Source: Antedon mediterranea (taxonomy: Eukaryota; Echinodermata; Crinoidea; Comatulida; Antedonidae). From it: a DNA stretch of 64,000 nucleotides. This document shows, in pieces, positions 1 through 64,000 of the stretch. The position numbers and the translations under genes were made by a program. The notes beneath the pieces are model-generated. The model was given only the letters and a program-made list of their open reading frames with translations. It was not told where the DNA came from and made no database searches. Numbering within the stretch: the stretch's first letter is position 1; every line of letters starts with the position of its first letter. The stretch is from NCBI RefSeq assembly GCF_964355755.1, contig NC_092678.1, positions 2,069,922 through 2,133,921 of the forward strand, read 5' to 3'.

Positions 1-639
1 CATTTGATCAAGAATCAATTTCAAGAATAGTACATCATTACTTTTAAAATTCTTCTAGTTAACATCATTATTCCTATTTTATATATCGATAGGTACAGAA
101 AAAACACAATTTTGATTAAATGCATCCACAATTATGGCATACGATATTACAGTTAATCATTTTTTTATGGAAAAAAATGAGTTTTTGTAAAAGGTCAATA
201 ACCTTTTGACCTCTAGTTATATGAATAGGTGTTGTATTTTGTTTTTTTAAATTGCATATTAGAAAGAAATATATATTCTACACATTGATATCAAGATTAT
301 TGAGATTGGATTATAAAACCACAAGTTATGGGCATAAATGTTACCCCCTACCCCAAAAATATTTACGGAATAAAATCGCTATATAGTTGTTGAGATTATG
401 TTAAAAATAATGTGTTCCAATGCTTCAATTTTCGGTGACTTTTAATATGTCATTCTAAAGTACATTTGGAATGAAAAAATCAATGTTTCGTTACTATTGC
501 AATTTGTGGTGGGTTTACCTCTAAATATCACTAGATTGACTGGACTACAACTGTGATGTGGTCGAATATATTTGATAGTTAAATGCACATACATTTAAAA
601 TGTGTAACAGAAATCACTGTACGGATAAACCCAAAATTA

Positions 640-905
640 AAATGTGGGAGTTTTTTAGTAGTTAGTTCAACCTAATGTTACAATATGTTGTGACTTCATA
701 GAAAACAAAAACAAATGCAAAAAAAAAGTTGGTGAGTGTATACGGTGGATATTAAAAAAGAAAATAAAAAACAGAAATGAAGTTGAACAAAAACACCAAA
801 AACGTAAATTTATTTATTTAAAAAAAATGGTGTACAACAGAATAGGAATGTTACTGTGTTTGAACAATCTTCCCCACTGATAAAAATGTGTAGGCCTACT
901 ATAAT
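640..905. repeat. Dispersed repeat, copy 1 (partner at 19268-19565)
   Basis: This stretch shares an ordered series of short identical blocks with 19268-19565 in XPOT intron 14, including 'aaaaacaccaaaaac', 'agaataggaat' and 'ccactgataaaaa', in the same orientation. The copies are diverged with gaps. No coding potential or terminal repeats are evident, so the class is unknown. Confidence 0.55.
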
Positions 906-1778
906 AATAATAATCATAAGAACAATACCAATGGAAACTAATTTAATCCTGAATCTATTGTGATTTTGTGATTTTTTATTTATAAATTTTTGTTTATAAA
1001 TAATAGATAGGAAATAAACATAAAACAAACAAAAGGTGGTAACAGTGTGGAAAGAACACCTCACCAACCCCACCCCGTCTCCCCTCTCTTAATACTACAT
1101 ACAACCTACATGAACTGGAAATGGCACAATGCTGATAGCATAGAGACAATGATAATATTAAATTGAAAATATTAGTGCCAGTGAACACGATAGAAATGGT
1201 GACGTGTAAACAATTATATAATTTTAGTGATAAAATAGGCAGTACAATATTCATACCAGTAACAGACAAATAGTTAATATGAGACAATTCAAACAAAAAT
1301 ATCAACAACAAATATTTGTATGTACTTTTTTTAATTTCACAAAATATAACATAAAATTTAAAATTCTTCAGAATCTACCATCATTCCATTATTAGCAGTA
1401 AATCAGTAGTTTGTGAAATTCTGTGTCATGTACAATGTACAACAGTTGAAATTAAACTTTAAAATTTCAAAATTAATGGTTTATAATTATACTGCTAAAA
1501 TAAATATTCTAGATAAATAACAATAATAATTTCTGTATCTGGAGCTAATCATTTTGATGGTAAAAATTTATTTCTATCTTTAGTTTATTTGTTAGTTTAA
1601 ATTTCTAATATGGAAATGACCATGCAGGTAGTAGACACTTGACAAACTATTATGGATCATGTCTATTATGCAAGTAAATAGCTGTGTAGGCGTACTGTAC
1701 AACCGCTGTCACGTTCTCATCTGTTGAAAAAATGTCTGTATAAAGAAAAAAGCTAAAATAAGTAAATCAATGCTGTAT

Positions 1779-1922
1779 AAAGGCCAATTTACATAGACGA
1801 GTGATAACGGTAAGACAAATATAGAATCTATGTTATTCCTTATGACCATTTACATACAACGTGGGACAAGTCACACAGTTTTCTGCTTACCGTTACCGCT
1901 TGTCTGTGTAAATTGGCCTTAA
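1779..1922. mobile_element. MITE family A, copy 1
   Basis: The ends are inverted: 'aaggccaatttaca' at the left and 'tgtaaattggcctt' at the right, followed inward by 'agtgataacggtaag' and its complement 'cttaccgttaccgct'. Related copies lie at 21823-21994 and 37166-37268. It is about 144 bp with no ORF, so it is a non-autonomous DNA transposon of unknown superfamily. Confidence 0.8.
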
Positions 1923-2253
1923 AAACAGTACATATACAGCATATACAGTACGGTACAGTATATTAAAACTCAAATCTACATTTAATACCAAAAAGAATTG
2001 TTATTGTTTTTGAAAAAGAAAAAAAAAATCGGTAAATGTAGAATATTACTAATACTACAATTATTATAATTTGCTTTCTGTCTTTTGAAAGATTCATTCA
2101 TTTTTTTAAATAAAAAAAACAAATCCTACCGTTGTAAACAAATTAAATCCAATTTGTGTTAATTGAATACCTTTCATTTACTTTAACTGCATACTTAAAC
2201 AAACTAGCTTCTTTAATAGCATGCATGTCAAATTTGAGACTGTTGCTGGCTTT

Positions 2254-2400
2254 AGATTTGATTTGATTTGATTTGATTTATTCAATATCGGCTCATTACA
2301 ATTACAACAGAATACATAAAAATATATAATGAAACAAAAAGCCAGGATTGTCACAAGCGAACCCAATCACTGTTTAAAGACTTTCCTTTAACATAAATAA
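2254..2400 (-). mobile_element. 3' tail of a CR1/L2-like non-LTR retrotransposon or SINE
   Basis: Read on the minus strand, a short A/T-rich tail ends in about four copies of a pentamer (AAATC), the kind of 3' microsatellite end seen on CR1/L2-type elements. There is no remaining coding sequence. The assignment rests only on the tail structure. Confidence 0.4.
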
Positions 2401-2612
2401 AATACAAAATAAATATAAAATAAATGACGAGAAAAAATTAATTAATAAAAATCTAAGACATGATGAAAAAAAAAAAAAAATGAAAAACCTGTTTAGACAA
2501 AAACGTGAGCCATGTATGCCAGTTTTGTAGAACTGTTGAAAGTTTGTGAAGGCAAGTAAGTTAGTAGGTTAGTTAATCAGTTAGTTAGCAAGTAAAATAA
2601 GGACAATTTTAC

Positions 2613-5600
2613 CTTAAAGAATGTCTTAAATTGCTTTGAGTCTAAAGTCCTAAGTCCGTTAATAAATTCCTGAAACAATACAAAAGGTATATTGTAATTT
2701 AATTTTGTAAAGAATATAGCTTAGCTTAAAATAAACACAGTGATCTTTTTTTGTATTTTTTCTTCATGGTTGTACTGAAAATGGACTAGATTTTTGTTAA
2801 ATACATTTCTTTGATAAATTAAATTCATAACGTAACTAGAAGGACACTCAGAGAGCGCAAACCTCCGCCTAGGCATATGAAATTTAATGACAGCTATGAA
2901 ACATCCTTTAAAATCTTATGAAAATCGGGCAATAACTTTTTGAGTAATCCTGCTAACAAATATAGGTAATAATATAGTTAAGACAGTAATATTATAAATG
3001 TTAACACTATGGTACAGTACGATTTAACTATTTTTTACCTCTAAAAAAGGACAGTAGGCCTAGATATATATCTAAAGTGTCACTTGAAACCAGCCACCGT
3101 CAATTTTTATTACATAAGTCACATAATATATGTTGACTATAGGTCAAAGTCCTCTATTTGTATAGCAATCAATTCTCAACAAAACCAGACAAGCTTATTT
3201 GTTCAGATTAAAATTTACATTTTATTCTTCAAATAGACTTATTTTGGGAGCGTTGACTTACATTTAATATTGAACTTACTACAATTTTATCATTATGCAA
3301 AATGACGGGAAGAAATTTTTGCTGTAAGAAGATCAACAGGCTTTCTTCCTCTGAGATTTTCAACGTTGTAAGCAAAGATGCTGCTTCATTCAGAGCCTAA
3401 AAGTAAATTAAATATTGTTTATAAACTTAAAAAAATATCGTAATTGTGAAAAATTTTAATTGCATTTGAAACAAATGATAATCTAACAAGTTAATTATTT
3501 TATCTTTAGTGGTAAAAGATTTGTTGATAATTTGTTTAGTTAGTCTGTGTCAAAGAAAATTTTTAAACTAACATTTTCAAACATGAGCCATATAAAGACA
3601 CATACAAACTTTATATACAATATTGCACTCTCAGTAATTAAGACTTCAATAAAATATTTATTGAATATCATGTGACACACAATCCTCCAATCAAATAACA
3701 AGAATCTACTATATGTGTTATAGAAAATAATTGATAAAAATGAGCTTAAATTATGTTAAAACCTTTTCTTCTTGCTTCTGTCTATATTTTATTAAATTAG
3801 AAATTCATTTTATTGTGGGTGGTTGTGGTTACAGTTATTATAAAAATCAATATAATATTATATTGATAATTATAGCTCCGCCTAAATTTAAATGGATTCT
3901 GAGTAAATATTATTGTTGATTAATCAATAGGCAAAACAATAACACAATGTGGGTGTTATTATACATAGTCATCATTACTGTGCAATCTGTACAATAGTGG
4001 GCTGAATGATTTTGCCATTAGACTTGTCAGTTTGATCCACACCCACATCACATATGAGTGAGCCAGTGAAATTTGATTATACAATAGCACTTCTGAAATA
4101 TCATCTTAAAAATAGGAAATCGGAAAAAAGCCACCCCTGTAAAAAGCCACCATTGTAAAAAGCCACCCAACAATGGACTATACCATTGTAAAGTGGGAGT
4201 GCTGGACAATCAATTTTTATTTAATTGTGTTATTGTGAATAGCAATTTGGGTGTAGGTGTTATTTAGAAACAATATCAAAGCTAATCAAAGGGATGCCTA
4301 CACTTTTCATGTTACCTCTTCCAAATGCCACTGCCAAAACATCAAACACTTCCTACTTAGTTAAGATTCATAATACATGTTATGCCATTGTAATGTTAAG
4401 GCACGTTATCCAAATACAAATCATTTCAAAATGGAGTTCATTACAAATAATAAGGGAGGTCGCAAATTATGCTATGATGGTTATCTTTATACTAAACGTA
4501 AGTCTAACAGAAGTTCGATAATTTGGGAGTGTTCTTCACATAGAAAGTTTGCTTGCAAAGGTGTACTACGGACAGACATCGATATGGCCGAAGTGCAGTA
4601 TGTATCGGAACACAATCATGCAGTTAACATCATGAAGGCTCATGCAAAGAAAGCAAGACATAGTATTATGGATAAAGGCACAACTTGTAGAGCAACTCCA
4701 GCTCAGATAGTCATTGATGAGATGGCCAAACAACCGCTCAATGTTCGTGTTACTATGACTTGTGCAAAAAGTCTAAAAAGAAACATCAGAATCAAAAGAA
4801 GTAAAAGTCATCCTGGTCAGCCACAATCGCTGGAAGACCTAGTCATTGATGGTGAATGGATGAAAACTGTTGATGACAGAGACTTTCTAATCCATGATGC
4901 TATCATTGGTAATAATGACCGTGTCACAGTTTTTGCAACTTCAGATGGTTTGCGTCACCTATGCAATTCAACAACCTGGTTTATGGATGGAACATTTAAA
5001 ACCAGCCCAAAACTCTATAAGCAATTGTATGTGATTCGCGTTGAGTTAGAAGACAATTCGATAACAACTGTATATGTGCTACTTGCATCAAAATTGCAAG
5101 AACATTACAAACAATTTCTTACTGCCATTGTTGATCAATGTAGACTACTAGGTTATGTACCATCTGTGGAATGGTAGATGGTCTCGCTTTCCTGCCTCCA
5201 GATAAGGTATGTTATCTTTACAATATATTTTATTTATATTTATTTGTTTAATTTCCACCTTCCGTTCACATAGAATTATGCATTTCAAGATGGTGATTTT
5301 TTACTTGTTCTTTATAATTTTACTGCTTTAATAATTGATTTAATAACTTTTTTCTATCTAATTGTTCTACAAGCTATGTTGTCATGTCCCTTTATTTGAT
5401 TTCTTTTATCAATTTAATTTGAACATTTATTCGTACTGTAGCACCATAACTTTAAAACATAAAAATGACTCTTAGGCCTACATGATTTCAAATTAAGAAT
5501 TATCTGGAACATTGATCATTCTACTTTACTCATAAATAATCTTTGTTTTATCTAGGTCAAAGAAGGTATGCAGCACCTACGGGAAAATTCACCTGAAGTA

Positions 5601-8600
5601 TAGTATTAGAGGACTTTCTTGACTACTTTGATACAACTTATGTCAACGGAACATATTCGCATCACATGGCACAACCAGGCAAACAACACATATTCAGAAG
5701 GATCCCACCAATGTTTGACATACACCTATGGAACGTTTATCACCTGACATTAAACTGTGAACCGAGGACAAACAACATTTGTGAATCCTGGAATAGAAAG
5801 CATCTTAACAACACTGGTCATACAAACCCATCTATCTGGTCATCAATCAATGCAGTCAAAAGAGATGAAGCATCTTCAGCGACTTTAATTGAACTTGTAA
5901 GGCGAGGACAACCAGTGCCATCTAAACGCATTACCAAATCAACAGTTAAACACCAGGAGCAACTCTATAACATAATTTCTAAGTACAACCGACAGGCCAA
6001 AGCATTATATCAAACTATGACTGCACTAGGTTATGCCATACGATTAAAGTAACTTGCAACCAATGCCACGTCTTGTATTTAATGTACAGTGTTTGCAAAT
6101 ATAAAACAATTATTATCTCTCAAAAATGTTAAACTGATATAATTAAATATAATTTTGTGTACTTTATTTATTTATTCATTCAATTTAATGTAATGTTTTT
6201 AATTAGACAGAATGTTTATAATATCAATACTTATTCATTGTATAAGGACTATGTGATATTTTTTATTTGGAGATTTCAAATTAAATTGAATACATGTTTA
6301 TTAAAAATTGATTCTTATTTTTGTGTCGTTTGTTTACATTTGTCAGTCCTAAGTATTCCAAATTTATATTTAATAAAATGTTGTACATGTAATTCATGCT
6401 ACATTCCTATTCATAACACACAATTAAATACAAGTTGATTACATAGCACCCCCATTTTGAAATGGTATAGTCCATTGTTGGGTGGCTTTTAACAGTGGTG
6501 GCTTTTTACAGGGGTGGCTTTTTTCCTACTTTCTAAAAATAAACTATCGATATCTTTTTTTACAATATTGTCTGAGAAAACATTGACTTGCCAATAAGCA
6601 CCAATGATTGAAATCCAAAACTTAAGTATGCTTGTCCATTGTTTATTGAATGTACTGCAGACATTTAGGGTTTCAATTCAGACAATAATAGCACAGATTT
6701 CATTTTTGCTCTATGGATATTGTTTCAATTTTCAAATTTTTTTTCTCCAGAAAGATTTATTTGATTACCAATCATATGTAATGTAAATGTTTCTGATGTC
6801 ACTTACCACAATGTTTGGTAAGGTATGAATGAACATTTTACCCCATTTATGAATAATGTTAAGCTATAGCCTAATAAGGCAGAAATCATTTTTGTAAAAG
6901 TCACCAAGAGTTTTATTGTACTGTACTACAGTATTACGAAAAAATAAATAATTGGAAGCTATGTAATATTTCTAAAAAATCAAGGTTCGAACTACTTTTA
7001 TATCCAAATAAAGGACAGTACTATTAATAGTCAACGATTTCTATAGTTTATCAATACAAGGAAATGACACTAAAGAACACCATATAAGGTTTTATAATAT
7101 TGAAAGAGCTCTGATGCCTTGAAATGTATAAGGAACTTCTTGGTATAATAATAATATTATACAGACAAAAATATATTACTCAACATGGACTATAAACAAC
7201 TGCATGGAGCTGATGAACATTCAAATATTGAAGGAAACTTCCTGGTGATTTAGGTATGTAAATTCATAGAGCCAACTGAACAGGGAAAACACCACATTTA
7301 TTTAAATATAGAAAAACAAATGAACATAATAAAAGAAATCCTGTTTATAATTATAATGAATACAATCTTTTATAATGATAATAAATTCTATACAGGTATC
7401 ATGTATCCTGTTCCATATTATGCTAGCTATATGCATTTTTGTTTATTTATCATAGTAGTGCACACACATATCACAAACAAATGTCAACAGGATCTTCTTT
7501 TTTATAATTCCTAAAATCCTAGAAAATATTTGAAAACCATGTTTTATAATTTCTATTAAAGTACAAAGAAAACTAAAACAGGATAAAGAATTGTATTGAG
7601 GTAATAAATAGTACTATCAATTATTGCTTTGCAAACAAGAAATAAAATCTGTACTTTAGTACAATCTGGGATTACTATTCCAGGTAGTATTGTTAACATT
7701 AGGCGCAGGAGCCCCGGATAGCGTTACGAAGTCGTTAACTCTGTCAGCCCATGGTCAGCCCAACTAATGTGTTTTTCCCAAGGACAATGTATCAATAACT
7801 AAACTTTGTCACCACCCATAAGTGTGCTGTTCATTTCCTATTGACCAATGAACACCAATGTAACTGGACCTGAGTTTCTTGCTATTCGACCTTGGGTGCA
7901 AATTATACAATTAATAGTAGAGCAGTTAATGACATGAGCTGTGCATTTTATTACCAAAGCATGAAACTTGGCACAAAGTTTCTATAATGTATATAGATTC
8001 AAAATATCGGGGGGTGCCAAGTGTCCAACGTCCGGTATGGCGGCCATCTTGATTTCAAAATGGCCACCATAAAAACAAAAAATGTTCATATCTTGGCAAC
8101 TATACACATTAGAGACTTAATTCTGGTCTCAAATTGTTCACAAACTATATATTTCTATTTGCTCTAATGAAAATTTTCGTCAAAAAATGACCGGAAATGA
8201 CGTTTCTTTCAGTTTGACCTTTGACCTCGTATTTGTATATCTCTGTAACTACTGGTCATTTTCAATCGATTTTGGTGTCATTTTGTTCAGAATAAATACA
8301 TTTATATTTGTAGTAATGAAACATTTTCACATAAAATGACCGGAAATACAATTTATGACCTTTGACATTTAATTATTGATTTTTAATTATGTGAATATAC
8401 TGTATGTGGTTTTTGGTGGTCTTAAATGCACCTAATTTTGAACTAAACTTTGACCTAATAGGCGTAATTATATTAAATGATTAATGGACTTAAATTGTAT
8501 ATAGTACATAAAATTGGTAAACATTGTGCTTTTGGTGGTACCATTAGTTCAATGATGTTGGCACCTTCTGATTCGCTAAAAGTTTTAATAGTTTGACAGA

Positions 8601-11600
8601 GGAAATAACATACATGTTATGGAATACCGTAAAACCTCGAAAAGGTGATAGTATGAGCTTCTTTTCGAGATAGACTGTATTTGAATGTCAAATGAATAGT
8701 ATGATGATCGTGTTTATATCAATATATTATTAATGACCTTACAAAGAACCCTTTATATTTCAACAATCAAGCCTCAGTTATTCTACAATTTATTGTTTTC
8801 CAAGTGGCTGGTAGGCTTATTTTGATTGCATCTTCTTTTTGTAGGCCTATGCTTCCTCGGTAATATGGTCCTACCCCTCCTTCTTTGTCTGTAGATGGTC
8901 TTATACCCCATTCTTTGTCTGTGGATGGTCTTATACCCCCTTCCTTGTCTGTGGATAGTCTTATACCCGCTTCTTTGTCTGTGGATGGTCTTATACCCGC
9001 TTCTTTGTCTGTGGATGGTCTTATACCCCCTTCTTTGTCTGTGGATGGTCTTATACCCGCTTCTTTGTCTGTGGATGGTCTTTACACCCCTTTCTTTGTA
9101 TGTAGATGGTCTTACACCCCTTCTTTGTCTGTGGATGGTCCTACACTCCCTTCTTTGTCTGTGGATAGTCCTACACCCCCTTCTTTGTCTGTGGATAGTC
9201 CTACACCCCCTTCTTTGTCTGTGGATGGTCTTATACCCCCTTCTTTGTCTGTGGATGGTCTTGAACCCCTTTCTTTGTCTGTGGACGGTCTTATACCCCC
9301 TTTTTTGTCTGTTGATGGTATTAAACCCCTTTCTTTGTCTGTTGATGGTATTACACCCCTTTCTATGTGTGTGGATGGTTTTACACACCTTCTTTGTCTG
9401 TGGATGGTCTTACACCTCCTTCTTTCTCTGTGGATGGTCTTATACCCCCTTCTTTGTCTGTGGATGGTCTTATACCCCCTTCTTTGTCTGTAGATGGTCT
9501 TATACCCCCTTCTTTGTCTGTGGATGGTCTTATACCCGCTTCTTTGTCTGTGGATGGTCTTTACACCCCTTTCTTTGTATGTAGATGGTCTTACACCCCT
9601 TCTTTGTCTGTGGATGGTCCTACACTCCCTTCTTTGTCTGTGGATAGTCCTACACCCCCTTCTTTGTCTGTGGATAGTCCTACACCCCCTTCTTTGTCTG
9701 TGGATGGTCTTATACCCCCTTCTTTGTCTGTGGATGGTCTTGAACCCCTTTCTTTGTCTGTGGACGGTCTTATACCCCCTTTTTTGTCTGTTGATGGTAT
9801 TAAACCCCTTTCTTTGTCTGTTGATGGTATTACACCCCTTTCTATGTGTGTGGATGGTTTTACACACCTTCTTTGTCTGTGGATGGTCTTACACCTCCTT
9901 CTTTCTCTGTGGATGGTCTTATACCCCCTTCTTTGTCTGTGGATGGTCTTATACCCCCTTCTTTGTCTGTAGATGGTCTTATAATCCCTTCTTTGTGTGT
10001 GGATGGTCTTACACCCCCTTCTTTGTCTGTGGGTGGTCTTACATCCCCTTCTTTGTCTGTGGATTGTCCGACACCCCCTTCTTTGTCTGTGGATGGTCCT
10101 ACATCACCTTCTTTGTCTGTGGATGGTCTTATACCCCTTCTTTGTCTGTAAGTGGTCCTATACCCTTTCTTTGTCAGTGGGTGGTCTTACACCCCCTTCT
10201 TTGTCTGTGGACGGTCCTACACCCCCTTCTTTATCTGTGGACGGTCTTACACCCCTTTCTTTGTCTGTGGACGGTCTTACACCCCTTCTGTGCCTGTGGA
10301 CGGTCTTATATCCCCTTCCTTGTCTGTTGATGGTATTACACCCCTTTCTTTGTCTGTTGATGGTCTTACACCTCCTTCTTTGTCTGTGGATGGTCCTTAC
10401 ACCCCCTTCTTTGTCTGTAGATGGCCTTATACCCCTTTCTTTGTCTGTGGATAGTCTTACACCCCCTTCTTTGTCTGTGGATGGTCTTACGCCCTTCTTT
10501 GTCTGTGGATAGTCTTATACCCCCTTCTTTGTCTGTGGATGGTCTTATACCCCCCTTCTTTGTCTGTGATGGTCTTATACCCCCTTTTTTGTCTGTGGAT
10601 GGTCTTACATCCCCTTCTTTGTCTGGACCCACTACTTTGATTGATTAAATCAGACATTGTTTCTTGTATGATTAGGAGACCAAGACCTTGAAAGTGAAAG
10701 TCCACAAGTGGATGCCTAAATAGGTCTTGTACAGAACAGTATATTGTAGGTCCATGTCACTAATTTGAGAATTACTTGAATAATTATATTGAGATGTCTT
10801 TTACGAATTGATTTGGTTCGGATTTTGCTAAAAAACCAATGAGTAGAGAAAATCGAGGAAAAGGATTCAGATGGTTTACAGCAAAGGCCCATTACCATAA
10901 AAATGGAGTACATTTTTTTAGATGCAACGAAAATGAACAAGAATTATCTGAGTTTCTGACTAATGAAAGTAGGTCTACTGCACAAATGCAGGATAAGTTT
11001 GTAGTAAGTACTTTGAAAGACGGTATTCTCTTAACTCATGAAAATGAAAACTTTCCGAACTTGTCTCATATGCAACATCAAAGAGGCCAACGAAAGAATG
11101 CTACTTTACATCAAAAATATTTCCAAATGGCATCTAACAATTCAATTCAACTTTTATTTCAGACAATTGTCCATATGGTATAATACAGTGCAAAAAAAAA
11201 AGATGATGGAGAGAGGACCAAAACTTTTATCTAACGATTGACACATCACAGTTTAGCAAACAAGTCGGCATAGATGAGCTCAGTGATTGCTGTTTCTCAG
11301 TGATCTGTCATACTTTACGCCTATCCTATCACATCAAAAGTCAAAAATTCAGAATAATAATTCCTGGTCATTTTTGCAGTGTCAGTTATTTCGTTAAAAA
11401 AAATTAGGTGCATTTATACCAATGTAAACCACATACAGTATGTTCACATATTATATATGTCAAAGGTTATAAATTGTATTTCCAGTCATTTTATGTGAAA
11501 ATGTTTCATTACTACAAATATAAATGTCTCTATGCTGAACAAAATGACACCAAAATCGATTGAAAATGATCAGTAGTTACTGAGATATACAGATAAGAGG

Positions 11601-14600
11601 TCAAAGGTCAAACTGGGAGAAACGTCATTTCCGGTCATTTTTTCACGAAACTTTTCATTAGAGCAAATAGAAATATGTGGTTTGTGAACAATTTAACACC
11701 AGAATCAAGTCTCTACTGTTTATAGTTCCCAAGATATGAACACTTTTTGTTTTTATGGTGGCCATTTTGAAATCAAGATGGCCGCCATACCGGACGTTGG
11801 ACACTTGGCACCCCCCGATATTTTTAATCTATATACATCAAAGAAACTTTGTGGCAAGTTTCATGCTTTGGTAATAAAGTGCACAACTTGGCTATTTTTA
11901 TGGCACTAACTGCTCTACTATAATTGATGTTAAGGCCACTGACTACTCTTTTCTGTATAGAAACACTGAATTGACTGAATAATAAGAAAACCCTACAATA
12001 ATTTCTACTACTACTGTACTTGATATGGTGTTATACAAGAACTATATTAAAAGGATTGAATGTATGGAGAATGAAAAGTTAAACGTTATAACTTATGTAA
12101 AACATCACTTAGATGATATCCATCAGATATATCATTTTCTAAAATTGTTTCATTAGTTAGAATAGATCACGGAAAACCAATACCAATACTGATCTGGACT
12201 CGGAAATTCAAAATGTAGCAGGCAACGTTTCACCAATGAAAACTTTCAAGACAAACAAAGTATCATAATTATCATGATATCCATTTTTATTTAATAACGA
12301 TAAATGGATATTTCGTCTTTTTTGTTATTTTGTGATGGAAAATATATTGAGTGAACATTGGCACTGAGCTTAAATGTTCCCCGTCCCCTTAATGTCCGCT
12401 TTATAGGAGTGTCCCCTCAGTAAAGATTTGCTGTTTTTCCCCTTAATAATAAATTATGATGTCCATCTTATCCTCTCAATTTTAATGTGCTACACCCGAT
12501 AATAGAATACACATCTAGCTCGTGTGTACTTAAAGAACCTAGTACATCTTTCGAGACGAGTAGGGGTTTACCCCGGTGTATTAGTACATCACAGCCACTG
12601 ATCACCAACTGGGCCCTCTGGGAGACCAGTCTTTGACTGAAGAGGTTACCCAGTATAAATATATATTTCAATTCAATTCAATAGAATAACTGTACAGTAG
12701 ACTTCCATTTGATGCAATGTGTTACCCAATGTGCTCAATTTGATTGTGCTACCCAAATCCATGCTATCCATTTGAAATAATTTGCTATCCATTTGAAAGA
12801 ATGTGCTACCCGATAATCCGTATAGAATAATGTACAGTACAATTATATCCATTTGATTGTGCTACCTAATGTGCTATCCATTTGAAAGAATGTGCTATCC
12901 ATTTGAAAGAATGTGCTACCCGATAATCCGTATAAAATAATGTACAGTACTATATCCATTTGATTGTGCTACCTAATGTGCTATCCATTTGAAAGAATGT
13001 GCTACCCGATAATCCTTATAGAATAATGTACAGTACTATATCCATTTGGCTGTGCTACCTAATGTGCTATCCATTTGAAAGAATGTGCTACCCGATAATC
13101 CGTAGGCTATAGAATAATGTACAGTACAATTATATCCATTTGATTGTGCTACCTAATGTGCTATCCATTTGAAATAATGTGCTACCCGATAATCCTTATA
13201 GAATAATGTACAGTACTATATTCATTTGATTGTGCTACCCAATGTGCTATCCATTTGAAATAATGTGCTATCCATTTGAAATAATATGCTATTTGAAAGA
13301 ATGTGCTACCCGCGATAATCCGTATAGAATAATGTACAGTACAATTACATCCATTTGATTGTGCTACCTAATGTGCTATCCATTTGAAATAATGTGCTAT
13401 CCATTTGAAAGAATGTGCTATCCATTTGAAAGAATGTGCTACCCGATAATCCGTATAGAATAATGTACAGTACAGTACTATATCCATTTATTTGATTGTG
13501 CTACCCAATGTGCTATCCATTTGAAAGAATGTGCTATCCATTTGAAAGAATGTGCTACCCGATAATCCGTATGAAATAATGTACAGTACTATATCCATTT
13601 GATTGTGCTACCTAATGTGCTATCCATTTGAAAGAATGTGCTACCCGATAATCCTTATAGAATAATGTACAGTACTATATCCATTTGGCTGTGCTACCTA
13701 ATGTGCTATCCGTTTGAAAGAATGTGCTACCCGATAATCCGTAGGCTATAGAATAATGTACAGTACAATTATATCCATTTGATTGTGCTACCTAATGTGC
13801 TATCCATTTGAAATAATGTGCTACCCGATAATCCTTATAGAATAATGTACAGTACTATATCCATTTGATTGTGCTACCCAATGTGCTATCCATTTGAAAT
13901 AATGTGCTATCCATTTGAAATAATGTGCTATTTGAAAGAATGTGCTACCCGATAATCCGTATAGAATAATGTACAGTACAATTACACATCCATTTGATTG
14001 TGCTACCTAATGTGCTAACTATTTGAAATAATGTGCTATCCATTTGAAATAATGTGCTATCCATTTGAAAGAATGTGCTATCCATTTGAAATAATTTTCT
14101 ATCCATTTGAAAGAATGTGCTACCCGATAATCTGTATAGAATAATGTACAGTAGGCCTACTATATCCATTTGACTGTGCTACCTAATGTGCTATCCATTT
14201 GAAATAATGTGCTACCCGATAATCCTTATAGAATAATGTACAGTACTATATCTATTTGATTGTGCTACCCAATGTGCTATCCATTTGAAATAATGTGCTA
14301 TCCATTTTGAAATAATGTGCTATCCATTTGAAAGAATGTGCTATCCATTTGAAATAGGCCTAATGTGCTATCCATTTGAAAGAATGTGCTACCCGATAAT
14401 CATAGAATAATGTACAGTACTATATCCATTTGATTGTGCTACCTAATGTGCTATCCATTTGAAAGAATGTGCTATCCATTTGAAAGAATGTGCTATCCAT
14501 TTGAAAGAATGTGCTACCCGATAATCCGTATAGAATGCACAGTACAGTTATATCATAGTTATATCCATTTGATTGAACTATCTATTGTGCTATCCGTTTG

Positions 14601-17600
14601 AACTAATGTGCTGTCTGTTTGAAATAATTCAGGTTTTTTTTTTTTTAATATGTTTTGCTATCCATTTTAAACGTGCTAAACAAGTTACATATTTGTTGAT
14701 ATAAATTTGCGGTACACCACGTAGGCCTATATTAGTTCTGAAAAGAACTGTTGAGTTGCTTGACGTTTCGATTTAGGCCTACTCCAAAGTCAAAGTCTCC
14801 AAAAGCTATTCCATCATGTCGTATTCGGGGAATCGCCCACAAGTGTTTTCTCAGAGAAGGGTATGTTCTGTATGGGGTTCTGTATGCTATTTGTTAATAA
14901 TGTACAAAAAATAAAATGAAAAATCATATTAATTATCGGTATGTACGGAGGAAGCTCGAACAAGACGAAGCGCGAAACAAATAAAAGCGCAGCGCGAAAC
15001 ATCTGAAATGATATACAATTTCTCAAAACATGAAAACACAGAATATATTATATTAATATAACTTTTTAATATTTCCAAAGGCTCGGACAAGGAAGAAGGG
15101 CCTTAAAAAACTGAATTGCTATAATGTTAGACCACATTTCCATAACTTTTCAAAACTCATCGAACCCTCTGCTAGTAGGCCTAATTAATATAGGAGCGTA
15201 TCGCCAAATCATTAGAGAAAAAAAAAACATGGCATGAAGATGTAATTAATCAAACAACGGCCAAAGAATACCAACAATTTTAATTTAGGTTTCGATTCGT
15301 AATTACTAATGTGGTGGACTAAGCCTAGTTTGAAACTATAGTGACCATTTATTTTAGAAAGAAAGATAGACAAATTTGTTTCCATCTCCATGTTATTGTT
15401 AATACCAAGGCACTTTTCAATTAAAAATTCTGGCCTAGTATTCTTGCAAGGTCGTCACAGCTCCAGTTACAAAGGTCGTCACAGCTCCAGTTACAAACGG
15501 TGATACAGAGTGTCAATCATTTGACCAGTGAACAGCCCACTGGTAGGATAGTCCTTGAAACCGTCCGTAAAACACATTAATCACTCACATCAGTCATGCC
15601 GCTAATGGTTGAAAACCTCACTTTTTGGGGTTTTCAAACGTAACGCTATCCGGGGCTCCTGCGCCTAATGATTTGGATAAAGGTGGCATGGTCAACCATG
15701 CATGTAATTTTAAGGCATGTAAAAGTTTTTATCTTAGGCATCATGTTATTGGCTTCTTATTGTTGGGTGTGATTAAAATAATTTATAATAAATAAATAAT
15801 CATCAGCACGGTTGAATGTGAATGAATGTGGTGGCTATATCAGCATGGTTAATCATAAGTCAAATTCATTATTTTCTATCATCCACAGTCAACCGTACGT
15901 ACTAATGTCTTGTTTCGAGAGGCTGGTAGAAGATTTTACACTAGATGCATAGTCCATGACCATTAAATTTAATATTAGCTATTACTATTCCAGGTAGTAC
16001 TGTTATAAGTCAGAAACAACACAAAATTAAACATACCAACATTGATTGGGCGTCCTGGAAGTTGAAAGGAGCACGGAACACAGCTGGGATTATGTACTCA
16101 TACAGAAAATTGTGAAAGAACTGTTTAGAAGCAACTCCTTTGCTTCCCCAGACATCATGTAGTCTTTTCAAAATATTAAAACACGTTTTTTGTGCCTTAA
16201 AAGAAAAACATTGATGTAAATAAATGAAGTCTTCTGTTTAAAATGAAGCACAAAACAATTAGTATTTTTTGGAACTTAATTGTCACAACAATCTTTGGGG
16301 ACTCATAACCAGCCACTAATCTATTTTGGAGTTGGACTGTATTTTTCGAGCAATTTTTCAGTTAAATACATTAATATTTTTTTAAGTGTGTTTTTATAGT
16401 TATTAACATATGGCATGCGGTAGAAAAAAAAAATGATAATAATGCTTTCTTTTCATTTGTTTCATTATTATCCAAATAAATGTTAGAAACAAATTACCAC
16501 TGGATCTTGATCTGGGTCAACAGCTCCTTCAACAATCGTCATTAAGATTTGATGAAAATGTTGCTGCTCTGAAAAAATAAATAAATTATATTTTAAATAT
16601 TAAATAATTAATTATTGTTAATAAAATCAGGTTGCATTGTTACAAAATAAATAAATTAGTATAACTGGCATATTAAATCTCAGTCTGTCTGCAGTCTTTT
16701 ATATATGCCATCAATTAAGGTCAGAAGTTTATTTCTGTTAAATATATTCATAACCAAATTTGGACTATATATGAATATAAAATCCATCAAGCGCAAAGCT
16801 TAATAGCATGAAAATACCTTGATCTAAAGACGACTGAACAATTTATTTATTTAACATGGTATAGAGTTTAGTTACAAACAACGAGTCAATAAAAGTGGTG
16901 ATGGTTGGGATATTCATAAATAAACTGGGTGCAGCATAAATCCATTTTGATGAATTTGAAATTAGGGGTCCTCAGACTTAAAAATAGTAAATGAAATGCT
17001 GAAATCTAAATTTAGAGAGAAGGGAACCCAGGCTAGGTGTTTCTCTCCATCTGGATCAACTTGTAGTGGATATATTCCTGTACATTGTATAGATTAGTGG
17101 TCTTGTGCTTAGGATCCAAGGTCCATTATGCAATTGTGTTATTTATCGAAATGGTTTCTTTAACTCAGAAATTTAGGGATAGTATATACTCAATTGTATA
17201 ATTGAATTATTTTAATAGTGCTTCTTAACAATACCTGAAAAATACTTTTATGGCAAAATAAAAGGTAACAGTATGAGAATATCAATGAAAACTGTATATG
17301 GTCATATATTTCATGGAATTGTTATGGGACATTTTAGGACCTAACATTGTATTAGGCTACTACAAAATAGTATATGAGATACAATATATTATCTACAACA
17401 TCATTAACAAGTACAGATTTTGAATGTCATCAGACCAAATAATAAGCATTCGGTCTAAAGCTATGTCTACACTATCAAACTAGTTTGACAAAAAAAAGTG
17501 TAATGTGCCCCAATATGGTAGTGATATGCCCAAATATGGTAGTGATATGACATCATCATGTCTATATATGAGCACATCACATTTTTTTGTCACATAAAGT

Positions 17601-19609
17601 TTAAGTATAACTTCCTGTCAAAGAGTAGATTTATTGTCTGTACTAAGTAGTAAATATCCCTTGTTCTTGGTGAGTGGGTTTGGAATTTCCAGCAAATTTT
17701 ACCAACAGTTAAAAATAACAGACAGTAAACATTCAAAGAAGAAACTTGACCTAGGTCAATTCATATAATTGTATGGTATAACAATAACATTTTATACATT
17801 GTATACCGTATTTTCCCCACAAAATTTGTGGATAAAATACGGTATTTACAAATTTATACCGTATTTTTTGTACTCGTTTCTGCTGCCAATAAAAAATACT
17901 GTATTTTTTTTTTACATGACAAAAGGTCAACATTCGTGTTTTTATTTTCTGTCGCTGTCAGCTGCTTTACACACGTGTATAGATATATTCGGTGAAAATG
18001 TGGAGCGAAGACGTCACAGTTTTACTAAATAAATGTGTGTGGGGAAGCTAAAATGTCTGGCCAACTAAAACGTAATAAAAAGGACAACCACATTTATAAA
18101 GACATTTCTAAAAAAATAAAGCAGGAGTATGGAATAGACTTGTCTCCAAAGCAAGTAAACTCAAAGCTGAAGAGCCTGCGAAAGCAGTACAACATTGTAA
18201 AATACAATAACTCGGGGAGGGAACGAATTAATTGTCCCCATTACGATGCTGTGCTCTCACAACATCTCTATCACTAGGGCTAGGCTGTTGAAAGTGAGAC
18301 GTAAAATTTCCTTTATTGCGACTTTTAATTATCGATCAAATAAATGAATGGCAATTTGGGTAAAAAAGATGAAATTTAACACGACCCCCCAAGAAGTATT
18401 GTTAGCAGAAACGGGGTACTAAAAAATACGGTATAAAAAATACCGTATTTTATACCGTATTTTTATACCGTATTTTGAGCAGTTGCAGCAGAAACAGGCC
18501 CACAGATGCCAAAGAAATAACCACAATGAGTAAAATAAATACACGCAGAAAATCACGTGTGCTTATTAATAATAAAGGTCATATCCTTATTTGATGAGGT
18601 AACTTTATAAGGAAACTGTAAATAATTGGATTTACATTTCTGTGGTTTCCACTCATATCCTGGAGTACCAACCTTTAAAAACCACAATAATGAAATTGTG
18701 CTAGGGGATGCTTGTAGCAGACACAAGATCTTGTGTCAGTTGGCAAGAATAGCACATTTAGTCACCAGAAATTGTCCAAACAATAAGAACAACATCTGAA
18801 TTTCTCTATTTAAATTCTCTATATTCTAAATGTATCTATAAACCTTATATATTTATGCAAAAACATTACAACAAGAACAAAGTTCCTACTTACAGGTGGT
18901 GTTGACAAAATGATAAAACTATATAAAATGTCTATATACAATATATTCAATAAAAATATCCAACGTAAGATAAAATAATCCTCCCACCACCTACATGTAT
19001 CAAAACGGGAAACATAACATATTTAAGGAATCAGAACACAGATCAACTTTAGGAAAAGTGGCAACAAAATAATTCAGATAGATTAGAAATAAAGCAATTT
19101 TACTAACATTAACATGACTAAACGGAACATAAAAATCATGGAGACATTGACTAGGAACTTTAACTAAGAATTAGTAAACAAGATTACAGTCAAACGTATT
19201 AAAACATTTATACAAAAGCAACAGGTCAAAATATATTCTGGTATAAAAACCATTCATAGTTTGTTCACCAGTTAGGTAGTTCAAGCTGATGTTACAATAT
19301 TTGGTAACAAAACTGCTCAGGATATAAAAAAAAACCAAAGTTGATGGGTATATGGTGAATAACTTTTAATACAGCGCGAAAACAAAATCTGCAGTTGAAT
19401 AAAAACACCAAAAACATAAATTTAAGTCATAGTCATCTGATAACATCTTTTGATCCATCTTTTATTTTTCACATTTTAAAAAAAATGCAACATTTGCATA
19501 CAAAAGAATAGGAATTCTACCAGGTAATTTGAATTCCTCTTCCACTGATAAAAAAAAGCAGTCATGAAAAAAGATTTTCAAAACAAAGGAAAAATTATTG
19601 GAATGTATG

Positions 19610-19647
<38 letters not shown>

Positions 19648-22600
19648 CAGTATTTATATAGCACCTAATGGATCACTGACCCCTCTAGGTGCTTTACATT
19701 AGACCCTAACTAATGGTAATAAACTATCCCACGCTGGACACCATTCCGGTATTTCTTAGTTGAGGTTTCGGGGATGGAGACAATCAATAATGTGAAAAAA
19801 TGTAACTAAGCTTAACTATGCTTAACTAAGGTAAAACTATCCCCCGCCGGACACCATCCCGGTATAGAAATGGTTTTTTTTGTGTGGTCATTGACAAATA
19901 TTGGTTTTCAAGAACTTATTTTTTTCGTACAACAATTATTTAACTGACCTTGATTTGACATGACCTCTGCTAGGTCATTTATCACCAGGACCTGTAGAAA
20001 ATTAAAATATCCCTTCTGTAAGCTGCGCTTATCCCTATTAGCTTGCATGTCCATTTGGTCAGAAGGCTGAGCCAGTACATTGAATATGGTGGTTACTATG
20101 GGCATAAATACCTCTTGTAGAAACGGTGCAATGACCCTCTGAAAATGAGAAGTGGTAACAATTATTTTTACATCACATTTTTACATTTTGCCATTAGAAG
20201 GATTGGACACAAGAGAAATGTAATACATAAAGTGTGGGTTATAATAAAAAAAATAAAAAAAATTACATAATGGTATCCAATCAATTAAATAAAGCTGTAT
20301 TGTGAGTTCATTATCTATCATCCTCACAAGTTTAGCACATGAGAAATTATATCTTTATGCCAATGAGGTGTCTTTGCATTTAAAGCTGGGCCAATAAGGC
20401 TGCTTAAAAATACTATAAAGTTGAATTTATTACTGTTAAAGAAGAGAAGGTTAGCATAAATAAAACTATCAATTTTTTTTACAGGTTGCATTTAATTCTG
20501 AACGTGAACCTAGCTAATATACAAGAGACAGAAAAGTGAAAGTAACAAATTACTTCCATAATGATAAACAAATAGGGTTACGTAATGTATGTGCGACGTT
20601 TGCCTTTAAAGACTATTTATTTAACAAACTAATAGAAGGTAATGTGTTTACACAAATTGTTATAAAATGAAACAAAAGTTTAAACAAAAAATTACTTGTT
20701 CTAACAATGAAATGTTTTTAACTATGGAAACGAAAGCATTTGCGATAGCACAGCTTGCGAAATTGTTGAAGAGAACTTTATTAACAAAGCAGCAGGTGTA
20801 ATAAAAATTACAAAAATGTACCTTAAATTTTGAAATGAGTTGATTAATCAGAGGTATAAATTCCTGAATATCCCGCGCTTCACATTGTTTCAATAAATGT
20901 TGCACCGCAATCGGTATGTAAGGTAGCACGCTCTCTCCAAGACAAACAATCATTCGGTGTAGGTATTGTCTAACTGCTGAATGTAACACCTGATGCTGAT
21001 GGGGAGTGTTTAACGCCTGAAGAAAGATTTCCAATGCCTCGGTGTAGCAGCCTTCACAACCATGTTGCTTCATTGTAGCTTGTGTGTGAAAGGCTTTCGA
21101 GCTGCGGCTACAATAAATAAAATAAAATTACGATTTAAGTCCTAATGGAGAGGAGTTGCATCTTGGTGGTTAAGATACTCATCTACCGCCCAATTTCAGG
21201 ATCCTGGGTTCAAATCCTGTCAGATGTTATATTTTTTCTAATGACAAAAAAACAACTTCATTCTCAAAGACTGGTGATTAGACTGTAATAATAATAATAA
21301 CAACTTTATTTAAAAACGGATGCAACACTTGAATCACCATATTGGTGTTTTTCACAAGGCCGTTACTTACTACAAAACTATTTATGTAGAGCATCTTGTG
21401 CATATGTTGTATGAATAGGGTTGTCACTTTTGAGGTAAATCACCACCTATCCTAGGCAATACAACTCAATTGAGAATAAAAAAAGAAACACCTGAACATT
21501 CTATGTACTCCACACCCACTAGAACAGTCATAGCTACAATAACAGGACAAACAAAACACACCTCTTACCTTGCAAGAGAAATTGCGTAACTAATAACTTC
21601 AGCATACTTTTCTTGAACGTTCGGGTCTTTTTCACAACACAGTTTCTCAAATGTTGTTGTAAATTTTTCAATTGTTGGGGCCAGCAGACTTTTCATAAGT
21701 AAAAGTTTTTCCTAATCAGAATAAAATGGTTTATGTTAAAAAACAGCTCTTTGTCTTTAAATTGTTAGTGATCTTGACAACAAGACATCTAAGCAGTTTT
21801 TCCAAAGATTTTCTTTGCTGTTTAAAGGCCAATTTACACGATGACGAGCAGTAACGGTAAGCCTAAGCGGAAAACAAATTTATAATTAAAATATATGTTA
21901 TTTCTTATGACCGGATAGGATAGGATCTATTTAGGATAGATTCTACGTGAGATAAACATGGGCCATAACTGTTCGTTTGTGTAAAATGGACTTTTGGAAA
22001 ATATCCTGATACGCTTAAAAAAAAATTGTTTTTTCTGGTCTCATTACCTCAGGTTTCATATTGCTCATTATAATCACAATTCCAGCTGCCTCGTAAATAA
22101 ACAATTTGTCATCGTTTGTCAACATCATATGAGTTCCGTTTGAATTTTCAATTTGTAACAAGTCCTGTAAACGTTGCAGTATTACCTCCGTATACGGTTG
22201 TAAATTCACCCGCAATGTTTTGACAAAACGTAGAAATAAATAAGAACAGCGACTTCGTACAGTCGGGTGTTTATGCCGTAAACCACGGTTGTCTAGAAAC
22301 GCAACTAACACCTTTGGAATGTGTTCTTGCTGCAGAAGGAAATACTTCTCATAGCGTGCTACAGTTTCCATATACTGAAAATTAAGCAAATGATTTTCTT
22401 ATTTTATATAACATATTCTGAGATTTCAATAATTATTATTTCTTATATAATACTAAGGTTGAATTATGTGTTGATGATTGAACTCAGATAAAGACCTAAG
22501 GGTGCAGAGTTTAAAATAAAAATGTTTAAGTTATTCTTAGAGGGCAATATAGACAAGGTATGGTAACAAAAGAAGAACTTAAGATTTAACCAATTTTAGA

Positions 22601-25600
22601 ATGTTTACCATGATCTCAGTAAAATCTTCCAATAATTTATTATTGATTATTCTAATGAGGCTTTAAAAGGAAATTAACTCTACTTGGAATTTTTGTCTTG
22701 AATGATCTAAATAAAGATATAATTCTCTATACAGTATCAGATAAAGATCAGATATGAAACAGAAAATTGATTTATATGAGACATATACAGAAACAGAAAC
22801 CGATGACATAAACAAACGAAGCAATGTTTCACTTGTATTATGACAATGCTCATTATGCATTTTATGAATAACACATCCTACAGAGTACAGAGAAAGCTTT
22901 GTGAAAATCTTATTATTCAATACAATAATCTACTATATTAGAGAACAAAAAATCTCTATCCATACATAATTGTGATTATTTTAATCTTAATTTTATCAAT
23001 AGTCAATCTATTCATTCATTAAATAAAGAAGGCAGCAATTCATTAACAGTATTTTGAACTATACAATTACATTTATAATGAAATACAAAGCATTCTTTAT
23101 TATTGAAAATTGGGGATTTTCATGTTCACAACAGAAATTCTAAGATTATTTCAAACAACACTATGCTTATTTTTTCAATTGAAAAATTACTGATGTGTTT
23201 AAGTTTATAAAAACAATTAATTTCCGACATTTCAATGCAATTTGCAGAATAAATCGATTTGTAGAAAAGCCAAATCTAAAATTAGTCATTATCAGCTGTC
23301 AATATTTCATTTTAAAGTGTAAAAACAAAACCATAAAGTAACTATAAAAGTTTGCAGGAGACATTAAAATGACAATTTCAATATTACCACAAATCAATAC
23401 TCTACACATCTATGTTACAATACAAGAATATGGAACACTAGATAAAATTAAGTGTGCACGTTTGGTACCAGTACAAATACGTACTCAATCAATTATGCAG
23501 AATTATTATAATTGAAAACGGAAATTTAATCAGTTGGTTTCACCATCTATTTTTGAAAACATTGAGTGATTTAAATTACATTCGTTTGCGTCACAGGACA
23601 TCTTTTTTTTACATCTGTGATGCATGCTGATGTCACTATTATGTATCGGTTACAAATGGATTTTCCATTATCAATTCAATGTTGAAATTCAACATTTTGT
23701 GTTGGAGTTTCCTATGGCATAAAATTAAAACAATGTATCCCATAGTCTAGACTACTGGGTTACAATTACATATTACTTCCAAGTGTCACTTCACGAACAA
23801 TACTGTTTACGACACTGGGGAAATGATGTTTGTTTTCTATTAGCTTTGGGACTTACTGTTTTTAAACAGGCCATTGACAACAACTTAAAAGTTGTTGTCA
23901 ATGGCCTAACATTCATATGCAAGGATTATGTAATAACATTTGTTTGGGTTGTTACACATGCTACAACAAATGTGTAGTGATATGAGGGAAAGGGAGGCAC
24001 CTTCAATCTAGCGTATCTGATTGGCTGGTTGTTGTAGCTATATTGGTTGTCACATAAAGTTTGATAGTGTAGACAGAGCTTAAGGACAACAAGGCCAACA
24101 GCCATAAGTCCAATAAATAAATAGAAAAAAATGTCACTGTATTTCTAAGTATCAAAATATTTCAATAATTTACCTGCAAACCAACTATCCAATGAGGATG
24201 AGAAACGACGTCACATGTTATTAGCTAAAATAAAAGAATGCAAAAACAAATAAGAAATAACCTGGCTAGTGGGTAAATATGATTTATAACAGGAGATTCT
24301 TGTAATTTGATTAGAGGATTGTCTGACACATGATATAAAATAAATGTTCTATTGCACTCTTAATTAGAGTGCGATGTCGTTATATGGGAGTACAGCAATT
24401 TTGTTTTGCAAGCACATGTACAACAGAGGCTGTTGTTAACTTTCGATCAACCTGTAGCGTGAGCTGCCTATAATTTTCTACTCTGCTGCATTTTCAAATG
24501 GTTTAGTCTTGGATTAGTCTCTCGTTAAAAGAAGGTGTGTTATTAAACAAATAATGAATGAATTTTTGTTCACGCAATTGAACAATTATTGTGCATTCGG
24601 GGAAAGATGATAATCAAAATTATTTGTATGGTCATTACACTCATAAACATTCATTCACTATTATTAGAATCAATATATCTATATCTTGTTTCCATGAATG
24701 ATAAAAAGCAGCATATTATGAGAATTTCTGAGAAATATAAGATTAAAACAACAAAAAGAAAGAGAAATATGGAAAAACCAGAATTAACTAGACATGAAAC
24801 TCGTCACTTTGACGAGTTAGTTATCCGCACGAGAAACGCCATCGTGCACGTCATACGTTGGAATATTGCACACAGAAAAAGATTATGGCATTATGACCTG
24901 AACTGAAGAATATGAAATGCTGTTATTGCTGAATTCTGTTATTTTGTGTTATATAGTATACACAGTATAATCTGTATACATATTACATACAGTGTAGAAT
25001 AGGTGAAATTACGAGACTCGCTATTTCGGAAGGAAATTATTATTGATGCGCGCTCTTTTAAATGTAGTGAACTATGACACAAAAGATGAAAATACGACTT
25101 TTTAAAATCAAGTGGCCATATGATGACGTCACAACATCCGATTGGCAATATGTTCACATGAATTCGTATCTACAATCCAATAGCTTCCAGAAAGCGTTTT
25201 AATCGTGATTATCACATTTTATTCTTACGAGCTATTACAGATTAAAATTTACTGTAAAGATGAAATTAATGACCCACGTAATTAAAATTTTTAGGCATGA
25301 TGACGTCATAAAAATTAAAATATTTTTAACTCATGCGAAAGATAGTTGATTGACCTAGACAATATAAAAATCGGGGTGAAAATGGAAAACGGATAAGCGT
25401 GATGCGCTCCATTGAATGTGATGGGCAATAACGAAAGAGACAAAAATCCTATATTTTACATTCGTGTGGCCATACGATTACGTCACAATGTTTTTTTAGC
25501 CTTATCGATGCATGATCCGATATCTACAACTCATCAACTTCTAGATTTTGTAATAAAAATAAACGGTTCACGGTTTACTTTAGAAACTATGACTGTTTAA

Positions 25601-28600
25601 AAAAAGACATTATTTTGATGATTTTTTAAACTTTTTCATAAAAAACGCGCACGAATTGTCTAATTCAACGTGTTCGTATGGCGTTATTTAAACTGGAAAA
25701 GGTCTAAATTGTTTTCAAAATTACCAGAAAAGGCTTGAAAAATATAATTCAAGAGAAAAAAATATGTTTTTCATACTCCGTGCGCACCATACGCGTAAAA
25801 TTTTTTGCACGCGCAGGAATTTTTGACATACTGCATATATACATACTGCTTAGATAAAGTGATCAATTATTAAAAACAGTTTTTATTATATAAATGTTTC
25901 TTATTTTTTCAATCTTGTCTTACCTTTTCCATCATGCTCTTCATGGCCGCGACTCGTTGTCCTTCCCCCGAAAAATGATTGCCACTGTTTGCAGGGATAG
26001 CTTCTCCCATCATGAATAGAATCCGAATAGATAACTCAACTTGTGTAAAATTTACTGTCTTCCAGGAACTGAAAAATGAGAAGTTTAAGAAGAAGCATTT
26101 TAAAAAGCATGGCAATGAAGAAGAATGTGCCATGGAAAGAAGGGAATGGTGTATTATCTCTAGTGAGCGGCCAAGGGGACAGTTAGTTCTGAGGATTCAA
26201 GTCAAGAGAGTACAGTAAGAGGATGACCCAAAGATGAAAGACAGCAAAAAGAAAAGTTTTTTAAAAAGTGTATAGCATGGTATAAACTTATACACCAGCA
26301 GTGAAGTCAACTGATACTATGTATTCATCAATAATGGCCATGTGTCTTCGGAATAAGACAACTAACAGGAACAGTAACATAAGAACAAAGGAAAATGAAA
26401 CTGATTGGCAAGATAAGAATAAGTGAAGATATGGTATAATGGAATGGAACAACTGGACAGAAAAAGAAAAAAACGGATGAAAAAAATATAACTGATGGTA
26501 GGTAGAGAAATTGAATGGAACAAAACAACAACATTCTTCTTTATTAATATTAGACTGTTTATAATAATTAATAACAATAGGCCTACAAGTAATTATAAAT
26601 TAGGGAATGTTGTAGATTTTAAGATGTGTTTACTGAGATGAATGTTATTACAGTACTTTGATTATTCAGTTTGACCCTATGAAATGGGAAACATTGACTT
26701 TAATAATAGATGGAACTTGTTGACCAATTAAGACTAACCTTAATGTTGTAGTAACATATTGATGCACGGCAGAAAACACAAGTTGTTGATCCAGCTGGGC
26801 TAGATTATCAAAGATCACCTTAATCTGCTTACGATAATCCTGAAACATGGCTTCGTCCTCACCTTGCGAATCAAAATCGTATGATTCGTCAAATTCAAAC
26901 TTCTTTAAAATTATATAAAGCATTTGTTTTAGAAACTCCTTCTGAGCAGCATTTGTGTGGATAATCTGAAAATACAAATAATAACAAATATCAATCCAAA
27001 GGCAAGTTACTGAAAAAATGACAATGCTGTATCAGTGACTGGATCTCAATATATAAATGTAGTAGGCCTAGTTACAGTTTATTTAAATGTTGTGTTAAAT
27101 GTTAATGAATAATTAAAAATGTATAACACATACTGCCAATTCATTGGTTAATTTTGTATCACATGCTGTTCAATATTAGTTCTACCACATAATAAAAGTT
27201 CTTTCATTTCTATGGAAATAGTGTTTTCACAAATAAATTATTGTACGGAAAATAAATTATAAAAATATGATTTTCATTCTAACCTGTTTTAAAACTGTTA
27301 TGTAATCTTTAGCAAAGTCTGCCACAGCCAATGAGATGTCATCATCTTCGTGACCGAGAAACTGGAACATTAACGGTATCTTTGATTCTACTGCCGACAG
27401 GGTTCGAGCGGCACTTATATGATCTTTAATCTTCACTTGTCTGAAAATTAAATAAATTGTTTAATATTAATAACAATTTTAATGTTTATTGAGAAAATCA
27501 TAATAATTTATTTGGTGAATTGGAATATATTATGTGGAATTACAAAGAACTACAGTAGATATACTATCTTAACAATTAGTGGTTTTAAAGCTGGGTTTCC
27601 AATCTATTCGTGTCAATCAAAAGTGTACTAATATTTTCACCTGCTGATTTCACCTGTGAGGTAAAAATGCGCAACCAATCAGAACTCAGGAATGTTTGAT
27701 TCACGTCAGTGGCGGATCTAGGATCTGACGAGGGGGGGTGGCCACGAAAGTGGCAAACGAGGTGCGTAGCACCAAGCGGGGGAGGGTTTGGGAGGGGGTG
27801 TCCCCTCCCGAGGCTCCGAAAATTTTTGAAAAAATAGATGCTTACACACTGTTTAATAGGCTAGAGAAACTGTTTCCATCACACTTAATAACAAATATTA
27901 CATAATGTAAATTTAAATACATCCTTCCTAAATACTGTACGGATCTTTTTCGACGAACTAATAATAAACTTTGATCGAAAAACCTTCAAACAAAATGAAC
28001 ATTTGGTAATGCGGTACTCCGAAAATGCCTCGATAGAGTGCATGTGTTGTGTACCGTGTTTTGGTGGTCTGTTAACCTCAGAGATATACTACCCTACAGC
28101 CGGGTGAATAACTCAATGTAATTTGGTATACAATGATCGCAGTAATCGCCGTGTCTATAACACAAATCAAAAAACGCCAAATACGCCACATACTTTTTTC
28201 GGCCGTCCCGTGAACATACAAGACATTTCATGTTTATTTTATGCCTATAAAATAATAAAAGAACACCATGTTTCTCGTTTATTTTTATCGTTTATACTGC
28301 ATACCATAATATTATACAAAAAACTTTCATGCGCGAGAAAAAAGTTCCCCATATTACACTCCACTCAGGGGTGTAAATATACCACGCTAACGCTTGTGCA
28401 CACACGGACCAGGGCGGCGGAAATTAACTGCAATGGAAAATGGTGTATTTTGGAGAGTGATGACGTCAGCATTCACACGAGGAGCGAGCTTGACAACTGG
28501 TAGTTTTAGGAGTGCGTGTGTTTTGAAAATGGGTATTTTCCGAAGATTGTAAATCGTGTTTTCTTTTTAAACTCTTGAATTCATAATAGTAATTGAACTC

Positions 28601-31600
28601 TTAGCTCTTTCACTGTGTAGGCCTATTTACACACAACTATTAATGCTAACCCTAGCTCGCGATTAGGTTGCATCTTTTTTTTTTTTTTTTGAGAATTAAG
28701 GGGGTGGTCACCCTATTCTTCACCCCCCCCCCCCCCCGCCCTAGATCCGCCACTGCACGTTAATATATTTGCTAATGGAAAACAGAGTATATTTTTTCAA
28801 CAAACACTCTTGGATGGGCTGGTGCCGAAATGTTAAAATTATATACACAAAAAACAAAGTAGATATATGTGGTTTGGTTGTTGTGTCTGTAAACCTAATC
28901 CTACTGGATTAAACAAAGTTTGCAGACACTCCAGCCAGAAAACAAAATGACATTTTGGGGATACTTCTAGAGCTAGCCCCTATATTAATAACACACATAC
29001 TTTTGCCAACTGATTATGAGATTACAACCCATTCCGTTTACAAGTCGAGCAAGTTTTGCTAGAAAATCAACATCTTCATCCTGTTTTAAAAATACAAAAA
29101 CAATATATTTTTTTAAGAATATGGATTTGTATAAAGACTAAGTAAAATACAGTCTTAGGTGCTACTCTCATTGAAATAGAAACTGGGACAAGTATATATG
29201 GAGGGGGGGGGGGGGGGGGGGGGTTGGTGGAAAGGTCAGTGTTTGACCTATATCAATGCAATTATGTACACCAGTAATTTAAATCTGCCAGACTTGATGG
29301 TGATACATTACACCATAAACTAACAACAAATAAAGAATAGTTGACAAACATTTGTGAGAGGGCTTTGCCCAGCAGTGGACGTCACGATATGGGCTGAAGA
29401 AAGAAAGATCTAATTTCAATCTAAGTAGATTTACCGATAATTAATCTACATAGTAGAATCTAATGTTGAATGGCTTAAAATTTGAAAGTGTTCAGCATAA
29501 TGTTGCAATGTATATTTGATGTTAACGGAAATACAATTTGACAATTCACTGGTAAGTACGTGAATTGTGTAAGTAAGACAGCCTGCTACTAATTCTATAG
29601 ACTTAAATTGTGCAATATCTAAATCTGTTTTTGAAAAAAAAAAAAAATATTTACAGTAAAAATAACACATGATAGCCATAAGCTTAAAAAACACTTGGTA
29701 TTAATGATTATTTTCCCATATTTCGCAATGAGCAATAGTCACGCTATCATTTGAGTGCCAATAACAAGTTGTTTTTTTCTGATAAAGTTTGATATTAACT
29801 AAAAATATGGCAAATTTCCCAATTTTGTATGAAACGGAAAAGGAGCAAAAAACATGATATTAGTACAAAGTCAAATAGTTTGTAGCACTACTAGATATTT
29901 GTATTGTGCCGCATGAACTGCCACAATCATAATACTCGGTGAAGCATATAGTATTTTACTGTAGCCAGGAAATTTGGGAAAGGCTGCATATTCAAATGTG
30001 TCCAACTTGGAAAAGATAAATATCGGGAGAAAGCATAGCCAAACAAGAGAGGGTGCTATAAACATTTTTAAAAAATACATAAAACATTAGAGGTTGCTAG
30101 GCACTCTCCAGACCTTTAGTTACAAACTAGGACATAACAGTGAAATCAAAATAATATTAACATCGGCATGTTTTTCTATAGAAAAAACAATCAGGAAAAA
30201 CTGTTCCTTAATCGGAAAAATATTGGGAACCTCCATTGATTATCAGGATACTAGTTACTAGGGAAATCTTGGGTTTTAATAAACTAACAATCAAAATGCA
30301 AACCCAATAGTGTCTTTAAATGGATAACAGTTATACTTACTTGTTTTGGTGGGATAACTCCGATTTCCTCAAGTACTTTCATTAACGATTCAATCAGTTC
30401 AGTTTTCATAATCGGGTCCATCCCTTTATTGATAATATCATGAAGACAATCGCATGCAGATTCACGTAAAACATCAATTCCCAAATAGTTCAATAATTTG
30501 CTGACAAAACGATCATTTGCAATTAGACCAATATCAATCCACGACACGTAAAGTCCTATGACCTCAATACAATCACAGGCTAATTCGGGGTGCGTGCTCT
30601 CGTAGGTTTCAAGAATCTGGTACCAGGATTCTACGAGGTCATTCACACAGCGTACACGCATCTCGTCCTTAAGAAGTGTATTCCTTTGCGCTTCCTATTA
30701 AAAAAAAAAAATTTAGTACCAAAGATTAATTACTACAATCAATGAATAAAGATTTAATGTAAAGAAATATTATTATTTTTAGGCACTTAGGAAGTCTACA
30801 AAAGGAATGTCATCAGGCTGAGACATCAGCGATTTGTTGCTTTGCCAGTTAAACATTTTGAATAAATAATTACAACGAAAATTAAATCAAAGTAATGTAA
30901 TTGAAATTTGATGATGAAATTTTCCACAAATTAGATAACATCTATTAAATTATCTGTTTATTCTACAGGGTGTAAAGCATTAACGAACAACAAGTACAGA
31001 AAAGACAATCATTAAAATATTAATAGAATTAATGCACAATATATTTAATCAAGGCAATCTAACAATATGATGCTGAGCTCAGGATATCAAAGGGTTTATT
31101 TGTGGCTGCGACACGATCAGTTCCACGTCTCTTAAAAGATACCACACGCCACAGAGAATATGTACATAGTACAGTACTGTTGGTATTTTTCGCAGCCAGA
31201 CATAAAATCAAGGCTGTTACGAGTTCCTGTGTGATTCACCTGTTAGATTGCCTTGAGGGTGCTCTTGATCATAGCACATATGTATGTAACAAACTAATTT
31301 ACATATAAAAAAATGTAGGTAAAAAACTGTAAAAATACTCTTAATATCATCCCATTGCATGGCATAATAACAACACATTATGGAGTTTAATTGTAACTTT
31401 CTATTACCTCTGGTGTGTGCACAATTTCACGGTCCACCACTTCGGAATCAATGGCTAGTAAAATGCGTAGATACATATCTACCGATTTGTGGCCCAACTG
31501 CAACACTTGTAACAGAGTGGAGAAGAACGTGGGCCATCCAGCGGGAAAGTCGTAGATAAACACTAAAGAAAAAAGCTGGGCTACTTTGTTCTTGATAAAA

Positions 31601-33267
31601 TTCTTCTCCTGGCCTTCTGATGTAACCTGAAAGAGAGGAAATTGTTCACAAAGTGGTAATATTCATTGAAAAGATTGGATTGAGAAGGAATGTTCTAACA
31701 GATATTTTAACAATACACAGATGTCGAATCTAGTGGTTAAGACAAGGGCACCGCAAACTAATAGCCATGCAAACAGCATGGGTTCAAGGCTCTCCTGTGG
31801 TAGAGCAAGTACATCTTTCTTTTTTCTTTCAGAAGAGTAGGGGTTACTGGTCTGTCTAGACCTTGCCGTTGTGGACAGACAAATAAGTGCGGTCTGTTGG
31901 CGGCTGTACAACACGAACCTTTAGGAGATAAGAAAGTTGCTGCACATGTTGTCCACACCAGTGCGCAATTCAGCCCAGTAGATTATTCCACCACATTTAC
32001 ATTTAATTATGAAAAGTTATGAAATGATGAATATATTCAGTCAACTATCTATTAAAAAGTAATTCCAGAAAAGATTTTCACTGACCTTTAATTGTAGCCA
32101 GCTCAACAACACCTGTCGCAGGTGTTGTTGGTCTTCTGGAGTACTTGCTCTAAATCTAAAACGAAGAATAAAATAGAATTTATTATCAGACACCTACATT
32201 ATATTGTGACATGGATAATAATGTGAGGCAGATTTTGGAAGAATAGAAGATGTACAGTATCATTAGGACACTAAATCTCTGGATAGAGAATGTACTGGTG
32301 AACAACCAGGTATAACAAATTTTGATCTTTCAAGAGGGAAAGTGCATTAGATCTTGTTTTTGGACATTGGCAAAACACTGACTTTAAAGAATAGAAGATG
32401 TAACATTAGAATACTACACCTCTATAGATAAGGGGTGAACAAGGTCATTGACCTTGTTTTCTGACCTCATGGTTAGAATAAGCCATCTGTAAATTCTGCA
32501 CATTAAACTCACCTGTTGCTAATGAAATGTTCTAAGACCTGAAAGCAGAAGAAAGAGACATTTTCATCAGCTGTTCCCTTCAGCAAGGTTTCTCCACAAT
32601 GCTTCCATCCATCTGGTGACAACTTCAGTTGTTCAAAGTAACCAAGAACCTTTAAAAAACATTTTTATCAATTAAAATTATGTATATAAGTATGTATATC
32701 TTTAAAGCTAAACATTCACTTAGATGAATGGGAAGGAGTAGCCCAAAGCACTTGGAGCGCTTATTACTTGGCAAAATGAAATTCATTTTCTAAGTTACCG
32801 TCCTGAATTTTTGGATGTTAATATGTATACTTACAGAACATGCCTATTGATTTTCAGGAAATTGATATTGGTTACCTCTATTAAATAAATAATATTCTAT
32901 TATCCTATCCAAAATATCAAGTAGTGATTCCTCTCTTACCAAATATTTTTTTCCCTGATATATATTTTGTACTTCACTCAGTTTCTGAGTGCTTTCATTA
33001 TTATTATCTATTTCCCAAATAATAAGTGGGTAATTTAATTAAATAATTAAATTATACATTGTTTAATGTGTGTAAATTAAACAGTCTGAAATTGTGCAAG
33101 GTATTTCAAGTATTAGATAAAACTAAAGATTGATGTTGTTAATATTTTTGTTTGTAAATTGCAAAATTATTAAACTTTTGTTTCAATTTCCTTACCTGTG
33201 CCTGTTGGTGTGGATCAGTATAAAGACCAATACCCTGTATTAGTCGAGAATCCATATTGCTCTCCAT
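2613..33267 (-). CDS. XPOT: Exportin-T (tRNA nuclear exportin), 18 coding exons placed
   Basis: Exportin-T is an importin-beta/karyopherin family HEAT-repeat protein that exports mature tRNA from the nucleus with RanGTP. Exons, in gene order: 33267-33196, 32649-32513, 32155-32086, 31626-31408, 30694-30341, 29080-29001, 27440-27284, 26965-26739, 26068-25924, 24224-24174, 22374-22048, 21711-21569, 21107-20822, 20138-19949, 16568-16498, 16195-16037, 3396-3280, 2669-2613. All have GT/AG borders with consistent phases and join to 954 codons, against about 962 in human XPOT. Recognisable segments include VSWIDIGLIANDRF, GEDEAMFQDYRKQ, NRGLRH and CEARDIQEFIPLINQ. The second in-frame Met (33255) aligns better with the vertebrate start than the first. 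An overlapping out-of-frame ATG lies just upstream. The last ~8 residues (VFFQRAKP-like in human) are not placed; reading through the last donor gives 11 unrelated residues to a stop at 2577. Intron 16 is 12.6 kb. Confidence 0.96.
3397..4105. other. XPOT intron 16, distal part
   Basis: Unannotated AT-rich intron sequence between XPOT exon 17 and the MULE. No ORF, RNA gene or repeat that I can support. Confidence 0.5.
4115..6532 (+). mobile_element. MULE (Mutator-like) DNA transposon with TIRs and target duplication
   Basis: The ends carry long inverted repeats (roughly 80 bp) with the inner motif 'aaagccacccctgtaaaaag' at 4127 onward and its complement near 6507-6526. Flanking 4106-4114 (ttaaaaata) and 6533-6541 (ctaaaaata) form a 9-bp target duplication with one mismatch, the size expected for MULEs. 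It encodes a disrupted FLYWCH/MULE transposase. It sits in XPOT intron 16 in the opposite orientation to the gene. Confidence 0.85.
4431..6052 (+). pseudogene. MULE transposase with FLYWCH-type zinc finger, internally deleted
   Basis: The first open segment (4431-5177, start chosen at MEFITNNKGGRK) carries a FLYWCH-like finger (WECSSHRKFACKG then SEHNHAV) and the MULE core start around WFMDGTFKTSPKLYKQ, where D is the first catalytic acid. It stops at 5177. A following stretch in another frame (DGLAFLPPDK, then a GTATGT donor near 5207 and an acceptor near 5553, then VKEGMQHLRENSPE) continues the family pattern. A final open frame 5666-6052 has the C-terminal RTNNICESWNR motif. The middle of the transposase with the second and third catalytic acids is missing, and there are at least two frame breaks, so this copy is defective. 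Confidence 0.8.
6542..7670. other. XPOT intron 16, between MULE and composite element
   Basis: AT-rich intron sequence. The open frames here (for example 7320-7514) are low-complexity and lack any recognised motif, so no gene is called. Confidence 0.5.
7671..7695 (+). repeat. 25-nt direct repeat bracketing the composite element, left copy
   Basis: The sequence 'attactattccaggtagta' plus 'ttgtta' recurs at 15981-16005 with a single t/c difference, in the same orientation. The left copy abuts the outer TIR at 7697; the right copy lies 310 bp beyond the right TIR. It is too long for an ordinary target duplication, so it may mark an older insertion or a segmental duplication. Confidence 0.7.
7910..8440. 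repeat. Left fold-back arm (inverted copy at 11403-11927)
   Basis: About 520 bp that match the reverse complement of 11403-11927 almost throughout, including 'agtgtccaacgtccggtatg' and 'gaccggaaatgacgtttct'. The loop between the arms is about 3 kb. Transcribed as part of the XPOT pre-mRNA, the arms could pair into a long RNA duplex. Confidence 0.85.
8871..10637. repeat. 30-bp minisatellite (about 59 units) with a 479-bp internal duplication
   Basis: The unit is ttctttgtctgtggatggtc followed by ttataccccc (30 bp, with 28-31 bp variants). Because the period is divisible by three, several frames on both strands stay open for up to 278 codons. A block of 479 bp is repeated in tandem: the unit variants around 9000-9478 recur in the same order at 9479-9957 (for example the 'tttacaccccttt' variant at 9081 and 9560). 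The open frames are by-products of the repeat, not genes. Confidence 0.95.
10839..11183 (+). CDS. Short ORF inside the composite element, function unknown
   Basis: This 114-codon frame starts at MSRENRGKGFRWF and lies between the minisatellite and the right fold-back arm. Its composition is less repetitive than its surroundings. A FRCNENEQ stretch followed later by a LLTHENENFPN stretch loosely recalls the C...H.H spacing of FLYWCH/MULE fingers, but key cysteines are not convincing. It may be a decayed piece of a transposon protein or chance. There is no promoter or splice evidence. Confidence 0.25.
   Translation: MSRENRGKGFRWFTAKAHYHKNGVHFFRCNENEQELSEFLTNESRSTAQMQDKFVVSTLKDGILLTHENENFPNLSHMQHQRGQRKNATLHQKYFQMASNNSIQLLFQTIVHMV
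11403..11927. repeat. Right fold-back arm (inverted copy of 7910-8440)
   Basis: Reverse-complement partner of the left arm. Conserved blocks run from 'taactgctctactataatt' at its right end to the 'aattaggtgcattta' block at its left end. Differences are scattered substitutions and small indels, suggesting that the two arms have diverged since they formed. Confidence 0.85.
12530..12675 (+). repeat. SINE-like repeat with (TTCAA)n tail
   Basis: The blocks 'gtacatctttcgaga' and 'gagtaggggttta' resemble the body of the tRNA-derived SINE at 31720-31980 ('gtacatctttct', 'gagtaggggttac'). A tail of TTCAA pentamers follows near 12664-12680. The tRNA-like head is not visible here, so this would be a 5'-truncated copy. 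Confidence 0.5.
12690..14640. repeat. Complex satellite, 21-bp monomers in ~90-120-bp units with a ~640-bp higher-order duplication
   Basis: The basic monomer is 'aatgtgctatccatttgaaa' with a/t variants. It alternates with a longer segment containing 'gataatccgtatagaataat' and 'gtacagtac', giving about 16 larger units spaced roughly 82-180 bp apart. A variant series (cttatag, then ggctgtg, then gtaggctatag) at about 13009 recurs in order at about 13649, so a block near 640 bp was duplicated. No gene is encoded. Confidence 0.93.
14641..15448. other. Right part of composite element, unassigned
   Basis: AT-rich unique-looking sequence between the satellite and the right terminal region of the composite element. 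No ORF or known motif is supportable. Confidence 0.4.
15450..15498 (+). repeat. Two tandem copies of a 24-bp unit in the right terminal region
   Basis: 'ggtcgtcacagctccagtta' plus 'caaa' occurs twice head to tail at 15450 and 15474. The unit overlaps the block that is shared with the left end of the composite element ('tgtaactgga'). Confidence 0.85.
15685..15965. repeat. Repeat related to 63190-63540
   Basis: The block 'ggcatggtcaaccatgcatg' followed by taatttta resembles 'ggcatgatcgaccatgcatg' plus caatttta at 63212. Further 'cacggttg' and 'cagtcaaccgt' motifs occur in both places. It is probably a short inverted-repeat element, but the ends are not clear. Confidence 0.45.
15981..16005 (+). 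repeat. 25-nt direct repeat bracketing the composite element, right copy
   Basis: Right copy of the repeat described at 7671-7695, one mismatch. It lies just 32 bp from XPOT exon 16. Confidence 0.7.
17456..17610. mobile_element. MITE family B, copy 1
   Basis: Starts with 'tctacactatcaaactagtt' and contains two 'tggtagtgatatg' blocks and 'gacatcatcatgt', then 'tttttgtcacataaagttt'. The copy at 55595-55767 has the same layout. The right terminal repeat is eroded here. It lies in XPOT intron 14. Confidence 0.7.
17804..18478. mobile_element. Small DNA element with TACCGTATTTT terminal palindromes and a Myb/SANT-like gene remnant
   Basis: The left end (17804-17845) is a palindrome, 'taccgtatttt' to 'aaaatacggta', with an inner 'ccacaaa/tttgtgg' stem. 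The right end has the motif in both orientations ('aatacggtat', then three 'taccgtattt'). 'ctgctgcc' on the left is mirrored by 'gcagcagaaac' on the right. It carries a broken Myb/SANT-like coding region. PIF/Harbinger elements carry such Myb-like proteins, but superfamily membership here is only a suggestion. Confidence 0.55.
17998..18277 (+). pseudogene. Myb/SANT-like (trihelix/MADF-type) DNA-binding protein remnant
   Basis: The frame from 17998 begins MWSEDVTVLLNK, the typical tryptophan-led first helix of a Myb/SANT-like domain. It is then shifted by one base near 18034-18037 into a frame reading SGQLKRNKKDNHIYKDISKK and later SPKQVNSKLKSLRKQYN, the middle and recognition helices, and RINCPHYDAVL at the end. 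The domain order and aromatic spacing match the family. The frameshift makes this copy non-functional unless it reflects an assembly error. The protein would be about 90 residues. Confidence 0.6.
19268..19565. repeat. Dispersed repeat, copy 2 (partner at 640-905)
   Basis: Same orientation and block order as 640-905. Located about 400 bp inside XPOT intron 14. Confidence 0.55.
19608..19735 (+). repeat. (TAA)n microsatellite plus 'tttatatagcacc ... ggtgctttaca' interspersed repeat
   Basis: About ten TAA triplets at 19611-19645 precede 'cagtatttatatagcacc' and, 26 bp on, its partial complement 'taggtgctttaca'. This short hairpin-like tail is a common form of interspersed repeat end in marine animal genomes. 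A similar 'gtgctttataaata' piece is at 50580. Confidence 0.55.
21150..21350 (+). mobile_element. tRNA-derived SINE
   Basis: A tRNA-like head has an A-box-like 'tggtggttaagatac' (about 21164-21178) and a near-perfect B box 'gggttcaaatcc' (21206-21217). The downstream part ends in a TAA-rich tract and 'caactttattt'. The stems do not form a good cloverleaf, so it is a SINE rather than a tRNA gene. It lies in XPOT intron 12. Confidence 0.65.
21823..21994. mobile_element. MITE family A, copy 2
   Basis: Left end 'aaaggccaatttacac' with 'gacgagcagtaacggtaag'; right end complement 'gtgtaaaatggacttt'. More diverged than the other copies. It lies in XPOT intron 11. Confidence 0.7.
23719..24083. mobile_element. 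Probable MITE family B relative with central perfect palindrome
   Basis: The right end 'tttgatagtgtagacagagc' is the family B terminus (compare 55750-55765). The left end is not clear. The middle contains a perfect 19-bp inverted repeat with a 2-bp spacer at 23868-23907 (aggccattgacaacaactt and its complement). It lies in XPOT intron 10, about 90 bp from exon 10. Confidence 0.5.
24995..25610. repeat. Two diverged tandem copies of a ~300-bp unit with TGACGTCA palindromes
   Basis: The segments near 25043-25190 and 25399-25550 share, in order, 'gatgcgc', a region rich in 'gaaa', 'gtggccata(t/c)gat', 'acgtcacaa' and 'tatctacaa(t/c)'. A further 'gatgacgtcat' occurs at 25299. This looks like an old duplicated repeat in XPOT intron 9. 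The enclosed ORFs are not credible. Confidence 0.5.
27707..28755. mobile_element. ~1.05-kb non-autonomous DNA transposon, CAGTGGCGGATC termini
   Basis: The left end is 'cagtggcggatctagg' and the right end 'cctagatccgccactg', an inverted pair. CACGT flanks both sides (27702-27706 and 28756-28760) as a candidate 5-bp target duplication. G-rich and C-rich runs (27730 and 28722-28738) lie next to the termini. The CAGNG start recalls hAT elements, but their usual duplication is 8 bp, so I leave the superfamily open. The 126-codon frame inside (28123-28503) shows no transposase motif. It lies in XPOT intron 6. Confidence 0.8.
29203..29223 (+). repeat. Poly-G tract of 21
   Basis: Uninterrupted run of G in XPOT intron 6. 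It could form a G-quadruplex on the plus strand, and is also a likely spot for assembly length error. Confidence 0.9.
29354..29405 (+). mobile_element. RTE-like LINE 3' end fragment
   Basis: 'gggctttgcccagcagtgga' followed closely by 'gggctgaagaaagaaag' matches the conserved 3' end style of RTE-type retrotransposons in many invertebrates. Only about 50 bp remain. Confidence 0.5.
31720..31980 (+). mobile_element. tRNA-derived SINE
   Basis: A box 'tagtggttaagac' at 31731-31743 and B box 'gggttcaaggc' at 31780-31790 form a tRNA-like head. The body shares 'gtacatcttt' and 'gagtaggggtta' with the truncated copy at 12530. It lies in XPOT intron 3. Confidence 0.65.
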
Positions 33268-33582
33268 TTCATCTTTTTATGAATACTAAGTAAATATAAA
33301 TAAACACAGTACTATATAAGAGTAAGTCTATTATTAATTTGTCAAGGTCAAGGATTTGTCATGTACAACAATAACAGTATACTGAAAAAAGTAAGCCTAG
33401 GCTGAGCAACTACTTTTGTGTGAAATTTTGATAGTCTCTTGTAGTTGTACCTCTAGGTAGGGCATAGGTCTACATCTAAAATCATAAGCCTACTTCTACC
33501 TAGGCTTATTAAAGATTTGATTATGCTAGTAGTACACTAGCTAAACTAGAGGCCCTAGTTAGCTAGCCTAAAAAATATCCCG

Positions 33583-34281
33583 TGGCTAAAGATACGGAAC
33601 CGTATTCTAACTTCGGTTTACTAAAGGTACAGTAAAATTACATTACGTCATAATCAGCCAATGGGGCTGTAGAGAATGCCTATCGGCGGCGCCAGGCTGC
33701 ATGGATAAGTGTGCGCTGATAAGGGTTTTATTTTTATTCCAAATGGCCTACAGTATTTAGGCCTATATTTTTTTATTAAATTTTGTTTACAGATGGTGAC
33801 CATAAACAATAAGCAAAGGCGGACAATAAAGGGGCCCTCAAATACTATGATTTAGACAGTAGCCCCAGGGCTGAGTCACAGAAATCACTCCACACATGCA
33901 GCTGGCCCCAGCCTGGCACCGCTTTCCCTACACAAACAAACTCATATAATGAGGTTATAGTATGTGTAAGTCGGCCTAGGCCTCTTTTGAAACGGTTTTC
34001 TGTATTCTAGAATTAAAATCAACATGTTTTGGCTTTTCAATAATAACAGACGTAGGCTACATTTTGTTTTTGGCACACACGACGGCGATAATAGCGATAA
34101 ATAAAGCATAAAATAAAGAAAATGCGGTTGATCACTGTTTTCGAGATATGAAAAAAAATCTAAAGTCCTTATACGATGACGTCACAGGCTTACCAGCACC
34201 CATTGGCTGGTTATGACGTAATGCAATTTTACCGTACCTTTAGCAAACGAAAGTTAGGATACGGTACCGTATCTTTAGCCA
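33583..34281. mobile_element. 699-bp TIR element between XPOT and RPL18A
   Basis: Ends are inverted for about 84 bp: left 'tggctaaagatacgg' with 'actaaaggtacagtaaaatt', right complement 'ccgtatctttagcca'. Both arms contain 'cattacgtca' (33641-33650, and complement at 34214-34222) and a CCAAT-like 'cagccaatggg'. A further 'gatgacgtcac' is at 34175. It has no ORF. 'aaaaaatat' lies near both outer edges but not at the exact ends, so the target duplication is unclear. Confidence 0.85.
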
Positions 34282-34864
34282 TGGCGAAAAAATATTTTTA
34301 ATTAAAAAAATATAGTAGTAGGACCTATTATTATGGCTTTATTATGCCATGGTCATTGGGACCGAGTTACGTGAACCACTATTAGTATTAATATTTTCCT
34401 AGAATATAGATATAAAAGCTTACAAATTCAATTTTCCATAGATATTTAGCGATCTAATATTCTAGGCCTATTGAATGCCAACCGGCCGTAAAGGACGAAC
34501 AGTCAATGATGCGCCTACCACCACCCATCCCATCCATCATCATGCATATCTAGCCTACCTAGGCCTAGTACTAGCTGGGCTAGGCCTAGCTATATGCTTC
34601 CGATTTTAACGTTCATAATCTATTTTAGAGGTAATAATTTGCTTCAAAATTATCCTGACAATTAGTTAGTTTTCTACCTGCAATTTAAAGAGTTTACTGT
34701 GCTAATTTTGATGATTTTACCATTATCTTTTGGGCGTAAACACAACACTTGTTCACTATTTTTTTTTCCGTACATGAAACGTGTTTTCCTTTCTATGAAG
34801 CACCCCCTCTATAAGTGATGACACTTTCTGAAATAAGTTTAACAGCGCCCTCAATTAATCCGGC

Positions 34865-34876
34865 CTTTTCTCCTCG
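34865..34876 (+). promoter_or_regulatory. 5' TOP tract of RPL18A
   Basis: 'cttttctcctcg' starts with C and a run of pyrimidines 23 bp before the ATG, as in terminal-oligopyrimidine mRNAs of ribosomal proteins. This implies TOR-dependent translational control and gives a very short 5' UTR. Confidence 0.65.
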
Positions 34877-34887
34877 TGGACGCCATT

Positions 34888-36553
34888 ATGTCGTGTAAAG
34901 GACAAGTAAGTCGGGGAATAAATGCTTAATTTTATCAAAAAATATAAATCTTGATTGCCAACGCTCATATCTGTATTTCCTCTAATGTCTATTCTTGAAA
35001 AATAATTAAAAATATTCTGGTTTTGAAATTGTGAAAGCCATTTTTTAATATCGCAATTTGTTCATTCACATTGATTGGATGGAAGCGATCGAATGCAAAT
35101 AATGGAGGAGACTAGCCTAGTCTAGGCGGAGGTCTAGGCCTATCCCAATATAACTAGGCCTAAGTAAGTGGATGGATTGATAACTTTCGCACCTGATTTG
35201 GGTATTAACTGAGGAATACTAAGGCTAGGCCTATATACGTAATTAAATAATAGATAAGCCTAAATGTAGCCAATTCAAAAGCAAATGGACTTTCTTTTCC
35301 CTTTTTCAGTTGCGGGAATTCCATGTGGTGGGGCGCAAATTGCCCACTGAAAAGGAGCCAACTCCTGCCCTCTACAAGATGAGGATATTCGCTCCCAATG
35401 CTATCATTGCAAAGTCTCGTTTTTGGTACTTTACCAACAAATTGAAGAAGTTAAAGAAGTCGCAGGGCGAAGTCTGCAGTTGCAGAAAGGTAATTATAAT
35501 GACTGGATACTATATGGTGTAACAAGCACTGAAAATGCACAAAACTCCCTTGAACTTCCTAGCATCACAGTAGTTTGAGTCTAAAATTGTGCACAAATAA
35601 ATTATCAGTTTTGTCGCCTTTCCTAGCTTAAATGTAGCTTGGAAAGTGAACTAAAAAAACTGAGACAAACAAAGTAAGGAAAACTACTTGGGATTTGCTT
35701 GCCAAAAAGCTTGCTGTTGATGAGTAGCACTAATCACTTTGTTCATTTACAGATTTCAGAGAAACGACCAGGAACCATCAAGAATTTTGGAATCTGGTTG
35801 CGTTACGACTCGCGTAGTGGAACCCACAACATGTACCGCGAGTACCGTGACTTGACCACTGCAAGTGCTGTCACCCAATGCTGTAAGTACTGACGTCACA
35901 ATTGGTTTTATCATCTATATATTTATGTAGAAAAGTATTTATCAAACTGCACATAAACTCCCTTGGACGTACTTGCATCTTCAGTAGTTCAAGTTTTAAA
36001 ATGTGCATATAACAAATTCAATCGGTTTTGTCGCCTTTCCTAACTTGACAATAGTTTGTGGAAGTGAACTAATAAAACTGGTACAATATCATTGAAAAAC
36101 CCCACCCCTAGCTAATCTGTTCAGGGGTTTGCTAGGAGTGAAAAAGAAGTGGCTTCGAGTGGACCTACACTACAGCTATGGTTTACAGGCAAGCGCCAAA
36201 AAAATCAGCTGCTCATAAAGATATTTAAAATTTATGAGAAATCTTATTAATCCATAGATCGTGATATGGGAGCTCGTCATCGTGCGAGATCTCACTCAAT
36301 TCAGATCATGAGAGTTGAACAGATCGCTGCCAGCAAATGCCGCAGATCTCACGTTAAGCAGTTCCACGTAAGTTACACTATTAATTTCCTTTCAACGTGA
36401 AAGTACTACATTTCGTCGAAAATGATTTTTTTTGTATTTACATTTGTATTTGATTTCTTTCAGAACTCCAAGATCAAGTTCCCACTTCCTCACCGTACCA
36501 TGCGTACATACAAACCAGTTTTCACTACCAAGAGACCAAACACATTCTTCTAA
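34888..36553 (+). CDS. RPL18A: 60S ribosomal protein L18a (eL20), 5 exons
   Basis: Component of the large cytosolic ribosomal subunit. Exons: 34888-34905, 35310-35489, 35753-35882, 36258-36367, 36464-36553; all introns GT/AG and the phases join to 175 codons plus stop (human 176). Very strongly conserved stretches include [57 protein letters not shown] and the C-terminus TTKRPNTFF. The first exon encodes only MSCKGQ, a normal arrangement for the gene. Introns 2 and 3 each hold an H/ACA snoRNA. Two AATAAA signals follow at 36574 and 36601. Confidence 0.98.
35533..35670 (+). ncRNA. H/ACA box snoRNA in RPL18A intron 2 (SNORA68/U68-like by host)
   Basis: Two hairpins are joined by an H box and end in an ACA box. 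Hairpin 1: tgcacaa (35536) pairs with ttgtgca (35587), inner stem cttgaac (35549) with gtttgag (35573). H box AAATAA at 35595-35600. Hairpin 2: tcagtttt (35605) pairs with aaaactga (35656), inner stem ctttcc (35618) with ggaaag (35641). ACA at 35665-35667 sits exactly three bases before the inferred end. About 137 nt. Vertebrate RPL18A hosts SNORA68, so homology is likely, but I did not verify its guide sequences. Confidence 0.8.
35945..36088 (+). ncRNA. H/ACA box snoRNA in RPL18A intron 3, paralogue of the intron 2 copy
   Basis: Same layout as the intron 2 snoRNA: tgcacat (35948) pairs with atgtgca (36001), inner stem cttggac with gttcaag, H box ATAACA at 36009-36014, then atcggtttt (36021) with aaaactggt (36074), and ACA at 36083-36085 three bases before the end. 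The block 'ttttgtcgcctttccta' is identical in both copies. The helix sequences differ yet still pair, which supports a functional RNA rather than a chance repeat. Confidence 0.8.
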
Positions 36554-36573
36554 TGGAATGGTCTACTTTATAA

Positions 36574-36606
36574 AATAAACATTCAGGCACTGGATATATG
36601 AATAAA
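36574..36606 (+). terminator. RPL18A polyadenylation signals
   Basis: AATAAA at 36574-36579 (21 bp after the stop) and again at 36601-36606. The close spacing fits the short 3' UTR usual for ribosomal-protein mRNAs. Confidence 0.7.
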
Positions 36607-37400
36607 CTCTCAGATTCAGCTCTGATTATAAAAATAAATGAAAACTAATGACAAAATAATGGTTTGTTTTTTGTGTAGTACAGTAGTAAAGCCAAAGACA
36701 TGCACAGGCCTTTAAAGTATCGCAGTCATCTTCTCCTTCCTTGTCTTCTCTCTCTGGAAAAAAAACCAGATAGCCACAGTTTTGCCATTGACCGTTCATT
36801 GCCGATACTTTTATTTCAGTGATGGACATACCTTACATAGGGCTATACAGTAATTTCATATAATTTAATTATGTATAATATTACAAAAGTCATACAACTA
36901 TTACATTAGTTGAGATACCCAAGTGACATCCATGCATTGCCTATGCTGTTGAGAAAGACTGAAAAAAACCTGGTGCCTGGACGTAAGCTAAACAGGCTGA
37001 ATTGGAAGAAATCATGCTTCAACAAGTCTGGGACTATTAATCAACGTCTGGTATGTTGTATGGAGCACCACTGGCTAAATATCATAAGCCCTCCCTCTAG
37101 ACAACGCCGAGTAAAGAGAAGAATGTACTCAATGATTACAATGCGATGTTGAGTAAAAGTAATATAAAGGCCAATTTACACAGATGCATAGAATCTGTCC
37201 TGGTCGTAAGGAATAACAGATTCTATATTTTTATTACCGTTATCGCTCGTCTGTATCAATCGGCCTTAACTGGAAGTGCTCCATATAAAATACAAGTTTT
37301 TTTTATAGCAACCGAATTCAATGTGAATTGGATATTACTTATTTGTGATGTGAAGCTGTCTGCATTGCGTTTTGCATTCATATTATCCTTTGCTATCATT
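36607..37400. other. Convergent 3' region between RPL18A and ACAD9
   Basis: No gene seen. It contains the ACAD9 3' UTR and a family A MITE at 37166-37268. Read on the minus strand, that MITE supplies an AATAAA (complement at 37230-37235) that could serve ACAD9 polyadenylation. Confidence 0.55.
37166..37268. mobile_element. MITE family A, copy 3
   Basis: Left 'aaaggccaatttacacagat', right 'gataacggtaata'-type complement ending 'cggcctt'. It includes the 'agaatctgt ... acagattct' inner inverted pair. It is the shortest copy of the family and lies downstream of the ACAD9 stop. Confidence 0.75.
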
Positions 37401-40400
37401 TTAATACTCCTTTGTGAGTGGATGCGCTGATACGTATCCTCTATTTTCACAGATTTCATCAGAGATCCTTTCAATCATTGAGTCTCCATTATGATCTGGC
37501 GCTGAAAATTAAAACAAATATATTACTTAGTGAAACTTCTTACTGTAAGAAATATAGCACAACAGCCTAGTACTTTTTAGGGTTTTTAATAAAGCCTGGC
37601 ATAAACTATATAGCTATCGGCTGAGTCAATGGACAGGAATAACACTTTGCTCACAGTGTGCGCCAGACAATTCGTAAAAATATCTATCGGATTTTTTGTC
37701 ACGTGTCATCTACTCAGAGTGTGCGCCGAAAAAGTCAGCGCGCGCTGTATAGTGTAGTAAGTAATCAGATTGTTTGAAAGCACTCGCATACTGAAGGTGT
37801 TTAGTATGCATCCGATGTGCTAACTTGCACTGATGCGATGGAGCATTGTGACTACATATGTACAGCAATAATATTAATCTAATTAGCTATCCCTTTTTTT
37901 ACCTCAATGACCCAATTAGCTATCCCTTTTTTTACCTCAATGACCCAATTAGCTATCTCTTTTTTGACCGCAATGACCCATGTCAATGAACACTTACCTA
38001 AGGTCAATTGTTTAACATTTTCTAGTACTCTGTCATACGCTTCATTACAAAACACGGTAGCTATCAGATGATCATGATCGTTGTTTTTAATGCCATTGAC
38101 CTTTGCCCTTGTTGCTCTTGACAACACTGCAGTCATACCGTAAATGTCTATGGCAATATCTGCTATCCTTTTTAGTACAAGTTGTTGATTTATAATATCC
38201 TGAAAACAAATTAAGAAGATTGTTTTTATATTAATTGATATGTATTGCATTTTTTTTAATGTTTAAGCGTGGGTGGTTCCCACACAATATACGCAACAAA
38301 AAAAATGCCCTTCCAATAATTTGTGTTTTACCCCGCCTGCGTTAAATCAAACCTGCTTCTTGCGCATCAATGTTAGTTGCCGTAGACTTTAACCTGGTTC
38401 ACACCGAGTACTTGAGTATGCACTGTACTATGGTTTTTAGTGTTCTGTTTTGTGAAATCAAACTGATTTTCCGTAGTGATGTTTGCAGCACTCAACATGG
38501 CTCTCTAGTTGTAATATTTTAACTCTCTTTATTTTCTCCTTTTTCCTAAAGCAACCCTTTGGGGAAGCTTATTTTTTGTGTATATTCACTCCACAGAAAA
38601 GCAGTTATTAAATTGAGGGTGTCCTGTACTAAGGTATGAACAGACTATACAACAAACACCAACCTTTTGGAATTTACTAAGCATAGATTCATTGACATAA
38701 TAAAAGGTACCAATGCATCTTTCAAGTTGCTCTTTCTGTTCCTAAAAAACCAATTACAAATATAATTAGAAAATCCAACATTAAAAAATATAACAAACAT
38801 AATTTTACAGACATATTTAGCAAAGAGCTCTTGCGTTTTATCATAGAATATCCACTCACACATTATATTATATGTAATATATATATTAATATGTATATGT
38901 CACTTCTCTCAATAATTTTCATTATTTTAGATGTGTATATAATGGTAAAAAAGTATTTAGGACTTTTTGGATGTTTGATTTTAGGGAGTTATCGATTTTC
39001 AAAGAGTCTGATATCGGGAGATATTAAATGTAACTCATCTAAAATGCACTAAAACAGAAAAGTTGTTATTGTACCTTAAATGTTGGATGTATTCCAAACT
39101 CCCCAGGCTGTATCAGCATATCTTTCTTCATTCCCAATCTGTATTTCAACCGGTCTATCATGCTAGACCATATAAAGCCTGGATTGGATCCTGGGCTTTT
39201 TAACTTCCTGTAAATAAATGTTACGAGAGTGGGCTGACTTCTTACACTTTCTGAACGTTGTGCCGTTTTCTTTAAATTAAATACGAGACAGATGCATATA
39301 CTAGACCTCCCGTTTTAAGTTCTTATTGATACCTATGATTGGAATGTGCAAATGCCAATTATGGCTGGGATATACAGTACGTACAGTACACCCCTTTCTG
39401 TGGTTGGACTGTTGACCTTTTTTTTTATTATTTAACAAGGCCATTTCATTCTACTATACACCCAGGCAGCTAGTATGACTAACCTGGAGCTGTTAATATT
39501 ATGAGAAGCTGTTTCAGAACAGTCCCGATATTATGACAGAACTAAGATTGAACCAAGGAGTCAAGTCTAACAAGGTAAAGCACCGTGTTACCACCACTAC
39601 TTACTTTAGAGATTCTTTCATCTCTCCACCAGCATACTGGAGACCAGTCAGTGATATGAACATTCTAAGGATCTCATTGGTTCCTTCAAAAATCATCATG
39701 ATCCGACTGTCTCGTAGGTAGCGTTCGTACGGGTAGTCTTTCATGTAGCCTAAACCTCCAAGTATCTGAAGCGCCTGACTCACATGCTCCCAGCATGCTT
39801 CAGAACTATAGATCTGTCAACGAGTTTAAATTACAGTAATATCAAAAGAACTATACAAATTATTACTACGTACTTAACGTACTTATATAACGCACATTTT
39901 ATCATATAATAATCATAATCAGTGAAACAAAAAGTCTCTGTATATTCAACAAAAAATATTTTGTTGGTATTGATGCATGATGCAGCTATTGCCCTGGTAA
40001 ACCGTGGGGAAAGAAAATTAAGAAGATTACACGTATTGTTGACCATGTCGTTGCCACTGCGCTAGGCCGCTAACGCACTCAGACTTGTGCATTATTAGTA
40101 CCTTAACAATGGCAGCTTCTATGGAGCAGTCTTTGTCGCCAGGCTGGTCCATCATGGAGGCTGTTAAAAACGCTGTACTCTCCATCACATATGCTGATAT
40201 GGCCATGCGTGCTATCTTATCCTTAATCATTCCAAAATCTTTCAGTTTGGTCTCAAACTGTTTACGTGTTACAGCATGCTCTACAACTTCACCTGTATGC
40301 AAATTAACCACATGGAGAAATCAGTTGGATAGAGAAAATTCAGCATGTAACTTCATCTGTATGCAAATTAAAACAGTATCATATGGATATAGCACCACAG

Positions 40401-43400
40401 TTAGTGAAGCGTATCTCCTTAGTATTGTGTCACATGTACATTACTTACCAATCAGTGTCCTTATAATACCACCACCAGATGCTCCCATGCTGAAGCGGCC
40501 ATTATTCAAAATGTTCAACGCTAACTTAAAGCCACTGCCGGGCTCTCCAATCATGTTCTCAACTGGAACGGGACAATTTTCAAAATGAACCTCACACGCT
40601 GAAAATAGAAAGTATAAATAAAATATGCATAAAATCAGACCTCCCAACACAAGAGTTCCAGAGATTTCATGTGATTTTCCATCTCCTGTTACATTGTAAT
40701 TTCTCCCAATATGACACACTTAGAGCACATAAAGCATGTGGCATACCTGTTTTTAATAGATGCTGATGCCCAAGATTGTTTTAATAGTGCATTCTATGTT
40801 TGGATGCAACAAAATTGTAGCACCCTCTATGGTTTGGTCTCCATGGGAACTCTATGTTTTGTTAAGTAGTTTCAACTACAAGACTTCACTTACTATTGGA
40901 TCCTCGAATACCCAGTTTGTCCTCAGGTTTCCCACTTGTTACGCCGCCAAACTTTCTTTCAACTATAAAGGCCGATATTTTGTCTTTCTTTCCACCCTAA
41001 ATAAGTAATTGACCATCATTTTAATTATTGAAAACAATAAATAAATAACTACATTTGGATTGAAATGATTAACTACATTTGGAAGAACTACTAGAGGTTA
41101 CTCATTATAAAGATATAAATAAATAATAAAGTTTATGAATATTTTTATGATTTATTTACATTATGATTATTTATTTATTTATTTCGTTTTCTTTTAGTAG
41201 GGTAGCCCTCTCAGTAATAAAATAACTGCTCTTCCGAGGGGCCCTACGGCACATTTAAACAAAATTTGAAAACAACTTAAACTAAACTTAAACTAAAACT
41301 TAAACTAAAACTAAACTTCAATGCATGTTCTCATTATTATTATACTTTTATACCATATTTAAATATATTTCACTGGAACCATCCTAGACCACCGGCAACA
41401 ATAAATGAATCTTAACAAGTGATTTAAAACGGTTATAATTGTTTTGTTTTCTTAATTCATAAGGTAGGCCATTCCAGAGTGAACTTCCATAATAAACAAA
41501 ACTACGTTTGTATATTTCGAGGTTACATCTGGGCAAATACAACAGATTATTTTCATAGTTTCTGGTTTGAATATTGTGTACACTACTAATATATTGCAAA
41601 ACATCACATAAGTATGAAGGTACAGATTCTTGTAAACATCTAAATATTGTACAAATTGTATGATATTCAATTCTTGTCTTAATTGTTAGCCAACCTAAAT
41701 CATAATGCATTTGTCTAACAGGAGTTCGAATATCAGCACCTAGTATTAATCGTGCAGCTCTATTTTGTACCCTTTGCAATTTTAAAATATTGGCGTTTGA
41801 ACCAGTACCCCAGACTGTTGAACAATAGTCAATATGTGATAAAAATAGAGCATTGTATAATCTTTTAATAATTTTAGGAGATGTAAAACTTTTCAATCTA
41901 TAAAATAGATGTAGAATTTTTGATAGTTTTGCACATATAGAATCAATATGTACTTTCCATGAGAGTTGTTCATCAAATGTAAGTCCCAAATATTTAAACG
42001 TTTCAACTTTCTCAATCGGAATATTATCAAAAATTACTGTTTCATCTGTTGTTTTATTAACACGTGCATGAGTACCAAAAAGCATGTATTTGGTTTTATC
42101 AATGTTTAGAGTTAATTTATGTTTATCTAACCATTGTTTTACATTTTCCAACTGTTCAGTTAAAACTGTTGTAAGCTCTTCATTTGATTTACATGCATAA
42201 AAAAGCGCAGTGTCGTCTGCATAGAGGACTGTTTTACAAATCCCATCAACACTATCATGTAAGTCATTTATGTATAAAATAAACAACAAAGGGCCAAGAA
42301 TTGAGCCTTGTGGTACCCCATAGTTGACATTTAAAATTTCAGATTTTTTTCCATTAAAATTAACAAATTGTTTGCGATTTTTTAAATAATTACTGAACAA
42401 TGCAAGCTCAGTGTTTATCATTCCAAAGGTGCATAATTTACGTAATAAAATATCGTGGTCTACCGTATCAAACGCCTTTTTTAGGTCAAGAAAAATTGCT
42501 CCAGTTACCAAGCCATTATCAATATTTTTATATATATAATTGCATACATCTATCAGTGTAGTAGAAGTTGAATGTAACGACCTAAAACCAGATTATGTTT
42601 TATATACCTTATTACCCGCTACTTCTTCTCTTGCAAATACAGTGAACACATCAGCTATGCCGCCATTAGAAATCCAAATCTGCAGAAAAAAGTCAGTCAC
42701 AGTTCCCATGAGAATTTTTGTCGAACTGGGCCATAATATTACAAACAAAACTATTAAAAAAAAAAAATGTCCTCATCTGGAATTTAACTAAGGTCTCAGC
42801 AATAGAAAGCTACATACAGTACATAACCATAGTACCAAACTTAAAATTCACTTCCATAGTGTAACTGAACCTAAATATCTTACTAAGGCTAAACATTTTT
42901 AAAAAATCCCCTTTTTTTGAAAGGGTAGGGGTACAAAATTTATAGTCAAATTTCACGCCACAAACAACAACATATTTGTTTTTAATTAAAACAAAATAAC
43001 AATAGTTTATACAAAATATGTTTTTCTAAATCACCCAAAATAGGACTCGAACCTGGGACTCCACTATTGGAAGGTGAATGCAGACCTATTACACCACATT
43101 TATATTTCCTAGTTTTTAGTGCAATTAAATGTGTTCACACACGGTAATAAGACAGTAATTTAAGAAAAAAAAAGTTATAGTAGAGAAATTATAGAGTAGG
43201 CGGTGGGATGCACACCTCTAATGAAAGTTATTTTTACCTTGCTTCCATTCAGTAGATAAGTCTTGCCATCTGGACTTAATGTTGCTCTTGTTCTTAATGA
43301 TCCTGCATCGCTACCACTGTTAAAAAGAATAAATATTGAGAGTGTGAGGAGGTGTTCAAATTATTCAAAACTGAATCCTAGCATCTTTGGAACCTTATGT

Positions 43401-46400
43401 AACATATTGTATACTACTATTAATGCTAAATATTAAAATATTAAATCCAAGATTCCTTACCTTGATGGTTCTGTGAGGCAGAATGCAGCTACATGTTCCC
43501 CTGTCGCAAGCTTGGGTAGGTATTTGCGTTTTTGTTCCTCAGTTCCCGACATAATAATTCCCTATGAGTTTAGAGAAAACAACATAATAACCACATTTAA
43601 AACGTGGAATATTACATATGAAATAAGTACTCTCTCATCCTTGGGAGAGTTAGCCTATATCTGGTTTGTACAGACATTCTGGAATTCAGAATATGTTTAT
43701 ATTGGTAAAATGAATTGTATGGACCTCTAGAAAAGTCTGTTTTTCAAAGATTTTCCTGTTTTAATAAAGTCTCGTGGTATTGGAGGTAATTGATGATTGA
43801 TAATTCATACATTAAATATGTTTTTAGCACACACAAACCAAAACTGCTGTCTAAAGTCATAATTTATCTTTATAATTTCTTTCGCCCTCATCAGAACTTT
43901 TTGTTAGTACTCTTAAATCATCGTGTCCATATAGTCTAGACAGAGCTTTAAATATTACCTTTAAGCCTATAGCTTGATGAGCTGCGAGTGTAACTGCAAT
44001 AGCACCATCGTATGATGTGTATTCTTGTATCTTGGCATATTCAACATTGGAGAGGGCTAAACCACCTTTAAATTAAGCAACAAGTTATAAGTATACAACA
44101 AAAGGCACAATACAAATTACAATGCATTATATACGGTGGTGTTTATTTGCATAAAAAAGGCGTATTATGTTTAATCTACACTATCAGACTTTATGTGACC
44201 ACAAATGTGATGTGCCATATATGGAGACAATGATATATATTTTGGCACATTACACTCTTTTTGTTAAACTAGTTTGATAGAGTAGACAGTCTAGGATACG
44301 TTATGTGGGTGCATGTATGTTTTATTGTTTTTAGTATACAGTCTAATGCAAAAATGCACCATCTTTTAAAATCATGTATCGTTGACGTATAGTAATATTA
44401 GGCCTACTTACCATATTCAAGAGGAATCTGTTGTCCAAACAGACCCATATCTTTCACTTTTTGCATTGTTTTGTCATCAATTTTTGCTGCCAAATCTATT
44501 TCTTTTGAAGGCACTAGAGGAAAAAACACATTTAAAACACATAAAAAAAAAACACATTAAAAAAACTTTCTAAAAAAAAGTTTCTAACAGCAACAATGTT
44601 GATGATAATCTAAAGCTCTGTCTACACTATCAAACTTTGTGCGACCAAAAAAAAATGTTATGTCATATCACTACCATATTTGGGCACATCACTTTTTTTT
44701 TTGTCAAACTAGTTTGATAGTGTAGACAAAGCTTTAGATAGACTGACACTGGACATATTGTGAACAATAGCTGGTGGCGGCACTGTGGCTATTTTTAACT
44801 GACATGCACCTACCTTCTTCTTTGAAAAACTTTTCAATTGGTGCACACAGTTCAGTAATTTCTTGATATTTTTCCACGGACACTTCTGGATAGGGGAAAA
44901 CATCTTCCTAAAATAATAAACACCTAATGCTTTTAATTGCTATGCATCTGCAGTGGTTACAAGAGTAAAAAAATATTCACTTTGACCAAAAATTGGATTT
45001 TAAAAATATTTACAGTACGATAAAAACTCTAATTTAAAGGAAAAAATTCAACCGGAAGTTGAATGCAAAACATTTTTGCCAAAAGTTAATATGACCTTAT
45101 TGAAACTACAAAATGACCATTTCAAAATTTAATTTTATTCATCTTTATTTTTTGGAGTACAATGAAGTTAAGAAAAAAGATTACATTGTAAATGAGATTA
45201 ATTTCTCTACCGTCTACTACTAGACTTTGCCCTTTATGTAAACAGTGGCCATGTGAGTCACACTATCGTTAAAAGTCACAGCCTGGTCATGGGCATGTGA
45301 CTTCTCAAAGTCATTATCAAAGTCAAACAATCACTCAATAGTAGTTAGGTATACTGTATTTCTGTGTTTACTGTAACATTTGTTTGAAATGACAATTATT
45401 TTGTTATTAGGGAGGTTTCGCAACCTTACGAATACAATAACGAAAACGGATACATCATACATTTGTGAAACTTTTGAGCTGATTTACTAAAGTAATTTAC
45501 TAAAATGCCAAGTCAATTTTGATAAATTGCAGTTTTTAAAGTCCTCACTCGCTTTGATGTTACGCTAGGCCTAGGCAGCCAAGCACCAAGCAACACGTAC
45601 CTGCGCTTCACTCAAATTTACCGCAGTCATATTTTGGACGCGCCTCAATATTTCGTTGCCATGCGAAATTGATTTTTTATGGCTTACGAAAACAAATACG
45701 TGTGCGTGACGTATCTGTTTTCGTTATCGTATTCGTAAGATTGCGAAACCTCTCTATTACTTCAGCACTTACGTGTTTGCGTTATTTATTTCCAGTCACT
45801 GTTTAAGAATACTAAAATCTTATTATTTGGGAAAATTATGTTTAAATTTAATATTTTGCTTCAAAGATTATTAAGTACCAGACTAAAGTGTACTTACGTA
45901 TTTTGCATGTCATTTGAGAATACATTTGCATGCTTCTAACATTGCATATCAATTAGGGCAGCAAATTAATGAATAAAATAACTTTTTTGAAAGAAAGTCA
46001 ACCAATTCCAAGTAAATTATCTTTCTTGGCAAAATAATATAATATTACAACAAAATTTTAAATGACCTATGCCTACATAAAATACATAATAGTTGATTAA
46101 AGCCAACTCTTTTGTTTTATTTTAAATTTATGACAAAAATCGCACAAGAAAATGAAAAAAAAAAAAAATAAATAAAAATTCATTGACAAATATCATATTT
46201 CTATTTTGTAAATTGTGCACTGGCAATGGTAGTAAAAACCATTGCAAGACTCGATACATATTTTGTTCAGACATATCATTTTAACAGATGAACCCCCTCC
46301 CTCACCCCCCGGGCCCCAGCCCAGTGCAACCATATTATCCCCAAATATGTGTATTTAAAAAAATAATATATAGGCCTCTAGGCCTATATGCGGCCTTAAA

Positions 46401-46729
46401 AACATTCAGAATATTGCAACATTTAAAATACTGAATTAAAAAGTCTTCAATAAATAAATAAAGTAGTAGGTCTATGTATCAGGATTTATTTTACTAGTAT
46501 TAGCCCTAGGCTCCTGTGTACCTACCTTTATCAACCGGCCCATGAAGAGATTCTTCGCGAACGCCCCTGAGTTTACCGGCGTCCAATGAAACTGCCGAGG
46601 CCTACCCACATGTTGGCGTTGATTAGACGAACATATTAATATTTCGCCATTTTTTAACGCATTTCTACAACCTACATGCTCTATTGTCTTACGCACGCCT
46701 TTTATTGCACTAACATTTCTTGAAAACAT
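37401..46729 (-). CDS. ACAD9: Acyl-CoA dehydrogenase family member 9, mitochondrial, 15 exons
   Basis: FAD-dependent acyl-CoA dehydrogenase that in vertebrates also acts as a complex I assembly factor (MCIA complex) at the mitochondrial inner membrane. Exons in gene order: 46729-46526, 44907-44814, 44513-44412, 44065-43959, 43561-43461, 43316-43238, 42679-42608, 40996-40894, 40598-40449, 40292-40102, 39813-39605, 39207-39075, 38741-38664, 38199-37998, 37501-37401. All phases join to 641 residues (human 621). The N-terminus is basic and Ser/Arg-rich, consistent with a mitochondrial presequence. Flavin motifs FCLTEPSSGSDAGS (about residue 196) and WISNGG (about 231) are present, and the catalytic glutamate lies in [10 protein letters not shown] (about Glu444). 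The helical C-terminal half ([20 protein letters not shown], ending AHPLTKEY) is the ACAD9/VLCAD-type extension. Confidence 0.96.
37881..37979 (-). repeat. Three tandem 33-bp repeats beside ACAD9 exon 14
   Basis: 'aattagctat' recurs at 37881, 37914 and 37947, giving three 33-bp units. Their period is a multiple of three and the minus-strand frame continues from exon 14, so retaining the start of intron 14 would add about 39 residues, including three [11 protein letters not shown]-like units, before a stop at 37879. Confidence 0.8.
41168..42592 (-). mobile_element. 5'-truncated CR1/Jockey-clade non-LTR retrotransposon
   Basis: The minus strand reads a continuous frame from about 42592 to a stop at 41384, encoding the palm and downstream part of a reverse transcriptase: [44 protein letters not shown], the catalytic YADDTAL, then [18 protein letters not shown] and the C-terminal [11 protein letters not shown]. 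There is no start codon or endonuclease domain, so it is 5' truncated. The 3' end finishes in ATTT repeats near 41168. The frame is intact, suggesting a fairly young insertion. Its truncated end lies about 15 bp from the ACAD9 exon 7 donor. Confidence 0.9.
43025..43110 (-). mobile_element. tRNA-derived repeat (SINE head)
   Basis: On the minus strand an A-box-like 'tgtggtgtaatagg' (43085-43098) is followed by a B box 'ggttcgagtcc' (43043-43053). The T-arm stem pairs poorly, so a working tRNA gene is unlikely. It lies in ACAD9 intron 6. Confidence 0.55.
44171..44292. mobile_element. MITE family B, copy 3
   Basis: Left 'tctacactatcagactttat', right 'aactagtttgatagagtaga'. It lies in ACAD9 intron 3. 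Confidence 0.75.
44611..44736. mobile_element. MITE family B, copy 4 (best preserved)
   Basis: Near-perfect terminal inverted repeats: 'taaagctctgtctacactat' at the left and 'atagtgtagacaaagcttta' at the right, with an internal 'cactaccatatttgggcaca'. At 126 bp it is the clearest copy for defining the family. It lies in ACAD9 intron 2. Confidence 0.85.
45410..45754. mobile_element. 345-bp MITE, GAGGTTTCGCAA family
   Basis: Inverted ends of about 40 bp: left 'gaggtttcgcaaccttacga', right 'tcgtaagattgcgaaacctc', continuing with 'aacgaaaac'. TATTA at 45405-45409 and 45755-45759 is a candidate 5-bp target duplication. It lies in ACAD9 intron 1. Confidence 0.85.
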
Positions 46730-47668
46730 GTTTTAATATGTCTAAAAAAACACTAAGAGCTAAACAACACCGTCTCACTCGATTCTTGTTTTGAGCATGC
46801 ATGGAAGTATGAATAACCCATTTGGCGTTTCATACTATGTTATGCGCAATTCTAAATTGCGCAAATATTTGTTTGCGCGATGAAAAATAAAATGTTGCTT
46901 TTTTGTTGATTATTACATTTATAAAAATGAATGTATTACGCAAATTCGTTTTTGCGCATAACATATATGAAACGCCAAAAGTGCCGTTGGTTGGATCAAG
47001 ATTTGAAAAGTCAAACTGTATGTATATTGGCCACATTTTAACACAAAATTAATAAGCAATAGACAATGTTACTAAGTATTTATTTGCTACTACATATTAA
47101 AACTAGCACTAATCTAAACAGCAAGCATATTATTAGTTCTACTAGTATAAACAAATCAGATATGCATCATTTTTATTTTCAAATACAAAATACTTAAAAC
47201 AATAATTGTCCAATAAAAAAGATGAAATGTTATTTTATCATGCTAACTATTATTTTTTGTGGGATACTAGTACTCTTAATATTTAGTAAGAACATGATTA
47301 TTTTATATCATTTAAAAGAACAAAGAAATGATCACACAAAAGTGAACCGGAATATATCTTGACACACAATGATTTATTTAAACAATATGGTAGAGTGTGT
47401 CCTATACTCTGACTTGTATACACGGCAGTCATTCAATTAAGTAACACATTTTTATTGCAATACAATCAAAGCTGTATGAAAAGATTTATAATAGTTTTTA
47501 AATAAAGCTAGAGAGATGTTGTTTATTATGACACCAAGCCATTACGCAGGGTATGCGCATAATTTTACTCGACAACTGCGTAGTTGGTAGGTCACTATTA
47601 CACATAAGTCACATTATATAATAGTATTTGCAAAGAGATCATCATAATACTACAGAAAAATGTACACA
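46730..47668. other. Intergenic: ACAD9 promoter and 3' end of the CARD/death-domain gene
   Basis: No gene seen. A small MITE occupies 46821-46979. A minus-strand AATAAA (complement at 47452-47457), about 210 bp after the stop of the CARD/death-domain gene, is its candidate polyadenylation signal. Confidence 0.55.
46821..46979. mobile_element. 159-bp MITE, TTTGGCGTTTCAT family
   Basis: Left 'tttggcgtttcatactatgt' followed by 'tatgcgcaa'; right complement 'ttgcgcataacatatatgaa' and 'acgccaaa'. It lies about 90 bp upstream of the ACAD9 start, so in its promoter. Confidence 0.8.
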
Positions 47669-48968
47669 TCACTGTGTCGCCAGAAACGCATAAGTGTCTA
47701 TATCAAGTCCATGGTCCTTAGCTTTATCAGCGAGTACTCGAACAGTTGCATTGTCAGATTCACGATTTTTCCATTTTACCAAACAACTAAATATCTGGTC
47801 CCTTGGTGTGTTAGCATTGCCACTCGCATGAAAGATTTCATTCTCTTTCAATCCAAGACTCCTAATGAAGCTTTTCCAATCTGCGCCCATATTCCCAGCA
47901 AACGTGTTCAGCTGCAATTCAGAAACTCGTTCATCAGGAAAATTTCTATCTTGAACTGAAGTGGAGTAAGGTAAATCTCTATTCATTGGTGTTGGTGAAT
48001 CTGTATTATCTCGACTCGACACTAAAAATTAAAAAAAATTATATTAATTGTTAAAAAGAGCTGTGAATTGTAACATAACTGTAACATTCTGATCTCCTCT
48101 GAGTTTCTTTAGCTTACAACTTATTGGATGTGGGTATAAATGTATAGGCCATTCAGCCGTATTGCCCAGAATGGTGTTGACATTCTTTTTCTGCCAGTGA
48201 TTATCTCGTCACTGGTAGAAATCGCATCAACAACATCTGCTGGTAGGTTATTCCAGTACTCGATAGCTGAACAAATTTAGACCTTTTTGCATAGATGGTG
48301 TGTATAGCTTAAATGTATGACTTTGATGTTTGAAAACTGCAACAGCATGTGGAATTACTAAGAACCATATATTTAGTCTGGCAACACAATTTGTTTACTT
48401 TGTTGTTGGGTTTAATGTGAATAATCATATACAAGCGCTTTGTGGTGAAAGTTAGTTGAACTCCTCTATTAGGGCTCCCTCTTCTAAGACGACGTCCCTT
48501 AAAAGGGGATCAGTTATTGAGTCCCAAAGATGTCCCCTTAACAGGTGATCCTTTCCTGTATTATTACCTAAATATTAAATTATTATTTTCCAATATAGCA
48601 GGAAGGGGAGTGTGGGCGTGGGGGTTAGTTCTTATGTACAGAATCGACAAACTGTATAAAATACCTTGATTTGGAAACTTCATTGGTTGTGGATCCTGAA
48701 GTTTTTTATTTACAAAATGATAGAGCGGGTCTTCCATTTCTTTCAGCGCTTTTAGAAAACTTGGAAATGCATTTGGCCCTTTTGTCGGCAAAGTGTCGAG
48801 AAAATACTCATTCTTTTTCATTTTTGTTGGTTTGGATTCGATGATCTCAGAATCTTCACTTGTCATTACACTATCCTGTATCATGTAGTTTATCAACATA
48901 TCTGTTGGTAAATCTGACACTAACCGCACTCTGTTACTAAGTAGAAGATATTTGTGCTGATCGTCCAT
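47669..48968 (-). CDS. CARD plus death-domain adaptor, CRADD/RAIDD-like, 2 exons
   Basis: Exon 1 is 48968-48665 and exon 2 is 48021-47669, phase 1, giving 218 residues (human CRADD 199). Residues 1-90 form a CARD: a MDDQHKYLLLSNRVRLVSDL helix, then YFLDTLPTKGPNAFPSFLKA, the pattern of CRADD (LDILPSRGPKAF in human). Residues about 130-217 form a death domain (FAGNMGADWKSFIRSLGL, LVKWKNRESDNATVRVLADK). CRADD links caspase-2 through CARD-CARD contact and PIDD through death domains in the PIDDosome. The domain order matches, but independent CARD-DD fusions exist in invertebrates, so orthology is an inference. The intron carries a LINE remnant. Confidence 0.8.
48143..48270 (-). mobile_element. Non-LTR retrotransposon C-terminal remnant
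   Basis: The minus strand reads AIEYWNNLPADVVDAISTSD, then FWAIRLNGLY, typical of the very end of LINE reverse-transcriptase ORFs. It lies in the intron of the CARD/death-domain gene. Confidence 0.6.
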
Positions 48969-50829
48969 TATGAGAATGTTTTTTTGAAATCTGTAAAAGC
49001 AATTTAAAAAGAAAACTCTAGTATTAGTAAAAGTTCATCAGTTAATATTATTATTCTTTAGGCCTAGTAGTAGGCTAGATTTGTTTAGCTATGGCTAGCT
49101 AGTACTACTATCCTACTATACTACCTACCAGATTTAGGGCTTACATTTGTTTAAAATAGAATATTCGATTCATACAATTTCACTCAGACCAGAAGCACTC
49201 CACTGCCTTTTTACTTTATTTTTTTAGTGATTAAAACTCGTAAGAGAGGGGCCTACCTAGCCCTGCTTTGTAGCGGCGCTACAACTGTGGTTTCTTATTA
49301 TTTAGGTGGCCTAGCTATGCTAAAACAAATTTAAAAGGCTAGGCCTAGTGTCGTGGACAGTCAGTGGTGTACAGAGTGTCACTGTGTCAGTGACGTGTGT
49401 AAGCCCCTCCCCAACAATTGACAAACAAAAAGGTTAGCCTAGAGGCTAGCTAAGCTTAAATTAGGTTAGGCTAGGACCAGGCCTAATAGGCTAGCTAAGT
49501 AAGCTGTCTACTATTCATGCCTAGCCTATTCAACTTCTATGATGAGGTTAATAAGTACTAACTTTTATATATCTATAATTAAAAATAAACAAGTTCCTAG
49601 GCCTACTTGGTAGCTAGGCCCAGCTTCCACTCGCGTGTATTACTGCTTTGTTGTGTGAAACGCCGCGGCGATGTCTGTTTAGTCCGCCCCGCCGGTACTT
49701 CTTTCCCCGTCTTTTTCCTTTTTCCAGCTCAGTTCCGACACGTCCACCCCGCCTTCGTTTTTGACGACCAAACAAATAGAGGGCGCATCATATGAGGGGC
49801 CATAGTGGCAAAAATATTCAATAAGCACTCATTTCGTCATATCGACATTGACATAACCATTTTAAGTTGTTTTGCGGCAACAAGGTTGTTACAATTTTCG
49901 CACCTTTCAACTATAAAAGCAAATATTAGTCTAAACCAAATCAGTCTGAGCCCAGATTATTAAATAAAGGCACCTTTTACCACAACGATTTAAACAGAAA
50001 AAAAAATACAACCAGATATTGTGTAGTTTATTCAATAAAAAGTAAACAAATTATTTATTAAAGAATTGGCTGTGGAATCGTTAAAATGATTGTAATGTTT
50101 TAATTTATAGGCCTATGGGATGGGAGAGTTTCCTATCTATGGATAATAGTCATACTTCAAATATGGCCGGCTGACAACATGTCTTGTATGTGGTAGAGTT
50201 GGTATGCAAAACCCCAGAAGATTGTACTCTTCAACGATGGCTGAGAAATAAAAAATGCCGTTGAAAAATACTGATAAAGTAAGCCTCTTCAATTGTGTCC
50301 TTTATTATGAATGCACGAGCCTCGTCATATTACTGGTTTTATAATCTACAGACAATCTTCTTGCCGTCCCTGTCACTAAAAAGGTTTTGGAGACGATACG
50401 TTCTAAACTACGAATAGAATATTTGACCAGGCTCTTCTATAAGTGTATTACTTTAAGAAACACTTAACAATTCACTTGTTTCTGAAGTAGTGCTTTTTAA
50501 AATGCATATCTTATAATATGTAAGCCGAATTTTTGTAGAGTGCTGTTTTGTAGAGTGCTTTGACCTTTCTTTGAAAAGGTGCTTTATAAATAACTGATAT
50601 TGATTCCATCATAATTTCTAGCCATATACAACGTAACTGGCCTAATTGCAACCATTTCGTCTGACCCCATGCCCCGAAAGCTCACAGTCAACAACACCAG
50701 CAAATGAATATTCCATTCGTTGACATGATAAATAATAAATGTTAGGTTATGATTAATAAAATAAATAAAAACAGTTTCCATTCCTGCAATAATACAAAAA
50801 AAACATAGAAAGTTTATACAAAAAATATG
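48969..50829. other. Intergenic region upstream of the CARD/death-domain gene
   Basis: No coding gene supported. It should contain the promoter and 5' UTR of the minus-strand CARD/death-domain gene. The TAGGCCTA palindrome and close variants are especially dense at 49060-49620. A 'gtgctttataaataactgat' interspersed-repeat end is at about 50580. Confidence 0.5.
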
Positions 50830-50835
50830 TTTATT
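50830..50835 (-). terminator. Candidate polyadenylation signal of the cysteine-rich repeat gene
   Basis: AATAAA on the minus strand, about 80 bp past the stop codon at 50916. Confidence 0.5.
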
Positions 50836-50915
50836 TAAGGATAAACAAACTATGGCGATTTAGAGATGTTTTACAAGAAAAAGAGAACTTACTGGATTGA
50901 ACCCGGATCTGGTGT

Positions 50916-53900
50916 CTATATAGGCCCAGGGAAACAGGCACTATAGTCACAATGGGAACCCCTGAAAATATTAATATTTGAAAACATGAAGATATGACGA
51001 ATATCAAGAAAATAATGTATACAAGTTTAGCGTATTTTTCTATCGGAATTAACTTACCTTTTTGGAAATTCCGCTTTCTCTATCCCTGGGAGATAGAAGG
51101 GATATGATACCGGCTCAGATGGAGGATCACAAGTACAAAATGCACATCCGCCGACTATTTGAACACCGTCATCAGAAATTAACACTTCTTTGGAATTGAA
51201 CGATCTTGCGTAGCAATTACCAACTGTCAAAAAAAGCATAATACTATACATCTCATGCACATTCTGAATTGAAATAACATGACTGTAAGCAATTACGAAT
51301 CTTGATCAAATTTAATGAATATACCTGGAGTTATAAACCAGACATACATATACAAATAAAATTATTATTTATAATAGCAATTTACGTACCTTCACAAATT
51401 GGACATCTACAGAAATCGAAATAAAATGGTTCAACGCATTCGTTGTTCACAAAACAATCGGGTTGTTTGATGCACACTCTTTCATTTTCAGAGCGGATAC
51501 AGAAGCAATCGTTGGCGCATTCTGGGAGATCATCATAAGTTTCTACGATTTGTTCTTCTTCAAACCCATGGCACACGCAGTTAGAGTAGTCGCAGGTGGC
51601 TTTTCTGCCGGAGTAAATCAGTGACAATTGAGGGTAAATGTTCTAGAAATTCGGCATGCAGGACGGTTAAATATCTCTTAGTTATTTGAATACTACTGGA
51701 ACAGAGCCAAATGTATGACTCTGATTGGAAGTAGAACCCCCTCTTTTGTGACGCCCCTATTCAAGGGACACATCTGTTGAAGGGATACTTTTCTATACTG
51801 CGGTCAACACCTTTTCATAGGACACTCTGTCGGGCCCTGTAGGTGTGGTAACTGTAGTTACTGTACTTTATTATTGCTTGCGTTTTTTATAGGTGGATGC
51901 AAGAGAAAGAACCCGGTCAGGGCGCCACTACATAACAAACGACAGCTAGAATTTAAAAACAGCACAATATCGTGGATCTGCCACGGTGTACTTCACCCGC
52001 CAATACTAGGCCAACTACTAAACCAGTACTATACTTCTGGAGTACATGAATGTAGTCGCATTATTTAAAATAAAAACCCTTATACCAAATCCCATACCGT
52101 TTGGGAAGTTCAGGGCGACTGTCGTCATATGTAATTTGTGTGACATAAGGTTCGCATGTACACACTGCGCAGCCAACATCCTGGGGACCGTCGTCTGGTA
52201 TTAAAACTTCTTCATCTTCATAATTTATAGCGTAGCAGTCACTAACTAGAGAATATTAGACAAGAAGAAATATTATTATCGCGTTCATTTAAGAGAGACA
52301 CACCTTGTTTAATGCTTTTGTCTCTACTCGACTTCGTGTCTTGTGCTTCATATATATGTATATTTCTATGTTTTGTAATTATTATTTCATGTCTATTGCC
52401 GAAATGAATAAAAATAAAATAAGTTATATTCGCACGAGAGATGACATCGAAAGCAAAAATAAACGGTACGGGTGATTCACATTTACAATAATGTGTTTCT
52501 GGGTTTTAAAGACATACCTTGATTTTGACAGGACGGACATCCACATTCAATGACTGGGTTGTGACATACGTTGGTGAGCTCACATGGTGGAAAGTTGATG
52601 CACAGTTCATAGGGCCCATTCTCTTTAACACAGAAGCAGCCAAATGTGCATACTGGAAAATCGCTACTAGTTGCCAATACTCTTGACTCTTCATAACCAT
52701 AACATGGACAGTTGGAATAATCACAAGTTGATGTCCTGTTGTTAAAACAGTTTTGTTTTTCATTTTGTAAGTGTCACTAGTCTACACTCCGAGTTTGTCA
52801 GAAAAGTTTTCCGACGTTTGCCAGTGTGGACCAGTTGGCAAACTTCAGCAAACATAGAAAACAAGTTTGCAGAAATCTACACTAGCATACTTTAGTTTGA
52901 AAACAGAAATTCAGTAAACTTTACTATTGTAGACAAGGTTGTAAGCCTACCATAATCTGCAGTAGCAAACATTAATTTGTAAATTTTAGACCAATTGACA
53001 AACTTCAGAAAAATAGTTTGCAAAAAGAAAATAGACAATGCACCTTTTTGAATTGACAAACTATAGTTTGCTGGAGTTTGTCAACTTTCAATCCCTAAAA
53101 GGTAATATGTGCGAATATATAATTGTTTTAATGATGTGAACAATTTGTTTTACTACCTTGGAGGTACGGATCCGCCACCACCAAAAGCAATAAATGGTAT
53201 TGAATGACGGTCACATGTGCACACGGCACATCCAACATCTTGTGGGCCATCGGCGGATATCACAACTTCTTTATTTTCAAATGATTTGGCTAAACAGTCT
53301 CCATCTAAATTATGATAGAAGCAAACGTTATACTATGCTAATTGGTCTATTGCAAATTCGGATCGAGCAACTTTTGAAAGGTAACATTCTCTCTCTATCA
53401 ACATTGAGACAACCAATATTTGTCCATTTAACTAGAAATTCGTTTCTCTGCTCGTGGAGTAGACAGCCACATAAAATATGGAAATAATATCCAGGATCCA
53501 GTAAGATCTAAAAGAGCCTTTTTCTTCCTGCTTACGGTCTTTTTGTCTTGTTTTTAACGATTTCCCTTAAATTCTACATGCTTTGATAAGCCACGTAAAG
53601 TAAAACAATATCTAATTAAGGTACAACACGATCTAAACAGAGTTATTTACCTCCTTCACAGAATGGACAGCCACAGACTTGTGTAGGTTGAAGACACTTG
53701 TTAGTTATTTCGCATGGAGCTGGGTCAACACACAACACAGCATTTGCAGATCGAATGCAGAAACAACCGAACGTACACGCTGGGATATCAGCGCCAGTAT
53801 CGTATACTTGAGACTCATCGTAGCCATGGCACGCACATTGCGAAAAGTCACACGTTGCCTCTCTGACAAACGGAAAAACAAGACGACTAAATCAGTTAAA

Positions 53901-56900
53901 CATTTCGATGACAGAACATTCTTATTTAGCAACACGCTCTAGAGTGTGCAGAAACCAATAAAACAAACAACAAACAAAGATTTAGAAAATCCAACCTTAC
54001 CTCTTTGGCAGTTCTGGTATATTGTAAGGAGGTAGGCCCAATAAAATGGGCGCATCAGGCTCTTGGCACGTGCATACAGCGCATCCTACATGTTGAGGAC
54101 CATCATCCGATATCAAAACCTCTTCTCCATTTTCTAAGTGGGCAACACAATTGCCATCTGTGATCGAATAAAAAAAAATGGTATAGAATAAAGTTTAAAA
54201 CTGTCTGAATTTGAAAAAAAAAAGTATTTATACAAAATTGAAAAAGGATCTTAAGTGTGAAACCTACCTTCACAGTATGGGCATCCACAGAAACTTGGTT
54301 CTGGGTCCTGACACTTGTTACTTACAGCACATGGAGATCCGTCTATACATAGAGTTTTATCTTCAGAACGGATGCAGAAACATCCAAATGTGCATTCTGG
54401 GATATCAGCAATTGTGTCGTATATTCGTTCGTCATCAACTCCTTGGCAGATGCATTGAGAGTAGTCACACGTGGCTCTTCTGTATAAATATGATAAAGCA
54501 ACAATTTAGAGAACAATAAAATTATGACAACTAATAATGAAGTTTATGAAAATAAATACTCGTCAGAATTTTCCTATAGGCATACAGTTGGAAAGATCTC
54601 ATTCTCTATCCTATTAGTTAGAATGCAATTTAAAAACAGACCAATTATATCAATAAACCACTCTTAAAATTATATAGCGAACTCGGTTCTGTTTTCTAAG
54701 ATGGAAAATATAAAAGAGCTTGTGAATATTGTACGCCCAGTTAAAAAAAAATATATTAGAGAAAACTTAGTAAAATCCCTTTAAATTTGGATAAATCTAT
54801 AATTAAATACATGTGTTGTAAGAAATCAAGAGATAGTATTATCATTACCTTGGTGAAACGTCTGGAATGACTGTTCCCGGGGTAAAGAATGGAAAGACTA
54901 TTGGTGGAATAGCCGCCTCACACGTGCACACTGCGCAGTCAACTTGCTGAGAACCTCTATCGGATATCAGTACTTCCTCTCCTTCGTACGTTTTGGCAAA
55001 ACAGTCTCCATCTGTATCGACATAGATGTAAGTGAATAATCGTAAATATTATTCGAGTGTTTTAAAGATATTATTCTTTAAAAATTTCGTGATAGAGTTA
55101 TTACATTTTCAGACAAAATCTTGTCGAAATCTAAAATAAAAGAAATATCAATTTGTTGGAAAAAAATATTGAAGTGGAAATAGAAAAAAAAGTACCTTCA
55201 CAGACTGGACATCCACAGGCACTCTCTTCTGGATGCTGGCATATATTACTAACAAGACAAGGAGCAGGGTCTATACATAAGGTTTGGTCTTCAGACCGGA
55301 TGCAGAAACAACCAAATGTGCATTTTGGGATATCATTAATTGTTTCATACACAAGTTCTTCATCAAACCCTTGACAGACACATCGAGAGTAGTCACATGT
55401 CGCTTTTCTGTTTTAAAAAAATACAGAAACAATAAGATCATTATTAGACATTAGTATTTGGAATGATCTCTCTTTACAAGAACAGTAAAACTGCCTCAAT
55501 TGTTTTCCTATTAAATATGAATTTTCCAATGTGAATGTCCTCTTTAACAGCTTAGTAAACCTTATTGGTAGTGATCTTCATTTTTATAAGTCTTCTAAAT
55601 TTCTGTCTCCACTATCAAACTAGTTTTACAAAAAAAATTTAATGTGCCCAATTACAAATTTCGTGATATGCCCAAATAGGGTAGTGATATGACATCATCA
55701 TGTCCATATATCGGCACACATCACACTTTTTTGTCACATAAACTTTGATAGTGTAAACAGAGCTTAAGTTGTTTTAAACACTAAATATGGTATATACTGT
55801 AAATAATATGCTAGAGAATCAAGACGTGATATTTAATTATTACCTTGGTGGTACTGCTGGAATTGCTATTCCCGTTATAAAGATTGGTAAGTCTATTGGT
55901 GCAGAAGCCGCCTCGCACGTGCAAACTGCGCAATCAAGTTGCTGAGGACCGTTATCTGATATCAAAACTTCTTCTCCTTCATACGTTTTAGCAAAACAAT
56001 CTCCATCTATATCAAGATAAGTGTAGCATTCTTAGGCACGATCGTATCTAAACCTCAATGTCAAGTTTTGTTTAATTACAACAATAAAAAAAACAATTAT
56101 TATTGGAAATAAAATGTTGAAAAAACTTAAGGCAAAAATACCTTCACAGACTGGACATCCACAGGCACCCTCTTCTGGATGTTGACATATATTACTAACA
56201 AGACAAGGAGCAGGGTCTATACATAAGGTTTGGTCTTCAGACCGGATGCAGAAACAACCAAATGTGCATTCTGGTATATCAGCAATTTTGTCATATATAA
56301 GTGCTTCATCAAATCCGTTACAAGCACACCGCGAGTAATCACACGTCGCTTTTCTGAGAACAAAAATAGAGCACCAATAATTAATTTTATAACAATTTTA
56401 TCTAAATTCATCAGAGAAGAGTCTACATAGACTACTGGTGGTAGTAATTGAAGAATTTAAGCTCCAGTATATCTTCGCATCTGTAATCTTTTAAATTATT
56501 TACTTTCGAAGAATGTAAACACTATACATGTTACCTTTTCGGTAGTGGTGGAAGTAGGTCTAATATGGTTGCTGAAAAAAATGGTAATACTATTGGTTGG
56601 GAAGGTGCGTCGCACGTGCACACTGCGCATCCCACTTGCTGAGGACCGTTATCGGATATTAATACGTCTTTTTCTTCAAATGATTTGGCAAAACAATCTC
56701 CTTCTGTTAGGGTTAAAGAACATAAATTTTAGTTGATCATGATGAACTTTACTGCAATCACTGTTTTTTCTAACCAAAAATTAATTGAAGATTGGTCTTC
56801 AACAATTCAATGTTTCTGTTTCTGTTATTTATGTTTTCTATTAATTGCGGCCTAAGTTTGTTTACGGAAATTGGAAACTTTATCTATATAGGCACTAACC

Positions 56901-58211
56901 ATCACAGATGGGACATCCGCATACGTGATGATCTGGTTTGAAACATTTGTTGTCCACTTTACAAACGGCTGGGTCTATACATAACGTGGCACTTTCAGAT
57001 CGAATGCAGAAACAACCTAATGTGCACTGTGGAATATCAGCTACGGTTTCAAACACTTGTTCTGAAGGGTGACCATGGCAGGGGCATTGGGAGTAATCAC
57101 ATGTTGCTTTCCTGTACACAAATACACAATAACTTAACTGTATGAACTTTCCGATTTAGGACTAGTCAACTTTAAAGCCTAGTCTACACTAGCAAACTAT
57201 ATCAAATCTTCGAGTTTGATCCAGTTTTGCAAAGTTAAAAAAAGTAAACTTCTGCAAGCTTGCAGTTTCCCGAACTTTGGTTTACACTAGCAAAATTCTT
57301 CTTGCAAAACTTCGAGCTTGTAAACAAACGTTTTCAGCGTAAACTTCTGCAGATTTGTTTTCTGCAGTTTGTCGAAGTTTAAACGTTGGAAAACTCTTCT
57401 TGCCAAATTAGGACTATGCAAACAAGGCTTAACTTTAGTACTATATTAGTATTAAGACTTTATCAACTTAATCTAAACCAAACCTTCTTTGAGGAGATTC
57501 CTTGAGTAGGCCTAAGAATAATTTGAATCCGCATCCGGGGCACGGCTCTGCTGGCTCTGGTAGATTACAAGTACACACGGCACACCCAACAGCTTCCGCA
57601 GATCCTCCGCGGATTATCACTTCTCTACCGTCAGGATGTTCAGCAGCGCAATCATTTCCTAAATATAGTAAGCAAAAATTTTAAATATTTACCTAAGATA
57701 TTTCTAATAGATCTATAACAAATTTTTTTCTAATGCTTTTTTTTTATCTAAAAAAAATCTATTTTAAATTTTATATGATTGTTAAAACTTGTGTAGGCCT
57801 ACTGATGTATGATGTATATAGGCTAATTGGAATTTATTTGATGTAGGCCTACTTTATTTCGATTTGAATAAAGTGAAAACAATGTTGGAAACATAAAAAA
57901 AAAAGTATGACATAACTTCACTTACGGCCTCCGCAATCAGGACAATCATGACAATTAAATGTCGGATCTGCGCATGTCACAGAAGCCCCATCACAACTTT
58001 TTTCAACACATATTGTACTGGATGTTCTAACTCGACTTGGTTTATAAGTAAATGTGCCATGGTAGTAGGTGTACCCACCAACGCAAAAACAACCAAACGT
58101 ACAATCTGGAATATCTTCTTCTGCCTCGTAGTCTAATGGTGAACATTTGAGCGCGGCAGTCGCCCTGTCCAGAGGAACTAGAAGAACAACAAACAACAGA
58201 AAGCGATGCAT
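50916..58211 (-). CDS. Secreted cysteine-rich protein of seven tandem two-exon modules, 17 exons
   Basis: Unrecognised gene of 1037 residues. Exons in order: 58211-57926, 57658-57484, 57111-56900, 56703-56535, 56353-56142, 56006-55844, 55407-55196, 55011-54849, 54479-54268, 54157-54001, 53862-53651, 53304-53157, 52735-52518, 52245-52098, 51604-51390, 51223-51058, 50961-50916. Exon 1 encodes a signal peptide (MHRFLLFVVLLVPLDRATA) and a half module. Then A and B exons alternate. A (about 71 residues, 12 Cys): ATCDYSxCxC, DIPxCTFGCFCIRSE, LCIDPxxC, CGCPxCEG. B (about 50-57 residues, 4 Cys): GDCFAKSFEGEEVLISDNGP, then CAVCTC and a proline-rich end. A exons run phase 2 to 1 and B exons 1 to 2, so pairs duplicate in frame. 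Exon 17 starts another A module but stops after CDYSACFPGPI. CxxCxC followed by CDYSxC recalls von Willebrand C domains; membership is inference. No transmembrane segment. Confidence 0.88.
52777..53092. mobile_element. MITE family C, copy 1
   Basis: A string of 'agtctacact', 'caaactt', 'agtttgtc' and 'tctacactagcata' motifs in both orientations, shared with 57176-57428. Inverted termini are likely but eroded. It lies in intron 12 of the cysteine-rich gene. Confidence 0.5.
55595..55767. mobile_element. MITE family B, copy 5
   Basis: Left 'ctccactatcaaactagttt', right 'aactttgatagtgtaaacag'; internal 'gtagtgatatgacatcatca' is shared with the copy at 17456. It lies in intron 6 of the cysteine-rich gene. 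Confidence 0.8.
57176..57428. mobile_element. MITE family C, copy 2
   Basis: Begins 'cctagtctacactagcaaac' and contains 'aaacttctgca' twice and 'tttacactagcaaaattctt'. Related to 52777-53092. It lies in intron 2 of the cysteine-rich gene. Confidence 0.5.
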
Positions 58212-58264
58212 ATTGAAATTGATTTCACTCAAACATCGGTTGCATCAAACTGCTCCTACAACTA

Positions 58265-58273
58265 CTTTATATA
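58265..58273 (-). promoter_or_regulatory. TATA box of the cysteine-rich repeat gene
   Basis: TATATAAAG on the minus strand lies 54 bp upstream of the ATG at 58211, leaving room for a start site near 58235-58240 and a short 5' UTR. It is the clearest TATA box in the window and fits a tissue-specific or inducible gene more than a housekeeping one. Confidence 0.6.
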
Positions 58274-58639
58274 TCTAATATATCTAAGATTAATCTTCTA
58301 AATGATAAAGATTACTAAATAGGAAACTGACAACTATAAACGATTAACTTACTATATCCGTCTCTTCAGATTAAAATGGTTTCAAGGCTATGGAAAGGAC
58401 GATTTGTTTATTTAATAATTAGAGCAGTATTCATACAACATGTAAGAAGAATGGAGTAAACGTACTCAGTACCGGTCTTACTGGCGGTTACGACGATCAT
58501 GCAATTTCTTCGAGCAAAAAGTTTATATTACGTTATTAGAGGCGCATTCCGATTTTAGGCAATTTCTACTTTGCTGAAATACTGCATAAGAAAAATTTCC
58601 CTTGATACCTTTCTCTATGCCTATATTATATAAATATAT

Positions 58640-58740
58640 ATATCAAGCAGAAGGTTTCGGGTTCGAATCTCGGTTGGGCGACGTTTTCTAATTCACACAG
58701 ATTTCCTCATCTTTATCGTTCCAAATTAATTAATTAAATT
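58640..58740 (+). mobile_element. tRNA-derived SINE remnant
   Basis: A clean B box 'gggttcgaatctc' (58659-58671) follows a degraded head. A body and an 'aattaattaatt' tail follow. The acceptor and D arms are not recognisable. Confidence 0.5.
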
Positions 58741-61004
58741 TCAGTATATCACCGGGCGGTTTAGAGTTTATTCTGTGCCTGTGATGTTTATATATGTTAT
58801 ATATATCTTTCGTAGGCGCGCCTGTTGTCCAGTTCACGTTGAGTTGCGGCTAGTGGCGTTGTGATCCAGATTTACGATTCAACAGGAAAAGATGGAAATC
58901 ATGCTATACGGTACGTCGACGCTTGAAACCGTTGACAATGTTCTTAGTAAAAGCAATTTTACTTAATAGCCAAAAAGCTTTTTAGAGTTGTATGAAAACT
59001 ATAAAATATTTGTTAAATAGAATAAGAATCTACAGAACTACTTATGATACTGTTTTATTTCATCTTCATAATTCTGAAAAGAGAAATTACCAATGGCATA
59101 TTTTCACCAACTTATTATCATACCATTAAAATTCCATTGCACTTGAACGCTGGTGTATTGAAACAACAATCACAAGTACATATCACATTCAAATATGTTA
59201 AAAGCATATTTGATAGGTAATCAATCGTCAAATATATGCAATACATTGTATGTACTAAAATGGTTTGAATATATATATTACATATTTGATGAATTGTTAA
59301 CAGAATTAAAAACGTCGGGAAAACTTTGTAAAATGCTAGGATTCGCCGTTTGTAGACACATTAACACACAGTAATAGCTTAAAATACTGTTATAATTAGC
59401 ATTGAATATTAAATAACATAGTTTGCATAATTCAAGAGGGCATGATTTGTTCACACCTATAAATAATGTATTACCATCACCAAAAGTCTCTCGTTGAAGT
59501 TTCAACCACCTAGTTAAGTCCCTTCAAGTTTCAATAATTTAATATATCTCAAAGATTACCATATTTTAGGCCTATTTCCGAATTATATCACAATATTCCG
59601 AGTTACTTTTCAAATTATCTGCAAATGTTATAACCACCTAAAATTACTTCAAAATTTAAAATCACCCACAAATAATATTGATATCAATTCGTTTGGATAG
59701 ACACACATCATCAACGTCATGCTGGAAAGGACCAACATGAATGGACCTTCTACAAAATTCCATGGATATCAAAAGAGATACGCAAAGCACTTTCCTATTA
59801 TTTTAACCATTTCTTTAAACTCTTGTATAACCTACAGTTGCTACTTTTATAATTTAAGCATTAACAATATCTTGAAATATGAAACAGACTAACTAATGTT
59901 AAGTATACTTTTATATTATGTGTAATGTTAGTATAACATACCATATTGAGTTTAATAAAATAGGCATATATAATTAATTATATCATGATATTGAAATATG
60001 CATGGTATTATTGTTGCATAAAATTGGTGGTGACAAAGGAAAAGAACGCATCATTTTAACAGTTTCCTGATATAATTACATCCTAAGATATTTCTTGTAA
60101 AATCCTCAATAATTAACAGGCTAACATCAAGAAAAGTCAAACCACCAGCAACTAAGTTGCATAACATATACAATTTTGGATGAGGCTATCGGCACGGCCA
60201 CATGCCGATAGCCACTTTCCATTTTGAATTACAAGTTGGATTAAGTCTGTATTATAAAAAAAACCCATCACGATTTGCATAAATGTATTTCATTATGTCT
60301 ATGCAATCGTCATATTTGCCGTTTTTTAGAAGGCAAAATTGTGATAAGTGCAGCGCACGTTGTGATGACATATTAATGATTTGCAACCATTTTGCTGCTG
60401 GTTAGTGATAACATTTTACTAACTAACAAATGTATTTAAGAAGTAAAATAGGTCTAATGGTCGGTGAACACACTGAATATACCAAATACTGTAATTTTAA
60501 TTTGAACATTATTATTAGTTGTTTTTTTTTAAAAATTGGATTAATATAAGACTTTCTTTTTTTGGTAAGAAATGAAATTATGGTAAATTTTTGACATTAA
60601 TATGCGATACAATTAAAACACTTTCTATTAGATACCTAGTGGTGTCCAATAAAACTCATTTGTTGTTCTTTTTTTAAAATTTACTACAGTAATGTAAATC
60701 AAGTCCAGGAAACGTTCTGTCTTATAAAACAGACTATACCTAACATGTCATACTCTATATCAAAACTACTTATTAAAAAAACAAATCAATCAACAATAAA
60801 TAATGATAAAACGGCATTGGAAAAGAAATATTATTTTCATGAAACACAAAATAAAATTAAATTAAAATGTTTTACATAAATCATACGATACGAAGCAAAT
60901 AAGAAATAAAAAAAAACTTGTTATATCTCCTCAAATCCACGCAACAGATCCTCTGACAATTATTATAACATTAATCCTTTTGTATATACACTGCATATTT
61001 TAAA

Positions 61005-61008
<4 letters not shown>

Positions 61009-61047
<39 letters not shown>
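61009..61047. repeat. (TA)n microsatellite
   Basis: About 19 TA dinucleotides with one interruption. Confidence 0.9.
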
Positions 61048-61048
<1 letters not shown>

Positions 61049-62047
61049 GCTTTACAAGGTAATATTATATCAATAGAAAAGGCAAAAAGAGTAATAAAAA
61101 GTAAATTTCAAGTAATTCGTATTAGTATTATTTACATTTATTTAATACAGTATTATTATAACGCGATATTTTGATTTTAGCTCTGCATTGCAATCGCAGT
61201 ACCGGCTGCGGTAACATAAAACTCGTTTTTATATAGGTAAACGCAATATATACCCATGCGCATATAGTGTATAATAAGCGAGTCCTCCTCAGCGGTTTTT
61301 GTCGCTTGACTTTGGTTAAGATGCGTCAGAAATGTTACTACTGTCAATTTTTTTGATTTTTTAATTTAGAGTTCATTAACACAGTTAATTTTTACAGTTG
61401 ATAAAACGGTCAATTAATTCATTTCATCTACAAAAACAAGTTTCAGGTTTTGGAAAGTTATGAAAATTCAATACCATATTTTCCAGGGTACTGGAAAATG
61501 TTGTTTGGAAAAGTTTGGGAAATATTTAAAAATGTAAAATTTGTTTTCAATTAAATTTAATTTCTGCAAAATGTTAACATAGTTGGTTTTGGAAAAAAAT
61601 GAACCCGGATCTAACCTAAATAGAAATGTGTTCAAAAATCACCAACACATCATGAAGGGTGAAACTATACCAATAGATCGGTTTGTCCATATAGTCTCTG
61701 AGTTGCGAGACGCTTAAAAAATGTCATTTTTGTTATTTTACCTTGTTTATATCACAAATGTAATTAAATCAACCCGACATACCTAAGTACACAATTAAAA
61801 CTTGTAGAAGGCAAACTTGCTAGTCTCAAAGCACTAGGTCATAACTTCTGACAAAAGTGTCTGCTATGGAGTCTAGTAGGACTAGTGTGTTATAATTATA
61901 ACCTGTCTGGTTAAACTATCTATCAATCAGGGAAGAGTAAAATGTAATTCCAATCTTCCTTGGTAAAAATATAGCAGTCACGTTTTTCCATTTTCTATTA
62001 TTTTTCTTGTTGGTCAAGTAAACCCTCATGGAATGACAAGATATATT

Positions 62048-62070
62048 GACAACAACAACAACAACAACAC
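62048..62070. repeat. (ACA)n microsatellite
   Basis: Seven ACA/CAA triplets in a row. Confidence 0.85.
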
Positions 62071-62488
62071 AATTGTGCATAAAATTGAACAATATAACAA
62101 TGTGATGTATTAGTGATTGTAGTAATACCAACAAAACATACAAAACCCTGTCAAATATCTGGTCTTACAAACAATTAAATTCAATAAATTGTAGTGGTGA
62201 CAATGGACACAAAAAGAAAACATGAAACTCAACGCTATTTACATATAAATAGATACAGGTGTCAATTATGCAAATATGAGTAGAACTTCAGTTTAAACAT
62301 AAGTTACAACAATAAAAATTTGTTATAAATTATTCAAATTGTAATATGCAAATAAACATTGAATGTATTAATAATTATGAAAAGTAAGAAATTGATGTTT
62401 TGTCTCAAACAACTAAATGAGATCTCAACAATCAATTTTCAAACTAATGTATATACTGTACAACAATATAAAAAAGTGAGTTGTGTGG

Positions 62489-62513
62489 TATATATATATA
62501 TATATATATATAT
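62489..62513. repeat. (TA)n microsatellite
   Basis: About 12 TA dinucleotides. Confidence 0.9.
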
Positions 62514-63061
62514 TAAATTTAGATGTATAATTTCTAATATCATTAAACAGTTTTCTAACTTCTATGATAGTTGGAATATCAAAATGTTCTATTAAAAAAA
62601 CTGGCTAAAATTTTAATTTGTTAAAAAATATTTTCAATCTATTGTGATTGGAGAATACTTTTTGCAGATGAATTTTTATTATTATCATTTTATCACTCAA
62701 TTCATCAATATGCTAGGTACCTCTTTAAAAACAAGATCTTTTGTAAATCAAAAACAAAATAATCATTAAAATAAAACAGTATTTTTAAACTAAGACTAAT
62801 AATAAATCTCAAACAACAGCAGCACGAAAAACTAAAAAAAAAATGTAATACTGTATTTCAGAAAATGATTTAAAAATAATTTAAAATAAAACCAAAAACA
62901 TTTTTTAAACTATTGCAGCTTTTTCCATGTGTCAAATAATTTATTATGAGTGAAAACGGTAATAACAAAATTGTCATAATTTGCTTTCATTGTCAATTCA
63001 GTACAAAAAGTTGTTTCTATTGGTCGACGTCACCCGCAAAAATGTCATTTACTCATTTCTG

Positions 63062-63800
63062 TCACATCAATCGCTGTTGTAACAGGAACGTTGGCACGAC
63101 AAGAAGCATTAACCAAAATGAGGGTGATATAGTTATTCCACCGCTGCAAATATGTTGCTCCTAAATAAACAAAATAAAAATATTTATCCAAGTCAGATAG
63201 AAATAAGGCTACCGGCATGATCGACCATGCATGCAATTTTATATATGCACAGTCGACCATGCATCAAAGTTAGAACTTTCTATCGACACAATTGGTTATC
63301 GAAGATGTAGTGTTAGTGTTAGTTAATGTTTATAGTGCTAGTGTATAGTGTAGATGATTTAGTTTAAAAGTGCTAGATAGTCAATATGTTGGTCATACAT
63401 CAAATTAGTATTTTCCGATTAGCACGGTCAACCGTGTTCCTTTATTCTGTCAAAAAACTTTAAATGAGACACACGGTCAACTGTGCTGATAGCACATGCA
63501 TGATTGACTGTACTGTGCTAATAATCACTTCCAACTAAGCAACATAAAGACACCATCAAATTCAGAAAGTCAAGCTTTCTTTCAACTGCATGATGAAAAC
63601 ATCGCAAATGGTGTTTGTGTAGTTGTAGGTTAGCATATTACTGTATTTCAATTCTTTTAAAAACCAATTTCTCATAAATTGAATGTGCTAGGTTATACAT
63701 ACCTTGGAATGATTGAAGAAACAATTTTTTGGCCGCCTTCGATATCTCGGATATTTAGCCTCATCTTCAGGTTTCGGACCAGGTGCATAGGAGTTAAGGG
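63062..63800 (-). CDS. C-terminal two exons of a probable GPI-anchored protein (partial gene)
   Basis: Exon 63800-63713 (acceptor AATTAG, donor AAG/GTATG) reads NSYAPGPKPEDEAKYPRYRR then RPKNCFFNHSK. The last exon 63160-63062 (acceptor TTATTTAG) continues in phase 0 as EQHICSGGITIS, then the hydrophobic PSFWLMLLVVPTFLLQQ and a stop after RLM. Small residues (CSGG) followed by a hydrophobic tail that ends the protein are the pattern of a GPI-anchor signal, although the final QQRLM is more polar than usual. The rest of the gene lies beyond 64000. I do not recognise the family. Confidence 0.5.
63190..63540. repeat. Repeat with 'cggtcaaccgtg' palindromes, related to 15685-15965
   Basis: Contains 'ggcatgatcgaccatgcatg', 'cagtcgaccatgcat', 'gcacggtcaaccgtg' and 'cacacggtcaactgtgctga' in mixed orientation. 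It lies in the last intron of the partial gene. Confidence 0.45.
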
Positions 63801-64000
63801 CTAATTATTCAATAATAATATAATAGTAAATATTCACACTTAATAGAGGTCCTCATATAGGACACCCCTATTCTGGGACAAACTTCAAACAGGAAAAATA
63901 AAGTACTAGACTTTTCGTTTCCACAATGCGCCTCACGGCTACGTGCCTATTAAGTAAAAACATCATTCTGCAAACGGTCATATATTTCTGAGCACAGAAT

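Follow-up and report, generated by a model that had tools for sequence, protein, structure and literature searches.

Gene model and exon structure of the array

The 64,000-nucleotide stretch of Antedon mediterranea DNA analysed here (the window) carries on its minus strand, from position 58211 to 50916, a gene of 17 exons whose borders are all GT-AG and whose phase is unbroken throughout (Table 1). The exon chain was obtained by enumerating GT-AG borders under the required phases and keeping the consistent set; where an exon allowed alternative border pairs, as several did, the pair continuing the repeat alignment was chosen. Once spliced, the gene comprises 3114 bases and encodes 1037 residues with 130 cysteines in total, a single terminal stop and none internal, whilst its first exon opens with a hydrophobic stretch, MHRFLLFVVLLVPLDRATA, interpretable as a signal peptide. 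The 17-exon, phase-continuous model and the 1037-residue secreted product given in a preliminary description of this DNA were thus reproduced, as was its account of two alternating exon types: A exons with 12 cysteines apiece (A1–A7, phase 2 to 1) and B exons with four apiece (B2–B8, phase 1 to 2), an arrangement that allows a pair to be duplicated without a frameshift. Exon 1 (A0) has ten cysteines and B1 has six.

Table 1 Exons of the cysteine-rich array gene, with positions in the window. D10 and D6 are the ten- and six-cysteine domains proposed in the text, C1–C6 the cysteines of D6.
Exon	Positions	Strand	Phase	Content
Exon 1 (A0)	57926..58211	-	0 to 1	Start codon, putative signal peptide MHRFLLFVVLLVPLDRATA, D10 no. 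1
Exon 2 (B1)	57484..57658	-	1 to 2	D6 no. 1 C1–C4 and linker with two extra Cys
Exon 3 (A1)	56900..57111	-	2 to 1	CDYSQC (end of D6 no. 1) and D10 no. 2
Exon 4 (B2)	56535..56703	-		D6 no. 2 C1–C4 and proline-rich linker
Exon 5 (A2)	56142..56353	-		CDYSRC and D10 no. 3; 87% identity with exon 7
Exon 6 (B3)	55844..56006	-		D6 no. 3 C1–C4 and linker; 75% identity with exon 8
Exon 7 (A3)	55196..55407	-		CDYSRC and D10 no. 4 (this D10 was the structure-model query)
Exon 8 (B4)	54849..55011	-		D6 no. 4 C1–C4 and linker
Exon 9 (A4)	54268..54479	-		CDYSQC and D10 no. 5
Exon 10 (B5)	54001..54157	-		D6 no. 5 C1–C4 and linker
Exon 11 (A5)	53651..53862	-		CDFSQC and D10 no. 6
Exon 12 (B6)	53157..53304	-		D6 no. 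6 C1–C4 and linker
Exon 13 (A6)	52518..52735	-		CDYSNC and D10 no. 7
Exon 14 (B7)	52098..52245	-		D6 no. 7 C1–C4 and linker
Exon 15 (A7)	51390..51604	-		CDYSNC and D10 no. 8
Exon 16 (B8)	51058..51223	-		D6 no. 8 C1–C4 and linker
Exon 17	50916..50961	-		GSHCDYSACFPGPI and stop; gives C5–C6 of D6 no. 8

The window holds further features besides the array. Adjoining it, also on the minus strand (47672-49034), are exons for a CARD (E 2e-17) and a Death domain (E 3e-12), which look like part of an apoptosis-adaptor-like gene, and a 402-codon open frame at 41387-42592 (minus strand) reads as a retroelement reverse transcriptase, with a YADD motif recognised by eye. On the plus strand, a FLYWCH zinc finger with a weak MULE transposase match (4374-6049) indicates a transposon-derived gene. 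A minisatellite-like tract at 8770-10645 is open in several frames, giving PSTDKEGGIR and TIHRQRRGYK repeats. As a control on the placement of the genome, a tektin exon matched the sea urchin chain of PDB entry 8snb at 96 of 123 positions, against 66 of 121 for the best mammalian tektin-4, in keeping with an echinoderm or a close relative, perhaps a hemichordate; a COX1 search aimed at the mitochondrial code gave no match.

The repeat unit is a pair of domains out of register with the exon pair

The later A exons start with CDYSxC (CDFSQC in A5), followed by ten cysteines in the order C..CxxxCxC..C..C..C..CxC..C. Exon A0, which has nothing upstream of it, holds exactly those ten, and at the other end of the gene exon 17 encodes CDYSAC, then just FPGPI, then the stop. 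From the cysteine count of A0 and the content of the last exon we infer that the four cysteines of a B exon belong with the CDYSxC of the exon that follows, together forming one six-cysteine domain (D6) behind a ten-cysteine domain (D10). The array would on this evidence consist of eight D10–D6 units, a reading to which we give a probability of about 0.9. The bookkeeping of cysteines is exact, as 8 × 16 gives 128, and the two extra cysteines in B1 bring the total to 130. A phase-2 intron splits D6 ahead of its final two cysteines, those of CDYSxC. Between C4 and C5 of D6 lies a variable, often proline-rich linker of ~19–28 residues, in which mean identity is 34% as against 62% in the C1–C4 core, and all eight linkers terminate in Arg before CDYSxC. 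Disulfide pairing, as judged solely from cysteine counts, probably takes place within D10 and within D6.

The preliminary description had counted seven A–B modules; its tandem exon pair with symmetric phases holds, whilst the number becomes eight D10–D6 units in the light of the cysteine counts, the terminal exon and the second gene described below.

A second gene with the same layout

A second gene with these modules lies on the same chromosome, 23.6 Mb off, at C9:25712065-25716931, and comprises four D10–D6 units. Its first exons (C9:25.713-25.715 Mb) came from a genome search with a single A exon, the remainder from a profile of the window exons. The order is signal peptide, A0, B1, A1, B2, A2, B3, A3, B4 and last exon, in the same phases as the window gene, and the last exon encodes LASCDYNIC followed by a stop, the same short CDYxxC type that closes the window gene. 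Two of its A exons are enlarged, A1 by a collagen-like insertion and A3 by a long GGS repeat, both placed between the last cysteine of D6 and D10; A3 is without the first four D10 cysteines, the GGS repeat standing in for the first half of the domain. As both insertions fall between D6 and D10, they provide independent support for the boundary between the two. Genome searches with the modules of either gene gave these two genes only, among the best candidates, which are the ones that such searches score, so that weak members may escape them.

The strand opposite to the second gene carries, at a distance of some 6 kb (C9:25705946-25710495, plus strand), a secreted frame with a D10-like domain (E 0.0016 to a profile of the window exons alone). 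The frame begins CLSGKRFYSPGQ and is VWC-like by eye. Two FAMeT (PF12248) exons, with E-values of 5e-15 and 4e-7, lie downstream of it on the same strand, and the frame and the two exons are possibly one gene.

Selection and growth of the array

Comparisons between exon copies (Nei-Gojobori) gave Ka/Ks values of 0.14–0.51 where Ks was finite, and each of the 12 exon pairs compared showed more synonymous than non-synonymous change, which argues that the reading frame is kept by purifying selection. Taken with the recurrence of the layout in the second gene, the excess of synonymous change also argues against the array being a chance arrangement, and the window gene is, as far as its sequence can tell, very probably a real protein-coding gene for which the gene model and the D10–D6 reading should hold.

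Exons 5/7 and 6/8 had been singled out in the preliminary description as far more alike than the rest and taken as a sign of continuing tandem growth. The likeness was confirmed, in that A2/A3 and B3/B4 are the closest pairs in their own sets (87% and 75% identity, respectively), but the growth was not. A2/A3 have a Ks of 0.26 and a Ka of 0.07, whilst the remaining A pairs tested have a Ks of at least 0.8 or are saturated; among the B exons, B3/B4 have a Ks of 0.48 and a Ka of 0.15, and B2/B3 a Ks of 0.50. In a comparison of 42 intron pairs, the sole pair above all 100 shuffles was the A2–B3 intron with the A3–B4 intron (36 vs. 29), an excess that is modest at 100 shuffles given 42 pairs, yet it is still the pair that duplication of an A2–B3 block predicts. 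The flanking B–A introns showed no likeness. The Ks values of A2/A3 and B3/B4, those of the other A pairs and the single alike intron pair fit one older duplication of an A–B exon pair, not ongoing growth. With phase 2 at both ends of an A–B pair, duplication leaves the frame intact even though the intron is within D6, and as the cut falls at one constant place in D6, a copy restores whole folding units as well.

Relation of D10 and D6 to catalogued domains

The preliminary description had called the protein apparently undescribed, and no match of the module to a described domain was found in Pfam, NCBIfam or PDB sequences. The Pfam searches covered the A exons, isolated D10 and D6 and the whole protein, and gave no family match, the one CUB match being at chance level; profile searches of the PDB returned chance matches or none, and a literature search found no description of D10/D6-like modules. 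The same description had joined the CxxCxC of a B exon across the splice site to the CDYSxC of the next A exon and likened the result to a VWC fold. That the two halves are one domain is supported by the last exons of both genes, whilst the likeness to VWC did not extend to the profiles, whose scores were no better than those of shuffled columns. Profiles of 27 VWC and nine TILa domains from the same genome were compared by hhalign with those of D10 (12 sequences) and D6 (11 sequences). D10 against VWC scored 10.4, where the shuffled mean was 10.6 and the 95% point 15.5, and D6 against VWC scored 14.05, where the shuffled 95% point was 14.4; VWC against TILa, the positive control, reached 89.6% probability. 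An HMMER (hmmsearch) comparison with VWC agreed in not rising above background, and the hhalign scores of D10 and D6 against the TILa (PF12714) profile were inside the shuffled range. At E ≤ 0.1 the genome yielded 92 VWC exons and 60 TILa exons, none of them array exons, and array exons were likewise absent from its 128 matches to TIL (PF01826).

Neither a Pfam match nor profile similarity places D10 or D6 in the VWC family (PF00093), and the resemblance appears to be limited to cysteine order. D10 has its ten cysteines in VWC order but with CxxxCxC for CxxCxC and CxC for CC, and mostly ends in CxCPxC; D6 has six only. In common with VWC arrays (chordin, kielin/chordin-like proteins, Sfp6), the window gene encodes secreted tandem cysteine-rich domains, with the order of D10 and the first half of D6 (C..CxxCxC) as further likenesses; unlike them, it alternates D10 with a six-cysteine domain, in a unit out of step with the exon pair.

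For the complete A2 exon, in an alignment with its A counterparts, AlphaFold gave a mean pLDDT of 48.5. For the A3 D10 aligned with the other seven D10, the best model reached 74.4 (pTM 0.52) and the other four models 50–57. The rise is supportive of the predicted D10 boundary, in a comparison whose two queries differ in lead sequence and trimming. Foldseek found no match to the D10 model, itself moderately confident, in the PDB or among viral models.

These results bear on whether D10 and D6 might be VWC domains that have diverged strongly, with shortening in D6, in what would be an unrecognised VWC-array protein. This is a possible reading, to which we give well under an even chance. It is consistent with the ten cysteines of D10, with hhalign aligning D10 end-to-end with VWC when a low-confidence alignment is kept, and with the VWC-like look of the D10-like frame by the second gene; yet both domains score within the shuffled null where the VWC–TILa control is recovered clearly, D10 departs from VWC in its CxxxCxC and CxC, and its model found no Foldseek match.

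TIL–TILa (TIL-E) pairs of VWD-containing proteins have 10 + 6 cysteines per pair and occur in tandem arrays, a layout that the D10–D6 array shares. In TIL, however, most cysteines are ahead of CxxGCxC, and the array is without VWD or C8 domains. A TIL-E identity of the whole unit was ruled out by cysteine order and the TILa profile scores, and a TIL identity of D10 by its having just one cysteine upstream of CxxxCxC. The searches also located a tandem array of more than 30 TIL–TILa units at C3:38093000-38154000, spaced at ~1.7 kb and with many identical scores, which probably represents a large mucin-like gene that has expanded very recently, unless the assembly is in error there.

Composition and possible function

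The mature chain of 1017 aa contains 12.8% Cys and 8.9% Pro, no Trp and no N-glycosylation motif, and has a net charge of about -98 and a calculated pI of 4.2. A series of small domains, each cross-linked internally and connected to the next by a linker, would make a tough chain, presumably of extended shape, and with its acidic surface this chain could contribute to extracellular or secreted material, be it matrix, adhesive or an acidic scaffold for divalent ions. Our best guess is that the products of both genes form tough, disulfide-bonded extracellular material. A structural or adhesive extracellular role for the window gene's protein, suggested on general grounds by composition and architecture and by analogy with footprint proteins, has in our estimate slightly less than an even chance.

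The analogy is with sea star footprint proteins. In the published account (PMC9382459), the footprint proteins whose production is confined to type 1 adhesive gland cells are without exception rich in cysteine; Sfp6 is a 2602-aa footprint protein with repeated VWC domains, several footprint proteins carry FAMeT domains, and Sfp8 has WAP and antistasin domains. Like Sfp1–Sfp8, many of which are cysteine-rich, the window gene's product is secreted and rich in cysteine, and FAMeT exons adjoin the second gene, a link by composition and domain type, not by sequence; D10/D6-like modules are not named in the passages of that account drawn on here (PMC9382459). An adhesive role may thus be called plausible on circumstantial grounds. 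The acidic charge suits matrix or ion binding no less than adhesion. Tandem cysteine-rich domains are likewise compatible with inhibiting proteases or binding ligands.

As a multi-headed protease inhibitor, the protein would present in each unit a variable proline-rich loop with an Arg before CDYSxC, much as tandem pacifastin- or antistasin-type inhibitors do. We consider this unlikely, although several features point towards it: Arg ends eight of eight linkers, the linkers are far more variable than the core (34% vs. 62% identity), and the six-cysteine order of D6 (C..CxxCxC..C..C) is one that we take to recall pacifastin-type inhibitors. WAP and antistasin domains are also present in footprint protein Sfp8 (PMC9382459). 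The Arg codon, however, spans the splice junction, mostly as AG followed across it by G or A, so that donor-site sequence alone could preserve the residue; the linkers are far longer than canonical inhibitor loops, and no Pfam inhibitor family matched the exons, D10, D6 or the whole protein.

A regulator of growth factors, chordin- or kielin/chordin-like and binding BMP-type ligands through VWC-like domains, is still less probable. Such proteins do have VWC arrays, and D10 has the VWC ten-cysteine order, mostly with the CxCPxC end, but D10 and D6 match VWC neither in Pfam nor by profile comparison, separate canonical VWC arrays of the same genome suit that role better, and the charge of about -98 and, in the second gene, the inserted GGS repeat and collagen-like stretch fit a material better than a ligand trap. 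An immune or defence protein, in which variable linkers and repeat expansion would serve recognition of microbes or predators, seems about equally improbable: tandem growth and variable linkers would be expected of it, but the modules were found in just two genes among the best candidates scored, unlike expanded immune families, the exon copies are under purifying selection, and the domain searches found no known immune domains.

Going beyond the structural or adhesive role itself, D10 and D6 could be a pair of new disulfide-rich domains that occur in echinoderms, or a subset of them, and nowhere else. Copying of a phase-2 exon pair with its outer introns inside D6 would have spread the paired domains, which would scaffold secreted adhesive or mineral-associated material. 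In this full form the proposal is speculative and we think it rather doubtful.

Significance

Secreted cysteine-rich repeat arrays are common, and the domains of this one go unrecognised by Pfam. The array is a clear case in which the exon pair that duplicates and the unit that folds are offset from one another, and the copies are nonetheless in-frame and complete, owing to every junction cutting D6 at the identical point. A domain model of D10 and D6 is usable for searching other echinoderms, and the two genes, with their clear boundaries, make a small set on which an adhesive or matrix role in echinoderms may be tested.
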